A stretch of 64,000 nt of DNA from Zwartia hollandica (GTDB lineage: Bacteria > Pseudomonadota > Gammaproteobacteria > Burkholderiales > Burkholderiaceae_B): NCBI RefSeq assembly GCF_019923725.1, contig NZ_JAHXRI010000010.1, forward strand, positions 396,636 through 460,635. Direction: 5' to 3'. Below are positions 1 through 64,000 of this stretch, in pieces. The notes beneath the pieces are model-generated. The model was not told the origin of the DNA and searched no databases. It saw nothing but the letters and a program-made list of their open reading frames with translations. The position numbers and the translations under genes are program-made. Positions within the stretch are counted from its first letter, which is position 1. The number at the start of each line of letters is the position of its first letter.

Positions 1-129
1 ACGCTGGCACACGGACAGCCACTGATCGGGCGAGACCTCAAGTGTGATCTCATCAGTCGACAGCGTGAGCTTGGCTTGTTCGCCAAGCAAGGTCATCAAT
101 TGTTGTTGCAGGTTTTCTAGCCTGGACAT
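1..129 (-). CDS. nuoC: NADH-quinone oxidoreductase subunit C, N-terminal part (cut by window edge)
   Basis: The first 43 codons of a minus-strand gene are visible, starting at the ATG whose first base is 129 (MSRLENLQQQLM...). It follows nuoB in the same direction, which is the standard place of nuoC. NuoC is a peripheral-arm subunit of complex I that docks with NuoD and NuoB on the cytoplasmic side. Only the N-terminus is present and it holds no diagnostic motif, so the call rests mainly on order nuoA-nuoB-nuoC and on the acidic/leucine-rich start typical of the family. Confidence 0.8.
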   Translation of the reverse strand, partial: MSRLENLQQQLMTLLGEQAKLTLSTDEITLEVSPDQWLSVCQR

Positions 130-183
130 GTCTTAAGCCTGTGGAACGCAACGTGCCTGGGGTAAGCCAACACGTTGTTTGAA

Positions 184-660
184 TTAACGAGCAATCGTGT
201 TTGTTTGGCGAATTTTGTTTTGCATCTGTAACAAGCCATACACCAAGGCCTCTGCAGTCGGTGGGCAACCGGGCACATAGACATCGACGGGAACGATGCG
301 ATCACAGCCACGCACAACCGAATACGAGTAGTGGTAGTAACCACCACCATTTGCACAGGAGCCCATTGAAACCACCCAACGTGGCTCGGGCATCTGGTCA
401 TACACCTTGCGCAAGGCAGGTGCCATCTTGTTGCATAACGTACCCGCAACAATCATCAAATCCGATTGCCTGGGACTAGGACGAAAAATAATTCCGAACT
501 GATCCAGGTCGTAGCGCGCAGCGCCTGCGTGCATCATTTCTACCGCACAACAAGCCAGACCAAAAGTCATTGGCCACATCGAACCAGTCTTTGCCCAGTT
601 GATGAACTTGTCAGCGCTAGTGGTGATGAAACCTTCTTTCAGAATGCCATCGATTGCCAT
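184..660 (-). CDS. nuoB: NADH-quinone oxidoreductase subunit B
   Basis: This 158-residue protein carries the four cysteines that bind the N2 [4Fe-4S] cluster of complex I: the tandem pair C37-C38 (GLACCAVEM), C102 (MGSCANGGG) and C132 (VPGCPPTAE). N2 is the last iron-sulfur centre before quinone. Length matches the short form of NuoB usual in betaproteobacteria. It lies 24 bp downstream of nuoA and about 54 bp upstream of nuoC, so the three are one transcript. Nothing is odd about it. Confidence 0.97.
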
Positions 661-684
661 ATGTAAGCTCTGCGTTGCTGGGTG

Positions 685-1044
685 TTATTCCCAGTCAAGC
701 GCACCCTTTTTCCACTCGTAGATAAAACCCACAGCCAAGATCGCTAGAAAGATCATTGCGGTGACGAAACCAACCATACCCACCGCACCATTTGCAATGG
801 CCCAGGGGAACAAAAATGCGATTTCAAGATCAAACAAAATAAAGAGAATAGCGACTAGGTAGTAACGCACGTCGAACTTCATGCGCGCATCACCGAATGT
901 CTCAAAGCCGCATTCGTAGGGAGAGAGTTTTTGCGCATCAGGCCGATGCGGGCCGATCAAAGAGCCGGCTGCGATCAACGCAAAACCGATGGCGCTGCCC
1001 ACGACGATAAAGAGCAGGACAGGGAAATATTGTTGCAGATTCAT
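685..1044 (-). CDS. nuoA: NADH-quinone oxidoreductase subunit A
   Basis: A 119-residue membrane subunit of complex I with three predicted helices at about residues 7-30, 60-82 and 87-110. The conserved loop after helix 1 (YECGFE, residues 43-48) and the acidic FDLE stretch in helix 2 are family hallmarks. It is the first gene of the nuo operon. In many Burkholderiales the gene before nuoA is tRNA-Leu/secG; here a porin, an aminotransferase and a usp gene lie between (see findings). Confidence 0.97.
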
Positions 1045-1077
1045 CTAGAGTCTCGGCTGTGTTGCACAAACCTCAAG

Positions 1078-1105
1078 ATTGTAGCACTGTCACTAGGGTT
1101 TTCAC
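1078..1105 (-). promoter_or_regulatory. Candidate promoter of the nuo operon
   Basis: On the minus strand an extended -10 (TGC then TACAAT, hexamer at 1078-1083) is preceded after 16 bp by GTGAAA (1100-1105) as a weak -35. It lies 34 bp before the nuoA start. The 13-mer TGCTACAATCTTG around the -10 recurs exactly upstream of tRNA-Leu at about 4644-4656, which supports a housekeeping promoter. Called by eye. Confidence 0.4.
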
Positions 1106-1164
1106 TCGCCCCTATTGCCCAAGCCACATAGGGAGATCGCACCTAAAACATGTGCGCATAAAAC

Positions 1165-1200
1165 AAAGCGGGCCACTCCGAAGAGTGACCCGCTTTTTTT
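1165..1200 (-). terminator. Intrinsic terminator downstream of the porin gene
   Basis: Arms AAAGCGGG.CACTC and GAGTG.CCCGCTTT enclose a UUCG tetraloop (minus-strand sense), with one mismatch in the stem. The hairpin is 52 bp past the porin stop. The + strand reading ends in a run of seven T, so it may also act on + strand transcripts. Confidence 0.8.
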
Positions 1201-1251
1201 ACTTACCGCTACTGGCTTAGCCGAAACTAAACCAACGTACTAAGCAGTTGC

Positions 1252-2388
1252 TTAGAACTGGTGACGGATACCAACACCGACAATGGTGCTCTTAGCTGTA
1301 TCAACAGTGGCGTAGTTCTGCGTCTGACCAACGTATGTGTACAGGTTTGTACGCTTCGTGAAGTCGTAGGTGTAGCCAAGGTTGAACGAGCTTTGGTTCT
1401 GTGCGTTGTAAGCGTCTTTCATGTTGGTGTTAGGAGCAATCATGGTCCATGACAACAAGACACGCGAAACAGCGTTCACAGGAATCGTGGCGCCAACGAT
1501 GTAGCTGTTGTAACCAACGCTAGGTGCGAACACCAGTGCGTTTGAGCTGCCCGAAGGAGTTGTAGCGAGTGTTGCGCCTGTACCGCCTGCACCTGAACCA
1601 GCCCAGAAGCCGTCACGTGTCTGGCCGTAAGCAACACCAATCTTGACCACTTTCAGGTCGTACGAACCGCCGATGTTCCAGTTGTTAATCGACTGGCCAT
1701 TCATTGCTGTCGATTCAGCAGCGTAGGCTTTTTCGTATGTTGCGGCTGCATAGAATGGGCCATTAGCATACTTCAAACCAGCTGTGATTTGACGCGAGTT
1801 GTTCGATGTAGCGAAACCGTAACCAGTTGTGCCGCCGTTCGAGGTCAAACCTGTTGCGAACGAGTAGCCCAAACCAGCTTGGAAGCCGCTCATTACTGGG
1901 GTGCGATACATCAGGACGTTGTCCAGACGGACTGTGTTACCCGATGTGAACGCGTTGCCCATGTTCAACTGACCGAAGCCAGCTGCAAATGGATCCAAAC
2001 CACCGACCATCCAGTCAGAAGTCAGGTTGGTCATACGGCCCAGGCGAACATCACCCCAGGCTGCGTTCTGCAGACCGACCCATGAGGCACGACCAAACAG
2101 ACGGCCGCCTTGTTGACCAGCGCCATTACCCATGTCGAAACCGCTTTCGATTTGGAACATTGCGTTGTTGCCGTTACCCAGGCTCTCAACACCTTTCATG
2201 CCCCAACGGTTGCCGGACTGAACGCCGTAAGCACCGCCGAAGTTGGTCACGCCTGTGCCGTTGGCAAGGCTAACTGACGAATAGCGCAGGCCGCCATCCA
2301 AAACACCATACAAAGTTACTGACGATTGTGCCGAAGCGGCACCAGCAAAGCCGGCTAGCAGGGCGGCAGCGAGCAGAGTCTTTTTCAT
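1252..2388 (-). CDS. General diffusion porin (Gram-negative porin, porin_4/OmpC-like)
   Basis: A 378-residue outer-membrane trimeric porin of the Burkholderiales type. Residues 1-20 are a clean signal peptide (MKKTLLAAALLAGFAGAASA) cut before QSSVTLYGVLD, the classic first strand of this family. The body alternates short beta strands and Gly/Asn-rich loops, and the protein ends in a terminal Phe (GIRHQF), the BAM recognition signal. It is monocistronic with its own terminator. The roughly 260 bp upstream intergenic is AT-rich and should hold the promoter. Confidence 0.95.
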   Translation of the reverse strand: MKKTLLAAALLAGFAGAASAQSSVTLYGVLDGGLRYSSVSLANGTGVTNFGGAYGVQSGNRWGMKGVESLGNGNNAMFQIESGFDMGNGAGQQGGRLFGRASWVGLQNAAWGDVRLGRMTNLTSDWMVGGLDPFAAGFGQLNMGNAFTSGNTVRLDNVLMYRTPVMSGFQAGLGYSFATGLTSNGGTTGYGFATSNNSRQITAGLKYANGPFYAAATYEKAYAAESTAMNGQSINNWNIGGSYDLKVVKIGVAYGQTRDGFWAGSGAGGTGATLATTPSGSSNALVFAPSVGYNSYIVGATIPVNAVSRVLLSWTMIAPNTNMKDAYNAQNQSSFNLGYTYDFTKRTNLYTYVGQTQNYATVDTAKSTIVGVGIRHQF

Positions 2389-2650
2389 TTAAGAAATCTC
2401 CGTTGATTTGAGTGACAAGAGCAACAAACAGTATTGTCTGCCGCCCCCCTAACTCCGCTAAGGGAAGTTGACGCTATTGCATCAAAAATACGGGGCTCTG
2501 GCTATGAAACCCGGCAGAAAAGAGCCTAGGGGAGGTGTTTATGTTGGGTCAGAACAACAATTTGTGGTTTAAATGCAAAATACATAGGGTTAACCCGCGA
2601 TTGATGCATGCTAATTGATTGGCCTGAAATTCGACTAATCGATCGACTAA

Positions 2651-3856
2651 TCAGTTCGTTAAGCGTTCGCATGCGCGCTTTAAGCGCGCGCAACCTTCGT
2701 CGAGCACAGCCATCGACGTCGCAAAAGAAAAGCGAAAGAACGGAGCGCACCCATAAGCCGCTCCGTGCACGCCGGCAAGCTTTTCAGCATCTAACAGATA
2801 GAGCACAAAGTCCTCGTCAGTCTTAATCACACGACCATCTGGCGCTTTTTTACCCAAGACCCCCGCGCAAGAGGGGAACACGTAAAACGCCCCCTCTGGC
2901 GAATGACAAGTAATGCCGGGTATTGCATTGAGTTGCGCCACGACCGCATCACGCCGATCTTGAAATATTTTTGTGCGCTCTGCAATAAAGCCCTGTGGGC
3001 CCGTCAACGCCTCAAGGGCTGCAGCCTGGCCAATCGACGACGGGTTGGACGTGCTTTGGGATTGCAACTTAGTGATCGCCTTGATCAACTCAGCAGGCGC
3101 TCCGCAATACCCGATTCGCCAGCCCGTCATCGCGTAGGCCTTTGACACCCCATTCACCGTCAAGGTCCGCTCTTTAAGTTCTGGCGCCACTTGAGCCATC
3201 GTGCAAAACTCGCGCCCATCAAACAACACATGCTCGTAAATATCATCGGACAGCACCCAAACATGAGGGTGCCGGAGCAGAACCTCCGCCAAGGCGCGCA
3301 GCTCTTGGCGTGAATACACCGCACCACTAGGATTATTTGGTGCATTTAAAACCAGCCAACGAGTACGTGGCGTAATGGCACGCTCTAGATCCTCGGGCTG
3401 AAGTTTGAAGCCTTTGTCTGGCGGGCACATCACCGGCACAGGTGTACCACCCGCCAACAACACGATATCTGGGTAGGACACATAAAACGGCGCCGGCACA
3501 ATAACCTCAACACCTTTTTGCACGGTCGCCATCAGGGCATTGAAGATCACTTGCTTGCCGCCAGTACCAACAATCACTTCGTTTGTAGAGTAGGTCAGCT
3601 GATTTTCACGCAAAAACTTGTCGCATATGGCCGCTTTAAGTTCAGGCGTACCGCCAATGTCCGTGTATTTGGTCTTGGATGCCGCCATGGCCCGCACAAC
3701 GGCTTCCACCACATTTGGTGGGGTGTCAAAGTCTGGCTCGCCTGCCGTTAAACCCACCACGTCGTGACCAGCAGCCTTTAGCGCACGCGCACGCTGTGTT
3801 GCCATGGAGCTCGGCGAGGGTTTAATACGGTTCAAACGATCAGCTATAAAAGACAT
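2651..3856 (-). CDS. PLP-dependent class I aminotransferase (aspartate aminotransferase-like)
   Basis: A fold-type I aminotransferase of 401 residues. Visible motifs are the PLP Lys in VSKAYAMTGW (K239), NAPNNPSG (residues 171-178), SDDIYEH (203-209) and GEPDFDTP near the N-terminus. The family transfers amino groups between aspartate or other amino acids and 2-oxoglutarate; substrate cannot be fixed from sequence. The start is placed at the ATG at 3856 because AAAGGTG lies 7 nt before it; a TTG two codons upstream would overlap that site. It runs alone between two terminators or intergenics. Confidence 0.9.
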   Translation of the reverse strand: MSFIADRLNRIKPSPSSMATQRARALKAAGHDVVGLTAGEPDFDTPPNVVEAVVRAMAASKTKYTDIGGTPELKAAICDKFLRENQLTYSTNEVIVGTGGKQVIFNALMATVQKGVEVIVPAPFYVSYPDIVLLAGGTPVPVMCPPDKGFKLQPEDLERAITPRTRWLVLNAPNNPSGAVYSRQELRALAEVLLRHPHVWVLSDDIYEHVLFDGREFCTMAQVAPELKERTLTVNGVSKAYAMTGWRIGYCGAPAELIKAITKLQSQSTSNPSSIGQAAALEALTGPQGFIAERTKIFQDRRDAVVAQLNAIPGITCHSPEGAFYVFPSCAGVLGKKAPDGRVIKTDEDFVLYLLDAEKLAGVHGAAYGCAPFFRFSFATSMAVLDEGCARLKRACERLTN

Positions 3857-3882
3857 GGACAAACACCTTTGTTCGATAGACC

Positions 3883-3912
3883 AAAAAAAATACCTCGCGT
3901 GCGAGGTATTTT
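3883..3912 (-). terminator. Intrinsic terminator after the universal stress protein gene
   Basis: Perfect 12-bp arms AAAATACCTCGC and GCGAGGTATTTT with a 2-nt centre, followed on the minus strand by eight T. It lies 38 bp past the usp stop and separates usp from the aminotransferase gene. Confidence 0.88.
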
Positions 3913-3950
3913 AAGACCGTACTCATGGTGTACGGGAAATTCAAGCAGAA

Positions 3951-4379
3951 TTATTTCACTAACAATACGGGCTGTTTACACAAAGACATCACGCGTTGAG
4001 CGACCGAACCTAACAACAGATCCGACACCGCATTGCGCCCCTTCGAGCCCAAGACCACCAAATCGAATTTGCCTTTTTGAGCCGCTTCCACGATTTCTGT
4101 GGCGGGCTTACCAACCACGATAATTTGATCGTGTTTAATGCCTGCATCACTCAGCACTTTCATGGCGGACTTGAGGTCTCTATCGCTTTCTTCGCGAAGG
4201 TAGTCAGTAATTGCAGATTTACCCACGAAAGACTGGGCATGACGCAGGCCAGCGTCATCATGCACACTAATTAAAGTGACAGAGTTTGTTTTATCTTTGT
4301 TGTTGGCAAGCAAGGCAGCTGCATGCTTAATCGCGCGTAGCGCGTGCTTGGAACCATCGGTGGCAGCAAGAATTTTCAT
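3951..4379 (-). CDS. Universal stress protein, UspA family
   Basis: A single-domain Usp of 142 residues. It has the N-terminal strand KILAATDGS and the ATP-binding signature G-x2-G-x9-GS (G111, G114, G124-S125). Usp proteins are cytoplasmic dimers induced under growth arrest or low oxygen. A perfect FNR-type box is centred about 93 bp upstream of the start, so low-oxygen induction is likely. The gene is monocistronic, with a terminator at 3883-3912. Confidence 0.93.
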   Translation of the reverse strand: MKILAATDGSKHALRAIKHAAALLANNKDKTNSVTLISVHDDAGLRHAQSFVGKSAITDYLREESDRDLKSAMKVLSDAGIKHDQIIVVGKPATEIVEAAQKGKFDLVVLGSKGRNAVSDLLLGSVAQRVMSLCKQPVLLVK

Positions 4380-4465
4380 GAGTCATCCCCTTTTGCGTTG
4401 AAAAATTACTTAGCCTCAGTATAGGTGGATTCCAACACTAGGGACAGCTTTATACACAGGGGAAT

Positions 4466-4479
4466 TTGATGCAGATCAA
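4466..4479. promoter_or_regulatory. FNR/ANR-type box upstream of usp
   Basis: TTGAT-GCAG-ATCAA matches the FNR consensus TTGATNNNNATCAA at all ten defined positions. It is centred at 4472.5. A class II position would put the usp start site near 4431, and a loose -10 (TAGTGT, minus strand) sits at 4435-4440. The next gene in the other direction is a tRNA on the same strand, so usp is the only sensible target. Confidence 0.7.
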
Positions 4480-4508
4480 GGCTGCGCTCTTTTTGATCGT
4501 ACTTTTGA

Positions 4509-4593
4509 TGGTGCCGACGGCGAGACTCGAACTCGCACAGCTTTCGCCACTACCCCCTCAAGATAGCGTGTCTACCAATTTCACCACGTCGGC
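4509..4593 (-). tRNA. tRNA-Leu (anticodon GAG)
   Basis: An 85-nt class II tRNA with acceptor arm GCCGAC.../GTCGGC, D arm with TGGTAGA, anticodon loop TTGAGGG (anticodon GAG), a long variable arm, T loop GTTCGAGTC, and encoded CCA. It lies about 95 bp downstream of secG on the same strand. Confidence 0.96.
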
Positions 4594-4647
4594 GGTGTGA
4601 ATACGCTTGTGCTTACAACGATTGCGTACTCGATAATCAAGCCCAAG

Positions 4648-4678
4648 ATTGTAGCATGCAGAGCGAGTCTCGCTCTGC
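4648..4678 (-). promoter_or_regulatory. Inverted repeat and extended -10 between secG and tRNA-Leu
   Basis: A 10-bp perfect inverted repeat (GCAGAGCGAG / CTCGCTCTGC, one base between, 4658-4678) stands 10 bp after the secG stop. Directly downstream is TGCTACAAT (-10 hexamer 4648-4653), the same extended -10 as before nuoA. The hairpin lacks a U tract, so it is not a simple terminator; it may be a processing site or an upstream element of a separate tRNA promoter. Confidence 0.4.
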
Positions 4679-4687
4679 ACTAAGCCT

Positions 4688-5140
4688 TTACTTCGCAGCC
4701 GGTGCGGGCACACCTGGGACCACTGAAGGCGCCGTAGCACCCGGCACTGCCGGAACGCCCGGCACGGCATTCGCGGGAGCCGTCGGCGCTGCACCGCTTG
4801 GTGCAACAGGCGCCACGCCTGGAACAGCCGATCCAGGCGCAGGGGCGGCTGGGGCGGTTTGAGTGAAGTTTTGCATGATTCCGGTGTCTTGGCCTTTGGT
4901 GCCACGATTCGCGACATACGCTAAGCCTATGGTCGAAATAAAGAAGACGACCGCCGCCCATTTGGTGACGCGTGACATGAAGTTTGCGGCGCCTGTCGCA
5001 CCAAACAAACTGCCAGCCGAGCCACTACCAAAGGCCGAACCCATGTCGGCGCCCTTACCTTGCTGCAACAAAACCAGCGAGATGATGGCCAACGACGACA
5101 AAATCTGCACAACGAGCAGAACTGTAAACATCCAAGACAT
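4688..5140 (-). CDS. secG: Preprotein translocase subunit SecG
   Basis: SecG is the small stimulating subunit of SecYEG. The protein begins MSWMFTVLLVVQ, has helices at about residues 3-23 and 54-74, and between them the family motif LLQQGKGADMGSAFGSGSAGSLFG-type segment (residues 24-47). The tail after residue 95 is low-complexity Ala/Pro/Gly, common in Burkholderiales SecG. At 150 residues it is longer than the E. coli protein because of that tail. It follows tpiA in the same direction by 51 bp. Confidence 0.95.
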   Translation of the reverse strand: MSWMFTVLLVVQILSSLAIISLVLLQQGKGADMGSAFGSGSAGSLFGATGAANFMSRVTKWAAVVFFISTIGLAYVANRGTKGQDTGIMQNFTQTAPAAPAPGSAVPGVAPVAPSGAAPTAPANAVPGVPAVPGATAPSVVPGVPAPAAK

Positions 5141-5191
5141 TAAAGTGCTCCGAAAACTAAAGGGCTTAACAACTTTGGGCCATCATCCGCA

Positions 5192-5932
5192 CTATGCGGC
5201 GATAGCAACAAAGTCTTCTGCCACCAAAGATGCCCCACCAACGAGTGCCCCGTCGATATCAGGCATTGCAAACAAACTTGCGGCGTTAGATGCTTTAACG
5301 CTGCCACCATACAAAATCTGAATATTTCCGGCGCCGGCTGCGGCTAAGGCAGCACGAATCGCCGCGTGCACTTCCTGCGCCTGCTCGGGCGAGGCCGTCC
5401 GGCCTGTGCCGATTGCCCAAACGGGTTCGTAGGCGACGACCATTTTTTTCACTGCATCAGCCCCGAGCGCCAAAATAGGGGCCAATTGTCTTGTGATAAC
5501 CGCAACAGCCTGCCCCGCATCACGCTCTGCCAAGGACTCACCCACACAAACCACCGGCGTAATTCCGCTTGCAAGAGCCGCTTGGGCTTTGTCAGCCACC
5601 AGTTGATCCGTTTCACCGTGAAGCGATCGACGCTCAGAGTGCCCAACCAAGGCCCAACGGCATCCAAAATCAGACAACATCGAGCCTGACACTTCGCCGG
5701 TAAAGGCGCCTTGTGCTTGGGCACTGATGTCCTGCGCACCCCACGAAATCGTTGTGCCTTTCAAAGCCTCTGCAGCCTGTGCCAAATAAGGAAACGGAAC
5801 ACAAACCGCGAGCAGCGCCCCCGACGCCGAACGAGGGGCCGCGCACAGTCCGGCCAGTAACGTCGCGTTCTGGGCCAGATTACCGTGCATTTTCCAATTG
5901 CCCATTACTAGGCGGCTGCGGGTGTTACTCAT
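5192..5932 (-). CDS. tpiA: Triosephosphate isomerase
   Basis: Interconverts dihydroxyacetone phosphate and glyceraldehyde 3-phosphate in glycolysis. The catalytic set is complete: N12/K14 in GNWKMHG, H98 in LVGHSERR, E169 in AYEPVWAIGTG, plus the phosphate-binding YGGSVK loop and the terminal GALVGGASL. The 246-residue length is normal. It heads the tpiA-secG transcript; the usual Burkholderiales order tpiA-secG-tRNA-Leu is kept. Confidence 0.98.
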   Translation of the reverse strand: MSNTRSRLVMGNWKMHGNLAQNATLLAGLCAAPRSASGALLAVCVPFPYLAQAAEALKGTTISWGAQDISAQAQGAFTGEVSGSMLSDFGCRWALVGHSERRSLHGETDQLVADKAQAALASGITPVVCVGESLAERDAGQAVAVITRQLAPILALGADAVKKMVVAYEPVWAIGTGRTASPEQAQEVHAAIRAALAAAGAGNIQILYGGSVKASNAASLFAMPDIDGALVGGASLVAEDFVAIAA

Positions 5933-5979
5933 TGTGCGGAACTCTAAGATCGTAGTTATAAAAAGCTAGATAGCCCAAC

Positions 5980-5985
5980 ATTGTA
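5980..5985 (-). promoter_or_regulatory. Possible -10 of the tpiA-secG promoter
   Basis: TACAAT on the minus strand, 48 bp upstream of the tpiA ATG. The bases 16-18 bp further upstream do not form a good -35, so the call is weak. Confidence 0.28.
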
Positions 5986-6047
5986 TCCTGTCAGGGTCTT
6001 ACCAGGAAACTAAGCCATAAATCGTTTATGATGCAGGCCTTCTCGCA

Positions 6048-6137
6048 GGAAGCGTGGCCGAGCGGTTTAAGGCACCGGTCTTGAAAACCGGCGAGGGTTC
6101 ACGCCCTCCGTGAGTTCGAATCTCACCGCTTCCGCCA
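6048..6137 (+). tRNA. tRNA-Ser (anticodon UGA)
   Basis: A 90-nt class II tRNA: acceptor GGAAGCG/CGCTTCC, anticodon stem CCGGT/ACCGG with loop CTTGAAA (UGA), long variable arm, T loop GTTCGAATC, encoded CCA ending at 6137. The ribosome-binding site of the next gene begins only 4 nt after the CCA, so that gene is probably read from the tRNA promoter. Confidence 0.97.
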
Positions 6138-6150
6138 CTTGGAGCTCACC

Positions 6151-7065
6151 ATGTTTGCAGCGCCACCAGCCATCACAGCACGGGTGTTCGCCCGCCTTCC
6201 CGACAAGTTTTGCCAACCTGGACGGCGGTCTGCATTTGCAGATGTCCAGTTCCACGGAGCGGAGTTGCCAAGCTTTCTGGAAGGGCCTTCTTTCGACCGT
6301 AGCGGCAACCTGTGGGTGACCGACATCCCATTTGGGCGTTTGTTCAAGATTACGCCTGGTGGCGATATCAGCCTCGAGCTCGAATACGATGGCGAGCCCA
6401 ATGGGCTGAAATTTCATAAAGACGGGCGCGCTTTTATTACCGATCATAAAAACGGGTTAATGGTCTTTGATCCAAAGACTGGAAAGATTGAGCCGCATTT
6501 TGACCGTCCACTCCTGCAACGCTTCAGGGGCCTCAATGATCTGTTCTTCGCTAGCAATGGTGACATCTATTTCACCGACCAGGGACAAACAGGCTTGCAA
6601 GATCCCAGTGGGCGTTTATATCGTTTGCGTACTAATGGGCAACTGGATTGCCTACTCAATAATGTCCCCAGTCCGAATGGACTCGTACTAAGCGCAGACG
6701 AGAAAATCGTTTACTTATGCGTGACGCGCGACAACGCTATCTGGCGTGTGCCGATCATGCATGACGGCACTGCAAGCAAAGTGGGCGTTGGAATACAGAT
6801 GTCAGGAGGCGCTGGGCCAGACGGCATGGCGGTCGACGCTGCTGGCAACTTAGCCGTCTGTCACGTGTTATTCGGCGCAGTTTGGTTGTTCAGTGCAATT
6901 GGTGAACCGATGCTGCGCATTAACTCACCAGAAGGCCTGCTCGTCACAAACTGTGCGTATGGTGGCAAAGATAACAAACAGCTGTTCATCACTGAGTCGA
7001 AGTCCGGCACAATTTTAGTGGCCGATATGCCCGTCGCCGGACGTCCACTTTACTCACACGCCTAA
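6151..7065 (+). CDS. SMP-30/gluconolactonase/LRE family lactonase
   Basis: A six-bladed beta-propeller hydrolase of 304 residues. Metal ligands of the family are visible in order: the Glu of LEGPSFD, Asn of GLND, Asn of SPNGLVLS and Asp of GPDGMAVD. Members hydrolyse sugar or other lactones using a divalent metal. The ATG at 6151 is preferred over a TTG at 6139 because GGAG lies 6 nt before it. The gene is 2 nt from the next, an alpha/beta hydrolase, suggesting a two-step hydrolytic route. Substrate is not deducible. Confidence 0.85.
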   Translation: MFAAPPAITARVFARLPDKFCQPGRRSAFADVQFHGAELPSFLEGPSFDRSGNLWVTDIPFGRLFKITPGGDISLELEYDGEPNGLKFHKDGRAFITDHKNGLMVFDPKTGKIEPHFDRPLLQRFRGLNDLFFASNGDIYFTDQGQTGLQDPSGRLYRLRTNGQLDCLLNNVPSPNGLVLSADEKIVYLCVTRDNAIWRVPIMHDGTASKVGVGIQMSGGAGPDGMAVDAAGNLAVCHVLFGAVWLFSAIGEPMLRINSPEGLLVTNCAYGGKDNKQLFITESKSGTILVADMPVAGRPLYSHA

Positions 7066-7067
7066 GC

Positions 7068-7874
7068 ATGCGATTTACCGAAACAGTCGTTGATGGACTC
7101 TATGTCAATTTTATTGACATGACGTTGCCCCACCACGTCGGGGCAGAAACTTTGGTTTTTCATCACGGGGTAGGTGCTAACAACGAACTTTGGTCGCAGT
7201 GGTTATCAGTTCTTGCCCCGCACTACAAAATCGCTAGGTTTGATATGCGCGGGTTTGGTCGGTCCGCTACTGCTGTCAAGCAAGATGGTTGGTCACTTGA
7301 GAGTCTGGCACAAGATGTGCTGCAGGTGGCTGACAGCGTGGGGGCTGCGGATTTCCATTTAATTGGCGAGTCGATTGGAGGCACCATTGCACTCGCAACA
7401 GCTTTAAAAGCACCAGGGCGGGTTCGAACTCTCACCATGAGTAATGCCGCGTTTAGAGGGGGGGCTGTTCAAAACGTGACGCAATGGCAGACTCTTTTGC
7501 GCAACGAAGGCACACTTGCTTGGTCTATAGAGATGATGGCCGCTAGATTTCATCCCGGGGCCCTGAGCGACGAACAATGGCAATGGTTTGAACAACAACA
7601 AGCAAACCATCCCATTGAATCAATTGTGATCGCTAGAGACATTCTTGTCGGCGCAGACCTCGGGCCACGCTTGCAAGACGTTCTAATCCCCGTACTGCTT
7701 ATGCATGGCGATGGCAGCCCGTTCGTTCCTGTCCCACAAATGGTCGAACTGCGTGACAAGTTACCCAACGCAGAGCTGCATATTTTTGGCCATGCCAAGC
7801 ATGGACTGCCCTACTCCCATGCGATCCCTTGCGCTGAAACCTTGCTGCGCTTTTTACACCGCAACAAGGCTTAA
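7068..7874 (+). CDS. Alpha/beta hydrolase (3-oxoadipate enol-lactonase-like)
   Basis: A 268-residue alpha/beta hydrolase. The nucleophile elbow is GESIG (S102); the acid is probably D215 (HGDGSPF) and the base H245 (GHAKHGLPYSH). The oxyanion motif HHGVGAN is at 32-38 and DMRGFGRS at 59-66 matches PcaD/enol-lactonase and related dehalogenase-like enzymes. It is coupled to the SMP-30 lactonase gene (2-nt gap) and convergent with the TRAP operon (8-nt gap). Exact substrate is unknown. Confidence 0.83.
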   Translation: MRFTETVVDGLYVNFIDMTLPHHVGAETLVFHHGVGANNELWSQWLSVLAPHYKIARFDMRGFGRSATAVKQDGWSLESLAQDVLQVADSVGAADFHLIGESIGGTIALATALKAPGRVRTLTMSNAAFRGGAVQNVTQWQTLLRNEGTLAWSIEMMAARFHPGALSDEQWQWFEQQQANHPIESIVIARDILVGADLGPRLQDVLIPVLLMHGDGSPFVPVPQMVELRDKLPNAELHIFGHAKHGLPYSHAIPCAETLLRFLHRNKA

Positions 7875-7882
7875 AGGGGCAA

Positions 7883-9208
7883 CTACTTTCCGCGCATCGT
7901 TTCTGGCAACCACGTCGCAATTTCAGGCCAGATTGTCAGTAAAACAATCGCAATGACCATCAAAAATACATAGGGTACGGAACCGGACACCACCTCAGAA
8001 AATTTGGCGCCGCCAGATATTCCATGGATCGTGAAAAGATTTAACCCGACCGGAGGCGTAATCTGACCAAGCTCAATCAAAATAGTGATGATGACGCCCA
8101 ACCAAATCAAATCAAAGCCAAACACCTTGATCACTGGAAGCAGAACCGGTAGCGTCATGTAAATCATCGAAATGCCGTCTACAAAACAACCGAGAATGAT
8201 GTAGAGCACCACAAGAATGGCAAAGAACTCCCATTTGCTAAGCCCCAGCCCCACAATCCATTCACTGATCTCTCGACTCAGCCCGGAAAAAATCAACGCC
8301 ATCGACAGAATTTGAGCACCGATGATGATCATCGCCACCATACATGTGGTCTTCACGGTCGCCATCACCGAATCGCGAAATACTTCCCAATTCAATTTAC
8401 GGTACCCAGCTGCCAGCAGCATAGAGCCGGCAGCACCGACTGCCGACGCTTCAGTGGGAGTTGTTAAGCCAGAGTAGATGCCCCCTAGTACAACGACGAG
8501 TAACGACACAATCGGTACAACATCCCACAGCGCGCTCGATAAACTGCTCGAAGCGAGCTCCGACGACATCTTCTCTGCTTTTGCCATGTGAGGAGCGATG
8601 GACGGATCACGATAGACCTTCACCGCGATGTACAACATAAAAATCAAACTCAACATGAGTCCAGGAATGATTCCTGCGATAAACATCTTTCCCACGGATT
8701 CTTCAACCAACGCTGCATACAGCACCATGATGATCGAAGGCGGAATCAAGATTCCGAGCGTGCCACCTGCAGCCAACGAGCCGTAAATGGCAGAGTGCTG
8801 ATAGCCTGCTTTCTTGAGTTCTGGGATCGCCACTGTACCGACACTTGCTGCAGTAGCGACACTCGAGCCACTGACCGCAGAAAAAATCGCGCAGGCCACG
8901 ATATTGGCGTGCAATAGACCGCCCGGCAACCGGTGCGTCATTTTGACAATACCGGTGTAAAAGTTTTTACTCGAACCGCTACGCAGAATCACTTCACCCA
9001 TTAACAAAAACATGGGGATCGAAATTAAAATGTAGCTATTCGAATTGTTCCAGACGACGGAGCTTAGCCCGAGCAAGCCTAGCCAACCTTTCGTGACCAT
9101 GATCACTAAGATTCCGACGGCCGCCAAAGCAAATGCGGTCCACTGGCCGATAATAAAAAGAAAGCCTAGAGACAGAAACAATAGGGCGACAACCAATTCT
9201 GAATTCAT
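7883..9208 (-). CDS. TRAP transporter large permease, DctM family
   Basis: A very hydrophobic protein of 441 residues with about a dozen helices. Hallmarks of DctM are SGSSVATAASVGT, IPPSIIMVLYA and GLTTPTEASAVGA. It uses the sodium or proton gradient to import organic acids brought by the periplasmic receptor. The start is set at the ATG at 9208 (MNSELVVALLF), 8 nt after dctQ; a longer frame would add a cysteine-rich stretch inside dctQ that does not fit the family. Confidence 0.93.
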   Translation of the reverse strand: MNSELVVALLFLSLGFLFIIGQWTAFALAAVGILVIMVTKGWLGLLGLSSVVWNNSNSYILISIPMFLLMGEVILRSGSSKNFYTGIVKMTHRLPGGLLHANIVACAIFSAVSGSSVATAASVGTVAIPELKKAGYQHSAIYGSLAAGGTLGILIPPSIIMVLYAALVEESVGKMFIAGIIPGLMLSLIFMLYIAVKVYRDPSIAPHMAKAEKMSSELASSSLSSALWDVVPIVSLLVVVLGGIYSGLTTPTEASAVGAAGSMLLAAGYRKLNWEVFRDSVMATVKTTCMVAMIIIGAQILSMALIFSGLSREISEWIVGLGLSKWEFFAILVVLYIILGCFVDGISMIYMTLPVLLPVIKVFGFDLIWLGVIITILIELGQITPPVGLNLFTIHGISGGAKFSEVVSGSVPYVFLMVIAIVLLTIWPEIATWLPETMRGK

Positions 9209-9216
9209 AAGACCTA

Positions 9217-9690
9217 CTAAGGAAGATTTTTGAAGCGCGTCACAAGGAACATGACCAGCTGTACAACCAAGATGAGGCATCCAATTGTGACCACAAGCAT
9301 AGGTAGCCACTCAGGAGTTTCGACCACCGATACAGCGCGGATGTCTTGCTCAAACGCATACAGCGTGTGCATCGCCAGGAAATATGTCAACACTACAGCG
9401 AATATCAGCGAGGTCACCACAATGATCCACTGAGCCAAGTTTCGCGTCGCACCTTTAAGTTTGTCGTAGACAATTTCAACGCGAATAAAAGCACCTTCTT
9501 TCAGTGCGTAGCCCACACCTAGAAAGATGACAATCGCATTCAAATAGCCCGCAAATTCGTCCGCGACTTGGGTCGAGGCACCAAATTGGCGGGCGATCAC
9601 CTCAATGCAGACCAAGACTAAAATTAAAACTACCGCAGCGCCAGCAATATAGCCAGCTCCTTGCACGAGACGATTCGCTGCTTGCTTCAT
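9217..9690 (-). CDS. TRAP transporter small permease, DctQ family
   Basis: A four-helix membrane protein of 157 residues, with the family region VIARQFGAST-VADEFAGYLN and GYALKEGAFIRVEIVYD. It is the small membrane subunit that joins the receptor to DctM. The ATG at 9690 has GGAGGT 6 nt upstream, one of the best Shine-Dalgarno sites in the window, so the start is secure. Confidence 0.92.
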   Translation of the reverse strand: MKQAANRLVQGAGYIAGAAVVLILVLVCIEVIARQFGASTQVADEFAGYLNAIVIFLGVGYALKEGAFIRVEIVYDKLKGATRNLAQWIIVVTSLIFAVVLTYFLAMHTLYAFEQDIRAVSVVETPEWLPMLVVTIGCLILVVQLVMFLVTRFKNLP

Positions 9691-9770
9691 CGTGCACCTC
9701 CAAATGAGAATAACGGATGGATACCTGCGTAGCGTTGGACCCAAAGGCCCAACGCGCTGGTACTTAGATG

Positions 9771-10775
9771 CTATCGACCCAGTTTTTCGCGAATTTCTTT
9801 GAGCGCGGCTACGGCATTCGGTCCGTGCTGCTTAGCCCAAGCATCCCAAACTGGAATCATGCGTTTAGCCAAAGCATCTGTCTCTTCTTTGGTGGGGCGG
9901 TACACTTTAACGTTGTACTTCGTCCTTAACAGTTCGAGCGCCGCGGCATCGTCACTATTGTTCTCTCGTGTCATTTTTGGACCCCATTGTGCGGCGACCT
10001 TTTCTAGCGTCTCTCGTACTTTTGGATCAAGTTTGTTGTAGGCAGCCAAGTTGACGAAAACGTAATCCGGTCCACCCGCATTAACGTCCGCCATGTAAGC
10101 CCAGTTAATCCCGTCGTACCACTTAGCCCCAACGACGTTAAAGGCTGCCGTCATGAAGCCCTGCACGACTCCCCGCTCAACAGCAAGCGGCACTTCCGCC
10201 GTGGTCAGTGATACCGCTGAACCACCCAATACTTTAAGCATCTCACTTTGCTTGGCATCCGTTGTTCGTAATTTTTTCCCGGCCAACTGATCTGCCTTGG
10301 TGACCTGATCGCCACGACCAAAAATATTTTGTGGCGGCCAATCAAACGTGAACAACGCCTTTACACCTTGTTTTTTAAACTCGGGGTCGGCGTACTTGTG
10401 AATGATTGAACGTACCTTCTCAACATCGCCGCTATCACGCACCAAGAATGGCAGGTTTGCGATAGATGCCAGGGGCACCGCTCCTGAAATGAAGCCTGAA
10501 TAGCCTTGTCCGAGCTGAACTTGTCCTGTGCCAGTCGCGCGGACAATCTCTGTGGCTTTGAAGGGAAACTCACCAGCGGGACGAACCGTGATAACCAGCT
10601 GACCATTCGTTTGTTTTTTTACCTCTTCGGCGAAACCAATCAAACGAACAGCAATTGGGTGCGTAACGCCTACAAACGTGTACATATCCCACTTAACTTG
10701 CGCACTGGCACTTGCGGCAAGTACAAGCCCTGCAAACAATGCGCCGAAGCGACTTAATCGTTTTATGATTTTCAT
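9771..10775 (-). CDS. TRAP transporter substrate-binding protein, DctP family
   Basis: A periplasmic receptor of 334 residues with a signal peptide (MKIIKRLSRFGALFAGLVLAASASA region, cut before QVKW). The conserved LAGKKLRTTDAK and ERGVVQGFMTA segments and the WYDGINWAYMAD stretch are typical of DctP. It is the first gene of dctP-dctQ-dctM and is divergent from the isomerase/decarboxylase-like gene at 10879, so importer and enzyme probably share control from the 103-bp gap. Ligand is likely a small carboxylate. Confidence 0.92.
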   Translation of the reverse strand: MKIIKRLSRFGALFAGLVLAASASAQVKWDMYTFVGVTHPIAVRLIGFAEEVKKQTNGQLVITVRPAGEFPFKATEIVRATGTGQVQLGQGYSGFISGAVPLASIANLPFLVRDSGDVEKVRSIIHKYADPEFKKQGVKALFTFDWPPQNIFGRGDQVTKADQLAGKKLRTTDAKQSEMLKVLGGSAVSLTTAEVPLAVERGVVQGFMTAAFNVVGAKWYDGINWAYMADVNAGGPDYVFVNLAAYNKLDPKVRETLEKVAAQWGPKMTRENNSDDAAALELLRTKYNVKVYRPTKEETDALAKRMIPVWDAWAKQHGPNAVAALKEIREKLGR

Positions 10776-10878
10776 ATTGTCTCCAAGTTATTTTTAATAA
10801 TTTCTAATATGGTTTTTCTTGCGATCGAAAGTAGCTGAAGGTTGATATAGTGTCAAGATAGTTTAAGGAGAAGACAAC

Positions 10879-11634
10879 ATGCGTGATTACTTAGCCTGGA
10901 GAATGGCGTTTGGGGTGACGACACCCTCGACAAACACCGTCGTACAACCAGAATACGATGACATGCGTCCAGCTGGCGTTACGAATCACTTAGGAAGAAT
11001 GGTGATTCCCGATATGGCGATTACCTGCACCGAAGACTTTGACAAATCTATTGCGTTGATTGATGCCGCGCTTGAAGAGGCGGTAGATCAGGTGATGGAC
11101 TGCAAACCAAACGCCTTTGCGTTGGGCATTTCCGCTCTCTCAATTTGGGGAGGCACGTCGGATTGGGGTGACGAACTTAAAGCAAGAATACGTAAAGTAG
11201 CTGGCTGGGATATTCCGGTTGCGATCGCTAGCGAGGCGGTCGTAGCTGCGCTCAAGGCGCACGGGATCAAACGCAATGTTGCAGTGATGGAGCCCTATTA
11301 CCCATCTATCGAGCCCCGCATGCAAGGCGTACTTAACCCTCATGGCTACGAGGTATTGCGTTTTAACCATATGCGGGGCAAAAGTCCGGCCTCCTACTCG
11401 ATACTCACCGCTGAGGACATGATCAAAGCCATCAAATCAATTGACGGTGATGACGTCGAGGCGATTATTCAGTTTGGCGCAAATCTTCCTATGGCTAGGC
11501 TCGCCGACGAGGCTGAGCGCTGGCTCGGCAAACCCGTCATTAGCGTCAACGTTGCGACCTACTGGCACGCCTTGAGGATGAATGGCATCAACGACAAAAT
11601 GTACGGCTTTACCAAGCTGATGTCTCAGTTTTGA
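10879..11634 (+). CDS. Maleate isomerase / arylmalonate decarboxylase-like protein (Asp/Glu racemase superfamily) without the catalytic cysteines
   Basis: A 251-residue protein with the family N-terminus GVTTPSTNTVVQPEYD, where the Asn of PSTNT is a known ligand-binding residue, and the C-terminal GKPVISVNVATYWHALR. In maleate isomerase two cysteines do the chemistry, in arylmalonate decarboxylase one. Here the first site reads ALGISALSI (Gly83 at the Cys position) and the second QFGANLPMA, with no Cys. The only cysteines, C50 and C75, lie elsewhere. The fold is clear but the reaction is not. AAGGAG lies 9 nt before the ATG. It sits opposite the TRAP importer. Confidence 0.75.
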   Translation: MRDYLAWRMAFGVTTPSTNTVVQPEYDDMRPAGVTNHLGRMVIPDMAITCTEDFDKSIALIDAALEEAVDQVMDCKPNAFALGISALSIWGGTSDWGDELKARIRKVAGWDIPVAIASEAVVAALKAHGIKRNVAVMEPYYPSIEPRMQGVLNPHGYEVLRFNHMRGKSPASYSILTAEDMIKAIKSIDGDDVEAIIQFGANLPMARLADEAERWLGKPVISVNVATYWHALRMNGINDKMYGFTKLMSQF

Positions 11635-11720
11635 CCTCGTACATTCTCATGCCCGATATTCTAGAATAGCTCCAAACAAAGGGAAAACCCTAGGCCCTCG
11701 TTGTATCATTAAAAGATAAC

Positions 11721-11734
11721 CTGATTCACATCAA
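11721..11734. promoter_or_regulatory. FNR-like box upstream of moaA
   Basis: CTGAT-TCAC-ATCAA matches the FNR consensus at nine of ten positions. It is about 87 bp upstream of the moaA ATG. FNR-type control of cofactor genes fits anaerobic use of molybdoenzymes. A possible -10 (TACAGT) lies at 11766-11771. Confidence 0.5.
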
Positions 11735-11814
11735 GGACGCTGTGCCCAAATCCAAAAAATGCGGGTACAGTAGTCCTTCAGCAACTGGACTGCACGGCCT
11801 TAGTCGGACCCCAT

Positions 11815-12807
11815 ATGAATCACGCCTCGCCACCTCTTATTGATCGCTTCGGTAGAAGTATCGAGTATGTGCGCCTGTCCGTGACGGATCGCTGCGACAT
11901 GAAGTGCACCTACTGCTTACCCAAAAGTTTTAAAGGCTACCAAGAACCTAAGGACTGGCTCACGTTCGATGAGATCGAGCGCGTGATTGGTGCTTTTGGC
12001 CGACTCGGTACCTCGCGTGTACGTCTGACAGGCGGTGAACCGCTTTTGCGTCGGAATCTGCCTGAGCTAGCTGCGCGTATCAGCGCATTGCCAGGAATTA
12101 AAGATCTATCATTGTCGACCAATGGCACTCAACTACCTAAGCACGCACAAGCCTTGCGGGCAGCCGGTGTCACTCGTTTAAATATAAGCCTAGACAGCCT
12201 AGACCGAGAATGCGTTACGCAAATCACCGGCCGTGATTCGATCGATGATGTCATGGCAGGTCTGGATGCTGCGCAGGAAGCGGGCTTTTCGCCTATCAAA
12301 CTCAATATGGTGGTGATGCCGGGCGTCAACGAGCATGAAGTTGAAGCCATGACTGAGTTTTGTATCAATCGTGGGTTTATCTTGCGAATGATCGAAACGA
12401 TGCCGATGGGCAGCACAGGACTAGCCTCGGCTTACGCACCACTTGGTCCAATCGTCGACCGTTTGCGTGCGCGCTTTGACTTGATTCCTGAAATCAAGCA
12501 AATGGGCGGTGGCCCTGCTCGCTATTGGCGCACCAAGGATGGTCGAGGCCAAATTGGCGTTATCACTCCCATTAGCCAACACTTTTGCGAAACCTGTAAT
12601 CGCGTGCGCATGGCAGTCGATGGCACGATCTATTTGTGCTTGGGCCAGGAAGAAAAGGTCGAACTGCGCCCCCTGTTACGTAGCGGTATCAGCGACGCCG
12701 AGCTTGAGCAAACATTGCGCGACGCCATTGAACTCAAGCCAGAAAAGCACGAGTTCCGTGAAGCACCGACTAAAATCATTCGGTTCATGTCGCAAACTGG
12801 CGGCTAA
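11815..12807 (+). CDS. moaA: GTP 3',8-cyclase MoaA
   Basis: First step of molybdenum cofactor synthesis, converting GTP to 3',8-cyclo-7,8-dihydro-GTP by radical SAM chemistry. The N-terminal cluster ligands are C27-x3-C31-x2-C34 (CDMKCTYC) and the C-terminal cluster ligands C258, C261 and C275 (FCETCNR...YLC). The protein ends in TGG, the essential double-glycine tail of MoaA. Length (330) is normal. It begins a run of six Moco genes on the + strand. Confidence 0.97.
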   Translation: MNHASPPLIDRFGRSIEYVRLSVTDRCDMKCTYCLPKSFKGYQEPKDWLTFDEIERVIGAFGRLGTSRVRLTGGEPLLRRNLPELAARISALPGIKDLSLSTNGTQLPKHAQALRAAGVTRLNISLDSLDRECVTQITGRDSIDDVMAGLDAAQEAGFSPIKLNMVVMPGVNEHEVEAMTEFCINRGFILRMIETMPMGSTGLASAYAPLGPIVDRLRARFDLIPEIKQMGGGPARYWRTKDGRGQIGVITPISQHFCETCNRVRMAVDGTIYLCLGQEEKVELRPLLRSGISDAELEQTLRDAIELKPEKHEFREAPTKIIRFMSQTGG

Positions 12808-12882
12808 ACACCGCGCAGTACACCCCGTTCTCATCAAAAATTTTCTGTACGCGCCGGTTCGATAAATCGGTGCGTCTTATGT

Positions 12883-14106
12883 ATGAAACCCAGAGCCAAT
12901 CTACTTAATTTTGAGCAAGCCCGCGAACAGCTTCTAAATAGCGCTGTTGGCTTGACCACCACACAAAAACTGTCCATCCTGCAAGCACAAGGTCGCGTGC
13001 TTGCTCGGACAGTGGTGTCGCCCATCAATGTCCCGGGCTTCGATAACTCGGCGATGGACGGCTACGCACTGAGCGTCACACAAATTCACGCTCCAGCTGA
13101 AACTTTCGCTGTCGTGCAACGTATCGCGGCGGGCCAAACCGGCGCAGCCCTTGCCCCGAACACTGCAGCACGAATTTTTACGGGTGCCCCCGTGCCTGAG
13201 GGCGCAAACGTCGTGGTGCCACAAGAGAATACCCAAGAAGACAACGGGGTATTGCGTTTGACCCAACCCATTCAACTCGGCCAACACATTCGACGCAAAG
13301 GCGAAGACATTGCAGAACAAGGCCTCGTTCTGCCCGCCGGGCAACGACTTGGAGCCCAGCACCTTGCGATGCTTGCCTCGATTGGCGTGGCCCAGGTGGA
13401 AGTGTTTACCGCTCTAAAAGTTGGCGTGTTTTTTACTGGAGATGAACTGACGGAACCGGGACAGGCGTTGGCACCCGGAGCCATATACAACAGCAATCGC
13501 TACGCGATCAACGGACTACTGAAGCAATTAGGTTGCACAGTCAACGACTACGGCATCGTGCGCGACTCAGCTCAAGCCACGCGGGACGCTCTCTCAAAAG
13601 CAGCCGCGGAGAACGACGTGATCATCACCTGCGGCGGCGTCTCAGTAGGCGAAGAAGATCACGTCAAAGGCGCCGTGCAGGCGCTTGGCGCACTAGATCT
13701 TTGGCAAATCTCCATGAAACCGGGCAAGCCGCTTGCCTATGGCCGCGTCAACCAAGCGGATTTCATTGGTCTACCAGGCAATCCCGTCAGCTCTTTTGTG
13801 ACGTTTCTACTCATGGCTCGACCCTTTTTACTCAAACGGATGGGCGTCGCGGACACCAGTCTGCGATATTTGACTGCGACCTCGGGGTTCAGCTGGCCGC
13901 GTCCGGACAAGCGTCGCGAGTTTTTGCGCGTGAAGATTGGCAGTGACGCAACGGGCCAACCTGTACTGGATCTATGGCCCAATCAAGGCTCTGGGGTGAT
14001 GAGCAGCCTATCCTGGGCGGACGGCTTGGTTGACCTTGCACCAGAAACCACCATCGCACCGGGTGACAAACTGCGGTATCTTTCGTTATCCGAACTTCTT
14101 TACTAA
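12883..14106 (+). CDS. moeA: Molybdopterin molybdenumtransferase MoeA
   Basis: Inserts molybdate into adenylylated molybdopterin. The 407-residue protein has FDNSAMDGYA (about 48-57), the FTGDELTEPG segment, GGVSVGEEDHVK, MKPGKPLAYG and GLPGNPVSSF in the usual order, ending with the small C-terminal domain IV. It starts 75 bp after moaA and is 9 bp from moaD, so it is inside the same cluster. Confidence 0.96.
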   Translation: MKPRANLLNFEQAREQLLNSAVGLTTTQKLSILQAQGRVLARTVVSPINVPGFDNSAMDGYALSVTQIHAPAETFAVVQRIAAGQTGAALAPNTAARIFTGAPVPEGANVVVPQENTQEDNGVLRLTQPIQLGQHIRRKGEDIAEQGLVLPAGQRLGAQHLAMLASIGVAQVEVFTALKVGVFFTGDELTEPGQALAPGAIYNSNRYAINGLLKQLGCTVNDYGIVRDSAQATRDALSKAAAENDVIITCGGVSVGEEDHVKGAVQALGALDLWQISMKPGKPLAYGRVNQADFIGLPGNPVSSFVTFLLMARPFLLKRMGVADTSLRYLTATSGFSWPRPDKRREFLRVKIGSDATGQPVLDLWPNQGSGVMSSLSWADGLVDLAPETTIAPGDKLRYLSLSELLY

Positions 14107-14115
14107 GCACTGGCT

Positions 14116-14373
14116 ATGAACCTACAGCTTCTGTACTTTGCACAGCTTCGCGAAAAGTTTGGCCGAGCCCAAGAGACCATAGAGGCACCCGCATCGGTCC
14201 ATACTGTTGCCGACCTCATCGCGCACCTCGCTAGCCGAGGCGGTATCTGGCAAGAGACTTTTTCTGGCGGGCAAGCGTTCAGGGTAGCGATCAACCAAGA
14301 CATCGTTGAACTGACCACCACGCTAAGCGATGGCGCTGAAGTTGCCATCTTCAGACCCGTCACAGGTGGGTAG
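14116..14373 (+). CDS. moaD: Molybdopterin synthase sulfur-carrier subunit MoaD
   Basis: An 85-residue ubiquitin-like protein ending in VTGG; the terminal glycine becomes a thiocarboxylate that donates sulfur to cyclic pyranopterin phosphate. It starts LQLLYFAQLRE, typical of MoaD. Its stop codon touches the ATG of moaE, its partner, with no gap. Confidence 0.95.
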   Translation: MNLQLLYFAQLREKFGRAQETIEAPASVHTVADLIAHLASRGGIWQETFSGGQAFRVAINQDIVELTTTLSDGAEVAIFRPVTGG

Positions 14374-14835
14374 ATGAGCGCTCGCCTTTCCGTTTCTGTG
14401 CAGGAAGCTGATTTCGACTTTAAGCACGAGCATGCGCTACTCGTATCAGACGATAAGGGGGTGGGCGCGGTAGTTGCCTTTATAGGGTTGGTCCGCGATT
14501 TAAATCTGGCGGACGATGTTGTGGCCCTTGAGCTTGAGCACTACCCCGGTATGACTGAAAAGTCTTTATTGCGTATTGCTGAACAAGCCGCACAACGCTG
14601 GTCGCTTCAAGCGGCTCGCATTGTGCACCGTATCGGCAAAATGTATCCCGGCGATCAGATTGTCATGGTGCTGACAGCGAGCGCGCATCGTGGCGACGCG
14701 TACGAAGCGAATCAGTTCATGATGGATTACCTCAAAACAGAGGCGCCCTTCTGGAAGAAAGAATGGACGCCCGAAGGGCCGCGCTGGATCGAAGCGCGTG
14801 ACAGTGACGACCACGCAGCCGCAAAATGGAAGTAG
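14374..14835 (+). CDS. moaE: Molybdopterin synthase catalytic subunit MoaE
   Basis: The large subunit of molybdopterin synthase (MoaD2-MoaE2). It has GAVVAFIGLVRD, LELEHYPGMTEKS, RIVHRIGKMYPGDQIVMV, ASAHRGDAYEAN and the Lys-rich active segment YLKTEAPFWKKEW. Length 153 is normal. It directly follows moaD and overlaps mobA by 10 nt if the mobA start at 14826 is used. Confidence 0.96.
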   Translation: MSARLSVSVQEADFDFKHEHALLVSDDKGVGAVVAFIGLVRDLNLADDVVALELEHYPGMTEKSLLRIAEQAAQRWSLQAARIVHRIGKMYPGDQIVMVLTASAHRGDAYEANQFMMDYLKTEAPFWKKEWTPEGPRWIEARDSDDHAAAKWK

Positions 14836-15458
14836 TGACTTCAAGCACCTCTGCCAGTAACCTAGCGCCCGTGATGTACGACGCGCTGATACTGGCTGGT
14901 GGTCGAGGTACACGCTTAGCGGGACGAGACAAAGGCTGGATCATGTGGGATGGCCTGCCACTGATAGAGCACACCCTGGCCCGACTTAAAACGCAAACAC
15001 TCGCTCCGACACGTATCTTAATCAGCGCGAATCGCAACATCGATGCCTACCAGCAAACTGGTCATGTTGTGGTGACTGACGAACGCCCAGACTTTATGGG
15101 GCCATTGGCCGGGGTCGAAGCAGGTCTGATGCGGTGCAAAAAAAATCCCTTACTAGTCGTGCCCTGCGATACCCCCTTACTGCCAGAAAATTTGTTTGAA
15201 CGCCTGTCGCAGGCCTTGAGCGAACACCCCGACAGCCCTGCTGCGTTCGCGACCACGAGCGACGGGCCACAACCGTTGTGTTGTTTATTGCGACCATCGA
15301 TCGCTGGCAGTCTTGGTAAATATCTGGATGTCGGCCACGGATCGGTCTTGCGCTGGCTCGAACAGTCTAAGGCTCAGGGCGTTGAATTTAACGACACGCG
15401 AGCTTTTAGTAACTTTAATAATCTTGAAATGTTTGACACTCCACGGAACCCCGCATGA
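14826..15458 (+). CDS. mobA: Molybdenum cofactor guanylyltransferase MobA
   Basis: Adds GMP to Mo-molybdopterin to form the bis-MGD cofactor of the DMSO-reductase family. The nucleotidyltransferase signature [17 protein letters not shown] is complete, followed by [16 protein letters not shown] and VVPCDTPLL. Two starts are possible: ATG 14826, overlapping moaE, or ATG 14874 ([10 protein letters not shown]), which gives a more standard N-terminus. Neither has a strong ribosome-binding site. It overlaps moaC by 4 nt (ATGA). Confidence 0.93.
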
Positions 15459-15937
15459 GCGATCACTTGACACACTTTGATGCGAGCGGCCAAGCACACA
15501 TGGTCGACGTCTCTGCAAAAGCGGAAACGCACCGCCGCGCAATCGCCCAAGGCCGGATTACCATGCAAGCCGCAACGTTTAAGAAGCTCTCTGAGGGCAC
15601 TGCGGCAAAAGGCGACGTTTTGGGTATCGCACGCTTAGCCGGCATCATGGCCGCAAAGCAGACCGGAGCGCTCATCCCGCTCTGTCATCCAATTCCCTTG
15701 ACGCGTGTGACAGTTGAATTTGCGACCGATCCAACGACACACAGCGTGGCCTGCACTGCCACCTCAGAAACAGTCGGTCGCACCGGCGTCGAAATGGAAG
15801 CGCTGACCGCCACGAGCGTAGCGCTACTGACCATCTATGACATGTTGAAAGCGATTGACCGTGGCATGGTGATGGACGGCATCAAGCTTATTGAGAAGCA
15901 TGGCGGCAAAAGCGGTAGCTGGGTGGCGGGGAAGTAG
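15455..15937 (+). CDS. moaC: Cyclic pyranopterin monophosphate synthase MoaC
   Basis: Second Moco step, acting on the MoaA product. Family segments in order: [59 protein letters not shown]-type core and the C-terminal [17 protein letters not shown] with the catalytic Lys. Length 160 is normal. It is the last Moco gene; a diverged copy of its last 26 codons lies at 17149-17229 inside the peptide array. Confidence 0.97.
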
Positions 15938-16189
15938 CCACTAACTTCCGGGCTTTAAATCTACTGCTGCACAAGGTATAAAAACGCTCTTGTCCTAATT
16001 CTGTCCCACTGATGGTCCGGGCATCTAGGTTTTACGGATGAGTGGCGTAGCCTGCTCTCGCAGTTACACGCAAATAATGGAAGTGCTGCTTGACACCAAT
16101 TAAACGTTGCATATACAACGTTCATGCATTTCTTAAAATGGCTTTAACTGGTGTTAGCTCCTGCTACGCCGGTAACCTACTTGGGTACT
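15938..16189 (+). other. Intergenic with promoter, inverted repeat and decayed end of a peptide cassette
   Basis: This stretch holds no convincing gene. It has TTGACA (16090-16095), 16 bp, then TATACA (16112-16117), overlapped by an inverted repeat AACGTTG-6-CAACGTT (16103-16122). The bases TGTTAGCTCCTGCT at 16152-16165 are identical to those at the end of the second peptide gene (17015-17028) and run into the same kind of terminator. It is best read as the remnant (copy 0) of a cassette whose coding part has decayed. Confidence 0.55.
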
Positions 16190-16212
16190 AGCCACCTTCG
16201 GGTGGCTTTTTA
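16190..16212 (+). terminator. Terminator of remnant cassette 0
   Basis: AGCCACC-TTCG-GGTGGCT followed by TTTT: a 7-bp stem with a UUCG tetraloop and a U tract. The same hairpin ends cassettes 1 and 2. Confidence 0.9.
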
Positions 16213-16324
16213 ACGCCCGAGCAGAATCGTTTGAGCAAAATACATTGCATAGGTCGGCACAGCGACGCCGTCGATTTATAGGGGTGGGGGTACGGTGGGG
16301 TGTCGTAGCGCACAAATCATGCAA

Positions 16325-16361
16325 TTATTTGTTGACAACAGTCAAATAACGAAGCTACAAA
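16325..16361 (+). promoter_or_regulatory. Promoter of peptide gene 1
   Basis: TTGACA (16332-16337), 18 bp, TACAAA (16356-16361). An inverted repeat TTATTTG...CAAATAA (16325-16349) overlaps the -35; its right arm is altered in copy 2. The predicted 5' untranslated region is about 93 nt and holds a hairpin ACCCAC-6-GTGGGT at 16423-16440. Confidence 0.6.
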
Positions 16362-16460
16362 GGTAATGCATTGTCAAAATACACAAAGTGTCATTATTTG
16401 ATATTGTTAGCTTGAAATACATACCCACTTAGGCGTGGGTTCTCAACCTTGGAGTCTGAT

Positions 16461-16577
16461 ATGAACGTTGAACTTGAAGAAGTTGTACAGGATGTCTCTG
16501 ATGACGCACTGGAACTGGCTGCCGGTGGTGCGCAGGGAGGGAAGTACAGTGTTGCTTGGAACTACTACTGTGGGTAA
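16461..16577 (+). CDS. Small leader-type peptide 1 (RiPP/bacteriocin-like precursor)
   Basis: A 38-codon gene with GGAG 6 nt before the ATG. Residues 1-23 read MNVELEEVV, an acidic stretch and VSDDALELAAGG; this matches the end of double-glycine leaders such as those of Nif11-type and other peptidase-C39-processed precursors. The remaining 15 residues (AQGGKYSVAWNYYCG) would be the core, with a W-x-Y-x-C motif. It has its own promoter and the terminator at 16630. I do not recognise the family by name; no modifying enzyme or exporter is next to it. Real translation is supported by the conserved reading frame between cassettes. Confidence 0.72.
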   Translation: MNVELEEVVQDVSDDALELAAGGAQGGKYSVAWNYYCG

Positions 16578-16629
16578 CCCTTCAAGTGTTAACTATTGTT
16601 AACTGATAACCCATGCCCACTTGGGTACT

Positions 16630-16652
16630 AGCCACCTTCGGGTGGCTTTTTA
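16630..16652 (+). terminator. Terminator of peptide cassette 1
   Basis: AGCCACC-TTCG-GGTGGCT plus a T run, 53 bp after the stop of peptide 1; identical to the hairpin at 16190. Confidence 0.9.
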
Positions 16653-16771
16653 ACGCCCGAGCAGAATCGTTTGAACAAAATACATTGCATAGGTCGGCAC
16701 AGCGACGCCGTCGATTTATAGGGCTGGGGGTACGGTGGGGTGTCGTAGCGCACAAATCATGCAATTATTTG

Positions 16772-16801
16772 TTGACAACAGTCGAATAGCGAAGCTACAA
16801 A
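16772..16801 (+). promoter_or_regulatory. Promoter of peptide gene 2
   Basis: TTGACA (16772-16777), 18 bp, TACAAA (16796-16801), at the same place as in copy 1. The 5' hairpin ACCCAC/GTGGGT recurs at 16863-16880. Confidence 0.6.
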
Positions 16802-16900
16802 GGTAATGCATTGTAAAAATGCACAAAGTGTCATTATTTGATATTATTAGCTTGAAATACATACCCACTTAGGCGTGGGTTCTCAACCTTGGAGTCTGAT

Positions 16901-17020
16901 ATGAACATTGAACTGGATGAAGTTGTTGTGATGGATATCTCTGATGATGCGCTCGAGCAGACTGCGGGTGGTACGCAGGGGGCAGCTGGGACACACCTTG
17001 GCTGGCCTTACCACTGTTAG
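16901..17020 (+). CDS. Small leader-type peptide 2 (RiPP/bacteriocin-like precursor)
   Basis: A 39-codon gene, GGAG 6 nt before the ATG. The leader (24 residues: MNIELDEVV, then ISDDALEQTAGG) is close to that of peptide 1, with most leader codon changes conservative. The 15-residue core TQGAAGTHLGWPYHC has the same length as in peptide 1 and keeps xQG at its start and W-x-Y-x-C at its end, while the middle is different. It ends in Cys. It has the same promoter and hairpin as cassette 1 and a terminator at 17072. Confidence 0.72.
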   Translation: MNIELDEVVVMDISDDALEQTAGGTQGAAGTHLGWPYHC

Positions 17021-17055
17021 CTCCTGCTGCACCGTTAACCCATAACCTTGGCGGT

Positions 17056-17154
17056 GGGTACTAGGCAAGACAGCCACCTTCGGGTGGCTTTTTAACGCCC
17101 GAGCAGCATCGTTTGAGCAAAATACAGTGCATAGGTCTACACAAACATGCAATT
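17056..17154 (+). repeat. Truncated third cassette repeat, broken by a moaC fragment
   Basis: The terminator and following spacer of the unit are repeated (CGCCCGAGCAGCATCGTTTG onward), but an internal stretch is deleted and the similarity stops at CATGCAATT. From there the sequence is moaC-like. The join falls on GCAATT, against GCGATT in moaC, so a microhomology or homologous crossover is likely. Confidence 0.75.
17072..17094 (+). terminator. Terminator of peptide cassette 2
   Basis: AGCCACC-TTCG-GGTGGCT plus TTTT, 52 bp after the stop of peptide 2. Confidence 0.9.
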
Positions 17155-17229
17155 GACCCTGGCATGGTGATGGACGGCATCAAGCTCATCGAGAAGCACG
17201 GCGGCAAAAGCGGCAGATGGGGTGGCTGA
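17149..17229 (+). pseudogene. Duplicated 3' fragment of moaC
   Basis: Twenty-six codons plus a stop align in frame with the last part of moaC (15851-15930), including [17 protein letters not shown]. Nearly all base differences in the shared core are at third codon positions (for example CTC/CTT, ATC/ATT, CAC/CAT), so the fragment diverged while it was still a working moaC, perhaps in another strain. After KSG it reads RWGG and stops. There is no start codon in frame; it is a relic left by recombination. Confidence 0.9.
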
Positions 17230-17241
17230 ACGTTATTGCTG

Positions 17242-17301
17242 TTGACAGCCTTATAGCCCAAGCCTTATAACGGTATGGTCTTTATAAGTAAACTTATAAA
17301 G
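17242..17301 (+). promoter_or_regulatory. Promoter and operator-like palindrome of peptide gene 3
   Basis: Consensus TTGACA (17242-17247), 18 bp, TATAAC (17266-17271). Just after the expected start site is a perfect inverted repeat, CTTTATAAGT and ACTTATAAAG with 2 bp between (17280-17301). Its position suggests a repressor site or a short 5' hairpin. This upstream region is not that of cassettes 1 and 2. Confidence 0.6.
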
Positions 17302-17319
17302 CTTACTCTTGGAGCCAGT

Positions 17320-17448
17320 ATGAACATTGAACTAGACGAAGTCGTTATGCTTGATGTAACGGACGAAGTACTGGAAAGTGCAGCAAACGATCTGGCAGCA
17401 TTCTCGGCAACATTGTCTGCCGGCTGCAAAAAAGGTTATTGCGACTAA
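17320..17448 (+). CDS. Small leader-type peptide 3 (RiPP/bacteriocin-like precursor)
   Basis: A 42-codon gene with CTTGGAG before the ATG, as in the other two. The leader (MNIELDEVVMLDVTDEVLE) is clearly homologous, but the double glycine is replaced by SAAND, so processing may differ. The remainder (DLAAFSATLS then AGCKKGYCD) has two cysteines and again an aromatic residue next to Cys near the C-terminus. It has its own consensus promoter and shares the terminator at 17464 with convergent hemN. Confidence 0.7.
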   Translation: MNIELDEVVMLDVTDEVLESAANDLAAFSATLSAGCKKGYCD

Positions 17449-17463
17449 GCTCTATGATCGCAA

Positions 17464-17497
17464 AAACACCGCATTTTCAGGATGCGGTGTTTGTTAT
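17464..17497. terminator. Terminator between peptide 3 and hemN (bidirectional)
   Basis: Arms AAACACCGCAT and ATGCGGTGTTT with a 7-nt loop; A/T runs flank both sides, and it lies between two convergent stops. Confidence 0.82.
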
Positions 17498-18895
17498 TCA
17501 AATGACTTTTGAGTATTGCGCGTGTGTCTTTGCATCGCGCAAATGACGATCAAAACGCATCGCGACGATCCGCGCCAAGAAACGACCTCGCGGCGTGATT
17601 CTGATCTCAGACTCGTTGAGCGACACAAGCCCATCAGCGGCCAAGGATTGCAACTGCTCAAGCTCTTGGTCAAAGTATTCGGTAAAGCCGATATTCCAGC
17701 TTCTTTCAAAAATGGGGATATTGATCTCAGACTGACACAACAAATCGTGGATCGCTGCCCGTCGGATCTCGTCGTCGTTGGTCATTGTGAGCCCTTTACT
17801 CAAAGGCAAGTCGTTGCGATCTAGTGCCTCGTAATAGTCCGTTAGTAGCCGATGATTTTGCGCATAGGTATTACCAACTCGGCTAATGGCCGAAACACCC
17901 AATGCAATCAAATCGCAGTCGGCCTGCGTGGCATAACCCTGAAAATTACGCTGCAACGTCCCATGTTCTAGAGCTTGAGCGAGCTCATCTTCAGGTAAAG
18001 CAAAATGATCCATGCCGATGTAAACATAGCCAGCTGCCAATAGCGTATCGACTGCAAGCTTAAGCATCGCGAGTTTAGTGGCTCCGCTCGGCAAAGCAGA
18101 TACCTCGATGCGCCGCTGAGGCATAAAGCGCTTGGGTAAATGAGCATAGCTATACAAAGCAATGCGATCTGGACGCCATTGCAAAACGGTTGCTAGCGTC
18201 GCGCGCATTGTCTCGGTGGACTGCAAAGGCAAGCCGTAGATCAAATCGATATTGATTGAGCCGAATCCGAGCGACCTCGCCTCAGACAGAACCGTTGCCG
18301 TTAGCTCAGCGGGCTGTATGCGATTGACGGCCTTCTGTACCGCAGGATCTAAGTCTTGCACACCCAGACTCATACGATTAAACCCATGTTTAGACAGCAG
18401 GGTTAGTGCACCAGCATTCAGACGCCGAGGATCAATCTCGATAGAGCACTCTGCGGCAGGCAAGAGCTCAAACGAAGCTTGCAACATTTGCATTAACTTA
18501 TCGAGCTGCACGTTTGTCAGGAACGTGGGCGTGCCACCTCCAAGATGCAGTTGGCTCACTGAGGGTGCTTTCGCAAAACGACTGCGTACTAACAGAATTT
18601 CTTTTTGTAAGTAATCAAGATACAAGTCAGCACGCGCACGATCTTTCGTCGCGATTTTGTTACAGGCGCAGTAATAGCAAACCGTATCGCAGAACGGTAC
18701 ATGTATATAGAGCGACAGCGGGGCTTCGGCTATCGTCTCATGCCTCAGGCTCAGCGCATGCTCATATTGCTGAACCACACCGCCCTCTACAAAGCGATCT
18801 GCGGTGGGATAAGAGGTGTAGCGCGGACCGCTCCCTTCATAACGTACGATCAAATCCGCATCAAATTTGACCTGGCTTAAGCTGGCTGCATGCAT
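17498..18895 (-). CDS. hemN: Oxygen-independent coproporphyrinogen III dehydrogenase HemN
   Basis: Anaerobic decarboxylation of coproporphyrinogen III in haem synthesis. The radical SAM motif of true HemN, CDTVCYYCAC (C69-x3-C73-x2-C76-x-C78), is present, with the fourth cysteine that separates HemN from HemW. Other HemN segments are GPRYTSYPTADRF, LHLGGGTPTFL and GFNRMSLGVQD. Length 465 is normal. Its start overlaps the end of the nitronate monooxygenase-like gene by 19 nt, so the two are cotranscribed, with an FNR-like box upstream. Confidence 0.96.
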   Translation of the reverse strand: MHAASLSQVKFDADLIVRYEGSGPRYTSYPTADRFVEGGVVQQYEHALSLRHETIAEAPLSLYIHVPFCDTVCYYCACNKIATKDRARADLYLDYLQKEILLVRSRFAKAPSVSQLHLGGGTPTFLTNVQLDKLMQMLQASFELLPAAECSIEIDPRRLNAGALTLLSKHGFNRMSLGVQDLDPAVQKAVNRIQPAELTATVLSEARSLGFGSINIDLIYGLPLQSTETMRATLATVLQWRPDRIALYSYAHLPKRFMPQRRIEVSALPSGATKLAMLKLAVDTLLAAGYVYIGMDHFALPEDELAQALEHGTLQRNFQGYATQADCDLIALGVSAISRVGNTYAQNHRLLTDYYEALDRNDLPLSKGLTMTNDDEIRRAAIHDLLCQSEINIPIFERSWNIGFTEYFDQELEQLQSLAADGLVSLNESEIRITPRGRFLARIVAMRFDRHLRDAKTHAQYSKVI

Positions 18896-20052
18896 AACTG
18901 ACCGTACAGTAAATAATCAATAAGGTCTTTGACCGATCGCATCGCCTGCCCAAAGGGCAGCTGGCCTGCGCCCCGAAAGAACAGACCTTTTTGAATGTCG
19001 CCTTTGAGGGCTGCTACAAGCTTGAGATCAATACAAAATTGACCCACCTTGGCGTTCCCATCACGTAAGCCACACTGCGTCAGGCAGTCCATGCGCTGTG
19101 AACAGCGTCGTGGATCCGCCTTGGCACATGCCTGCATCCGAGGCTCGTGGCGCTGATATTGCCGCAGCCAGTGGGTAGAGACTGCGCGCGCTGGCAAGCC
19201 TGCGACGCTGGTGAACTCGACCATTTTTGACGGCTCAGCTTCCATCAGCACGCGCTTGAAGTCGATATGAGCGTCGCCCTCTTCTGTAACAGCAAAAGCT
19301 GTTCCTAACTGGACGGCACTTGCACCTGCACCCAGCCAATGACGGACTTTTTCATGCGAATCAATACCGCCCGCCAAAATTAACGGTGGCGCCTCCGCAC
19401 CGAGCCCAAGTTCATTGAATAAAGCCTGGCATTGTTCAATGACAAGATCAAATTCAAAGCGCTCTGCATGCAGATCCTCGATGCGTGAAGCACCCAAATG
19501 GCCGCCCGCATGGCCGGGGTGTTCAAGAACAATAGCGTCCGGACAGCGGCCTTTCTTTAGCCATTTTTTCATGACAATCGCAACGCCACGAGACTCAGAA
19601 AGAATGGGGATAAGACCCACTTTGGGGAAGTCTGCGGTCATGTCAGGGAGATCAATGGGCAATCCAGCACCCATCACAATTGCTTGCGCACCGCTCTCGC
19701 AGGCCTGACGTACCAAGCCAGGATGGGCGCGCACCGCCTTCATCACGTTAACCGCTACAACGCCCTTACCTTGCGCGTGCGCTAACGCGGCTTTTATCTC
19801 TCGGTCAAGCGCGACCTCGTTCGTACGATCAATAAGGTCACGGTCACGGCAGTTCTCCGTTTGCGCAACCAGATCTGGATGGTGGTGGCGCAGATCAATG
19901 CTCGCAATAGTACCCATCGCGTTTTCGCGTGCGACAGCGCCTGCTAAACGGTGGGCAGACACGCCCACCCCCATGCCGCCCTGCACAATTGGGGATATCT
20001 TCTTACCAACGATGGAAAGCGGGACAAACCAAGAGTCTGAATATGTCGTCAT
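18877..20052 (-). CDS. Nitronate monooxygenase/2-nitropropane dioxygenase-like flavoprotein with a cysteine-rich C-terminal segment
   Basis: A TIM-barrel FMN protein of 391 residues. PIVQGGMGVGVS at the N-terminus, VVAVNVMKAV, ALEHPGHAGGHLG-type segment with H-x2-H, PLILAGGIDS and GASAVQLGTAF match the NMO/enoyl-ACP reductase II family. Unlike plain NMOs it carries C309-x7-C317-x5-C323-x3-C327 and C340 near the end, which could hold an iron-sulfur cluster. It is coupled to hemN. The true substrate may not be a nitronate. Confidence 0.8.
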   Translation of the reverse strand: MTTYSDSWFVPLSIVGKKISPIVQGGMGVGVSAHRLAGAVARENAMGTIASIDLRHHHPDLVAQTENCRDRDLIDRTNEVALDREIKAALAHAQGKGVVAVNVMKAVRAHPGLVRQACESGAQAIVMGAGLPIDLPDMTADFPKVGLIPILSESRGVAIVMKKWLKKGRCPDAIVLEHPGHAGGHLGASRIEDLHAERFEFDLVIEQCQALFNELGLGAEAPPLILAGGIDSHEKVRHWLGAGASAVQLGTAFAVTEEGDAHIDFKRVLMEAEPSKMVEFTSVAGLPARAVSTHWLRQYQRHEPRMQACAKADPRRCSQRMDCLTQCGLRDGNAKVGQFCIDLKLVAALKGDIQKGLFFRGAGQLPFGQAMRSVKDLIDYLLYGQLCMQPA

Positions 20053-20106
20053 GCAAACACATTACCGTAGGCTTAGGTGCGTGGCCCACGGCGACACGTC
20101 GTTTGT

Positions 20107-20120
20107 TTGATTCAAAACAA
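20107..20120. promoter_or_regulatory. FNR-like box upstream of the NMO-hemN pair
   Basis: TTGAT-TCAA-AACAA matches nine of ten FNR consensus positions and is centred about 61 bp before the NMO-like start. hemN is a classic target of FNR/ANR in proteobacteria, which supports the call. Confidence 0.5.
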
Positions 20121-20136
20121 ACTTTGGCTATTTTCT

Positions 20137-21534
20137 TCAATGCCAAATAGATTCGTCAGAGGACTCTGCCAAACCAGAAAAAGCGGCGACCGGCACAGGC
20201 TTTAGCGGCGCGCGGATTCGGTAGGCTCCAATTTCGTCTGGGGTTTTGTTTAGCTCTTTCGCAAGAATCTGGGTCACGACACCGCCACACACGCGGCCTT
20301 GGCAGGGGCCCATGCCACAGCGACTAAAAAACTTGGTCTGATTCGGTCCCTGGCAACCTAAACTTGCCATCTCCCGAATACGACCAGCTGTGACCTCTTC
20401 ACAGCGACAAACAATCGCTTCATCAACCGGCTCGGTAATATCAGCAGGCGGGCAGTACAAGGCATCTAAAAATGGACGCACCCTAAGATCCCGATCGCGC
20501 GCACGATGATAGGGGACCACGTAGCGATCAAAATCACTACGCCCTATTTTTCCAAGCTCAAGCGCTGCGCCGAGAGCCGCCAAGGCGCCAGAGTTCTGTG
20601 CGGCAAGCGCACCGCCAATCGCAGCGCCGTCTCCAGCGATGCGAAATCCTGGCATGGAGGTCTGACCATAGGCGTCACACACAACATTAAAGGCACGCTG
20701 AGCATCACTCCAGACATGATCAACGCGCATCAGACGAGAAATCTGAGTGTTAGGAATGACACCATGATGCAACAAGACCAAGTCTGCTTCTAGGGTATGA
20801 CGCGTCCCACCAGCTTGAAACGATAGACCTTCAGCCTGTACGCTACCCGTAATAGACAACGCGCTCGCGTTTCGAAACCAAGGCACGCCCGCGCGATGCA
20901 AACGTGCGATCATTTTGACGCCTTTGAACAAATACTCGGGGGCACCTAACGCTCTGGGCAAGTATTTAAGCGCATTCATTCGATTTGAGGCTGGGCTTGT
21001 TTCTACAATCCCGGCGATATCAGCACCTGCATCTAGGAGTTGGCAGGCGACTAGATACAGGAGGGGGCCACCACCGGCCAAGACGGTTCGACCAGCAGGT
21101 ACACTGCCCGATGCCTTAAGTGCGATCTGAGCAGCACCTGCGTTCATCACACCGGGCAAGGTCCAGCCTGGTATGGGTGACGCGCGTTCGAGTGCACCAG
21201 ACGCTGCAATGATCTGTGGCGCCTGAAACTGCAACGCGGCACCGTGTGCAAACGCGGTCACACTCAAGTTACGAGAAACATCCCAAACCAAAGCATCGTG
21301 CCGCGCATCCACGCCCGCTACGCGCATCGCCTCGACCAAGGTCGTGCCGTGCAAATAGTCCGCCCCGAGTAATTTCGCCACAGCAGGATGCACCGCCGAA
21401 ACGTTTCGATAAATCTGTCCACCCGGTTCAGGCTGCTCATCAAGCAACACAGTCTTTAAGCCGAGTGTCGCCGCCATGGTGGCGGCAGCCATGCCAGCCG
21501 GGCCGGCGCCGATTACGATCAAGTCATGCGTCAT
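20137..21534 (-). CDS. FAD/NAD(P)-binding dehydrogenase alpha subunit (HcnB / opine oxidase / D-hydroxyproline dehydrogenase type)
   Basis: A 465-residue flavoprotein with the FAD Rossmann motif VIGAGPAGMAAA at the N-terminus, a second nucleotide motif VLAGGGPLLYL and a C-terminal BFD-like [2Fe-2S] domain (CRCEEVTAGRI, then GCQGPNQTKFFSRCGMGPCQGRVCGG). With the next two genes it forms the three-part dehydrogenase seen in HcnABC, opine oxidases and hydroxyproline dehydrogenases. The ATG at 21534 is chosen because it overlaps the stop of the gamma gene (ATGA). Substrate unknown; an amino or imino acid is likely. Confidence 0.85.
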   Translation of the reverse strand: MTHDLIVIGAGPAGMAAATMAATLGLKTVLLDEQPEPGGQIYRNVSAVHPAVAKLLGADYLHGTTLVEAMRVAGVDARHDALVWDVSRNLSVTAFAHGAALQFQAPQIIAASGALERASPIPGWTLPGVMNAGAAQIALKASGSVPAGRTVLAGGGPLLYLVACQLLDAGADIAGIVETSPASNRMNALKYLPRALGAPEYLFKGVKMIARLHRAGVPWFRNASALSITGSVQAEGLSFQAGGTRHTLEADLVLLHHGVIPNTQISRLMRVDHVWSDAQRAFNVVCDAYGQTSMPGFRIAGDGAAIGGALAAQNSGALAALGAALELGKIGRSDFDRYVVPYHRARDRDLRVRPFLDALYCPPADITEPVDEAIVCRCEEVTAGRIREMASLGCQGPNQTKFFSRCGMGPCQGRVCGGVVTQILAKELNKTPDEIGAYRIRAPLKPVPVAAFSGLAESSDESIWH

Positions 21535-21836
21535 GCTTGCGGCTCCAGGGCTCGCGCCCCATGTTGTAGGACGACTCTCATTCCCGGACACACTCGCACC
21601 ATACAGGCCTGGACGTTTGCTCGACCATCCACCTGCACCAGGCAGTCAAAACAAACCCCCATTAAACAAAGAGGGGCACGCGGCTCTCCCGATACCGCAG
21701 TGTGCCGAAGGGGAGTCACGCCAGCCTGCATCAATGCCAGTGCAAGCGTCTGGTCCGCAGCGACCTGTATCTGTTTGCCGTCCACATACAGAGCAACGGT
21801 TCCAGACGTAGCGACCTCTGCCATTTGCTTAAACAT
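21531..21836 (-). CDS. Small [2Fe-2S] ferredoxin-like subunit (gamma subunit, HcnA / OoxA-associated type)
   Basis: A 101-residue plant-type ferredoxin-like protein. The cluster ligands are C-x4-C-x2-C (PLCLMGVCFDC) and a fourth Cys in NVQACM. It links the two flavin subunits of the amino-acid/opine dehydrogenase. The ATG at 21836 has GGAG 7 nt upstream and overlaps the beta gene by 8 nt; its stop overlaps the alpha start by 4 nt, so all three subunits are translationally coupled. Confidence 0.86.
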   Translation of the reverse strand: MFKQMAEVATSGTVALYVDGKQIQVAADQTLALALMQAGVTPLRHTAVSGEPRAPLCLMGVCFDCLVQVDGRANVQACMVRVCPGMRVVLQHGARALEPQA

Positions 21837-22941
21837 AAAATCGCTCCGCTTTAAAAGACAATGTTTCCGTGGGCTGATCACCGCCACGGATCCAATTCGC
21901 TAGTGGACCAGCATGCTGCGCGGCCAACGTCACACCGCTATGGCAGGTGACGACAAATGCACCCGGAGACTCCGTTGATGCCTGATAAATCGGAAAACCA
22001 TCAGGACTCATCACGCGCAGCGCACCCCATGTCCGAACAATATTTACGTGCTCTAGCAACGGAAACGCTAGCTGCGCACGTAGGGCGATACGCGAGAGCT
22101 GTGCAAGCGTGGTGCTGTCATCCAGGCCGACATCTTCTTGAGAATCCCCAATTTGCAGAACGCCCTCATGGGTTTGTCGTACATGCAAGGTCGGATATTT
22201 TAAAAACGGTTTGACACGCTCCGTCACTAAAATTTGACCTCGATTAGGAGCCACCGGTGCGCGTAAACCAACCATCGGAGCGAGATCGCGATTGCCCAAG
22301 CCGGCCGCAAGCACGACGCGCTTTGTATCAAAAATCTCACGATTTGTATGCACCTTAAAACCACCACCGGACAGAGTATCCATGGCACTCACGCGCACGC
22401 CGGATATCAGTTTTCCACCAGCGCTCTCGAAACCCTTGACCAAAGCATGTAATAAACGCAGCGGACTAGCATGTCCGTCGAGCGGACAATAGACGGCACC
22501 CGCTACAGCTGGGCCAGTCTCAGGAATCATTTCTTTAACCTTGCGTGCATCCCAGACCTCGAACGGGTAAACACCATCGAGTTTCTCGCGCAAAGCCGTC
22601 AGACGCGTGACACGATCGGACAGCTCTTTGTCGTTCAAACTGATGGAAATACCACCGGGTTGGGATAAGTCGGGATAGACACCCGTACGAGCCAGCAGCT
22701 CATCCGCGAAGGCCGGCCAAGCACTTGCCGAACCAATCGTCCAACGCGAGTAATCTGGGTTTTCTAATCCTTTGCCCTGCACCCAAACCAGTCCAAAGTT
22801 TCCGCGTGCAGCGCGATACGCATCGTCACCCTCATCAAGCAATGCGACGCGCTCCCCTTGCTTAGCCAAGCCATAAGCAACGGCCATTCCAACCATACCT
22901 CCGCCAATGACGATGGCATCCCAATCTTTTGAACTACTCAT
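21829..22941 (-). CDS. FAD-dependent oxidoreductase beta subunit (DAO family, HcnC/OoxB-like)
   Basis: A 370-residue D-amino-acid-oxidase family protein with the N-terminal dinucleotide fold DAIVIGGGMVGMAVAYGLA, RGNFGLVWVQGKG and the C-terminal RTWGALRVMSPDGFPIY. It is the catalytic amine-oxidising subunit of the three-part dehydrogenase. Its ATG overlaps the stop of the upstream permease by 4 nt, so uptake and oxidation are made together. Confidence 0.86.
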   Translation of the reverse strand: MSSSKDWDAIVIGGGMVGMAVAYGLAKQGERVALLDEGDDAYRAARGNFGLVWVQGKGLENPDYSRWTIGSASAWPAFADELLARTGVYPDLSQPGGISISLNDKELSDRVTRLTALREKLDGVYPFEVWDARKVKEMIPETGPAVAGAVYCPLDGHASPLRLLHALVKGFESAGGKLISGVRVSAMDTLSGGGFKVHTNREIFDTKRVVLAAGLGNRDLAPMVGLRAPVAPNRGQILVTERVKPFLKYPTLHVRQTHEGVLQIGDSQEDVGLDDSTTLAQLSRIALRAQLAFPLLEHVNIVRTWGALRVMSPDGFPIYQASTESPGAFVVTCHSGVTLAAQHAGPLANWIRGGDQPTETLSFKAERFYV

Positions 22942-23735
22942 GTTTTTCCTGAGAGAACTTTATCAAGCCCGTAGAACCGATCGAGCGCCACCATCAAGAC
23001 TAGCGTTAAGACAATCAGAACAGTCGACACAGATGCAAGCAATGGATCAATCGTGTGCGCAATATGGTTATACATTTTGACGGGTAGCGTTTCAGTCGTT
23101 GCTGAAGCCACAAAGATCGACATCGTCAGTTCATCAAAACTATTGATAAATGCGATGAGCCAACCACCAGCAACGCCCGGAAAAATGAGCGGTAATTCAA
23201 TCTTGCAAAATACCGTCCAGCCGGATGCCCCAAGAGATTCAGCAGCTTGGCTCACGCTTCGATCAAAGCCTGTAGCTGCCGCAACCACCAAACGCAACAC
23301 ATAGGGCAATACGATCACAGTGTGGGCTAGCGTTAAGCCCCAGCCCGTGCTGGCGCCACCAATCTGCGTCAAAAATCGCAATAAGGCGATACCTAGAACA
23401 ACATGAGGCACCATTAACGGAGATAACAATAAGCCCAGAATCGCATCGCGACCTTGAAATTGATGCCATGCAATTGCCATGCCCGCTGGCACCGCAACCA
23501 GTGTTGCGATTGTTGCAGCGGCGGCACCTAAGGCCAAGCTGCGCCAGAAGGCATCGATGAAGTCCGGGGCATCGAGTATGGCGCGATACCATCTTAGAGA
23601 GGCCCCATCAAAGGGCATGGAGATGTAGCCTTTGTTGGTAAACGAAACCAAGACGACCATCAATAGAGGCGCCAACATAAAAATGACAAAGAACCAATGA
23701 AAGGCAATTAAGGTAAGTGGATTGCGTGTTTTCAT
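22938..23735 (-). CDS. ABC transporter permease, PotC-like
   Basis: A six-helix inner-membrane protein of 265 residues with the binding-protein-dependent signature AAESLGASGWTVFCKIELPLI near residues 170-190. The start MKTRNPLTLIAFHWFF at 23735 overlaps the stop of the preceding permease (ATGA), and is preferred over an upstream frame that adds 35 hydrophilic residues. It pairs with the PotB-like protein in a spermidine/putrescine or iron(III)-type importer. Confidence 0.9.
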   Translation of the reverse strand: MKTRNPLTLIAFHWFFVIFMLAPLLMVVLVSFTNKGYISMPFDGASLRWYRAILDAPDFIDAFWRSLALGAAAATIATLVAVPAGMAIAWHQFQGRDAILGLLLSPLMVPHVVLGIALLRFLTQIGGASTGWGLTLAHTVIVLPYVLRLVVAAATGFDRSVSQAAESLGASGWTVFCKIELPLIFPGVAGGWLIAFINSFDELTMSIFVASATTETLPVKMYNHIAHTIDPLLASVSTVLIVLTLVLMVALDRFYGLDKVLSGKT

Positions 23736-24592
23736 CGGAACACCTGCTTCCAACGACGCTCTACCAAGCGGTTTGCTAACAACGATACAGTCAAAACGAT
23801 CACCACTAAGAGCACAGCAATTGTTGCGCCCAAGGGCCAATTTAAGTTTGCCAAAAACTCGTCATAAATTGTTGTCGGCACAACTTTTAGGCGACGACCC
23901 CCAATGATGGCTGGTGTCGCAAACGCGCTCGCCGCTGACGCAAACACAATGAGGCCGCCTGACAGCACGCCTGGAATCACTTGAGGAAAAACGATTCGCC
24001 ACATCACTGTGAACATATTCGCACCCAAAGATTCGGCTGCCTGCTCTGTGGCGCGATCAAGTTTTTGCAGGGACGCCCAAACAGCGAGCACCATAAAAGG
24101 CATCAACACATGCGTCAGTGCGATCACGACACCTGTGAAGGTATAGAGCATTTTGATCGGCGCATCGATTAAGCCAATCATCAGCAAAGTTTTATTAATC
24201 AGGCCTTCGCTTCCTAACAATACGGCCCAACCAAGCGTACGCACCACCACTGAAATCAGCAGCGGCCCCAATACGACCACCATCGACACAGCGCGCCACT
24301 CAGACGACAGTCGACTCAACACATAGGCCTCTGGCACTCCAATGACGATGCAAATCAACGTCACAAGGAACGCCATACCGAAGGTACGCACGAAAATGAC
24401 ATGGAAATAATCATCGCTCAGGACCTCCGCGTAATTCGCTGAAGTCATCGTGCTACCCATCATCTGCGCAGCGTCGTAGGGGTAGAGACTCATCGACAGC
24501 GTCAACACTAAGGGAAGTGCGACCAATGCCAACATCACCAAGACACTCGGTGCGGTCAACCAGTAAGGCAGTGTGTTGCGTTGATCTTTCAT
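23732..24592 (-). CDS. ABC transporter permease, PotB-like
   Basis: A 286-residue permease beginning MKDQRNTLPYWLTAPSVLV, with about six helices and the EAA-type loop EQAAESLGANMFTVMWRIVFP. It is 3 nt from the ATPase gene upstream and overlaps the second permease downstream. PotB/PotC-type pairs carry polyamines, opines, sulfonates or metal complexes; the operon context favours an amino compound. Confidence 0.9.
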   Translation of the reverse strand: MKDQRNTLPYWLTAPSVLVMLALVALPLVLTLSMSLYPYDAAQMMGSTMTSANYAEVLSDDYFHVIFVRTFGMAFLVTLICIVIGVPEAYVLSRLSSEWRAVSMVVVLGPLLISVVVRTLGWAVLLGSEGLINKTLLMIGLIDAPIKMLYTFTGVVIALTHVLMPFMVLAVWASLQKLDRATEQAAESLGANMFTVMWRIVFPQVIPGVLSGGLIVFASAASAFATPAIIGGRRLKVVPTTIYDEFLANLNWPLGATIAVLLVVIVLTVSLLANRLVERRWKQVFR

Positions 24593-24595
24593 GCT

Positions 24596-25633
24596 TTACG
24601 ATAAATGACGCGCAATGACTCGCGCATGCTCAGTACGCCAACTCAAACCGACCTCATCCCCCTCCGCTACCGCTGGCAGCTCGACATTTGCTTGGGTGAC
24701 TTGAATCAGTCCTAGATCAGTTTGAATTTGAAATAACCAGTGATGCCCCAAAAACAATCGCGCGGCAACGCTCCCACGAAGGATAGGATCCGTTTGGACA
24801 AAGCCGATTTTTTCGGGACGAATGATGTAGTCGACATCGCCTTCACAGGCATCCGCCAGGCAGGGCAGGATACGCTCCCCCACCGCAATACCCAGTGCGA
24901 CACGCGCTCCTTCGAAGACGTTGGCTTTTCCTAGAAAGGTTGACGAGAAGCGTCCGTTAGGTTCCTCATACATCTCAACCGGCCGGGCTATTTGCTGAAT
25001 GCAACCTTTATTCATGAGCACCACGCGATCAGCAAGAGTCATCGCCTCGGCTTGGTCATGTGTCACCATGATTGTTGTGATGCCAACACGACGCTGCAGC
25101 GCGCGCAACTCGATTTGCATCTCTTCGCGCAGCTTTGCGTCGAGAGCGCCCATGGGCTCATCTAGAAGCAGCACAGGTGGCTGTATGACCAAGGCACGCG
25201 CCATCGCAACCCGTTGCTTCTGACCACCTGATAGTTCGCTCGGATAACGTTGGGCAAAGGCACCAAGATGCACGAGATCCAGTGCCTCGGAGACCCTAAG
25301 GGCCAAATCTGGACTTGGCACTTTACGCATCTGCAAACCGAAGGCCACATTATCGTGAACCGTCATATGCGGAAATAATGCGTAACTTTGAAACACGACA
25401 CCCAAACCTCGCTTGCTAGGCTTGAGGTCCGTGATGTCTTTTCCATCAAGAATGATGCTGCCAACCGTCGGCGGAGTGAAGCCGGCAACCATTTGCAAAG
25501 TCGTTGTCTTCCCACAACCCGACGGGCCAAGCAGACAAAGAAACTCGCCCTGCTCAACGGACAAACTGCAATCCTCCACGGCTGTGAAGTCGCCGTAACG
25601 TTTCACTAAACCCTTTAACTCAAGGAAAGCCAT
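24596..25633 (-). CDS. ABC transporter ATP-binding protein, PotA-like
   Basis: A 345-residue ATPase of the CUT2/PotA group with Walker A GPSGCGKTT, Q-loop VFQSYALFPHMTV, signature LSGGQKQRVAMARAL and Walker B LLLDEPMGALD. The last 90 residues form the TOBE domain usual in this group. It sits between the binding-protein gene (27-nt gap) and the permeases. Confidence 0.94.
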   Translation of the reverse strand: MAFLELKGLVKRYGDFTAVEDCSLSVEQGEFLCLLGPSGCGKTTTLQMVAGFTPPTVGSIILDGKDITDLKPSKRGLGVVFQSYALFPHMTVHDNVAFGLQMRKVPSPDLALRVSEALDLVHLGAFAQRYPSELSGGQKQRVAMARALVIQPPVLLLDEPMGALDAKLREEMQIELRALQRRVGITTIMVTHDQAEAMTLADRVVLMNKGCIQQIARPVEMYEEPNGRFSSTFLGKANVFEGARVALGIAVGERILPCLADACEGDVDYIIRPEKIGFVQTDPILRGSVAARLFLGHHWLFQIQTDLGLIQVTQANVELPAVAEGDEVGLSWRTEHARVIARHLS

Positions 25634-25660
25634 GGCAGGATCGTCCGTCTAATACCTTAG

Positions 25661-26695
25661 TTATTTCTCGACAACGCGATTCCAACGCTTCGTCCATTCA
25701 GCACGTTGTGCATTGATAATGTTGTAGTCCGCTGAGATTAACTTGTTGACTTTCTCTGGTCCAAAAACAACTCGCTCTGCAACCTTTGGGTCAAGCTTCG
25801 TGGTCTTATTGACAGGACCAAACCCAATCTCATTCGCCATTAAAGCCTGCACGTCCGCCGATACGATATGTTGCAAGAACTGTTGGCCCAGCTTTGGCTG
25901 AGGTCCACCTTCAACTACGCAGGCGGCCACCATCAGTGCAACCGCTCCTTCTTTAGGGTAAACAAACTGAACAGGTGCACCTTGATCAACGACAGACTGC
26001 ACGCGTCCGTTACCCCAAACAACTAGCGCAGCTTCGCCCGTTTGCATCATTTGCGCCATTTTGCCTGGCGAAGGCTCCCAAGCAACAACGTTTGGAGCAA
26101 CCTTTTTAGCCATCACCTCAAAGCCGGGGTCCATTTTTGCTTCGCTCCCGCCACTCAAGCGCGCCATCATCACAAGCGTGAGCAATCCATAGCCGTTGGT
26201 GATGGGTGGAATGACGACTTTGCCCTTATATTTCGGGTCCGTCAGGTCCTGCCACGAAGTTGGGGCGGGCCATCCATTTTTTGCAAAGATGTCTTTGTTA
26301 TAAGCGAGGCCTGTCGCGATATAGGCAATACCAACGGACTTATCACCGATCATGCGTGCGTTTGGATAGAGCTCTTTCACCGTGCCCGCTTCTTCAACCT
26401 TGGAACACAGTCCCTGCCCCACGGCTTGATACATCGGACCATCATCGATGATTGCCAGCGACATTTCTTGCTTTGCTTTTTGTGCTTGAAGCTTGGCGAG
26501 AATGTCAGTTGAGTTACCAGCGATGTAAACGACTTTGCTCCCCGTTTTCGCTTCAAACGGAGGAATTATCTTTTCTTTAAATAGCTTTTCGGTCGAACCA
26601 CCCGAACCACCCACGTATAAAGTCGTCTGTGCCGAAGCAAAACCGGCTGACAGGGCTAACACCGCTGCGCTCAAGACTGATATAGGTTTACGCAT
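25661..26695 (-). CDS. Periplasmic substrate-binding protein, PotD/AfuA type
   Basis: A 344-residue type II binding protein with a signal peptide cut near FASA-QTTLYVGG. The segment PPFEAKTGSKVVYIAGNSTDILAKL is typical of family 1 PotD/iron-binding receptors. The ATG at 26695 is used, since GGAG lies 6 nt upstream; a GTG at 26707 would overlap that site. First gene of the seven-gene uptake and oxidation operon and divergent from the LysR gene. Confidence 0.9.
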   Translation of the reverse strand: MRKPISVLSAAVLALSAGFASAQTTLYVGGSGGSTEKLFKEKIIPPFEAKTGSKVVYIAGNSTDILAKLQAQKAKQEMSLAIIDDGPMYQAVGQGLCSKVEEAGTVKELYPNARMIGDKSVGIAYIATGLAYNKDIFAKNGWPAPTSWQDLTDPKYKGKVVIPPITNGYGLLTLVMMARLSGGSEAKMDPGFEVMAKKVAPNVVAWEPSPGKMAQMMQTGEAALVVWGNGRVQSVVDQGAPVQFVYPKEGAVALMVAACVVEGGPQPKLGQQFLQHIVSADVQALMANEIGFGPVNKTTKLDPKVAERVVFGPEKVNKLISADYNIINAQRAEWTKRWNRVVEK

Positions 26696-26834
26696 ATTGA
26701 TCTCCACTGTTTAAAAGGCGATGTCGCAAGACGACGCCAGACTGAGGGTGAACTAACCAAATCATCCTAGACCTCAATATTGAGAAATAAAATGCAAATT
26801 AATGATGCTATATATGCTCAAATGTTATAGATCA

Positions 26835-26848
26835 CACCATAATTGGTG
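26835..26848. promoter_or_regulatory. Palindrome between the LysR gene and the transport operon
   Basis: CACCA-TAAT-TGGTG is a 5-bp-arm palindrome 19 bp before the LysR start in the 172-bp divergent intergenic. LysR proteins usually bind such T-N11-A type dyads to control both directions. Called by eye. Confidence 0.4.
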
Positions 26849-26867
26849 CGCATCGCGGAGATAAAGC

Positions 26868-27803
26868 ATGAAACCCATCATCAACCTGAGGCAGATCGAA
26901 GCATTCCGCGCAGTCATGCTGACAGGCAGCGTCGTGGGAGCCGCCAAGTTCATGAACGTCACCCAACCGGGCGTGAGTCGCACGATTGGGTTATTGGAGC
27001 TGCATTTAGGCTATGCACTGTTCGAGCGGCGAGGTCGTCGTCTGATACCGACGCATGAGGCCGAGTCGCTTTATCGCGAGATTGAGCCGATCTACAGCAA
27101 TCTTGAGCGTGTCAGTCATGTCGCACAAGATATTCGCTTTCAGCGCGCGGGGGCACTACGCATTGCAACGCTGCCGGCTCTCGCCCACTGGCTAGTTCCC
27201 AAAGCCATCACTCGTTTTCTCAAGACACGCCCAAACGTAAGCGTCTTTGTTCAAAGTTTGCCCTCTCGCCAGATCGGAGAGCTAGTGGCTACGCGACAAT
27301 TTGACGTGGGTGTGGTTGAGTTCCCCCTGGTCAAGCCGGCCGTACAGGTTGAGCCCTTCGCCCCCATACAAACAATGGCTGTTGTGCCCACAAGTCACCC
27401 GCTCGCCAGCCGTAAGGCCATTTCCCTGAAGGATCTCGCAGGCGAGCGCATGGTCATGCTTTCACAACACACCTATATTCGCTACCAAATTGATGACGCA
27501 TTTGCAAGCATGGGCGTCGCGCCGAAGGTTGTGATCGAGACACCGAGCTCCTCGATTGCTTGCGCACTCGTTGCTGCTGGCGCGGGGATCTCGTTAGTAT
27601 CGCGATGGACGGTCGAAACCTTCACGGGTGTGGATTTGGTCGCGATTCCCGTCGAGGAAACCCTCACGTCACGCTATGCGATTATTTATCCTGATGGGCA
27701 AGCACCGATGATGCTCGCGCATGCCTTTAGCGAAGAGTTACGCGCGCTGATTGCCGAGACCGACAAGACGGCTCTGAACCAACCAAAGAATGGCGCCGTT
27801 TAG
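26868..27803 (+). CDS. LysR-family transcriptional regulator
   Basis: A 311-residue regulator. The winged helix-turn-helix is at residues 4-62 (LRQIEAFRAVMLTGSVVGAA...TQPGVSRTIGLLE) and the periplasmic-binding-like effector domain covers about 90-295. It is divergent from the ABC/dehydrogenase operon and is most probably its regulator, with the pathway substrate as inducer. GCGGAG lies 7 nt upstream of the ATG. Confidence 0.92.
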   Translation: MKPIINLRQIEAFRAVMLTGSVVGAAKFMNVTQPGVSRTIGLLELHLGYALFERRGRRLIPTHEAESLYREIEPIYSNLERVSHVAQDIRFQRAGALRIATLPALAHWLVPKAITRFLKTRPNVSVFVQSLPSRQIGELVATRQFDVGVVEFPLVKPAVQVEPFAPIQTMAVVPTSHPLASRKAISLKDLAGERMVMLSQHTYIRYQIDDAFASMGVAPKVVIETPSSSIACALVAAGAGISLVSRWTVETFTGVDLVAIPVEETLTSRYAIIYPDGQAPMMLAHAFSEELRALIAETDKTALNQPKNGAV

Positions 27804-27839
27804 GGGCTAGAGCGGTCGGACCCTAGCGCCTGCTATTCA

Positions 27840-27924
27840 TGGTGCCCCGAGCCGGAATCGAACCGGCACGCCCTAAGGCCTGAGATTTTAAGTCTCATAT
27901 GTCTACCGATTTCATCATCGGGGC
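27840..27924 (-). tRNA. tRNA-Leu (anticodon UAA)
   Basis: An 85-nt class II tRNA with acceptor GCCCCGA/TCGGGGC, anticodon stem TGAGA/TCTCA around CTTAAAA (UAA), variable arm, T loop GGTTCGATTCC and encoded CCA. It is convergent with the LysR gene. Confidence 0.96.
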
Positions 27925-27976
27925 AACAGACAGAGGCGCCATTGTAGCGAAAGCGCCAAAACTGTTCAGAGAAGCC

Positions 27977-28330
27977 TTAGCAGGGAAAGCGGACAGGCAA
28001 AAACCGCATAATTGTGACGGCCGCTTTTTCTTGCAGATACTGGGGTCGCTCCATCGCCCACTTGATAAATTCCGCCAGCACCTCGTCGCGCGAGACGCCC
28101 TTGGGGGGCAAGCAGACGGTTGGGGCTGCCTTAGGGTCACGGCCCAATTGGTAGCCCTGATAGACGCCCTCGCCAAAGCCGTAACAAAACGTTTGAGATT
28201 CAATATCGGTGCGACTCTTGCACAATTGAATCATCGCCTCGGTCGTGACGCCTGCGGTAGGCACATTTTGTGCCAGGACTGTCGTTAAGGGCGATGCTGC
28301 GATCAGGATCATTGCTAAATATTTTTTCAT
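27977..28330 (-). CDS. Rap1a/Tai-like exported small protein (immunity-protein family)
   Basis: A 117-residue protein with signal peptide MKKYLAMILIAASPLTTVLA. The mature part has C-x12-C spacing (LCKSRTDIESQTFCYGFGEG) followed by CLPPKGVSRDEVLAEFIKWA and a terminal Cys, the pattern of the Rap1a/Tai family, whose founders neutralise type VI secretion peptidases in the periplasm. No effector gene is adjacent; many family members are of unknown role. It follows the DUF3300 gene by 43 bp. Confidence 0.7.
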   Translation of the reverse strand: MKKYLAMILIAASPLTTVLAQNVPTAGVTTEAMIQLCKSRTDIESQTFCYGFGEGVYQGYQLGRDPKAAPTVCLPPKGVSRDEVLAEFIKWAMERPQYLQEKAAVTIMRFLPVRFPC

Positions 28331-28373
28331 CTTGTTGACTCCAAGTAGGTAGAGAGTTGACCTGCTGCAGACA

Positions 28374-29555
28374 CTAGCGTCGGAAACCGCCACCAAAGTG
28401 TCCTCCGCCAAAGCCGCCACGACCACCACCGCCACCAAAGCGATCCCCCCCACCGAAACTCCTATCACCCCCACCGAAACTTCTGTCACCACCAGAGTTG
28501 CGGTCAGCACCGCCAAAACGGTCGCCAGAACCAGCATTGCGTTGGAACTCATTTTGCGCGTTCTGACGAGCCTGATCTGCACGCTGCCGCTCTTCCGGAG
28601 TCGCATTATTTTTCCAGTTGTTCACGGCACCTTGCTGACGGGCGAGATTATTACGATCCATGTCGCTTAAGTTGTTGCCACCAAAACGATTGCTAAGCGC
28701 AGCGTTGTTATAAGGGACCCCGTCACGATGGGCTGGATTATGCGCCCAGGTATTTGCGTCACCCACAAAATTCGATCGCTGATTGGCGACCGAGTTAAAT
28801 CGGTTGTTGAAATTATTGAAGTTGTTGTTATTGATCGTGATCGATCCCGCCCCCCAATGTGGAGTGGACCAAAGTGCGGCGCCGACGGCCATACCAACAC
28901 CAAAACTCATCAACCCCCATCCCGGGTTATACATTGGGTAAGGCGGGTAGGCTGCCCAAGGCCAAGCACCATAAACCATCATCGGGTTGTACGTGGGTAC
29001 ATACACAATCTGTGGATTGGATGGCACGATAATAATGTTGGCTTGTGGATCGCTCGATACCGTCACTTGCGAGTTCGAGCTTAAGTTACCAGCCTGCTTG
29101 GCTTTGGCGCGCAAAGCTTGCACCGCACGCATCAGGTCTTTGGGTTGCGCCAAGTAAGCATCACCCAATTTTTGCGTCCAGCCCAACTGGTTACCCATCA
29201 GATTTAATGCATCAGGAAACGTGACCAGCGATTTCACGCTGTTGTCCCATGTCTGAGGCTTGAGTGCCTCTTGCAATGCCGTGCCCGTTAGATGCGCGTT
29301 GTTACGCAACCAATTCGACGCCTCAGCGACCTCAAGCGGATAGGTCGAAGCCATCAACATTTGCGAGAGCAGAGAATCAGGATAGAGCGCGATCGACGAG
29401 ACAAGTGACTCGAGTTGAGGCTGCGTTAAATTCGCAGCCTGGGGCGTCGGTTGCGCAAAGGCGGGTGCGACCAACGTCGTGCTGACGAGCAACGTACCGG
29501 TCGCTAAAGCGATGGCTAACGCTGCCGAGGCAGCCGAACGAGCAAATGTGTGCAT
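28374..29555 (-). CDS. DUF3300 family exported protein with Gly-rich repeat tail
   Basis: A 393-residue secreted protein: signal peptide ending VAPAFA-Q, then the DUF3300 domain (LVSSIALYPDSLLSQMLMASTYPLEV...VYVPTYNPMMVYG, about 45-200), an Asn-rich region and a C-terminus built of repeated GGGDRSF/GGGDRFG units. Function of the family is not established; members are cell-envelope proteins. The Asn/Gly-rich half is probably disordered. Next gene is the Rap1a/Tai-like one. Confidence 0.85.
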   Translation of the reverse strand: MHTFARSAASAALAIALATGTLLVSTTLVAPAFAQPTPQAANLTQPQLESLVSSIALYPDSLLSQMLMASTYPLEVAEASNWLRNNAHLTGTALQEALKPQTWDNSVKSLVTFPDALNLMGNQLGWTQKLGDAYLAQPKDLMRAVQALRAKAKQAGNLSSNSQVTVSSDPQANIIIVPSNPQIVYVPTYNPMMVYGAWPWAAYPPYPMYNPGWGLMSFGVGMAVGAALWSTPHWGAGSITINNNNFNNFNNRFNSVANQRSNFVGDANTWAHNPAHRDGVPYNNAALSNRFGGNNLSDMDRNNLARQQGAVNNWKNNATPEERQRADQARQNAQNEFQRNAGSGDRFGGADRNSGGDRSFGGGDRSFGGGDRFGGGGGRGGFGGGHFGGGFRR

Positions 29556-29577
29556 GGAAGTCCTTAATTGCGTTGAT

Positions 29578-30636
29578 CTAGGCCAAGGCCTTAACGGCTT
29601 GGTAGATTTTACCGAACACTGCGTCAGCGTGGGCTGAATTTAACCAGCGAATAATCACAACCATCTTCAGCTCAGGCTCGATCCATGTGAAGGAGCTCCC
29701 AGCACCCACAGCAAAATAACTAGAAGCAGGCACGCTTGGAAACACTTTTTGCTCCCCGTTGAGCCACACTAGGTAACCGTAGAACGGCGCCAGCGCGCAA
29801 GGCACCTGCATCCGCTTGATCCAGTCTTCTGACAAAACACGCTTGCCTTGAGCCATTCCGTTGTCGAGCATCATCTGGCCAACAAGCGCCTGATCTTCAG
29901 CGCTCACAGACATGCCGCCCCCCCAATGCGTCCCCCCCGGCACTGATTGCACACGCTTACCTGCGATTTCAACCCAGGCGTTGTCATAACCAACCCATTT
30001 CCAGTCTTCACTCGCACCCACCGGACGCATGATCGCCTCGCGAAATACTTCCGGCAAGGGGCGCTGGAACAAATGCAACAACGCCAAAGACAATTGATTA
30101 ATACGGACGTCGTTGTACTCCCAATAGGTTCCAGCCTTTTGCAAGGGGCGAGCATCGCCCTTGACGCCGTCAGGCGCCTTGGCAAACGTCACGGCGCGAT
30201 AGCGGTCGACCTGATCAGGCAGACCAAACAGGGTGCCCTCCCACTCGCTCGTCTGCTGCAACATCTGCGCCCAGGTCACCAACGCGTTGTTACCCGAGTC
30301 AAAACCGATTCCCTTCAGTTTCTTGCCGATTGGCTCATTGACATCGGTGATCAGACCGCGATCAACGGCAACACCAGCTAACAGGGCCAGATAAGTCTTA
30401 GCGACGCTAAAAGTCACGTCCGCACGTTTAGGTTCACCCCAGGAGGTCAGGGTTTTCCCTTGCAATAAAATTGTTCCGGAATTGGGTCCGCGCGAATGCA
30501 CTGGACCATACAGCTTGTTATAGGGAGCAGGGTCCCCATGGTGCACACCCCAATTAGCACTTGTGCAATCCCGATCCCAGGTGCTTTCATGATCAATCGC
30601 AAACTGTACTGCTTGGTTGAGTGCTGGGTTCTGCAT
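29578..30636 (-). CDS. Serine hydrolase, beta-lactamase class C/esterase family
   Basis: A 352-residue protein of the beta-lactamase-like fold. The nucleophile motif is S77-V-A-K80, and YND at 174-176 stands where class C enzymes have YxN. There is no signal peptide, so it is more likely a cytoplasmic esterase or amidase than a true beta-lactamase. GGGGMSVSAEDQALVG and the SSFTWIEPELK segment follow the family layout. It is 22 bp upstream of the DUF3300 gene in the same direction. Confidence 0.83.
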   Translation of the reverse strand: MQNPALNQAVQFAIDHESTWDRDCTSANWGVHHGDPAPYNKLYGPVHSRGPNSGTILLQGKTLTSWGEPKRADVTFSVAKTYLALLAGVAVDRGLITDVNEPIGKKLKGIGFDSGNNALVTWAQMLQQTSEWEGTLFGLPDQVDRYRAVTFAKAPDGVKGDARPLQKAGTYWEYNDVRINQLSLALLHLFQRPLPEVFREAIMRPVGASEDWKWVGYDNAWVEIAGKRVQSVPGGTHWGGGMSVSAEDQALVGQMMLDNGMAQGKRVLSEDWIKRMQVPCALAPFYGYLVWLNGEQKVFPSVPASSYFAVGAGSSFTWIEPELKMVVIIRWLNSAHADAVFGKIYQAVKALA

Positions 30637-30791
30637 ATAACGCCTTGTCGTAATTGTTAAAGAATAGGAAGCAAAGATAACCTAATCAGAGAAGTTTGGC
30701 ACAGCACCTGCTTAGGGTTTACAGTTGCCTGAATGTTCAAATGACGGTTAAATGAATCTTTGTTTGCCATAAATCAAGATCGAGGAATGTT

Positions 30792-32351
30792 ATGACCACA
30801 GCAAGCAGCGCTCGCAAACTCCCTTCGGCCCACAGACCACTACGGGCAGGCCTCGTTGCCTGTGCACTCGGGTTGTGCCTGGCATTGGCTCAACCGGTTC
30901 TGGCTGGAAAGAAAACCGATACCTTGGGCATGGCGTACGACCAAACGCCAGAAAACATCGACCCCTACTTCAATAACGTGCTTATTGGCGTCATTATTGC
31001 GGCGAACGTCTGGGACACGTTGGTTTATCGCGACCCAAACACAAACGAGTACAAAGGGCAGTTAGCTAAAAGCTGGAAACAAATAGATGATCGAACACTT
31101 GAGTTTGAATTGCGTGAAGGCATCAAGTTTCATAACGGCGAAGAGTTTGATGCGGACTCAGTCGTCTTCACACTGAACTATGTCTCGGACCCCGCCAACA
31201 AAGCAACGACTCAACAGAACGTACGTTGGATTAAACAGGTCGAAAAACTCGACAAGTTCAAAGTCCGCATCATCAGCAAAGAGCCCTTCCCCGCAGCGAT
31301 TGACTACCTTGCCACCACACTGGCTATTCACCCTGCCAAATACTACAAAGAAGTTGGCCCAGCTGGGATGAACTTAAAGCCTGTTGGCTCCGGTCCCTAC
31401 AAGATCATCGAACACATCCCAGGCAAGTCAGTCACCTTAGAGCGCAACAAAGACTACTTCAAAGATTCGCCCAAGACACAACCAACGATCGGCAAAGTCC
31501 GCATTCGCTTCATCCCTGACCGCCAAACGCAGATGGCTGAGGTGATGTCGGGTGGTGAAGACTTCATCATGCACGTGCCGAAAGATCAGGCCGAAAAACT
31601 GAAAAGTATTCCGCACTTACAAGTTGAAAGTGGCAACACCATGCGCATCGTGTTTTTACAAATGAACACGCGTGATGGGACGCCAGCGCCTGAACTCAAA
31701 GATATTCGTGTCCGCAAGGCCATCGCGCACGCGATCGACCGTCAGGCCATCCTCAAGAATATCGTGGGTGGTGGCGAAATCCTTAATTCGATTTGTACGC
31801 CTTCACAGGTTGGCTGCACGAGCGAAGGCATCACGCAATATAACTACGATCCAGCGCTATCCAAAAAATTGCTTGCAGAAGCCGGTTTTCCGAATGGATT
31901 CACCGTTAGCATCAACGCCTATCGCGAGAGACCTCAGACAGAAGCGATGATCAACTATTTGCAAGCTGTGGGTATCAAAGCCAATCTCGGCTTCATGCAG
32001 TACGCAGCAATGCGAGATCTTGCCCGCTCAAACAAAACAGCCCTGACCCATCAGACATGGGGCTCGAACCTCGTCAATGACTTATCTGCTTCAACTCCCG
32101 TATATTTCGGCGGGGGTAGTGATGACGTTAGCCGCAACCCAGAGGTCATTGAGCTCTTGAATAAAGGCGATAACGCTGTCGCACTGAAAGATCGCCAAGC
32201 CTATTACAAAAAGGCGTTGAGTATCATTGCTGATCAAGCCTATGCGGTGCCGCTCTGGTCTTTGCCTGTGTATTACGTGGCAAGCAAGGATGTCAAATTC
32301 AAGCCCTACCACGATGAACTCGTGCGTTTCTGGGAAATGAGCTGGAAATAA
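30792..32351 (+). CDS. Peptide/dipeptide ABC transporter substrate-binding protein (family 5)
   Basis: A 519-residue family 5 receptor (DppA/OppA type). It has an N-terminal signal region ending PVLA-G and the diagnostic segments LAKSWKQIDDRTLEFELREGIKFHNGEEFDADSV-type and IRKAIAHAIDR-type (here VRKAIAHAIDRQAIL). First gene of a five-gene importer. GAGGAATG lies before the ATG. Confidence 0.93.
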   Translation: MTTASSARKLPSAHRPLRAGLVACALGLCLALAQPVLAGKKTDTLGMAYDQTPENIDPYFNNVLIGVIIAANVWDTLVYRDPNTNEYKGQLAKSWKQIDDRTLEFELREGIKFHNGEEFDADSVVFTLNYVSDPANKATTQQNVRWIKQVEKLDKFKVRIISKEPFPAAIDYLATTLAIHPAKYYKEVGPAGMNLKPVGSGPYKIIEHIPGKSVTLERNKDYFKDSPKTQPTIGKVRIRFIPDRQTQMAEVMSGGEDFIMHVPKDQAEKLKSIPHLQVESGNTMRIVFLQMNTRDGTPAPELKDIRVRKAIAHAIDRQAILKNIVGGGEILNSICTPSQVGCTSEGITQYNYDPALSKKLLAEAGFPNGFTVSINAYRERPQTEAMINYLQAVGIKANLGFMQYAAMRDLARSNKTALTHQTWGSNLVNDLSASTPVYFGGGSDDVSRNPEVIELLNKGDNAVALKDRQAYYKKALSIIADQAYAVPLWSLPVYYVASKDVKFKPYHDELVRFWEMSWK

Positions 32352-32386
32352 CGCGTTCAGCGCACAAGTAACACAGGTAGCACCCC

Positions 32387-33304
32387 ATGCTGGGATACAT
32401 CTCTAAACGACTAGGACTCGCCGTCCTAGTCGCGCTGACGGTTTCGATCATCGCTTACATGTTGCTCTATCTTTCCGGCGATCCCGCCTTGGCGATCGCT
32501 GGGGAAGGCGCGCGTCAGGCCGATATTGACATGGTGCGCAAAACCTATGGTTTTGATCAGCCCATCATCGTTCAGTTCGGGAATTGGGTACTCAAGCTAA
32601 TCAGTGGCGATCTAGGTACCTCGATCTATTTCAAGACAGATGTGGGGCCCTTAATCCTCAGCAAGCTCAAAACGACCATGTTGCTCGCGCTGTATGCACT
32701 CGCGTTTGCCTTGTTAGTTTCGGTGCCCTTGGGTGTTCTTGCTGCCATCTATAAAAATAGTTGGATCGATCGTCTGTGTCTTGCAGTTGCCGTGGTTGGC
32801 CAAGCCATGCCCAACTTCTTTTTTGCGCTAATTCTGATCATGCTGTTTTCAATTTCTTGGCGCTTGCTCCCGGTCTCAGGCAGTGATACTTGGCAGCACT
32901 TCGTTATGCCCGCAATCACGCTTGGTTATTACGCAGCGCCTGCTTTTATGCGTCTGATACGCGCAGGCATGATTGAAGTGCTTGGGGCGGACTATATTCG
33001 TACCGCGCGGGCAAAAGGTTTACCGACACGCACTGTCGTGTTTAAACATGCTTTACGTAACGCAATCGTGCCCGTGGTTGCGCTCGCGGCGGTTCAATTA
33101 GGCTTTCTGCTGGGTGGCTCGATCGTGATCGAAACGATTTTCGCGCTAGATGGCCTAGGCTACCTTGCTTATCAAAGCATCACACACAAAGACTTTCCAG
33201 TGACGCAAGTGATTGTGCTCTTACTTTCGGTTATCTATATCTTGTTAACACTGGCGTCTGATATCGCCAATGCTTGGCTCGACCCACGTATTCGGGTGGC
33301 CTGA
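32387..33304 (+). CDS. Peptide ABC transporter permease, DppB-like
   Basis: A 305-residue permease that begins MLGYISKRLGLAVLVAL and has the EAA loop DYIRTARAKGLPTRTVVFKHALRNA, standard for DppB/OppB. It follows the receptor gene by 35 bp and the second permease starts 1 nt after its stop. Confidence 0.94.
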   Translation: MLGYISKRLGLAVLVALTVSIIAYMLLYLSGDPALAIAGEGARQADIDMVRKTYGFDQPIIVQFGNWVLKLISGDLGTSIYFKTDVGPLILSKLKTTMLLALYALAFALLVSVPLGVLAAIYKNSWIDRLCLAVAVVGQAMPNFFFALILIMLFSISWRLLPVSGSDTWQHFVMPAITLGYYAAPAFMRLIRAGMIEVLGADYIRTARAKGLPTRTVVFKHALRNAIVPVVALAAVQLGFLLGGSIVIETIFALDGLGYLAYQSITHKDFPVTQVIVLLLSVIYILLTLASDIANAWLDPRIRVA

Positions 33305-33305
33305 C

Positions 33306-34133
33306 ATGTTGAACAACAAAGCGTTGCTATTTGGCTGTGGGCTTCTCGTTTTTATCATCGCGTGTGCCTTACTTGCACCGTGGATCTCGCCACACGATCC
33401 ATACTTTCAAGATCTCACCAATCGAACAGTTCCACCCTTCTGGTACGAGAAGGGAACATGGCTTCACCCGCTAGGGACTGACCAACTCGGTCGAGACTAT
33501 TTGTCTAGACTCATTTATGGTGCACGGATCTCCTTGCTGATCGGCATCAGTGTCGCCATCATCTCAGGGCTCATTGGCACGACGATGGGGATGTTGGCAG
33601 GCTACTTTGGCGGCAAGATTGACATGCTGGTGTCTTTCTTTGTGACCACTCGCTTATCAATGCCAGTCATTCTGGTTGCACTTGCAACCGTCGCGTTAGT
33701 CGGCAGCTCGCTATGGATCGTCATCATGGTGCTTGGCTTACTGAAGTGGGATCGCTTCGCAGTCGTCATGCGCAGTGCAACTCAGCAAGTGCGCTCGATG
33801 GAATACGTGTCAGCTGCGCAATCAGCGGGCGCCTCGACCCTGCGGATTATGTTGACCGAGGTGCTGCCGAACGTCATGCCCCATTTGATCGTGATCGCCA
33901 CACTCGAAGCGGCTAGTGCCATCTTGTTGGAAGCAGCGCTCTCGTTTCTAGGGCTTGGCGTACAGCCTCCTCTGCCCTCTTGGGGACTAATGATCTCGGA
34001 AGCCAAATCTTATATGTTCTTCTCTTTTTGGCTAATTGCGATTCCGGGAACGGCGCTCGCCGTGCTGATCTTCGCGATCAATCTTGCGGGTGATGGTTTG
34101 CATCAAGTGTTAACTCCGGGTGAGCGCGCATGA
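33306..34133 (+). CDS. Peptide ABC transporter permease, DppC-like
   Basis: A 275-residue permease with HPLGTDQLGRDYLSRLIYGARISL and the loop MEYVSAAQSAGASTLRIMLTEVLPNV, as in DppC/OppC. The start is the ATG at 33306 (MLNNKALLFG), the first codon after the DppB-like stop; an upstream frame would overlap that gene. It overlaps the first ATPase by 4 nt. Confidence 0.93.
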   Translation: MLNNKALLFGCGLLVFIIACALLAPWISPHDPYFQDLTNRTVPPFWYEKGTWLHPLGTDQLGRDYLSRLIYGARISLLIGISVAIISGLIGTTMGMLAGYFGGKIDMLVSFFVTTRLSMPVILVALATVALVGSSLWIVIMVLGLLKWDRFAVVMRSATQQVRSMEYVSAAQSAGASTLRIMLTEVLPNVMPHLIVIATLEAASAILLEAALSFLGLGVQPPLPSWGLMISEAKSYMFFSFWLIAIPGTALAVLIFAINLAGDGLHQVLTPGERA

Positions 34134-35125
34134 CGATCGACTCTAACGAAGTTGTGCTTGATGTTCAAGGTCTTACTGTTGACATCAGAACACCACGCGG
34201 CGTATTGCATGTGGTGCGTGATATTTCTCTGCAGGTAAAGCGCGGCGAAACACTGTGTATCGTCGGAGAATCTGGTTGCGGTAAATCCATCACTTCACTA
34301 TCGATGATGGGCCTTTTACCTAAAACAGCCACGCGCAACAGCCGTGTCTTCAATTTTTTAGGCGAAGATATCGCGCGAGCCGACAAGCATCGCATTAATG
34401 ATTTGCGCGGCAATCGGATGGCAATGATTTTTCAGGAACCGATGACGGCGCTGAATCCAGCCTATACCATCGGGGATCAACTGACCGAACACTACCGCCA
34501 TCACAAGCATGCCTCAGCAGAGGAAGCCCGCACACGCGCAGTTGCCCTACTCGAGAAAGTCGGCATCGCCTCGGCTGCCGAGCGCTTAGGGCAATATCCG
34601 CACCAGCTCTCTGGTGGTTTGCGTCAGCGTGTCATGATTGCGATGGCGCTCATGTGTGGGCCCGAGTTGTTAATCGCAGATGAACCAAGCACTGCACTAG
34701 ACGTAACAATTCAGGCGCAAATCCTGCGACTGCTTGCTGACTTGCAAGCCGAACTGGGCATTGCAATGGTACTCATCACGCACGATTTAGGCGTAGTCGC
34801 TCGTATCGCTAATCGTGTAGCAGTCATGTACGCGGGGCAAATTGTTGAGGAAGGTCTTACAAAAGATATATTTGCGTCGCCTCAGCATCCTTACACACGC
34901 GGACTGATTAGTTGCATTCCGATTCCAGGGCGAACAATCCCCGGTGGCAAGCTGGGAACAATTCCTGGGGTCGTGCCCTCTTTAATTGGCGAAATCAAAG
35001 GGTGCGCTTTTAAAGACCGTTGCGCCTCGGCTCAGGAACGCTGCAGCGGTGAAATTCCTTTGCGTAAAACAGCACTAGGACAGCAGTGGCGCTGCATCCT
35101 CGAACATGAGGAGATCGCGAGATGA
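34130..35125 (+). CDS. Peptide ABC transporter ATP-binding protein, DppD-like
   Basis: A 331-residue ATPase with Walker A GESGCGKS, Q-loop MIFQEPMTALNPAYTIGDQ, signature LSGGLRQRVMIAMAL, Walker B LLIADEPSTALD and the C-terminal oligopeptide region with the Cys-rich GCAFKDRCASAQERC, a [4Fe-4S]-type motif found in DppD/OppD. Overlaps both neighbours by 4 nt. Confidence 0.95.
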   Translation: MTIDSNEVVLDVQGLTVDIRTPRGVLHVVRDISLQVKRGETLCIVGESGCGKSITSLSMMGLLPKTATRNSRVFNFLGEDIARADKHRINDLRGNRMAMIFQEPMTALNPAYTIGDQLTEHYRHHKHASAEEARTRAVALLEKVGIASAAERLGQYPHQLSGGLRQRVMIAMALMCGPELLIADEPSTALDVTIQAQILRLLADLQAELGIAMVLITHDLGVVARIANRVAVMYAGQIVEEGLTKDIFASPQHPYTRGLISCIPIPGRTIPGGKLGTIPGVVPSLIGEIKGCAFKDRCASAQERCSGEIPLRKTALGQQWRCILEHEEIAR

Positions 35126-36081
35126 GCGCCCTCATACAAACGACAAATCTGCAGCGTACGTTTACCGTCAGTGCTGGCCTCTTTAAGCCAAAACAGACAT
35201 TACACGCTGTCAACGGCGTAGACCTTTGCGTGAATCGCTCAGACGTCTTAGGTGTTGTTGGCGAGTCAGGTTGTGGCAAATCTACGCTTGCGCGAATGTT
35301 GCTTGGACTGACACCCCCAACACAGGGAAGCGTCCAGATCGACGGGCAAGACATCAGTAAAATTGATCGACGAGAGCTTGCGCGACGCGTACAGCCGATC
35401 TTTCAAGACCCATACTCCTCTTTGAATCCGCGACGCACCATCGCCTCCATCGTTTCTTTCCCGTTGGATGTTTTAGGTATCGGTTCAACGGAAGAGCGAA
35501 AGAAAAAATCTTTAGAGATGCTCGAGCGTGTTGGCTTACCCGCCCGTTACGCAAACAACACTCCCGGCCAGCTCTCTGGAGGTCAGCGACAGCGTGTTGC
35601 GATCGCACGAGCGCTCGTCATCAACCCCGAAATTGTGATTTGCGATGAGCCGACGTCAGCGCTGGATGTGTCAGTGCAAGCGCAGATCTTGAACTTGCTG
35701 TTAGACCTGCGTAAAGAATTTAATCTGACCTATGTGTTCATTAGTCACAACTTGGCAGTTGTGGAGCACATCGCGACGCAGGTAGCCGTGATGTACTTGG
35801 GGCGCGTCGTTGAATTGCGCCAAACTGCGGAACTGTTTAAAGAGCCGCGCCATCCGTACACGCAAGCTCTTCTAGCCTCTGTGCTGACCCCTGAACCTGG
35901 TCTCGGCATCCCAGATACAGGCTTGGGACTTTCCTTTCCGGATCCTTTGCATCCCCCGACTGGTTGTGCCTTTCACCCACGCTGCGCGCAGCGCAAGCCT
36001 GAATGCTCGACGAGCCACCCTCTCCTTAGGCGCGATGCCCAAGGAGAGGTGGCCTGCCATCTTTATCCTTCGAACCGATAA
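35122..36081 (+). CDS. Peptide ABC transporter ATP-binding protein, DppF-like
   Basis: A 319-residue ATPase: Walker A GESGCGKSTLAR, IFQDPYSSLNPRRTI, LSGGQRQRVAIARAL, IVICDEPTSALDVS, and a C-terminal GCAFHPRCAQRKPEC cysteine motif. With DppD-like it forms the ATPase heterodimer. Its end overlaps the convergent methyltransferase gene by 19 nt. Confidence 0.95.
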   Translation: MSALIQTTNLQRTFTVSAGLFKPKQTLHAVNGVDLCVNRSDVLGVVGESGCGKSTLARMLLGLTPPTQGSVQIDGQDISKIDRRELARRVQPIFQDPYSSLNPRRTIASIVSFPLDVLGIGSTEERKKKSLEMLERVGLPARYANNTPGQLSGGQRQRVAIARALVINPEIVICDEPTSALDVSVQAQILNLLLDLRKEFNLTYVFISHNLAVVEHIATQVAVMYLGRVVELRQTAELFKEPRHPYTQALLASVLTPEPGLGIPDTGLGLSFPDPLHPPTGCAFHPRCAQRKPECSTSHPLLRRDAQGEVACHLYPSNR

Positions 36082-36710
36082 TCAAACGCCCAGTAATACT
36101 GCCAGGTCGTATAGGAAAACTGTTGCGAAAAAGAAGATACGAGGTCCGTCAATTCGAACTCCGTAGGGTAATTTTTTAAGACCTTGTGCGTCGATCCGTC
36201 GGAAAGCGGACGCGTTTGATAGGTATTGCCAGCCACATCGCGATCCGAGAGCGGCGTGCTATTGCCCTCGACATACAAGTTATCTAAAAATATGACACGT
36301 GCACCTGGCTTGAGAAAGCGATTTAGATCACTCAAGTAGCCGGATAGTTTTTCCAGCGGTATGTGCGAAAACCAAAAGCCTGCGAAGACCGCATCAAACT
36401 TCTGCCCTACCAGTGGCATCTGATAGGCATCACCGACCACCCAATCTACGCCCGCGCATCCAGGCCGGGCTTGTGCAATAGACAAGGTTTCTTGCGAAGC
36501 ATCTAACGCCACCATACGCTTTGCACTGGGAGCAATAAACTGCGTCCAATAGCCGGTTCCAGCAGCTACCTCCAGAACCTCGCACTGTGCAAACTTTGAG
36601 GGTAGCCACTGCTCTATTGCACGGAGATCTTGCTGTCGCTCGGGCTTAGCGTAGATCTTGTCATACTCTTTTGCCCGAGCCGCGTAATAGTCTTTCATTT
36701 CGACAGACAT
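36063..36710 (-). CDS. Class I SAM-dependent methyltransferase
   Basis: A 215-residue methyltransferase. Motif I VLEVAAGTGYW lies near residues 45-55, the acidic loop MVALDASQETL follows, then VDWVVGDAYQMP and FWFSHIPLEKL. Its substrate is not indicated. It overlaps the tail of the DppF-like gene on the other strand and is 8 bp from the upstream Bug receptor gene, so it may be cotranscribed with it. Confidence 0.85.
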   Translation of the reverse strand: MSVEMKDYYAARAKEYDKIYAKPERQQDLRAIEQWLPSKFAQCEVLEVAAGTGYWTQFIAPSAKRMVALDASQETLSIAQARPGCAGVDWVVGDAYQMPLVGQKFDAVFAGFWFSHIPLEKLSGYLSDLNRFLKPGARVIFLDNLYVEGNSTPLSDRDVAGNTYQTRPLSDGSTHKVLKNYPTEFELTDLVSSFSQQFSYTTWQYYWAFDYRFEG

Positions 36711-36718
36711 TGAACACT

Positions 36719-37681
36719 CTATTTCATTGCAGCCACTAACGGCTTAAGCTCTTCACGAATCACTTCGAGGGACTTAGTGAAATCAGCACCCGACATATAG
36801 GCCAAGACAGCTGCATCGTTTTTGACCGTTGCAACAAAAGCTGGGTCTGCAATCGTGTCCTTGATAGCCTGCTGAAAGCGGTTTGCAATGTCATCGGGGA
36901 GCGCCTTGGGGCCCGCGATCGCACGCTCAGAGGTCACACGGACTTTGATGCCTGATTCATCGATTGTTGGCACATTAGGGATTGCGGACACTCGCGTCGG
37001 ATTCATCACGGCAACTGGTGTGATAGTTTTCATATCGCCATAACCAGCAAGATATTCACCCACGCTTGCAATAGCGAAATCAACGTGCCCTCCAATCAAG
37101 GCGCTCTTGAACTCCCCAGCTCCTTTGAAGGCGATGTCCGTGCCTTTCACGTTAGCAGCCGATTCGATCTTAAGCAGAGCCTGATGTCCGCTGGTGCCGC
37201 GGCCGCTTGTGGCAAAGGAGAGCGAACCGGGATCTTTTTTAAGCGCCTCCAGAATCGCTGGGATTGTTCGATTTTTGGCATCCGAACGAACCATCAACAC
37301 GGCTGGGTCATCGACGACGCGCGCAATGATTCGCACATCGTCGGTTTTATAAGACGCCTGTTTATACATTGGAATAAAAACAAACCCGGGCACATTAATG
37401 AAGCCGACGGTGTAGCCATCAGGCTTTGCACGGGCCAAATACGCGGTCGAAATTTCACCGCCCGCGCCTGGTTTGTTCACAACGACAATCCGCGCCTTAC
37501 CGCCAAGTTTCTTTTCTAAAAATGGGACAAGCGCGCGTGCCATTAAGTCAGTTCCACCACCTGGGGCGAAACCCACCACTAACTCAATCGTTTGATCATC
37601 GGGCCAAGCGGCCATGCTGGGTGCGCACAGCACGCTAAGTGCTAGCGCCGCCGACCAAGCTTTAATTTTGCGAACAGACAT
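36719..37681 (-). CDS. Bug/TctC family tripartite tricarboxylate receptor
   Basis: A 320-residue periplasmic receptor with signal peptide ending PSMA-AWP and the family segments VGFAPGGGTDLMARAL and VVNKPGAGGEISTAYLARAKPDGYT. Bug proteins bind carboxylates or similar small anions. No TctA/TctB membrane genes are next to it, which is common for this expanded family in Burkholderiales. ATG 37681 is chosen, with AAAGGA 8 nt upstream; a TTG at 37699 is less likely. Confidence 0.92.
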   Translation of the reverse strand: MSVRKIKAWSAALALSVLCAPSMAAWPDDQTIELVVGFAPGGGTDLMARALVPFLEKKLGGKARIVVVNKPGAGGEISTAYLARAKPDGYTVGFINVPGFVFIPMYKQASYKTDDVRIIARVVDDPAVLMVRSDAKNRTIPAILEALKKDPGSLSFATSGRGTSGHQALLKIESAANVKGTDIAFKGAGEFKSALIGGHVDFAIASVGEYLAGYGDMKTITPVAVMNPTRVSAIPNVPTIDESGIKVRVTSERAIAGPKALPDDIANRFQQAIKDTIADPAFVATVKNDAAVLAYMSGADFTKSLEVIREELKPLVAAMK

Positions 37682-37720
37682 AGATTTTCCTTTGAACAAG
37701 TTTGGCTATCAATAATCCCA

Positions 37721-38188
37721 TCATACTGGTAAAGGCAGCGCAGTCTTGTAGCGCACCTGTTTCAACGCGAAACTCGAGCGAATTTTTTCAATTCCCGGAA
37801 TCGACGTGAGTTGCTCGAGAATAAATTTCTCGAGTGCGGCGATATCAGCAACCGCTACACGAATTAAATAATCGCTGTCGCCGGTCATCAAGTAACACTC
37901 CATCACCTCATCATGCTCGCTGATTCGCTGCTCAAAATGTGCAAGGGCCTCTTTGCTTTGGCTCTGCAAACTGATGTTGATGAACACATTCAATCCCAAG
38001 CCCAGTGCGGCGGCATTGGTCAGCGCCACGTACCGATCAATCACACCGGAAGCCTCCAGCGCTCGTACCCTTGCCAGACAAGGGGAGGGGCTCAAATGAA
38101 TTCGCCGAGCGAGTTCTATATTTGAAAGTGCCCCATCATTTTGAAGCTCAGCCAATATCTTTAAATCAATAGAATCCAAGGCATTCAT
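37721..38188 (-). CDS. Lrp/AsnC family transcriptional regulator
   Basis: A 155-residue regulator: N-terminal helix-turn-helix (ILAELQNDGALSNIELARRIHLSPSPCLARVRALE, 12-46) and C-terminal RAM/ligand domain (ECYLMTGDSDYLIRVAVADI). It is divergent from the AceE-like gene with 129 bp between. The same pair (Lrp-type regulator beside a stand-alone AceE homologue) occurs at mdeR-mdeB of Pseudomonas putida, so it probably controls its neighbour. Confidence 0.93.
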   Translation of the reverse strand: MNALDSIDLKILAELQNDGALSNIELARRIHLSPSPCLARVRALEASGVIDRYVALTNAAALGLGLNVFINISLQSQSKEALAHFEQRISEHDEVMECYLMTGDSDYLIRVAVADIAALEKFILEQLTSIPGIEKIRSSFALKQVRYKTALPLPV

Positions 38189-38317
38189 TCTGAATTTGTA
38201 ACTTTTATAAGCATTAAATACTGAAATTATAGTATTTTGTTACAAAATTAGGCATCTCATGCTGTGCAGAAGTATTTAGAATGTTAGTTATATTCCAATC
38301 TAGACTTCTTCTACCGC

Positions 38318-40954
38318 ATGAACGCCTCTATCGACCCCCGTATCAGCTCCTGGATTAGCCAAGCACCCGACACCGACAGTGCGGAAACCAAGGAATGGCA
38401 AGACGCCTTCCGCGCAGTGCTAGAGCAGGCGGGACCCGAACGCGCCAAGTTTTTACTCGACGCGCTAGTGCGCGCGGCTCACACGGTCAAGCTCGGGTGG
38501 CATCCGGATCTGAACAGTCCTTACGTCAACACCATCTCCGTCGATCAACAGCCTGCCTTCCCCGGTGACCTTGCAATAGAGGAGCGCCTGGCATCGATCA
38601 TGCGTTGGAACGCCTTAGCCATGGTCGTGCGTGCTAACAAAGCCTATGGAGAACTCGGGGGTCACATCGCAAGCTACGCCAGCGCGGCCGATCTGTTTGA
38701 GACCGGTTTCAATCACTTCTTTGAGGCGCGTCGCGGCACGGGTCCAGGCCAACACCGTGGCGACTTAGTGTTCTTCCAGCCCCACAGCGCTCCAGGCGTG
38801 TATTCCCGTGCGTTTCTTGAAGGCCGACTCAGTGAGCAAGACTTAGAACACTATCGCCAAGAAATTCAGGCAATCGAACACGGAGCCCAAGGATTATCCA
38901 GCTATCCTCACCCTTGGTTGATGCCTGATTTTTGGCAATTCCCAACGGGCTCGATGGGTATCGGCCCAATTAGTTCGATTTACCACGCACGCTTCATGCG
39001 CTATCTGACACACCGCAATCTACTCGATTGCTCTAACCGCAAGGTCTGGGGCGTATTTGGTGATGGCGAGATGGATGAGCCCGAGTCCATGAGCGCCCTG
39101 ACCTTGGCTGCGCGCGAAGGATTAGACAATCTCGTGTGGGTCGTGAACTGCAATCTGCAGCGTCTCGATGGCCCCGTACGCGGCAATGGTCGCATCATTG
39201 ATGAGTTAGAAAAACTGTTCACTGGTGCAGGTTGGAATGTCATTAAGTTAGTGTGGGGAAGCGACTGGGATGGTCTCTTCGCAAGAGATGTGACAGGTGC
39301 GCTGACCCGTGCCTTTGCAGATACGGTAGACGGCCAAATGCAAACTTTTGCCGCCAAAGATGGTCGTTTCAACCGCGATAACTTCTTTGGACAAAACGAA
39401 GAGCTCGCGCGTTTGGCACAAGGAATGACCGATGACCAAATCGATCGACTCAAGCGTGGTGGACATGATTTGGTCAAAATTCATGCAGCCTATGTTGCGG
39501 CTGCTAACCATAAAAATCAACCCACAGTGATTTTGGCGCATACCAAAAAAGGCTATGGGATGGGCAGCGCTGGGCAAGGAAAAATGACCACGCACAGCCA
39601 AAAGAAATTTGATGAAACCGACTTGCTTGAGTTTCGCAATCGTTTCAACCTGCCCTTAACCGATGAGCAGGCCACCTCGTTAAGTTTTTACAAACCCGAG
39701 CCTGACAGCCCAGAAATGAAATACCTGCAGGCACAGCGTCAGCGTCTCGGCGGCTACTTACCAAAGCGCGAAACTGTTTGTGAAAAAATTAATGTGCCTG
39801 CCATTGAGCAACACAGCGGCTTTGCACTGAAAGCAGACGGCAAGGAAATGAGTACAACCATGGCGTTCGTTCGAATGCTGGGTAACTTACTTAAAGATAC
39901 AGAGCTTGGTCCACGCATTGTGCCGATCGTCGCCGATGAGGCACGTACGTTCGGAATGGCCAACCTCTTTAAACAGGTTGGTATCTATTCCAGCGTCGGC
40001 CAGCGCTACGCGCCTGAGGATATTGGTTCTGTCCTAAGCTATCGCGAAGCCTTGGATGGTCAGATTCTTGAAGAGGGTATTTCTGAGGCCGGTGCTATTG
40101 CGAGCTGGACCGCTGCAGCAACAAGCTACAGCGTGCACGGCTTAGCGATGCTGCCCTTCTATATCTATTACTCCATGTTTGGCTTCCAACGGGTAGGGGA
40201 CCAAATCTGGGCGGCGGCAGATCAACGGCCTCGCGGTTTCTTATTAGGTGCAACCTCTGGCCGCACGACGCTCGGCGGTGAAGGCCTACAGCATCAAGAT
40301 GGTTCGAGCCATCTGCACGCCGCAACGATTCCAAACTGCAAGGCGTACGACCCTGCCTTCGCAGGAGAAATGGCTGTGATCGTCGATCAAGGCATTCGCG
40401 AAATGATGGTTGAGCAACGTGACGTTTTTTATTACGTCACCCTCATGAACGAAAACTACGCGCAACCCAGTCTACCCGAGGGTATCAACGAGGGCGTGCT
40501 CAAGGGCTGCTACTTGTTCAACACCTATCGCGCAAAGAACCAAAAGAGCTGCGTCACGCTTTTAGGTTCCGGTGCAATTCTGACCGAAGTCATCAAAGCG
40601 GCCGAACAACTTGCTGCTCAAGGAGTCACAACATTTGTTTACAGCATTACCAGCTGGAGTGAACTCGCACGCGATGGTGTTGCCTGCGAGACTGCTCTCC
40701 TGAAGGATGAGGCTCCTCCCGGGACACCCTACTTATATCAGCAACTAGAGCATAGTGAAGGACCCATCATCGCAGCGACGGATTATGTCCGAGCCTTGCC
40801 TGAATCAGTGCGCGCCTATGTGCCAGCCGGACGGCGCTATTTGACGCTTGGCACCGATGGCTTCGGCAGAAGTGATACCCGTGCGGCGCTCAGATCTTAT
40901 TTTGGTGTCGATGCAGCAACGATTTCACGTGCTGCATTGCGCGCCCTAAAATGA
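38318..40954 (+). CDS. Stand-alone AceE-like 2-oxoacid (pyruvate/2-oxobutanoate) dehydrogenase E1
   Basis: A thiamine-diphosphate E1 of the homodimeric AceE type, 878 residues. The ThDP motif is GDG at 248-250 (FGDGEMDEPES) to the NCNLQRLDGPV segment at about 277-287. ELGGHIASYASAADL and the transketolase-like core are intact. No aceF or lpd follows, unlike the housekeeping pdh operon; instead a PIN-domain gene overlaps it by 4 nt and an Lrp-type gene is divergent. This makes a MdeB-like 2-oxobutanoate dehydrogenase E1 at least as likely as the main PDH E1. Confidence 0.9.
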   Translation: MNASIDPRISSWISQAPDTDSAETKEWQDAFRAVLEQAGPERAKFLLDALVRAAHTVKLGWHPDLNSPYVNTISVDQQPAFPGDLAIEERLASIMRWNALAMVVRANKAYGELGGHIASYASAADLFETGFNHFFEARRGTGPGQHRGDLVFFQPHSAPGVYSRAFLEGRLSEQDLEHYRQEIQAIEHGAQGLSSYPHPWLMPDFWQFPTGSMGIGPISSIYHARFMRYLTHRNLLDCSNRKVWGVFGDGEMDEPESMSALTLAAREGLDNLVWVVNCNLQRLDGPVRGNGRIIDELEKLFTGAGWNVIKLVWGSDWDGLFARDVTGALTRAFADTVDGQMQTFAAKDGRFNRDNFFGQNEELARLAQGMTDDQIDRLKRGGHDLVKIHAAYVAAANHKNQPTVILAHTKKGYGMGSAGQGKMTTHSQKKFDETDLLEFRNRFNLPLTDEQATSLSFYKPEPDSPEMKYLQAQRQRLGGYLPKRETVCEKINVPAIEQHSGFALKADGKEMSTTMAFVRMLGNLLKDTELGPRIVPIVADEARTFGMANLFKQVGIYSSVGQRYAPEDIGSVLSYREALDGQILEEGISEAGAIASWTAAATSYSVHGLAMLPFYIYYSMFGFQRVGDQIWAAADQRPRGFLLGATSGRTTLGGEGLQHQDGSSHLHAATIPNCKAYDPAFAGEMAVIVDQGIREMMVEQRDVFYYVTLMNENYAQPSLPEGINEGVLKGCYLFNTYRAKNQKSCVTLLGSGAILTEVIKAAEQLAAQGVTTFVYSITSWSELARDGVACETALLKDEAPPGTPYLYQQLEHSEGPIIAATDYVRALPESVRAYVPAGRRYLTLGTDGFGRSDTRAALRSYFGVDAATISRAALRALK

Positions 40955-41544
40955 CGGCTGAGAGTCGCCCTGCCCTCGTGCTCGACGCCTGCGTGATGAT
41001 GTCCGGTTTACTCAGGCCCTTGCTGCTGGATTTAGCCGCAGCAGGCTTGTTCGCTCCCCTGTGGACCTACAAGATTGGTCAAGAGTGGCAACGCAACGCC
41101 GCGCGACTATGGGATATCGAACCGCACGTGCTTGAAACCGAATGGTCGCGGATGCAAGAGCGCTTTCCATTCGCCGACATGGGGGATGTGACGGAATATG
41201 AAGCCACCCTTAAACACACTGACAAAAAAGACAAACACGTTGCCGCTGCAGGTGTGGCGGCTATCGTAAAGACCGACTGCTTGCCGATTAGCGTCGTGAC
41301 CTGGAACACCAAAGATTTCAGCCGCTCAGAGCTGCGTCGCCAGCAGTTAGGGCTCATTGACCCTGATCGCTTGTTGTCACAATGGTGGCCTACACATGAG
41401 CAACTTTTGCGCCATCACATTGAAGCAACGATTCAGGCACTGATAGACACGGGCCGCCGCCAACCGGAAGCGACCATCCCAATGCTCAAACGCGATCGAC
41501 TATTTAGACTCGCAGGCTGCTACGATCGGTCTCTCACTGCGTGA
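40951..41544 (+). CDS. PIN-domain protein without visible antitoxin
   Basis: A 197-residue protein with the PIN start PALVLDACVMM (D12) and the later WNTKDFS acidic site; the family cleaves RNA using metal bound by such aspartates. It overlaps the AceE-like stop (ATGA), so it depends on that gene for translation. No antitoxin gene lies beside it. The C-terminal 60 residues extend beyond a minimal PIN domain. Whether it is a toxin or a housekeeping nuclease is open. Confidence 0.75.
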   Translation: MTAESRPALVLDACVMMSGLLRPLLLDLAAAGLFAPLWTYKIGQEWQRNAARLWDIEPHVLETEWSRMQERFPFADMGDVTEYEATLKHTDKKDKHVAAAGVAAIVKTDCLPISVVTWNTKDFSRSELRRQQLGLIDPDRLLSQWWPTHEQLLRHHIEATIQALIDTGRRQPEATIPMLKRDRLFRLAGCYDRSLTA

Positions 41545-41546
41545 CG

Positions 41547-41933
41547 CTAAATTAAACGAACGGAACCAGAGTACTGCCCGACAACTTTGTCGGACGTCAG
41601 TAAGGTAATTCCTTCGGCATCCGCCTGCGCGAGCAGCATACGATCAAACGGATCTTTGTGCATACCAGGCAATACCTCGACTGCAAGCGCATGCACAACT
41701 GTGATGCTCAGCTCACTATAGCCATTGTCGAGCAAACCGCGCCGCAAGACGCGTGCGTTCACATCGAAATCCGCCCTACCCAAGCTCTGTTTGATTGAAA
41801 TTTCCCACAAACTCGCTGCGCTGAAAAACAATTCGCTGTCTGGATGCGCAATGAGTTCTTGCGCTTGTTTCGATAGTTTTTCCGGTTGACTCGCAGCCCA
41901 AAGCAACAGATGAGTATCTAATAAAAACTTCAT
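41547..41933 (-). CDS. VapC-type PIN-domain toxin
   Basis: A 128-residue PIN-domain ribonuclease with the expected acidic set: D6 (MKFLLDTH), E44 (SLWEISIK), D94/D97 (HKDPFDRMLLAQA) and D115 (LLTSDK). It is coupled by a 4-nt overlap to the antitoxin gene upstream. It is convergent with the other PIN gene, with only 2 bp between stops. Confidence 0.92.
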   Translation of the reverse strand: MKFLLDTHLLLWAASQPEKLSKQAQELIAHPDSELFFSAASLWEISIKQSLGRADFDVNARVLRRGLLDNGYSELSITVVHALAVEVLPGMHKDPFDRMLLAQADAEGITLLTSDKVVGQYSGSVRLI

Positions 41934-42175
41934 AACTTCCCACTAAACATCTGTTCGATTTCGGCCTGACCCATGTTGTCAAAGTCATCTGGAATCGCAA
42001 ATTGATCTTGTAAAAACCCGAGCCGTTTGGGAGGCCTCGGTTCTGCGGCCTGGTATGGTACGACAAGCACCATGGGCTTACCGGCCTTAGCTATGACAAA
42101 AGAATCACCCTTTGTTGCCTGGTCAATCAACTTGGATAGGTGAGTTTTTGCTTCGTGAATGTTGACTGTTTGCAT
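41930..42175 (-). CDS. Phd/YefM-type antitoxin
   Basis: An 81-residue protein beginning MQTVNIHEAKTHLSKLIDQATKGDSFVIAKAGKPMV-type sequence, the classic Phd/YefM fold that binds the operator and wraps the toxin with its C-terminal tail (DFDNMGQAEIEQMFSGKL). ATG 42175 is used; a longer frame would run through the operator. The nested palindrome at 42195-42221 is its likely binding site. Confidence 0.9.
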   Translation of the reverse strand: MQTVNIHEAKTHLSKLIDQATKGDSFVIAKAGKPMVLVVPYQAAEPRPPKRLGFLQDQFAIPDDFDNMGQAEIEQMFSGKL

Positions 42176-42194
42176 GACATTCTCAGATCCATAA

Positions 42195-42221
42195 TAAACT
42201 AAACTAATTAGACTTAGTTTA
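42195..42221. promoter_or_regulatory. Nested palindrome operator of the toxin-antitoxin pair
   Basis: TAAACTAA and TTAGTTTA form 8-bp arms around an 11-bp spacer that itself holds the perfect palindrome CTAATTAG. It is 20 bp upstream of the antitoxin ATG, where such pairs autoregulate. Confidence 0.6.
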
Positions 42222-42230
42222 ATATAAAAC

Positions 42231-42269
42231 AATAAAAAACCCCATCCGTCGGAGGCGACGAGTGGGGTT
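42231..42269 (-). terminator. Terminator of pnp
   Basis: Arms AACCCCA...CGTCG and CGACG...TGGGGTT with a 2-nt internal loop on each side, followed on the minus strand by TTTTTATT. It lies 18 bp past the pnp stop. Confidence 0.85.
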
Positions 42270-42286
42270 GAGATAAAGCGAATTTA

Positions 42287-44449
42287 CTACTGCGATGCTG
42301 CGGGCGCGTCAGGTGCTGCAGCAGGTGCAGGTGCACCACCTTGCTGCTCGATGCCACCAATCGCCTTCACCGAAAGACGCAAACGACCTTTGTCATCGGC
42401 CTCGATCACTTTAACGCGCAGGTTTTGACCAACCTTGAGCACGTCATTGATGTTGGCAATGCGGTAGTTTGCAATCTCCGAGATGTGCAGCAAACCATCA
42501 CGGCCTGGCAACACTTGCACGATCGCACCAAAGTCTAGCAGACGCAGAACACTACCTTCGTATTCCTGGCCCACTTCAACATCGGCAGTCAGCTCAGTGA
42601 TACGACGCTGTGCTTCGCGTGCACGATCGAGATCAGCGCTCGAAATGACAATGGCGCCATCATCCGAAATATCAATCTGGCAACCCGTTTCTTCGGTCAA
42701 GGCACGGATGGTTGCACCACCTTTACCAATCACGTCGCGGATTTTTTCTGGATTGATCTTCATGGACAACATGCGTGGCGCAAATTCAGACAACTCTGTA
42801 CGTACGCCCTGTGTGGCCTCACGCATCTTCGACAGGATGTGCATCCGGCCGTCGCGCGCTTGTGCCAAAGCAACCTGCATGATTTCTTTGGTGATGCCCT
42901 GGATTTTGATGTCCATCTGCAACGCAGTGATACCTTTATCGGTACCGGCAACTTTAAAGTCCATGTCACCCAAGTGATCTTCATCACCGAGGATGTCAGT
43001 TAAAACTGCAAATTTGCCTGCGTCAAGAATCAGACCCATCGCAACACCAGCGACCAAATCTTTAACTGGCACACCAGCATCCATCATTGCGAGCGAACCG
43101 CCGCAGACCGATGCCATCGAAGATGAACCGTTTGATTCGGTGATCTCGGAGACAAGGCGGATGGTGTACTGGAAGTCAGCAGCTTCTGGCAGTAATGGCA
43201 CCAGCGAACGCTTAGCCAAACGACCATGACCGATTTCACGACGCTTCGGCGTACCGACGCGGCCAGTTTCGCCAGTGGCGAACGGAGGCATGTTGTAGTG
43301 CATCAGGAAACGGTCACGATACTCGCCCATGAGCGCGTCAATGATTTGTTCGTTTTGCTTGGTGCCCAAGGTCGCAATAACCAGCGCCTGTGTTTCACCG
43401 CGCGTAAACAATGCACTGCCGTGCACGCGAGGCAACACGCCCAGACGAATCGAAATCGGACGCACGGTGCGTGTATCACGACCATCGATACGTGGCTCAC
43501 CTGACAGAATCTGGCTGCGCACGATACGGGCTTCAAGATCGAACAAAATGTTATCAACCGTTACCGAGTCTGGCTTGGTTGTGCCTGCGGCAGCAGCTTC
43601 TTCAGCAAGCTTTCCATGCACGTCAGCGTAAACCTGGCGCAGCTGCGTTGTGCGCTCTTGCTTTTGACGCGTCTGGTAGGCGGCGTTGAGAGGGCCTTGT
43701 GCGGCAGCCGTAACTGAAGCGATCAAGGCTTCGTTTTTAGCGGCGGGGGCCCACACCCAGTCTGGCTTGCCAGCTTCGCGCACGAGGTCGTGAATCGCAC
43801 TGATGACAGCTTGCATTTGGGTATGACCAAAGACCACGCCACCGAGCATGATTTCTTCGGACAATTGCTGCGCTTCAGATTCCACCATCAACACGGCGGC
43901 TTCTGTACCAGCAACAACCAAATCCATCTGCGATGTCTTGAGCTGTGTGGCGGTCGGATTCACGAGGTACTGACCATCGATATAACCAACACGCGCGGCA
44001 CCAATCGGGCCGTTGAATGGAATACCTGAAACAGCCAAAGCAGCCGATGCACCGATCATCGCAGGGATGTCAGGATCGATCTCTGGGTTGCACGACAAGA
44101 CATGAATGATCACCTGAACTTCGTTGTAGAAGCCTTCAGGGAACAAAGGGCGCAAAGGACGATCGATCAAGCGCGACGTCAGCGTTTCTTTTTCGGAGGG
44201 CTTACCTTCGCGCTTGAAGAACCCGCCGGGGATCTTGCCAGCTGCGTAAGTTTTTTCGATGTAATCGACGGTCAGGGGGAAAAAATCCTGACCTGCTTTT
44301 GCATCTTTTTTAGCAACAACTGTTGCAAGTACAACGGTGTCTTCGATTGTGACCAGCACTGCACCCGACGACTGGCGAGCGATTTCGCCTGTCTCGAGCA
44401 CGACTGTGTGTTGGCCGTACTGAAATGATTTGGTCACTTTATTGAACAT
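42287..44449 (-). CDS. pnp: Polyribonucleotide nucleotidyltransferase (PNPase)
   Basis: A 720-residue 3'-5' phosphorolytic exoribonuclease and degradosome component. Two RNase PH-like domains (about 12-230 and 320-545), a KH domain ([27 protein letters not shown], about 560-615) and an S1 domain ([35 protein letters not shown], about 625-690) are all present. The tail is Ala/Pro-rich. It follows rpsO as in most proteobacteria. Confidence 0.98.
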
Positions 44450-44474
44450 GACAATTTATTCCTTACAAATGAAA

Positions 44475-44516
44475 AACCGTGGGCGTCGCAGCACGCGTGC
44501 CGCATCAACCACGGTT
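44475..44516 (-). ncRNA. Hairpin in the rpsO-pnp leader (candidate RNase III site)
   Basis: AACCGTGG and CCACGGTT form an 8-bp stem around a 26-nt GC-rich loop that can fold further. It stands 26 bp before the pnp start. In E. coli a stem in the same place is cut by RNase III and used by PNPase to control its own mRNA; the equivalence here is by position. Confidence 0.5.
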
Positions 44517-44548
44517 GATTCACGGGGAGACTGCCCCACAGATTCCGA

Positions 44549-44818
44549 TCACTTGCGCAGACCGAGTTTTTCGATCAGTGCGCGATAAGAATCAGGGTTG
44601 CGGCCCTTGAGATAATCGAGCAACTTACGGCGACGGCTAACCATGCGAAGCAGGCCGCGACGTGAGTGGTGGTCTTTCAGGTGAGTTTTGAAGTGATCTG
44701 TCAGCTCGTTGATACGAGCAGTAAGCAAAGCAACTTGAACTTCAGGTGAACCGGTATCGCCCTGAGCGCGCTGAAACTGCGCAACGATGTCGGATTTTTT
44801 AATATCAGCTACAGACAT
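44549..44818 (-). CDS. rpsO: 30S ribosomal protein S15
   Basis: An 89-residue protein with the S15 signature [26 protein letters not shown] and the start [16 protein letters not shown]. Binds the central domain of 16S rRNA. The ATG at 44818 gives the universal length; a longer frame is not needed. Cotranscribed with pnp. Confidence 0.98.
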
Positions 44819-44971
44819 TTTTATTACCTCAGATAACAAGCGTCAGGACCGAGGCGCCCTGACGTGATTGGATTAAAGAGCTTTAAAAACAATGCTTTTT
44901 ATAAGTAAAGCCGCACGATTATAGCTGATTGGCTAAAATGACGATCAAACCGTCTTCAAGGACAAACCACC

Positions 44972-45514
44972 ATGTCAGTACTCAGCAATATTTTGTGCGC
45001 TGCTCTTATGAAAAACGCCCGCATGACAAAACTTAGTGTTTTAGTAGGTGCAGCGCTACTGACCGGTTGTGCAAATATGAACACCGTCCCGCCGGGCACG
45101 CCATTGGCCGAGGTGATCAAAAAGTACGGCAAACCAGACACCATCTGCAAAAAAGACGATGGCACAGAGCGCTTGATCTGGTCTGGGCAACCCTACGGTC
45201 AATTTTCTTGGGGTGGCACAATAGCCAAAGATGGCAAAGTCATCAAGATTGAACAAGTACTCACGGATGAGCAATTTGAAGTCTTGAGTGTAGGTAAATG
45301 GTCAGCAAAACAAGTCGAATGCCAATTTGGGCCGCCTGCTAACACCTACGGGATCGCCAAGGGTAATGAAATTGTCTGGGCCTATCGCTACAAACAATAT
45401 GATATTTGGCCCTCTATGATGTACGTTTACATGGGCTCTGATGGCCAACATGTCACGCGTTTTCATCCTGCGCCAGATCCCTTGACCTTGAGCGACAGTC
45501 TGTTTCCCATATAA
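44972..45514 (+). CDS. Putative lipoprotein, SmpA/BamE-like domain possible
   Basis: A protein of up to 180 residues with a lipobox LLTGC after a hydrophobic run (KLSVLVGAALLTGCAN), so it is likely lipid-anchored. The part after PPGTPLAEVIKKYGKPD resembles the small beta-sheet domains of SmpA/BamE-like lipoproteins, repeated again at VECQFGPPANTYG. ATG 44972 has AAGGA 9 nt upstream; MTKLSV at 45023 would give a more standard signal peptide but lacks a ribosome-binding site. Function not known. Confidence 0.72.
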   Translation: MSVLSNILCAALMKNARMTKLSVLVGAALLTGCANMNTVPPGTPLAEVIKKYGKPDTICKKDDGTERLIWSGQPYGQFSWGGTIAKDGKVIKIEQVLTDEQFEVLSVGKWSAKQVECQFGPPANTYGIAKGNEIVWAYRYKQYDIWPSMMYVYMGSDGQHVTRFHPAPDPLTLSDSLFPI

Positions 45515-45518
45515 ACCA

Positions 45519-45543
45519 AAAGCCGGCATCTGCCGGCTTTTTT
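45519..45543. terminator. Terminator between the lipoprotein gene and pssA
   Basis: AAAGCCGGCA / TGCCGGCTTT, 10-bp arms with a 2-nt centre and a T run on the + strand. It overlaps the pssA stop by two bases, so it may serve both convergent genes. Confidence 0.85.
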
Positions 45544-46309
45544 ATCGCTGATTGCGCGACGCAGAAAGCTGACCTTGCCGGCGCCAACGCCACAACCACA
45601 CGCCCCAGCCCGATAAGCCATAAATCACGAATAACGCAAACAGCACAACGGGAGGGTCGCTCGAGATAAACACAAACCCCGCGACAAATACCAAAATGAC
45701 CCAAAACGGCACGCTACGACCCAACGCAAACGACTTGCCACTGTAAAACGGCAAATTAGTCACCATCGCAATCCCGCAGTATAAGGTCAGCACAAACGAG
45801 GTCCACGCTAGAAACTCGCGTGGCACCTGCAAACGATTATCCACCACGAGCCACACAAAACCAGCGATCAATGCGCCGGCAGCCGGACTGGGAAGACCTT
45901 GAAAGAAACGCTTGTCTACCACTGCGATATTCGTATTGAAACGCGCAAGCCGAAGGGCTGCTCCGGCAACATACACGAACGCCGCAAGCCAGCCCCAGCG
46001 GCCCAGGTCGTGCAGCATCCATTCGTACATCACGAGTGCTGGCGCAACGCCAAATGACGTCATATCAGAGAGCGAGTCGTATTGCTCACCAAATGCGGAG
46101 GTTGTATTGGTCAAGCGCGCTACGCGACCGTCCATACCGTCAAGCACCAAGGCACAAAAGATTGCAATGGCAGCCATCTCAAAGCGTCCGTTCATCGCCT
46201 GCACGACAGCATAAAAACCTGCAAACAACGCCGCAGTCGTGAAGGCGTTGGGAAGCAGGTAAATGCCGCGATGGCGTTGTTCAGGGTCGCGCATTGGATT
46301 GTTAGCCAT
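45542..46309 (-). CDS. pssA: CDP-diacylglycerol-serine O-phosphatidyltransferase
   Basis: Makes phosphatidylserine for phosphatidylethanolamine synthesis. The CDP-alcohol transferase motif is complete: DGMDGRVARLTNTTSAFGEQYDSLSD (about residues 58-83). The 255-residue protein has about seven helices and a basic tail. It follows psd by 17 bp, so the last two PE synthesis steps are coupled. Confidence 0.95.
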   Translation of the reverse strand: MANNPMRDPEQRHRGIYLLPNAFTTAALFAGFYAVVQAMNGRFEMAAIAIFCALVLDGMDGRVARLTNTTSAFGEQYDSLSDMTSFGVAPALVMYEWMLHDLGRWGWLAAFVYVAGAALRLARFNTNIAVVDKRFFQGLPSPAAGALIAGFVWLVVDNRLQVPREFLAWTSFVLTLYCGIAMVTNLPFYSGKSFALGRSVPFWVILVFVAGFVFISSDPPVVLFALFVIYGLSGWGVWLWRWRRQGQLSASRNQR

Positions 46310-46326
46310 GGAGGCGCCTCAAAAGT

Positions 46327-46977
46327 TTAAGAGGGTAAATCGGCAAGCACTGTGCTCGTTGCACTGACTTTATCGCCGATTGCGACACGTGGTCGTGACC
46401 CAATTGGCAGATAGACATCGACCCTCGAACCAAAGCGAATAAAGCCATAACGCTGACCACGCGCCATCGTATCACCCGCTTTGGCGTAACAAAGAATCCG
46501 CTTGGCGACTAAGCCCGCCACCTGAACCGCGGCCACAATATGCCCAGCATCCGTGCGCAACACCATGGCGTTGCGCTCATTTTCCAGAGAGGCCTTGTCT
46601 AGCGCTGCATTGAAAAACTTGCCAGGAAAATATTCAGTGCTCAGCACTTCACCGTCCACCGGACTGCGATTACTGTGCACGTTAAATACATTCATAAACA
46701 CACTGATCTTGAGCGCTTCACGCTGTGCGTAAGGATCAAGCGTTTGCTCCACCACAACGATACGTCCATCAGCCGGTGACAATACTGCATTGCCTTCGGT
46801 CGAGCCCGAGCGCGCAGGATCACGGAAAAATTGCAGGATAAAAACTGCAATCACCCAAAAAAGAATAGACCAGGCAGGCGACAGAAATGTCACCAGCAAG
46901 GCGATCGCGACGGAGCCCGCTAGAAAAGGCCAACCCTCACGGGCAATAATAGGATGCGGATAATGTGGTGTATTCAT
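46327..46977 (-). CDS. psd: Phosphatidylserine decarboxylase proenzyme
   Basis: Converts phosphatidylserine to phosphatidylethanolamine. This is the short (about 216-residue) type with the self-cleaving [10 protein letters not shown] site near the C-terminus, where the Ser becomes the pyruvoyl group. [10 protein letters not shown] and [18 protein letters not shown] are the other family segments. The ATG at 46977 (MNTPHYPHP) is used; a frame from 47007 would enter the ilvC terminator. Confidence 0.95.
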
Positions 46978-46993
46978 CGTAAGCGAAAGGTTA

Positions 46994-47026
46994 ACCCAAA
47001 AAAACACGCCCCGAAGGGCGTGTTTT
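46994..47026 (-). terminator. Terminator of the ilv operon
   Basis: AAAACACGCCC and GGGCGTGTTTT with a UUCG tetraloop (minus-strand sense) and a T run. It lies about 72 bp after the ilvC stop and 24 bp before psd. Confidence 0.88.
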
Positions 47027-47097
47027 CGAATGCCGGCTGAACTGAGTCAGGCCTTCGGATCACTTTCGCAAGCCGAAACACCAGAAATGCCTCAAAA

Positions 47098-48132
<1,035 letters not shown>

Positions 48133-48195
48133 TTAAGTTGAATACAGTAATGCTTAAAGCTATTGGTTTGAATCAAATCAATCGACCAACGCCGA

Positions 48196-48687
48196 TCAAA
48201 GTTTAAGAATGCGTTCGCCGCGGCCAATCCCCGAGACACCCGTACGGACGGTTTCGAGGATAGCGCTACGATCCAGCGCATCAATAAAAGCTTGCACCTT
48301 CTCCTGGTTTCCCGTGAGCTCGATGGTGTAGGCCTTATCTGTTACGTCAATGATGCGTCCGCGAAAAACATCCGCCATACGCTTCATTTCTTCGCGCTCT
48401 TTGCCCACTGCGCGCACTTTAATCAGCATCAGTTCGCGCTCGATATGTGGACCTTCTGTCAGGTCAACCACTTTGATCACATCAATCAACCGATTCAAGT
48501 GTTTAGTGATTTGCTCGATCACATCATCGGACCCCATGGTGACGAGCGTCAAGCGAGACAGGGTGCTGTCTTCAGTGGGCGCAACCGTCAGGGTTTCAAT
48601 GTTGTAACCACGCGCAGAAAACAAACCCACCACACGCGAAAGTGCGCCAGGAGCGTTTTCCATCAGAACAGAAATTACGTGTTTCAT
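48196..48687 (-). CDS. ilvH: Acetolactate synthase small (regulatory) subunit
   Basis: A 163-residue subunit with an N-terminal ACT domain (MKHVISVLMENAPGALSRVVGLFSARGYNIETL) that senses valine, and the usual C-terminal ACT-like half. Length matches IlvH/IlvN of betaproteobacteria. It starts 10 bp after ilvI and forms the holoenzyme with it. Confidence 0.97.
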   Translation of the reverse strand: MKHVISVLMENAPGALSRVVGLFSARGYNIETLTVAPTEDSTLSRLTLVTMGSDDVIEQITKHLNRLIDVIKVVDLTEGPHIERELMLIKVRAVGKEREEMKRMADVFRGRIIDVTDKAYTIELTGNQEKVQAFIDALDRSAILETVRTGVSGIGRGERILKL

Positions 48688-48697
48688 GGTGGTCTCC

Positions 48698-50416
48698 TTA
48701 TAGATCTTCAGAGCCGAGCAACATTTCGGTCAGGCCCTTACCCGCCTTGACCATTGGCCAGACGTTTTCGCTTTGATCCGTAATGAAGTCCATGAAAACC
48801 AGACGATCTTTCAACTTGAACGCTTCCCGCAAGGCGCCATCGACATCCGAAGGCTTGTCGATGCGCATCCCGACGTGGCCATACGCTTCTGCCAGCTTAA
48901 CGAAATCAGGCAAGGCATCCATGTAGGACTCGGCGTAACGCGAGGAATAGTCAATTTGCTGCCATTGGCGAACCATACCGAGGTACCGGTTGTTCAGGCA
49001 CAAAATCTTCGGTGTGAGGTGATACTGCCGACAGGTGGAGAGCTCTTGAATGTTCATCTGGATTGAGCCCTCGCCCGTAATGCAAGCAACCGTTGCATCA
49101 GGATGGGCCATCTGAACGCCCATGGCGTAGGGCAAACCCACGCCCATCGTGCCCAAGCCGCCTGAATTAATCCAACGGCGAGGCTTGTCAAACCCGTAGT
49201 ACTGCGCGGCCCACATTTGATGCTGACCCACATCGGAGGTAATGTACGCATCACCCCCAGTGACTTCCCAAAGCTTTTGTACGACCGACTGCGGCTTGAT
49301 TAGTTCGGCCGAATCGGCGAACTTCATACACTCTTTACCGCGCCAGATTTGAACCTGCTGCCACCATTTGGCCAAGGCGTCTTTATTAGGCTTGGTCTCT
49401 ACGGCTGCAGCTTGATACTGCTCCATCAATTCAATCAGCACATCTTTAACGTTCCCAACAATTGGCACGTCAACCTTCACACGCTTGGAGATCGAAGAGG
49501 GATCGATATCGATATGAACAATCTTGCGTAGATTCTGTGCAAAGTGCTTGGGGTTACCAATCACACGGTCGTCGAAGCGTGCGCCAACTGCAATCAGGAC
49601 ATCGCAATGCTGCATTGCCATGTTTGCTTCGTAGGTGCCATGCATACCGGGCATTCCAACGAATTGCTTATCGGTTGAAGGATAAGCACCCAAGCCCATC
49701 AAGGTATTCGTGCAGGGTGCACCAATCATCTTGACAAATTGTTGTAGCTCAGGCGCCGCGTCGGACAAGATCACGCCGCCACCCGAATAAATCATCGGGC
49801 GTTCGGCTTGCAGCAGCATCTGCACTGCTTTTTTAATTTGTCCCTGATGTCCTTTCACGACAGGCGTGTAGGAACGCATCACGGGCTCACCCTTGGCTGG
49901 CGAATACTTGTACCGCGCTGCAGTGATGTCTTTAGGGATATCCACCAGCACGGGGCCGGGTCGTCCGGTGCGTGCGAGGTAAAACGCTTTGTGTAAGGTG
50001 TCCGCTAGATCCTTGATGTCACGCACTAGGAAATTATGTTTGACGCATGGACGGGTAATGCCCACCGTGTCGCACTCTTGGAACGCGTCTTCACCGATTG
50101 CGTGGGTCGGAACTTGTCCACTAATCACCACCATCGGGATTGAGTCCATGTAGGCTGTCGCAATGCCCGTGACGGCATTGGTCACACCAGGACCGCTTGT
50201 GACTAAGCAAACGCCTACCTTGTCAGACGAGCGTGCATAAGCGTCTGCTGCGTGCACGGCTGCTTGCTCGTGTCGCACCAGAATATGTTTGAACTTATCT
50301 TGTTTGTAAATTGCGTCGTAGATGTATAAGACAGCGCCACCGGGATAGCCAAAAACGTGTTCTACGCCTTCGTCAGCCAAGCAACGCACGACGATGTCTG
50401 CGCCATTGAGTTCCAT
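48698..50416 (-). CDS. ilvI: Acetolactate synthase large (catalytic) subunit
   Basis: A 572-residue ThDP enzyme. The catalytic Glu is in VRHEQAAVHAADAYAR, the ThDP motif is GEGSIQMNIQELST...LCLNN, and GLGTMGVGLPYAMG precedes it. The ATG at 50416 (MELNGADIVV) has AAGGA 8 nt upstream and gives the family length; an extended frame is not supported. First gene of ilvI-ilvH-ilvC. Confidence 0.97.
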   Translation of the reverse strand: MELNGADIVVRCLADEGVEHVFGYPGGAVLYIYDAIYKQDKFKHILVRHEQAAVHAADAYARSSDKVGVCLVTSGPGVTNAVTGIATAYMDSIPMVVISGQVPTHAIGEDAFQECDTVGITRPCVKHNFLVRDIKDLADTLHKAFYLARTGRPGPVLVDIPKDITAARYKYSPAKGEPVMRSYTPVVKGHQGQIKKAVQMLLQAERPMIYSGGGVILSDAAPELQQFVKMIGAPCTNTLMGLGAYPSTDKQFVGMPGMHGTYEANMAMQHCDVLIAVGARFDDRVIGNPKHFAQNLRKIVHIDIDPSSISKRVKVDVPIVGNVKDVLIELMEQYQAAAVETKPNKDALAKWWQQVQIWRGKECMKFADSAELIKPQSVVQKLWEVTGGDAYITSDVGQHQMWAAQYYGFDKPRRWINSGGLGTMGVGLPYAMGVQMAHPDATVACITGEGSIQMNIQELSTCRQYHLTPKILCLNNRYLGMVRQWQQIDYSSRYAESYMDALPDFVKLAEAYGHVGMRIDKPSDVDGALREAFKLKDRLVFMDFITDQSENVWPMVKAGKGLTEMLLGSEDL

Positions 50417-50956
50417 AAAGTCATTCCTTTCATTACCGGCATCGCCCATATGACTGCATCCTCGGATAAAGAGAAACGCTGAACCGCGACAGGTGTTGCA
50501 ACATGACCCGACGTTTTCAGACTCACGGAGCCTGGCCACCCGGACACCTTGCCAACCCGGCACGCATTCGCCATTCGGCTATGCACGCACCCAACAGGGG
50601 TGCACTGGATCGAAACGGAAGCGCTGACCGATGCTTGTGGCAGGGGCAGCAGCAAAAGTTAAATGGCAAAGATGGTTGGGTGGTGACCCAAACTTTAAAA
50701 GCCATCGCACGAAAAAACGGTTAGTTTTTTGGCACGAACCTGAAACTTTACCGTGTTGTGCGGCGCAGCGCAACTCGGCAATATCTACGAAATCGTTGGC
50801 TAATAGAGCATTTAGGTCAAAATATGCCTTTGCCACTAGCTTTTTCACCGCAGACGCCGAGACGGTGCTAGATTATTAAATAAATTGCTGCGCTGCACAC
50901 AAAATCCTACTTGGGCGTGCGCTTGGCTTATCCCTGCCCCCCCCTTACAACACCCG
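50417..50956. other. 540-bp intergenic between divergent ilvI and the FUSC gene
   Basis: No convincing gene. A possible ilvI promoter on the minus strand is TTGCGC (50768-50773), 17 bp, TAAAGT (50745-50750), which would leave a 5' leader of about 320 nt. A minus-strand frame from 50705 (MAFKVWVTTQP..., with a CCCPC run) lies in that leader but has no run of Ile, Val or Leu codons as attenuation peptides do. No clear terminator-like hairpin was seen. Confidence 0.4.
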
Positions 50957-53134
50957 ATGAACGACGCAGTTAGCCAGCTCCAGCGCTTTTTGTTCAGCCA
51001 CCACTTATATAGCGGGGTGCGTCGGGCTGCGGGCATTTTGCTGCCCATCACGATTCTAGGCGGCATATTTGGCTGGTATGGGGCAGGTCTGATCGCGACC
51101 TTCGGCGCACTATGCGTCGCCTTTATTGATCAACCAGGCCCCCACGAGCATCGTGTGAGGGAGATGCTGGGTGGCACGCTGCTGAGCACCCTTACAGTGG
51201 CAATAACCGGTTTAGCCTCAAGCCACCCCCTGCTCATTTGGTTTGTGGTTATTGGGCAATGTTTCGCGTATTCCATGCTTTCCGTGTTCGGCAAAAAAGG
51301 CGGGCAAATCGGTTTTGCATGTTTGCTGCTCATGACTGTCACCATGCACGAGGCTATGCCAACCAACGAGGTCTGGTTGCACACACTGACCTCTTTCGCC
51401 GGTGGCCTTTTTTACACCTTGTTTAGCTATTCGTTGAGCCGTGTGATGCATGTGCGCGAAAAAGAGCAGGCCTTATCGGTTGCCTTATTCGCCACAGCGG
51501 ACTACATCGGACGACGTGCCGACATGTACGACTGTAGTCGCGACCTAGAGGATAGTTATCGCAAACTGGTGGCTTGCCAATCAAGCATGACCGATAAACA
51601 CCAAGGAGCACGTGACATGGTGTTACGCGGGCTCGCCAAAGCCGGTCTGATCACTGACTCCAAACGCATCATGCTTTGGAATCTGTTCATTGAAATGATC
51701 GACATTCTTGAGACTCTCGTTGCCACGCGTACAGACTACGCGTTACTCAGACAAAAGCTGGGCAACTCTGATGCAATTTTGTTTATGCGCGATGCGTTAC
51801 GCAAAATGTCAGTCGATCTTGACTACATCGCCTTATCGGTATCGAAGGAAACGACTGCCTCGCATCGCAGTAGCGTCAAAGCAGAACTTCGCGCGCTGGA
51901 ATACGAAATAGAGCAAATGACACGTAATGGCTTTGCGCAAAGCGATCCCAACACCTATAACCTCTGCGTTGAAATCCTAAGACGCCTGCGTCACAGCGCA
52001 GAAATTATCGAACGCATGATTGAGGCGACACAACGCAAGCCGAACGCTAAGCCGTTGGAATCAGTCATGCTTGACCAATCACTCAGCCAGTTTTTATCGC
52101 GCGAACACTTTCGCCTGCGCATGATCACTAGCAATCTGCGTCTGGACTCTCCGATCTGCAGGTATGCCTTACGCGTCGCCCTTGCAGCTGGGGTCGCAAT
52201 GACGGTCTGGACACTTATTCCACAGCTTGCGCAACAAGGCTACTGGATCCTGCTGACAGTACTCATCATCATGAAGCCGGGCTTTGCACTGACTCGACAG
52301 CGCAACGGTTGGCGCCTCGTAGGCACCTTGATTGGCTGCACTGTCGCGCTTGGCATTATGTTTGCTAATCTGAGCAACTCTTGGCTTCTCGCCATTATGG
52401 TGCTATCCACCATCATCGGCGGCAGCATGCTGCAGATCAATTACATGGTCGCATCCATCTTCAACACAAATGCCGTGTTGTTAGCCTTCCATTTTGTCGA
52501 CCCCTCGGCGGCCACCGTGATTGGCGATCGCGCGTTAGACACGTTTATCGGTTCGGTGATTTCGTTTGCCTGCAGTTACTTCCTGCCGTGGTGGGAATCG
52601 CAGTTCATGCCATCGCTTACCAGGGCCGCGATATCGGCAAATCGCGAATACCTGCGTGCGGGCTTGAAATATGTCACTGTCTTTCAGCAGTCAGGACAAA
52701 ACTCGCTCGACGAACAAGTCAAGCAAGCGGATTTGGCCTGGCGCCTATCTCGCAAAAACGCCTATGTCGCGCTGAGCAATCTAGCCGATGCATTTTATCG
52801 GATGATGCTCGAACCACACTCGCGTCAGTGGCATGCGGTCGAGTTCAACAATCTGATGATTCAAAACCATACACTCGCCTCGCAGATTGCAACAGTAATC
52901 CACACCTTGGCGACATCTCGCGAAGCACCGCAACCGATGACTGACCACCTTTTGGCACTCGTACCTTTTTTGGAAGCCCACAGAAGTGGCTATCTGCCTC
53001 CCTTACCTGCGATGGTGAGTGACGGCAGTCAACCCACACTCAGTTATCCCATGACACAATTACACAACACGGTCGCTGCAATCGATCAAGAGATGTCCAT
53101 CATTCATCAACACTTAACACCTGCTTCACTTTAA
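50957..53134 (+). CDS. FUSC-family inner membrane protein (aromatic acid exporter/YccS-like)
   Basis: A 725-residue protein with two membrane blocks: about residues 20-165 and again about 390-540, with a soluble helical region between and a soluble C-terminal domain. This duplicated layout is that of the FUSC/YccS-YhfK group, some of which are aromatic carboxylate exporters. WILLTVLIIMKPGFALTRQRNGWRLVGTLIGC is the family segment. The ATG at 50957 (MNDAVSQLQRF) is used because upstream codons lack membrane or family features. No partner HlyD-type gene adjoins it. Confidence 0.82.
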   Translation: MNDAVSQLQRFLFSHHLYSGVRRAAGILLPITILGGIFGWYGAGLIATFGALCVAFIDQPGPHEHRVREMLGGTLLSTLTVAITGLASSHPLLIWFVVIGQCFAYSMLSVFGKKGGQIGFACLLLMTVTMHEAMPTNEVWLHTLTSFAGGLFYTLFSYSLSRVMHVREKEQALSVALFATADYIGRRADMYDCSRDLEDSYRKLVACQSSMTDKHQGARDMVLRGLAKAGLITDSKRIMLWNLFIEMIDILETLVATRTDYALLRQKLGNSDAILFMRDALRKMSVDLDYIALSVSKETTASHRSSVKAELRALEYEIEQMTRNGFAQSDPNTYNLCVEILRRLRHSAEIIERMIEATQRKPNAKPLESVMLDQSLSQFLSREHFRLRMITSNLRLDSPICRYALRVALAAGVAMTVWTLIPQLAQQGYWILLTVLIIMKPGFALTRQRNGWRLVGTLIGCTVALGIMFANLSNSWLLAIMVLSTIIGGSMLQINYMVASIFNTNAVLLAFHFVDPSAATVIGDRALDTFIGSVISFACSYFLPWWESQFMPSLTRAAISANREYLRAGLKYVTVFQQSGQNSLDEQVKQADLAWRLSRKNAYVALSNLADAFYRMMLEPHSRQWHAVEFNNLMIQNHTLASQIATVIHTLATSREAPQPMTDHLLALVPFLEAHRSGYLPPLPAMVSDGSQPTLSYPMTQLHNTVAAIDQEMSIIHQHLTPASL

Positions 53135-53167
53135 ATATTCTCTTCGTTATCTCATAAGGAAAATGAT

Positions 53168-53950
53168 ATGTCCCTCAAAGGCAAAGTCGCGTTAGTTACT
53201 GGCGCTGCCAGCGGCATCGGTCGCCAAGCCGCCCTCACCCTCGCACAAAAAGGGGCAGCCGTTGTGATTGCGGATCTCAATCAATCCGCTGCAGACGCGG
53301 TTGCAACTCAAATCATAGAAGCAGGTGGCAAGGCCATGGGTGTTGTGATGGACGTGACCGACGAAGCCGCTGTGAATGCGGGCGTCGATCAAACCGTTAA
53401 ACAATTTGGCAGTATCGATATCTTGGTTGCAAACGCTGGCATTCAGATCGTGCATCCCGTGGAAGACTTTCCGTATGCCGAATGGAAGAAAGTCGTGTCG
53501 ATTCACCTAGACGGCTCCTTCTTAACCACCAAAGCAGCGCTCAAGCATATGTATGCGGCTGGGCGCGGCGGCTCGATCATTTACATGGGCTCGGTGCACT
53601 CACACGAGGCCTCGCGCTTGAAGTCAGCCTATGTGGCTGCCAAGCATGGCATCTTGGGTCTCGCTCGAGTGGTTGCCAAAGAAGGTGGTCCCAAGGGCGT
53701 ACGTGCAAACGTGGTCTGCCCAGGCTTTGTACGCACCCCTCTGGTCGAAAAACAAATCCCCGAGCAAGCAGCAGCTTTCAATATCAGCGAAGCCGAAGTG
53801 ATTAAAAACATCATGCTGAAAGATACAGTCGACGGCGAGTTCACCACAACTGAAGACGTGGCAAACGTCATTGCCTTTCTCGCGGGCTTTGAAAGCAATG
53901 CATTAACCGGTCAATCCGTAGTGGTCAGCCACGGCTGGAGCATGCACTAA
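53168..53950 (+). CDS. bdhA: 3-hydroxybutyrate dehydrogenase (SDR family)
   Basis: A 260-residue classical short-chain dehydrogenase: NAD-binding TGAASGIG (residues 11-18), NAG (about 90), catalytic Ser in [10 protein letters not shown] and Y-x3-K in [28 protein letters not shown] is the segment typical of bacterial 3-hydroxybutyrate dehydrogenases. Interconverts 3-hydroxybutyrate and acetoacetate in PHB turnover. AAGGAAA lies 6 nt before the ATG. Convergent with yaaA. Confidence 0.9.
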
Positions 53951-53962
53951 GCCGGCTTGTAG

Positions 53963-54736
53963 TTATGCGCCGGGACGTCTGAACACGAGCTTATCTTCGG
54001 TTGAGACGTCTGCGGCAAACGCGTAACCCTCTGCATCAAACTTCTTTAGCCCCTCGGGCTTTGCGATGCGGTTTTCAATCGCAAAACGCGCCATCAGTCC
54101 ACGTGCACGTTTTGCATGAAAACTCACCACCTTCCACGCAGCGCCCTTCCCGTCTTGAAACACGCACTGAATCACACGTGCCTTGAGCTGCTTTGAATCG
54201 ACCGATTTGAAATACTCTTCAGACGCGAGGTTCACAATGATCGGAGCTTTGTCTTTTGCAAGACGCTCATTCAAATACGGGGCGATCGTCTTTGCCCAGA
54301 ACTGATAGAGATTGGTGCCACCTGGATTATCCAGTTTGGTGCCCATTTCCAAGCGGTATGGCTGCATCAGATCTAAGGGCCTTAGCACGCCATACAGACC
54401 GCTTAAGATCGCGACATGCTCTTGTGCCCACTCAAGATCTTTAGGCTTAAGTGTGGAGGCCTCAAGGCCCTCGTACACATCACCATTAAAGGCCAAGATC
54501 GCCTGCCGGGAATTGGACTGATTAAAGCTTGGCTTCCAAGCGGCATAGCGATCGACGTTGAGCTTGGCTAGCGCAGGGCTCAAATCCATCAGCTCACCCA
54601 CCTCGGCCGCGGAACGGGCCTTGAGCACCTTGATCAACACGGCGGCTTCCTTTACAAACAAAGGCTGTGTGTGCGTTTGCACGTTCAGTGCGGAGTCATA
54701 GTCGAGTTTTTTGGCGGGCGATAAGACGAAGAGCAT
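53963..54736 (-). CDS. yaaA: Peroxide stress protein YaaA (DUF328/UPF0246)
   Basis: A 257-residue protein that matches YaaA from its start MLFVLSPAKKLDYDS through LYGVLRPLDLMQPYRLEMGTKL and VVSFHAKRARGLMARFAI. In E. coli YaaA lowers free iron under peroxide stress and has a DNA-binding helix-hairpin-helix fold. Length is normal; the gene is single. Confidence 0.95.
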   Translation of the reverse strand: MLFVLSPAKKLDYDSALNVQTHTQPLFVKEAAVLIKVLKARSAAEVGELMDLSPALAKLNVDRYAAWKPSFNQSNSRQAILAFNGDVYEGLEASTLKPKDLEWAQEHVAILSGLYGVLRPLDLMQPYRLEMGTKLDNPGGTNLYQFWAKTIAPYLNERLAKDKAPIIVNLASEEYFKSVDSKQLKARVIQCVFQDGKGAAWKVVSFHAKRARGLMARFAIENRIAKPEGLKKFDAEGYAFAADVSTEDKLVFRRPGA

Positions 54737-54859
54737 GGCACGGGTCTCGCTTGTTAGATAGAACCAAAGAGCTAAGGCCTATAGTTTACCGGTTGGCTTG
54801 GCAGTTTCTGCTAGAATTACGGGCTTGACCCAGTGCTCGCGGTTACCCAACCGCATCCC

Positions 54860-54949
<90 letters not shown>

Positions 54950-54988
54950 AATTTACGATGCAACGAATCAATCATCGGTTGGGTCAGC

Positions 54989-56500
54989 ATGGATATCCTT
55001 ACGTGGGGCGTCGTCTTTTTCACCACAGGTATCGCGTTAACTAATGTTATCTTTGGCGCCCCGCTCTGGATTAAAGCACCCAAGAACCAGCCAACTATCA
55101 TTGTGATGACTGGCGCAGCACTAAGTATGTGTGCATTTCTTGCGGCCACTGCTCCGCTGCTGATACTGACATCGCACTCGGATTTTGGAACGAAGGCGAC
55201 TGTGTTTATGACAGCCTTTGCCAAGCTAGCCCCAGTGTTATTTATCTGCTTCATTCTGCAAGCATTGTTCCTAAGATCAACTCGGCAATCAATATTTGAC
55301 CGTCAATCCCTATTGATATCCCTGTTCTTTATCGGGCAACTAGGTTTGAGTATTGTTATCTTTAATCAAACGGCGTTGACTGATCTCCAAGAGGTCACAA
55401 TTGATTTCGTGCGAAGTATTTTCCGCAGCGTCATCTTCCTTCTTTTTATGGCGTGGATTTATTGGGAAGCAAGAGCAAAAGTTAAAGAGCATCCCAATTA
55501 TCTTCTGAACTTTATCCAGCTCTTTTGTGGGCTCTGTTTGATTCAGTCTCTGGCCTGGATCTGCTTCTTAGCCACCGATTTCAGTAACGATTTTGAGTTG
55601 GTTAATCAGTTTGGGGGCTGGCTCGCTCTAGATATGATCAACAGGGTTATTCGAACAGGGATTTTTTGTTTAGTTCAAGTGCTCATTTGTCTTTATTGGT
55701 CTCAGCACTACTCATTGAGTGCAATTCAAGAGCGCCAAAAACTAGAACGGATCCAGGATCTACTGAAAGAAAAAGATAATCTGATCAGGAAACTATCTAC
55801 TAGTACAGCGTTAATTGAGAGCGGTGCATTGTCAGCAGGGCTAGCGCACGAATTCAATCAATTTTTAACGCGGATTGAAATGAATACAGACGAAGCCTTG
55901 CATCTCGTAGAGGGTTCAAATACAAAGACCGACGATCTAAAACGACCGTTAAGTAATATTCGAAAAGCGAATCACGCAGCAGCTACGCTAGTCGTCAATC
56001 TAAAAAAACTTTTTCAAACCGATGCTGAACATTCTGATTTTTGTAATGTGGATGACCTAGTGCGTGATGTTGTTGCGCTGTATACAAATCGATTAAGCCA
56101 ATCTAATATTCAAATTGAATTGAAGTTGCAAGTGAGCCAGCAACTATCAATTTGGGAGCATTTGTTTCGGCAAGTCGTGGTTAACTTGCTTTCGAATGCA
56201 ATTGAGGCGCTCAATGCCAGCAGCCAATCGAATAAATTGATTCGGATTGAAAGTAACCTTACCCGGCAGCGGCAATACTGTTTGGTGATAACCGATAGCG
56301 GCCCCGGGATTCGCTCAGAGCAGGAGGCGCAGATGTTCAATATGTTCGCAACGTCTAAATCCACCGGCACCGGCGTCGGTCTTTGGTTATCGCGCTATAT
56401 CGTGGAGCGCCATCAAGGCTCCCTCCACTACGAAAATTTGCCAAACCAAGCCGGGGTTAGCTTTGTGATCTCAATACCTGTGGGTAACACACCACGATGA
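54989..56500 (+). CDS. Membrane sensor histidine kinase
   Basis: A 503-residue kinase. The first half has about seven to eight helices without a large periplasmic domain, then a short coiled linker (residues about 245-280). The H-box is LSAGLAHEFNQFLTRIEMN, N-box FRQVVVNLLSNAIEAL, G1 DSGPGI and G2 STGTGVGLWLSRYIVERHQG. The ATG at 54989 is used; an upstream frame would run through tRNA-Ser. It overlaps the regulator gene by 4 nt. The membrane layout suggests sensing of a lipid-soluble or membrane signal. Confidence 0.9.
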   Translation: MDILTWGVVFFTTGIALTNVIFGAPLWIKAPKNQPTIIVMTGAALSMCAFLAATAPLLILTSHSDFGTKATVFMTAFAKLAPVLFICFILQALFLRSTRQSIFDRQSLLISLFFIGQLGLSIVIFNQTALTDLQEVTIDFVRSIFRSVIFLLFMAWIYWEARAKVKEHPNYLLNFIQLFCGLCLIQSLAWICFLATDFSNDFELVNQFGGWLALDMINRVIRTGIFCLVQVLICLYWSQHYSLSAIQERQKLERIQDLLKEKDNLIRKLSTSTALIESGALSAGLAHEFNQFLTRIEMNTDEALHLVEGSNTKTDDLKRPLSNIRKANHAAATLVVNLKKLFQTDAEHSDFCNVDDLVRDVVALYTNRLSQSNIQIELKLQVSQQLSIWEHLFRQVVVNLLSNAIEALNASSQSNKLIRIESNLTRQRQYCLVITDSGPGIRSEQEAQMFNMFATSKSTGTGVGLWLSRYIVERHQGSLHYENLPNQAGVSFVISIPVGNTPR

Positions 56501-57135
56501 ATAATTCGGTCGCAACGAGCATCCCTTCGGGTCAGCACTTCGTTTTTTTAGTGGAAGATGACGACGACTTGCGTTCTGATTTAGAACACGCCTTACAGGC
56601 CTCTGGCTACACCACATTCGCTTTCGCTGATCCAGAGGGGTTTTTAAGCGAGTTCGAGCCTTTGGTGCCCGCGGTCTTGGTCACAGACATGCGTATGCCC
56701 AAAAAAAGCGGCGTTCAGTTACAAGCTGATTTACTTGAAAAAGGTCATCAACTCCCGATTATTTTTATTAGTGGTGCAAGCTCAGATGAACAAATCATCA
56801 AGGCCTTTAAGAATGGTGCCTTTGATTTTTTATTAAAACCGTTTGGCCGTGATGCGCTGTTGAGTGCGGTCGCACGCGCGATGGAGCAGAGCAAGACTGT
56901 GATGGATGAGACGGGGCGCCAGACCCGCTTGGCTGCCGCCCTCAAAACCCTGACCCCCCGTGAGAGGCAGGTATTTAGTCTGATGGCAAAAGGCTATGAC
57001 AATAAACAGCTCGTCAACGAACTCGGGCTCGCACTGCCAACCGTCAAGCAATACAAGTCTGAAGTGATGGAAAAACTCTGTTTGTCCTCACTTACGGAGC
57101 TAATTGCTTTAAGCGCCAGCATTGACGGCAAGTAA
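56497..57135 (+). CDS. Response regulator, FixJ/LuxR type
   Basis: A 212-residue regulator. The receiver domain has acidic EDDDDL (20-25), phosphoacceptor D64 (VTDMRMPKKSG) and K114 (LLKPFG). The LuxR-type helix-turn-helix is at about 148-205 (LTPRERQVFSLMAKGYDNKQLVNELGLALPTVKQY). It is translationally coupled to the kinase. The autotransporter gene downstream, with a palindrome in its upstream region, is the nearest plausible target. Confidence 0.94.
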   Translation: MNNSVATSIPSGQHFVFLVEDDDDLRSDLEHALQASGYTTFAFADPEGFLSEFEPLVPAVLVTDMRMPKKSGVQLQADLLEKGHQLPIIFISGASSDEQIIKAFKNGAFDFLLKPFGRDALLSAVARAMEQSKTVMDETGRQTRLAAALKTLTPRERQVFSLMAKGYDNKQLVNELGLALPTVKQYKSEVMEKLCLSSLTELIALSASIDGK

Positions 57136-57177
57136 CCGCGTAAAACCTCGCAAAATACCTGTTTTTTCTTCCGCACT

Positions 57178-57191
57178 CCTACGATCGTAGG
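57178..57191. promoter_or_regulatory. 14-bp perfect palindrome upstream of the autotransporter
   Basis: CCTACGATCGTAGG is a perfect dyad, 42 bp after the response-regulator stop and 102 bp before the autotransporter start. FixJ/NarL-type regulators bind short dyads, so it may be the operator of the adjacent regulator. Confidence 0.45.
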
Positions 57192-57293
57192 ATGGCAAGC
57201 CCACTTTCTATCCACACAATGCTCACACGTTAACTAGCGACGACCCTCCGGTCGCCGCAGTCATGGCACGCGAAGAACGCATCGCCTAGTGTT

Positions 57294-60200
57294 ATGCCAT
57301 TCACTCGAGAGCATAGATTGCATACCTTCTCATCACGGACTACAAAATCGATACTTTGTCAGGTAAAGCGAAACGGTTGGTCGCACCTAATGCTCCAGCT
57401 TGTAGCCGTTAGCTTAGTTACGATTCATCTTCCTGCGACTGCTGCTGCAATCTGTGATTCCAGTATCACTACAGCAGTTTCGACCTGCACCGTGACGTCT
57501 GGGTCTGTGGAGGTTGGTGCTGGGGGATCGGTTACTGGAAGTGCTGTTGAGGTCGGTCAGGGTTCAAATGGCATAGCCGCGACAGGCAACGTTAACTTAA
57601 TCAATATCTCAAGCAGCATTGTCCCGGCAGTTGTCGGAGGCATTGGGAGTGCGGGTAGTCCTGGTGCCCCTACGGAGACGATGTTTGGCGGGACTGGTGG
57701 TGATGGCTCTTCAGGAGGCTATGGCCTCTACAACACTAGCACAATCACAAATTTAGTGAATTCGGGTCAAATCAAAGGTGGCGCTGGTGGCGCTGGTGGA
57801 CCCGGCGGACCCGGCGCCCAGTTCGGTGGCAGCGGTGGTTGGGGCGGGGTTGGTGGCCCCGGAATTTTTAACTCGGGTACCATTACCAACCTCACCAACA
57901 CAGGCTCTATCCTTATGGGTGCGGGGGGGGCTGGAGGAGCTGCTGGGCCTGGTGGCTTCAGTGGCCAAACCCCGACTACGAATTACGGCATCAGAAATAC
58001 CGGAGTCATCACCACACTTAACAACCAACAGGGAGCCAGCAGTAGCGCTCTAACGTATAGGGGTAACCTACCCGTTAATTACAACATCATCATTGCGAGT
58101 ACCACTGACTTCGGTAAATTGTCTGGAAACCTTGTCACAGGGACCATGACATTTGGAATTTCTTCCTTATCCACAGCGGATAGCTCTATCTTAAATACGA
58201 CACTGAGTTCAGTGTTGAGCGGTATCGCGGCAGCAAACCTCGCTAACACAAGTGGCACAGCAGATGGCTACGCCTTTACGTTGAGCGAGACAGCATCTGA
58301 GTCCGGCATCTGGAACTTACTCATCACGCTGCCTGGAACGGGTGGTTCTGGTAGTGGCTCGGGCTCATCGTCCAGCGGAACAAGCGTCTCAACCGTCTCT
58401 AGTGGCACAAGCGTTGGGCTGGCTTCACTTGGTGCGAGTCCTGTCTTGTCTGGTGGCACGCTTGTGCTGTTAAGTGGTGATAGCTCAAGCACTGCCTTTA
58501 GTGTGGCTGGTGCAAGCACGATTCAGAATCCCACCTCAGGTAGTGCTAGGTTGTCGGGTGTGTTCTCTGGTGCAGGGTCCTTGACCTTTACTGGCTCGGG
58601 CACAACAGTGTTAAGTGGTGCCAATACCTATTCAGGTGGCACAACAGTAACGGGCGGCACGCTATCACTGGCGGGTGGTTCACCCACAGGTACGGGTGAT
58701 GTGTTCGTAGCCTCTGCGGGTACGCTGATGGGTACAGGCACGATTGCGGGTAACAGCATTGTGAGTGGTGTGCTTAAGCCGGGTAACTCGCCGGGCTATT
58801 TGTCTTTCACTAAAAATCTGACACTGAACTCTGGGTCAACCTATCAGCAAGACATTGCTGGCAACGTGCAAGCAAGCAGCGCAACGCCTGTGGGTGCTTC
58901 AGGCTATTACTCCTTTGTGAATGTCGGCAGTCAACTGGTGATTAATTCGGGCGCGACGCTTACGCCGCGCTTATCAAATTTGTTTAACGCAAGTGAATCA
59001 GGCTACGGCAGTGCGATCTACGTCCCAGCACTTGGCGATCGCTTCCGTATGGTGACAGCGACCGGTGGTATCTCGGGTCGCTTCAGCACACTCACACAAC
59101 CCGCTGAGCTCGCTAGTGGCACACAGTTCATCGCGTTCTATAACGTCAACAGCAGCAGTAGCCTTGATCTGGCTGTGACGCCGACTTCTTACAGTTCTAC
59201 GTTGTCATCAAGCACCACGAACGCCAAGGAAGTCGCGAATGTCTTGGATCAGCTCTTAGGCGTTAACAAGACGGGTGCTGCTACGGCAGCACAAGACTCC
59301 TTGCTTTATGCCGTTTCTGGTCAAACCGCAGCAAGTCTTCCAAGCTTTGCGCAATCCCTCTCGGGTGAGATCCACGCAGCCTCAGCAGCCACGCTTCCCC
59401 AGACGACACAGCGCGTGCAGCAAGCGGTGTTGGCACGCTTAGGCGACTTCCCGATGGCTCCGAATCAACTTGGTGGCGGTGCTGGCAATACACCCACCCC
59501 CTTATCGTCAGGTGCTGTCACAGGTAATAACCCCTCGGGGCTACCTACTGCCAACATGAGTTCAAATCCCGCCGTCAACCCGAAGTCCGCAAACATCACG
59601 AGTGCAGCCGTAGCAGACGGTCGTGCCTGGGGTGAGATCGCCTACCAGCGCGGTGAGCGTTCAGGTAACAGCGGTGGCAATGGCTTTAACAACAACCTAT
59701 ACCAAGCCGTGTTTGGTGTGGATGCATATACAAACGCTGCGCTTGGCTTAAAGCTTGGTGGTGGCTTAGCACTCTCAAACACCACGGTCAATGCCACGGG
59801 TGGCAACAGCACCATCCAGCAGGGCGCTTTGTTCCTCTACGGCAAGATGCCTGTGGCAGAAGATTATGTACTCGACGGTATGGTGAGCCTTGGCCTAAGT
59901 TCCACCAACCTCTCGCGCAGCGACGTTACCGGTATCAGCAGTGGCTTTAGCAACAAGTCTGTCATGGGTAACGATGTGCTGGTGAGCGCAGGCTTGAGCC
60001 GTCCGTTTGAGACGAGCGGTTTGCGCATCACCCCTTATGTGCGCCTCACTTACCAGTACGTGGGCCAAGCATCCTACGATGAGGGCGCAAGTGCTGCAGC
60101 GCTTACCGTAGGACGGATGAACGCCAACGGCGTGCGTGGAGTGATCGGAGTGGGCGCCGGGTCACTGAACAAAGACCCACTCAAAGATGAATACACCTAC

Positions 60201-60443
60201 CGTGCGAACCTCGCCATCGGTGCTGACTCGCAGGGCTTGCTCAACCCAACACTCAATACCACCCTCGGTGGCTACTCAAGCAGCGTCACCACCCCCACAG
60301 CAGGCTCTACGTTTGTGCAGGCAGGTTTGTACGGCACAGTGAAAGTCGCTGACAGCGCCTACGCCTATGCAGGCGTCTCGGTCGAGGCTAGGACAGGGCA
60401 GACGCTGTATGGCGGGAGTGTGGGTTTAAGGGTGGCGTTTTAG
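57294..60443 (+). CDS. Type Va autotransporter with Gly-rich and PATR passenger
   Basis: A 1049-residue secreted protein. It has a long N-terminal region before the signal hydrophobic run (MLQLVAVSLVTIHLPATAAA, about 33-52), a passenger with two Gly-rich blocks (about 125-230), PATR-type beta repeats near 425-500 (SLTFTGSGTTVLSGANTYSGGTTVTGG), and a C-terminal barrel of about 270 residues (AWGEIAYQRGER...VGLRVAF, terminal Phe). The passenger is predicted beta-helical and surface exposed, likely adhesive. It follows the two-component genes by 158 bp. Confidence 0.92.
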   Translation: MPFTREHRLHTFSSRTTKSILCQVKRNGWSHLMLQLVAVSLVTIHLPATAAAICDSSITTAVSTCTVTSGSVEVGAGGSVTGSAVEVGQGSNGIAATGNVNLINISSSIVPAVVGGIGSAGSPGAPTETMFGGTGGDGSSGGYGLYNTSTITNLVNSGQIKGGAGGAGGPGGPGAQFGGSGGWGGVGGPGIFNSGTITNLTNTGSILMGAGGAGGAAGPGGFSGQTPTTNYGIRNTGVITTLNNQQGASSSALTYRGNLPVNYNIIIASTTDFGKLSGNLVTGTMTFGISSLSTADSSILNTTLSSVLSGIAAANLANTSGTADGYAFTLSETASESGIWNLLITLPGTGGSGSGSGSSSSGTSVSTVSSGTSVGLASLGASPVLSGGTLVLLSGDSSSTAFSVAGASTIQNPTSGSARLSGVFSGAGSLTFTGSGTTVLSGANTYSGGTTVTGGTLSLAGGSPTGTGDVFVASAGTLMGTGTIAGNSIVSGVLKPGNSPGYLSFTKNLTLNSGSTYQQDIAGNVQASSATPVGASGYYSFVNVGSQLVINSGATLTPRLSNLFNASESGYGSAIYVPALGDRFRMVTATGGISGRFSTLTQPAELASGTQFIAFYNVNSSSSLDLAVTPTSYSSTLSSSTTNAKEVANVLDQLLGVNKTGAATAAQDSLLYAVSGQTAASLPSFAQSLSGEIHAASAATLPQTTQRVQQAVLARLGDFPMAPNQLGGGAGNTPTPLSSGAVTGNNPSGLPTANMSSNPAVNPKSANITSAAVADGRAWGEIAYQRGERSGNSGGNGFNNNLYQAVFGVDAYTNAALGLKLGGGLALSNTTVNATGGNSTIQQGALFLYGKMPVAEDYVLDGMVSLGLSSTNLSRSDVTGISSGFSNKSVMGNDVLVSAGLSRPFETSGLRITPYVRLTYQYVGQASYDEGASAAALTVGRMNANGVRGVIGVGAGSLNKDPLKDEYTYRANLAIGADSQGLLNPTLNTTLGGYSSSVTTPTAGSTFVQAGLYGTVKVADSAYAYAGVSVEARTGQTLYGGSVGLRVAF

Positions 60444-60560
60444 GGAGGGTGCCCAGAGTTCGTATCCCTCCCGCAGACCAAAAGCAAAAAACCTGCGATT
60501 GCAGCACTTCAGGCGATTTGTAATGTCATCAAGGCTGTCCCGCCACAAAGTCAGGGAGAT

Positions 60561-60585
60561 AAAGCACCTAACGGTGCTTTTTTTT
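60561..60585 (+). terminator. Terminator of the autotransporter gene
   Basis: AAAGCACC-TAAC-GGTGCTTT followed by a T run, about 118 bp after the stop. Confidence 0.85.
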
Positions 60586-60722
60586 GCCCCAACGGCCTTG
60601 TGAAAATTTTTTGCGCTTCTAAGCAAGCGCGAGGAATAAGGTGAGCGCAAAAGGGATTTGGATGCAATACTCGTGCCCTAGCCATCGGATACAAATCCAT
60701 CTAACCTGATATTGGACCTGAC

Positions 60723-61625
60723 ATGTACAGAATCATCCTTAGAGCTGTTTTAGTCTTTTTTGCCTTGATTCTGCCCACCTATGCGCAAAGTCCAACACCC
60801 TCCTTGTTCAACGATCTAAATGCAGCGGCAAGAGAGTCTTACGGAGCCGCACGAGCACTTGCATTAAAGAGTGATCAACCCGTCTTTCTGGTAACACACA
60901 CCGTTACCTTGATTAGGGGAGAGGATTTGGGCTCCCTACCCTATTCGCCGCCTCTTTATCACGAACTCAAGTCAATTTCACATCTTCCTCTAGGTGTTCA
61001 CTCGGCGTCGATAGGACTACTCGAGAGCCCAACAAAGCAGCCTTGGATTGAGCGATTGAGGACGTTAGTCAAGAATGTGGATATTGCCGAGGCAGATCTG
61101 GCCAAGGCATCATTTACCGAAGCACAAAGAGTGCGTCAGCAGAAGATCTTGTCGCTGTCACGCGCTTATATCGATAATGTATTAAGCCGCGAAAATGTCG
61201 ACATGGCTTCCATTACCCGCTACTCTCGCGCGCTTGCACCATTGCTTCTCGCCAATGCAGCAGATGCTGCAAATGTACAGATCGAAGCTCTAGATCAGGC
61301 CGTGCGCGAACTCAGTAAAAAACTCAAACCGGGAGAGTTTGAAAAAGCGCTTGCGGTCATTACCGGTCCGAAAACACCGCGCGAAGGAAATTTGCAGTTC
61401 CAATATTTTGTATACGCGTTCGGTCCCGGCTCTGCTGGGTCAAGAGTCCTTTATATGGAAAGCATTTTTGACCGAGAAGCGGCGTTGGGCGTCCTTAGAA
61501 CTGTCCTAAATGACCGCGTCGCCAGTCAAGCTTTTTTTGGGGACACTTATCGGCTGGAGCGCGACCTGATGGCCGATGGCGCCACCGTAGAATTGATGCG
61601 ACGGTTTGGCCACCTTGGCCAGTGA
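60723..61625 (+). CDS. Exported protein of unknown function
   Basis: A 300-residue protein with a signal peptide (MYRIILRAVLVFFALILPTYA, cut before QSPTPSL). The mature part is mostly helical and rich in Ala, Leu and Arg, with two short hydrophilic linkers (PTKQPWIERL and GPKTPREGNL). No known domain is recognised. It is between the autotransporter terminator and a small membrane protein gene and may belong to the accessory block that starts at tRNA-Ser. Confidence 0.7.
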   Translation: MYRIILRAVLVFFALILPTYAQSPTPSLFNDLNAAARESYGAARALALKSDQPVFLVTHTVTLIRGEDLGSLPYSPPLYHELKSISHLPLGVHSASIGLLESPTKQPWIERLRTLVKNVDIAEADLAKASFTEAQRVRQQKILSLSRAYIDNVLSRENVDMASITRYSRALAPLLLANAADAANVQIEALDQAVRELSKKLKPGEFEKALAVITGPKTPREGNLQFQYFVYAFGPGSAGSRVLYMESIFDREAALGVLRTVLNDRVASQAFFGDTYRLERDLMADGATVELMRRFGHLGQ

Positions 61626-61778
61626 ACAGCACGCAGGAGCCACACTAAAGGGAATCGCGATGGACGCTAACCTGAGTTTTCCTCCCGACGGCTCTGTCAC
61701 AATTTGTAGCACTTCTACGCTTGTGGGCGTGATGAGAACTTGAGACAATTTTCATCCAACAGTTTTAGGATTTGTTAG

Positions 61779-61997
61779 ATGGAAGCACGGATTATTTCCT
61801 TGGAAAAATTTGCAGTAGAGACATGCGATCGCTTGGCCCGTATCGAAACGCGGTTAGAGACGTTTGCAACGAAAACCGATCTACATCAAGAATTGCACAG
61901 AATGACCTGGAGACTATTAGGCGGCACGATGACCGGGGCATCCGCTTTGGTAGGCGTTGTGTATTGGATCGCGCGATCCGTACCCTACACACACTAA
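61779..61997 (+). CDS. Small coiled-coil protein with C-terminal membrane helix
   Basis: A 72-residue protein: a heptad-like segment ISLEKFAVETCDRLARIETRLETFATKTDLHQEL (residues 6-39), then a hydrophobic helix LLGGTMTGASALVGVVYWIARSV (46-68). This form is seen in phage holin-like and XhlA-like small proteins, but no phage gene is near. Its stop overlaps that of convergent modC by 4 nt. Translation is plausible, function unknown. Confidence 0.55.
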   Translation: MEARIISLEKFAVETCDRLARIETRLETFATKTDLHQELHRMTWRLLGGTMTGASALVGVVYWIARSVPYTH

Positions 61998-63076
61998 GCT
62001 AGCGCAACCGATTTAATCTGGGCCCACACCACAGTCCCGACATTCAACCCAAGCGTCACCAAGGCCTTACGGGTGACGCGTGCCAGTAAGCGCTGGTCTT
62101 GATACCGAATACCAACCAAACAGCTGGCGGGGTGCGCATCATCATTGATGCTCTCGATCACACCGCATATCTTATTTTGAATCGAACTGTCGCGCGGCTC
62201 GATCAGCGCTAAGCTGACATCGCTAGCGTGTATGTGAACCCGCACTGCGGTACCAACCGCGAGTTCTTTTTGCCGTACCCACAGGCGGGCACCACTGACG
62301 TCAATGCAAGTTAAGTGATACGTGTTGTCATGCTCGGCGACAGAGCCTGCCAACACGGCGCCCGCCTCTGACCCCGCGTGCGAAGCGAAGACAGAATCTG
62401 ATAGCGTCTGGCTCACAGAGCCCTCTACCTTTACCCGTCCGTTATCTAGCAGCACCACGTGGTCTGCTAGACGCGTGAGCTCCTCCATCGCGTGCGTCAC
62501 GTACAAGACAGGAATACTCAATTCGTTATGCAGCCGCTCGAGCCACGGCAAGATCTCCTGACGGCGCGCACTGTCGAGTGATGCTAGCGGCTCATCCAAC
62601 AACAAGATCTTCGGCTGTGTCGCCAGCGCACGTGCAATGGCCACACGCTGGCGCTCACCACCCGACAAACTTGTGGTGTCCCGGTCAGCGAGATGTTCAA
62701 TACCTAAGAGTGTGGTGGCCGCTTTGAGTGCTGCCTCACCACCAGGCTTATTTGTCCGCTTAATGCCATACACAAGATTGGCCTGCACGCTCAGGTGTTC
62801 GAACAGGCTAGCCTCTTGGAACACATAGCCTAAGTCGCGCTGCCAGGTCGGTGCCCACTTCGCATGCGCATCGTCCTGCCAAACCGTATCACCAATCGTG
62901 ACGAGGCCCTGCGCACGCTCCAAGCCCGCCACGCAGCGCAGGATCGTCGTCTTGCCTGAGCCCGAGGGGCCAAACAAGACGGTGACGCCACGAGCAGGCA
63001 GCTCAAGATCTACCTCAAGCGCAAAGCTTTGTCGCCGTAAAGAAAGAGCAAGCCGAAGTGCCTTAGAGTTCGTCAT
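61994..63076 (-). CDS. modC: Molybdate ABC transporter ATP-binding protein
   Basis: A 360-residue ATPase with Walker A GPSGSGKTT (about 35-43), signature LSGGERQRVAIARAL, Walker B ILLLDEPLASLD and a C-terminal molybdate-binding (mop/TOBE) domain from about 290 (LLARVTRKALVTLGLNVGTVVWAQIKSVAL). Energises molybdate import. It overlaps modB by 4 nt and complements the Moco genes at 11815-15937. Confidence 0.95.
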   Translation of the reverse strand: MTNSKALRLALSLRRQSFALEVDLELPARGVTVLFGPSGSGKTTILRCVAGLERAQGLVTIGDTVWQDDAHAKWAPTWQRDLGYVFQEASLFEHLSVQANLVYGIKRTNKPGGEAALKAATTLLGIEHLADRDTTSLSGGERQRVAIARALATQPKILLLDEPLASLDSARRQEILPWLERLHNELSIPVLYVTHAMEELTRLADHVVLLDNGRVKVEGSVSQTLSDSVFASHAGSEAGAVLAGSVAEHDNTYHLTCIDVSGARLWVRQKELAVGTAVRVHIHASDVSLALIEPRDSSIQNKICGVIESINDDAHPASCLVGIRYQDQRLLARVTRKALVTLGLNVGTVVWAQIKSVALA

Positions 63077-63762
63077 GGCAGCACCCTATCTGAGCGCCTT
63101 TTTAATAACGACAAGCAGAGCAACACAGCAAAAGAAAAAATCACCATTCCAGCCGCCAGCCAATGGGCCTGGGTGTATTCCATCGCCTCGACATGCCCAA
63201 AGATCTGTGTCGATACCACACGCGTTTGACCGGGTATGTTTCCACCAATCATGAGAACCACACCGAACTCGCCCACGGTGTGCGCAAAGGTTAGAACCGT
63301 TGCGGTTAACAACCCCGGCTTGGCTAAAGGCAGAGCAACCGTAAAGAAAGCATCCAGGGGTGTTGCACGCAAGGTCGCTGCAACCTCGAGCGGGCGACGG
63401 CCGATGGCTTCAAACGCATACTGAATAGGTTGCACGGCAAAAGGCAAGGAAAAAACAATAGACCCAATCAAAATACCGCTAAAAGAAAATGACATCAAGC
63501 CCAGACCCAAGCCCTGCGTCAACATTCCGACCCATCCTTGCGGGCCTAACAGTACCAATAAATAAAATCCCAGCACGGTGGGGGGCAAGACCAAAGGCAG
63601 AGTCACCATTGCACTGATGGACGCACGCCATTTAGAGCGGGTCTGGGACAACCACCACGCGATCGGTGTCGCCACTAACAAGAGAATGATCGTTGTTAGC
63701 GCCGCCAGCTTAAGCGTCAGGCCTATCGCTTGCCAGGCATCCGGAGTAATGGGGCTTGTCAT
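63073..63762 (-). CDS. modB: Molybdate ABC transporter permease
   Basis: A 229-residue permease with about five helices and the loop LEVAATLRATPLDAFFTVALPLAKPG. SLPFAVQPIQYAFEAIG and AHTVGEFGVVLMIGGNIPGQTRV are ModB hallmarks. ATG 63762 is preferred over a TTG at 63771. It follows modA by 12 bp. Confidence 0.95.
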   Translation of the reverse strand: MTSPITPDAWQAIGLTLKLAALTTIILLLVATPIAWWLSQTRSKWRASISAMVTLPLVLPPTVLGFYLLVLLGPQGWVGMLTQGLGLGLMSFSFSGILIGSIVFSLPFAVQPIQYAFEAIGRRPLEVAATLRATPLDAFFTVALPLAKPGLLTATVLTFAHTVGEFGVVLMIGGNIPGQTRVVSTQIFGHVEAMEYTQAHWLAAGMVIFSFAVLLCLSLLKRRSDRVLP

Positions 63763-63774
63763 TGGGGGCAAACT

Positions 63775-64000
63775 CTAAAGGTCGTACCCGAAGGATACGA
63801 TGATGGCTTTTGCTTTATCGCTACGCAAGTACTGCAACAGGGCTTGAGCAGCCCCATTCGCTTTGCCTGACGTTAGCAACACAGCATCCTGCTTAATTGG
63901 ACTATACAGGTTAGACGGGACCACCCAGCCAGAACCTTCTTTGAGTTTGCCGTTTTCAAATACCTGGGAAAGCGCAACAAAACCAAGTGCTGCATTCCCA
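63775..64000 (-). CDS. modA: Molybdate ABC transporter substrate-binding protein, C-terminal part (cut by window edge)
   Basis: The last 75 codons of a minus-strand gene, ending at the TAG at 63775. The visible sequence GNAALGFVALSQVF, SNLYSPIKQDAVLLTSGKANGAAQALLQYLRSDKAKAII is the C-terminal lobe of ModA. Order modA-modB-modC is standard. Confidence 0.93.
   Translation of the reverse strand, partial: GNAALGFVALSQVFENGKLKEGSGWVVPSNLYSPIKQDAVLLTSGKANGAAQALLQYLRSDKAKAIIVSFGYDL

Follow-up and report, generated by a model that had tools for sequence, protein, structure and literature searches.

Prochlorosin-like lanthipeptide precursors, very probably matured in trans by one LanM, in a freshwater Zwartia group

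Three small genes lie between moaC and hemN in the window, the 64,000-nucleotide stretch of Zwartia hollandica DNA analysed here. They very likely encode class II lanthipeptide precursors of a prochlorosin-like kind, matured in trans by one lanthipeptide synthetase (LanM), in a system of the freshwater Zwartia group. Comparison of genome sequences carries this reading: the genes belong to a family with a constant leader and a variable, Cys-enriched core, the same genome encodes a LanM in trans, and in relatives precursors and LanM are linked.

Three small genes between moaC and hemN

The genes and their neighbours are as follows.

15455-15937: moaC, upstream neighbour of the precursor array
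16461..16577, + strand: precursor 1, 38 codons; MNVELEEVVQDVSDDALELAAGG leader; core with Ser and a near-terminal Cys
16901..17020, + strand: precursor 2, 39 codons; core with Thr and a terminal Cys; ends TGT-TAG
17320..17448, + strand: precursor 3, 42 codons; divergent leader end (ND, without GG); two Cys in the core
17498-18895, minus strand: hemN, convergent neighbour downstream of the precursor array

Precursors 1-3 have the leader MN[IV]EL[DE]EVV...[ST]D[DE]xLExxA in common and differ in their cores when aligned. Genes 1 and 2 combine upstream DNA that is 97% identical over 300 bp with unrelated cores. The first-pass annotation had described three short genes of this length with a common leader, and they are confirmed, all on the + strand; the GG site that it placed in peptides 1 and 2 holds as well, with ND at that place in peptide 3. 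It had also assigned to each gene a TTGACA promoter, a GGAG ribosome-binding site and a terminator. The GGAG sites are visible in the sequence before the genes, and the other elements were recovered at these positions, together with those of an emptied cassette described below.

16090..16119, + strand: promoter-like TTGACA-N18-TACAAC of the emptied cassette (pattern match)
16332..16361, + strand: promoter-like element of precursor 1 (pattern match)
16772..16801, + strand: promoter-like element of precursor 2 (pattern match)
17242..17271, + strand: promoter-like element of precursor 3 (pattern match)
16190..16211, + strand: UUCG hairpin terminator of the emptied unit (folding, repeats)
16630..16651, + strand: UUCG hairpin terminator of precursor 1 (folding, repeats)
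17072..17093, + strand: UUCG hairpin terminator of precursor 2 (from its sequence, the same as that of the folded copies)
17464..17492, unstranded: hairpin terminator between precursor 3 and hemN (folding)

TTGACA-N17/18-TAYAAM, a pattern formulated after inspecting these very sites, has four matches in the 64-kb window against 0.04 expected; they are those of the three precursor genes and of the emptied cassette. A generic consensus promoter scan of the window stayed at chance level (3 found, 2.8 expected). The hairpins of the emptied unit, gene 1 and gene 3 beat shuffled sequences on folding (z -3.5 to -3.7), the first two with T4-5 behind them. A generic terminator scan of the window found 2 against 1.8 expected, with the hairpins of the precursor locus absent from its list.

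A precursor family of the Zwartia group

Are these three genes alone? A search of the window's own genome (E up to 10) gives nine precursors at four places on contigs C2 and C22: the three in the window, an array of three on C22, two on C22 near 824 kb and one on C2 near 69 kb. The C22 array adjoins a tyrosine recombinase gene (Phage_integrase). Homologues with a conserved leader, for which the first-pass annotation had proposed a search, do occur in relatives: at E 0.001 there are 92 precursor matches in 20 of 268 genomes of the taxonomic family (the own nine counted), with up to 15 in a single genome. Eighteen of the 20 belong to the window's genus, which is represented by 32 genomes, and two to another genus. 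Among 399 genomes sampled from the order, only the window's genome gave a match at 1e-5, while one exact pattern, run over 84,980 species genomes, found at least 33 loci, a lower bound, Zwartia vadi IMCC34845 included. Zwartia has been placed in the GKS98 freshwater cluster of Alcaligenaceae (PMC10535154, in its available text). Viral contigs were tried as a source of relatives and discarded, as 185 stretches fit a pattern and none was a relative.

No Pfam or NCBIfam model matched the nine precursors above cut-off, and Nif11 gave no match in either collection at E up to 1, the hits being weak and non-Nif11 only. The sole NCBIfam match among the nine, far below cut-off, was that of peptide 1 to a CTB family bacteriocin leader (E 0.084, 13.1 bits, cut-off 32).

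Constant leader and ring-capable core

The sample comprised 80 distinct precursor sequences, of which 76 are complete, four having been dropped because a contig end cut them or they held unknown bases. Median identity is 0.86 in the leader and 0.29 in the core, against 0.20 for shuffled cores, and the core value is raised because the core as delimited still includes the frequent GGAQGG. The leader is short, about 23 residues; the cores run from 14 to 45 residues, and Lys makes up 1.5% of them. Substitution patterns indicate that the leader is under purifying selection: in 18 pairs whose cores are at least 60% identical, dN/dS comes to 0.10 for the leader against 0.45 for the core. These pairs were selected for alike cores, are non-independent (10 come from one group of five) and include two that look chance or paralogous.

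What, then, is kept in cores that differ so much? Cys is present in 75 of the 76, against 0.44 in random open DNA of the same loci, and just as many (75/76) hold Cys together with Ser/Thr at ring distance, against 0.41 in the same kind of null (p 3e-28). The one Cys-less precursor, L052, lies at a contig end. In 42 precursors the last Cys is the final residue and in 62 it falls within the last three residues, while 33 of the 34 that do not end in Cys still contain one. As for a diversity-generating retroelement (template repeat, reverse transcriptase, adenine-specific changes), core lengths of 14-45 do not fit adenine substitution alone.

A LanM beside the precursors in relatives and apart from them in Z. 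hollandica

Which enzyme would act on such cores? The commonest neighbour in 46 clustered precursor loci is a LanM of about 1074 aa, found in 13 of them at 11 distinct places, all in relatives (L031 and L064 are the same place, as are L036 and L078). In L047 the LanM gene has orthologues of the window's peptides 2 and 1 about 235 bp downstream, with core identities of 0.88 and 0.94, respectively. Judged by its sequence, this precursor-associated protein is a class II lanthipeptide synthetase: the Zwartia vadi copy scores 739 bits against TIGR03897 lanti_2_LanM (cut-off 304) and has DUF4135 and LANC_like parts. The window's genome holds one DUF4135 match, a 1078-aa open frame at G000:C23:541118-544354, which shares 65% identity with the LanM of Zwartia vadi and 63-68% with the LanMs in 13 relatives' loci. 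Its match to the solved LicM2 spans residues 176-1072 (E 3e-68), across the dehydratase and cyclase parts, and it also matches the solved CylM; the stretches D..H, DMHxENI and VRxVIRxT are recognisable in the LanM. LicM2 and CylM have one or two substrates each, and their zinc site reads CHG, in contrast to CCG in the Zwartia LanM. The form LCCG is present in 14 of 16 LanM loci, which are all those scored (all but L115 and L122). A CCG motif has been described as characteristic of the promiscuous ProcM group, and it is also reported in single-cluster LanMs, for example in archaea (the available parts of PMC10783134 and PMC10027976 for the former, of PMC10027976 for the latter); because single-cluster LanMs have it too, CCG is no proof of promiscuity.

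The idea in the first-pass annotation of a diversifying set of RiPP precursors with the maturation gene elsewhere is thus borne out by the LanM on contig C23, and the search for co-occurring maturation enzymes that it recommended leads to the class II LanM beside precursors in relatives. Around the LanM of the window's genome no precursor was found within the 20 kb read and the gene is solitary, so that the link in this genome rests on action in trans.

Co-occurrence points the same way. Precursor and DUF4135 are found together in 16 of the 268 family genomes, with precursor only in 4, DUF4135 only in 6 and neither in 242 (Fisher p 1.5e-17); within the genus the corresponding numbers are 15, 3, 1 and 13 (p 3.9e-5), and both p values overstate the certainty because the genomes are related. 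Precursors without a DUF4135 match occur in G244, G246, G260 and G068. The clearest exception is G244, with 11 precursors at 94% completeness; G246 has one weak precursor match only. DUF4135 without a precursor is found in G242, of the same genus and 65% complete, and in five genomes of other genera. In Synechococcus, LanM is missing in 3 of 12 precursor-bearing strains, according to the available text of PMC10783134.

How could one enzyme serve so many peptides? We propose that a single promiscuous LanM, the one on contig C23, would hold each precursor by its constant leader, remove water from Ser/Thr of the variable core and form thioether rings with the C-terminal Cys. Nine precursors at four places would then give one enzyme up to nine different cyclic peptides to make. 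The products may be secreted and may have a role in interbacterial competition or signalling.

Leader removal and other candidate partners

The leader end LExAAGG is like that of double-glycine leaders, GG is frequent in the family, and the match of peptide 1 mentioned above, below cut-off as it is, is to a bacteriocin leader. Could the peptides instead be unmodified class II bacteriocins or microcins, with the GG cut by a C39 ABC transporter and the core exported linear or disulfide-bonded? We consider this improbable. GG at the leader end is not universal, and in the window's genome it occupies the expected place in only 3 of 9 leaders, the rest reading GA, GS, GS, GD, VG and ND. The first-pass annotation had called such leader ends typical of C39-processed bacteriocin or RiPP precursors, and C39 processing does not hold up here: the Peptidase_C39 search, positive in 8 of 14 controls, gave no match in the window's genome, and in the 32 genus genomes it matched only G239 and G267 (24-25 bits, in frames of more than 1300 aa), of which G267 is the one weak match among the 18 precursor-bearing genomes. 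The strong link between precursors and LanM likewise argues against unmodified products. No LanT was found in the window's genome either; Gram-negative class II clusters have been described with LanT and HlyD (PMC10027976, in its available part). A LanT or C39 leader peptidase is usual in class II lanthipeptides and is not required by definition. If a LanM does mature these precursors, how is the leader removed without a C39 peptidase?

A second alternative keeps the LanM and adds to it a lipidating GNAT, in a selidamide-like manner, so that lanthionine formation would be only part of the chemistry. A 301-aa GNAT is indeed present in 6 of 16 LanM loci, with matches in 7 of 32 genus genomes, and the nostolysamide npu clusters, in the available text of PMC13060382, contain a Lys-acylating GNAT beside a ProcM-clade LanM, a partner that these clusters have in common with some Zwartia-group LanM loci. 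However, the window's genome has no GNAT match, the Zwartia vadi copy is interrupted, and Lys is scarce in the cores at the proportion given above, which makes this reading equally improbable for the peptides discussed here; with no match in plasmids in addition, GNAT was rejected as an obligate partner. An AurF-like protein (weak Pfam match, below cut-off) stands beside the G241 orthologue only, among the loci examined, and is therefore not a general maturation enzyme.

Comparison with known systems

LanM-matured precursors, the reading preferred here, have their closest parallel in the prochlorosins and SyncA peptides of Prochlorococcus and Synechococcus. There too one CCG LanM (ProcM, SyncM) serves many precursors, which have a conserved leader and a hypervariable, Cys-containing core, are scattered singly and in tandem, and in some strains are present without a LanM (available text of PMC10783134, PMC10027976 and PMC12328550). 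The Zwartia set differs in its betaproteobacterial host, in a leader of about 23 residues without a Nif11 match, in that no C39 or LanT was found, in the frequency of a final-residue Cys (the 42 of 76 above) and in a constant repeat that often encodes Cys-stop. Lack of a dedicated transporter is not unique to it, having been suggested for some prochlorosins (PMC10783134, available part). Because a Nif11 leader was searched for and not found, the system is classed with diversity-oriented class II lanthipeptides and not as prochlorosin. The best full-length LanM match in a plasmid collection comes from plasmid pNsp_b of Nostoc sp. ATCC 53789 (32% identity, with LCCG as in Zwartia); unlike in Zwartia, that cluster has a Nif11-type precursor beside the LanM and its own peptidase-domain ABC transporter and HlyD.

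Diversity-oriented lanthipeptides are known from cyanobacteria, and homologous clusters have been estimated in alpha- and gammaproteobacteria (PMC10027976, PMC12328550); ProcM-based mining had earlier turned up clusters whose leaders fall into varied families (PMC10027976); related clusters are present in freshwater cyanobacteria, and a freshwater metagenome study, as cited in PMC10783134, detected prochlorosin ORFs (all from the available parts of these papers). Our searches of the open-licence literature returned nothing combining prochlorosin, betaproteobacteria and LanM, and for Alcaligenaceae with lanthipeptide only a species description; Burkholderiales were absent among the matches listed for lanthipeptide or LanM precursors, and the available text of PMC10535154, on Zwartia, does not mention lanthipeptides. 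The Zwartia-group LanMs may already sit unnamed in a published mining table.

A freshwater betaproteobacterial radiation whose leader is different, and of which one member, Zwartia vadi, is in culture, would be a second case beside cyanobacteria, in which to ask why such peptide libraries persist and how their cores diversify. A CCG LanM paired with so short a leader could also be of use in making cyclic peptide libraries.

Cassettes, flanking repeats and the moaC-hemN site

The precursor genes are accompanied by a direct repeat, and one cassette in the window is empty. The features concerned are these.

16076..16235, + strand: emptied, gene-less cassette; its 3' terminator unit directly follows promoter and 5' untranslated repeat (alignment)
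16152..16177, + strand: cassette-flanking direct repeat TGTTAGCTCCTGCT..CCGGTAACC, emptied-unit copy
17015..17040, + strand: cassette-flanking direct repeat TGTTAGCTCCTGCT..CCGGTAACC, copy downstream of precursor 2, opening with the six bases of that gene's Cys codon and stop
15851..15923, + strand: moaC 3' end, proximal copy
17149..17221, + strand: distal repeat of the moaC 3' end, at 90% identity with the proximal copy

The repeat is about 26 bp long and close to TGTTAGCTCCTGCTGCGCCGGTAACC or its variant TGTTAGCTATTGCTGACCGGTAACC. Scored with at most 6 differences to either form, it is present on the 3' side of 54 of 74 precursors (from 30 nt before to 150 nt after the gene end) and at most 200 nt upstream of 50 of 72, against 0 and 0 in shuffled flanks (one plain shuffle per flank). 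In 22 precursors it starts exactly at the Cys codon and stop, and in three further ones its DNA is read in another frame, giving a VLxIA[DE]R tail. Where the repeat provides the final Cys codon and the stop, as it often does, many open cores inserted between it and a leader would be cyclisation-ready.

In the emptied cassette the 5' part joins the 3' terminator unit through the flanking repeat, as expected if the gene had been lost by recombination between its two repeats. Precursor genes would accordingly be small cassettes that are gained, lost and moved between copies of the constant repeat, with recombination as the probable route of their turnover. One may go further and see a combinatorial cassette library, with a constant leader, an exchangeable core and a repeat that hard-wires Cys and stop, in which cores served in trans by one LanM are swapped, removed and added through repeat recombination, and which, without a C39 exporter, would use a new route of leader removal or export; in this full form the proposal is tentative, and we hold it to be somewhat doubtful. 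That the units are mere mobile or extragenic repeats whose ORFs have no product is the least credible reading of all: they are repetitive, repeat-flanked, intergenic, patchy (18 of 32 genus genomes) and wildly variable in their cores, but the low dN/dS of the leader, the near-universal Cys, the association with LanM, and the signals that surround the window genes (promoter-like element, ribosome site, hairpin) all speak for expressed peptides.

At the site itself, the emptied unit lies together with precursors 1 and 2 between the proximal and the distal moaC 3' end, with gene 3 outside the bracket. Comparison of the two copies did not indicate which is foreign. The moaC 3'-end repeats may be attachment sites, but their lengths differ (73, 79 and 160 bp), and the gap between moaC and hemN, which is 1560 bp in the window, contains no ORF of 110 aa or more. 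moaC is present in 25 of the 32 genus genomes, and in the four where hemN lies within the fetched flank the two genes are convergent; their aligned ends are no more than about 20 nt apart in three of these genomes and some 280 nt apart in the fourth. A tRNA as integration site was rejected: one tRNA-Ser lies about 5 kb from the precursors in L010, and five other scanned loci have none. G241 and G243 each have a precursor bracketed by moaC 3' ends in the same way, and in G243 the LanM itself comes after the second moaC 3'-end copy.

Maturation enzyme and neighbouring genes

DUF4135, a domain of the class II lanthipeptide synthetase LanM, has no match in G244 (a 94% complete genome of the same genus), although this genome has eleven precursors; the enzyme may have been lost, may fall in a gap in the assembly, or may be replaced by a different enzyme. 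The Zwartia vadi GNAT gene, located between a precursor and LanM (G267:C11:210156-210739), is broken by stops, whereas five relatives have it without stops. Two genomes share the same placement of a precursor, with a CoA-ligase-like gene on one side and an AurF-like gene on the other (loci L011:7316-10248 and L070:8292-11242), and in the window's genome the core of the precursor flanked in this way is GDSKGGQINYTMVKSYAGCNC. Elsewhere, a tyrosine recombinase gene (L009:11641-12780) immediately adjoins the three-gene precursor array on contig C22.

Sequences upstream of the precursors

Two precursors in the window carry a short hairpin:

window 16423-16440, CCCAC...GTGGG, directly before the ribosome site of precursor 1
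window 16863-16880, CCCAC...GTGGG, directly before the ribosome site of precursor 2

Similar letters are found again before many family members. The folding of this hairpin is no better than that of shuffles (z -0.39).

moaC surroundings and public records

G253, a genome without precursors, has a fragment of the moaC 3' end (G253:C16:30190-30342) and an intact moaC on a different contig; because the fragment is located at the end of the fetched stretch, it may be an assembly copy. In G243, of the window's genus, 41-bp repeats, three in tandem, stand directly before moaC (L076:9086-9208). Some public MAG records titled Bordetella parapertussis belong to the genus of the window's genome, and the loci concerned are:

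L048, L049, L053, L055, L057, L063, L065, L070-L072, L076, L077
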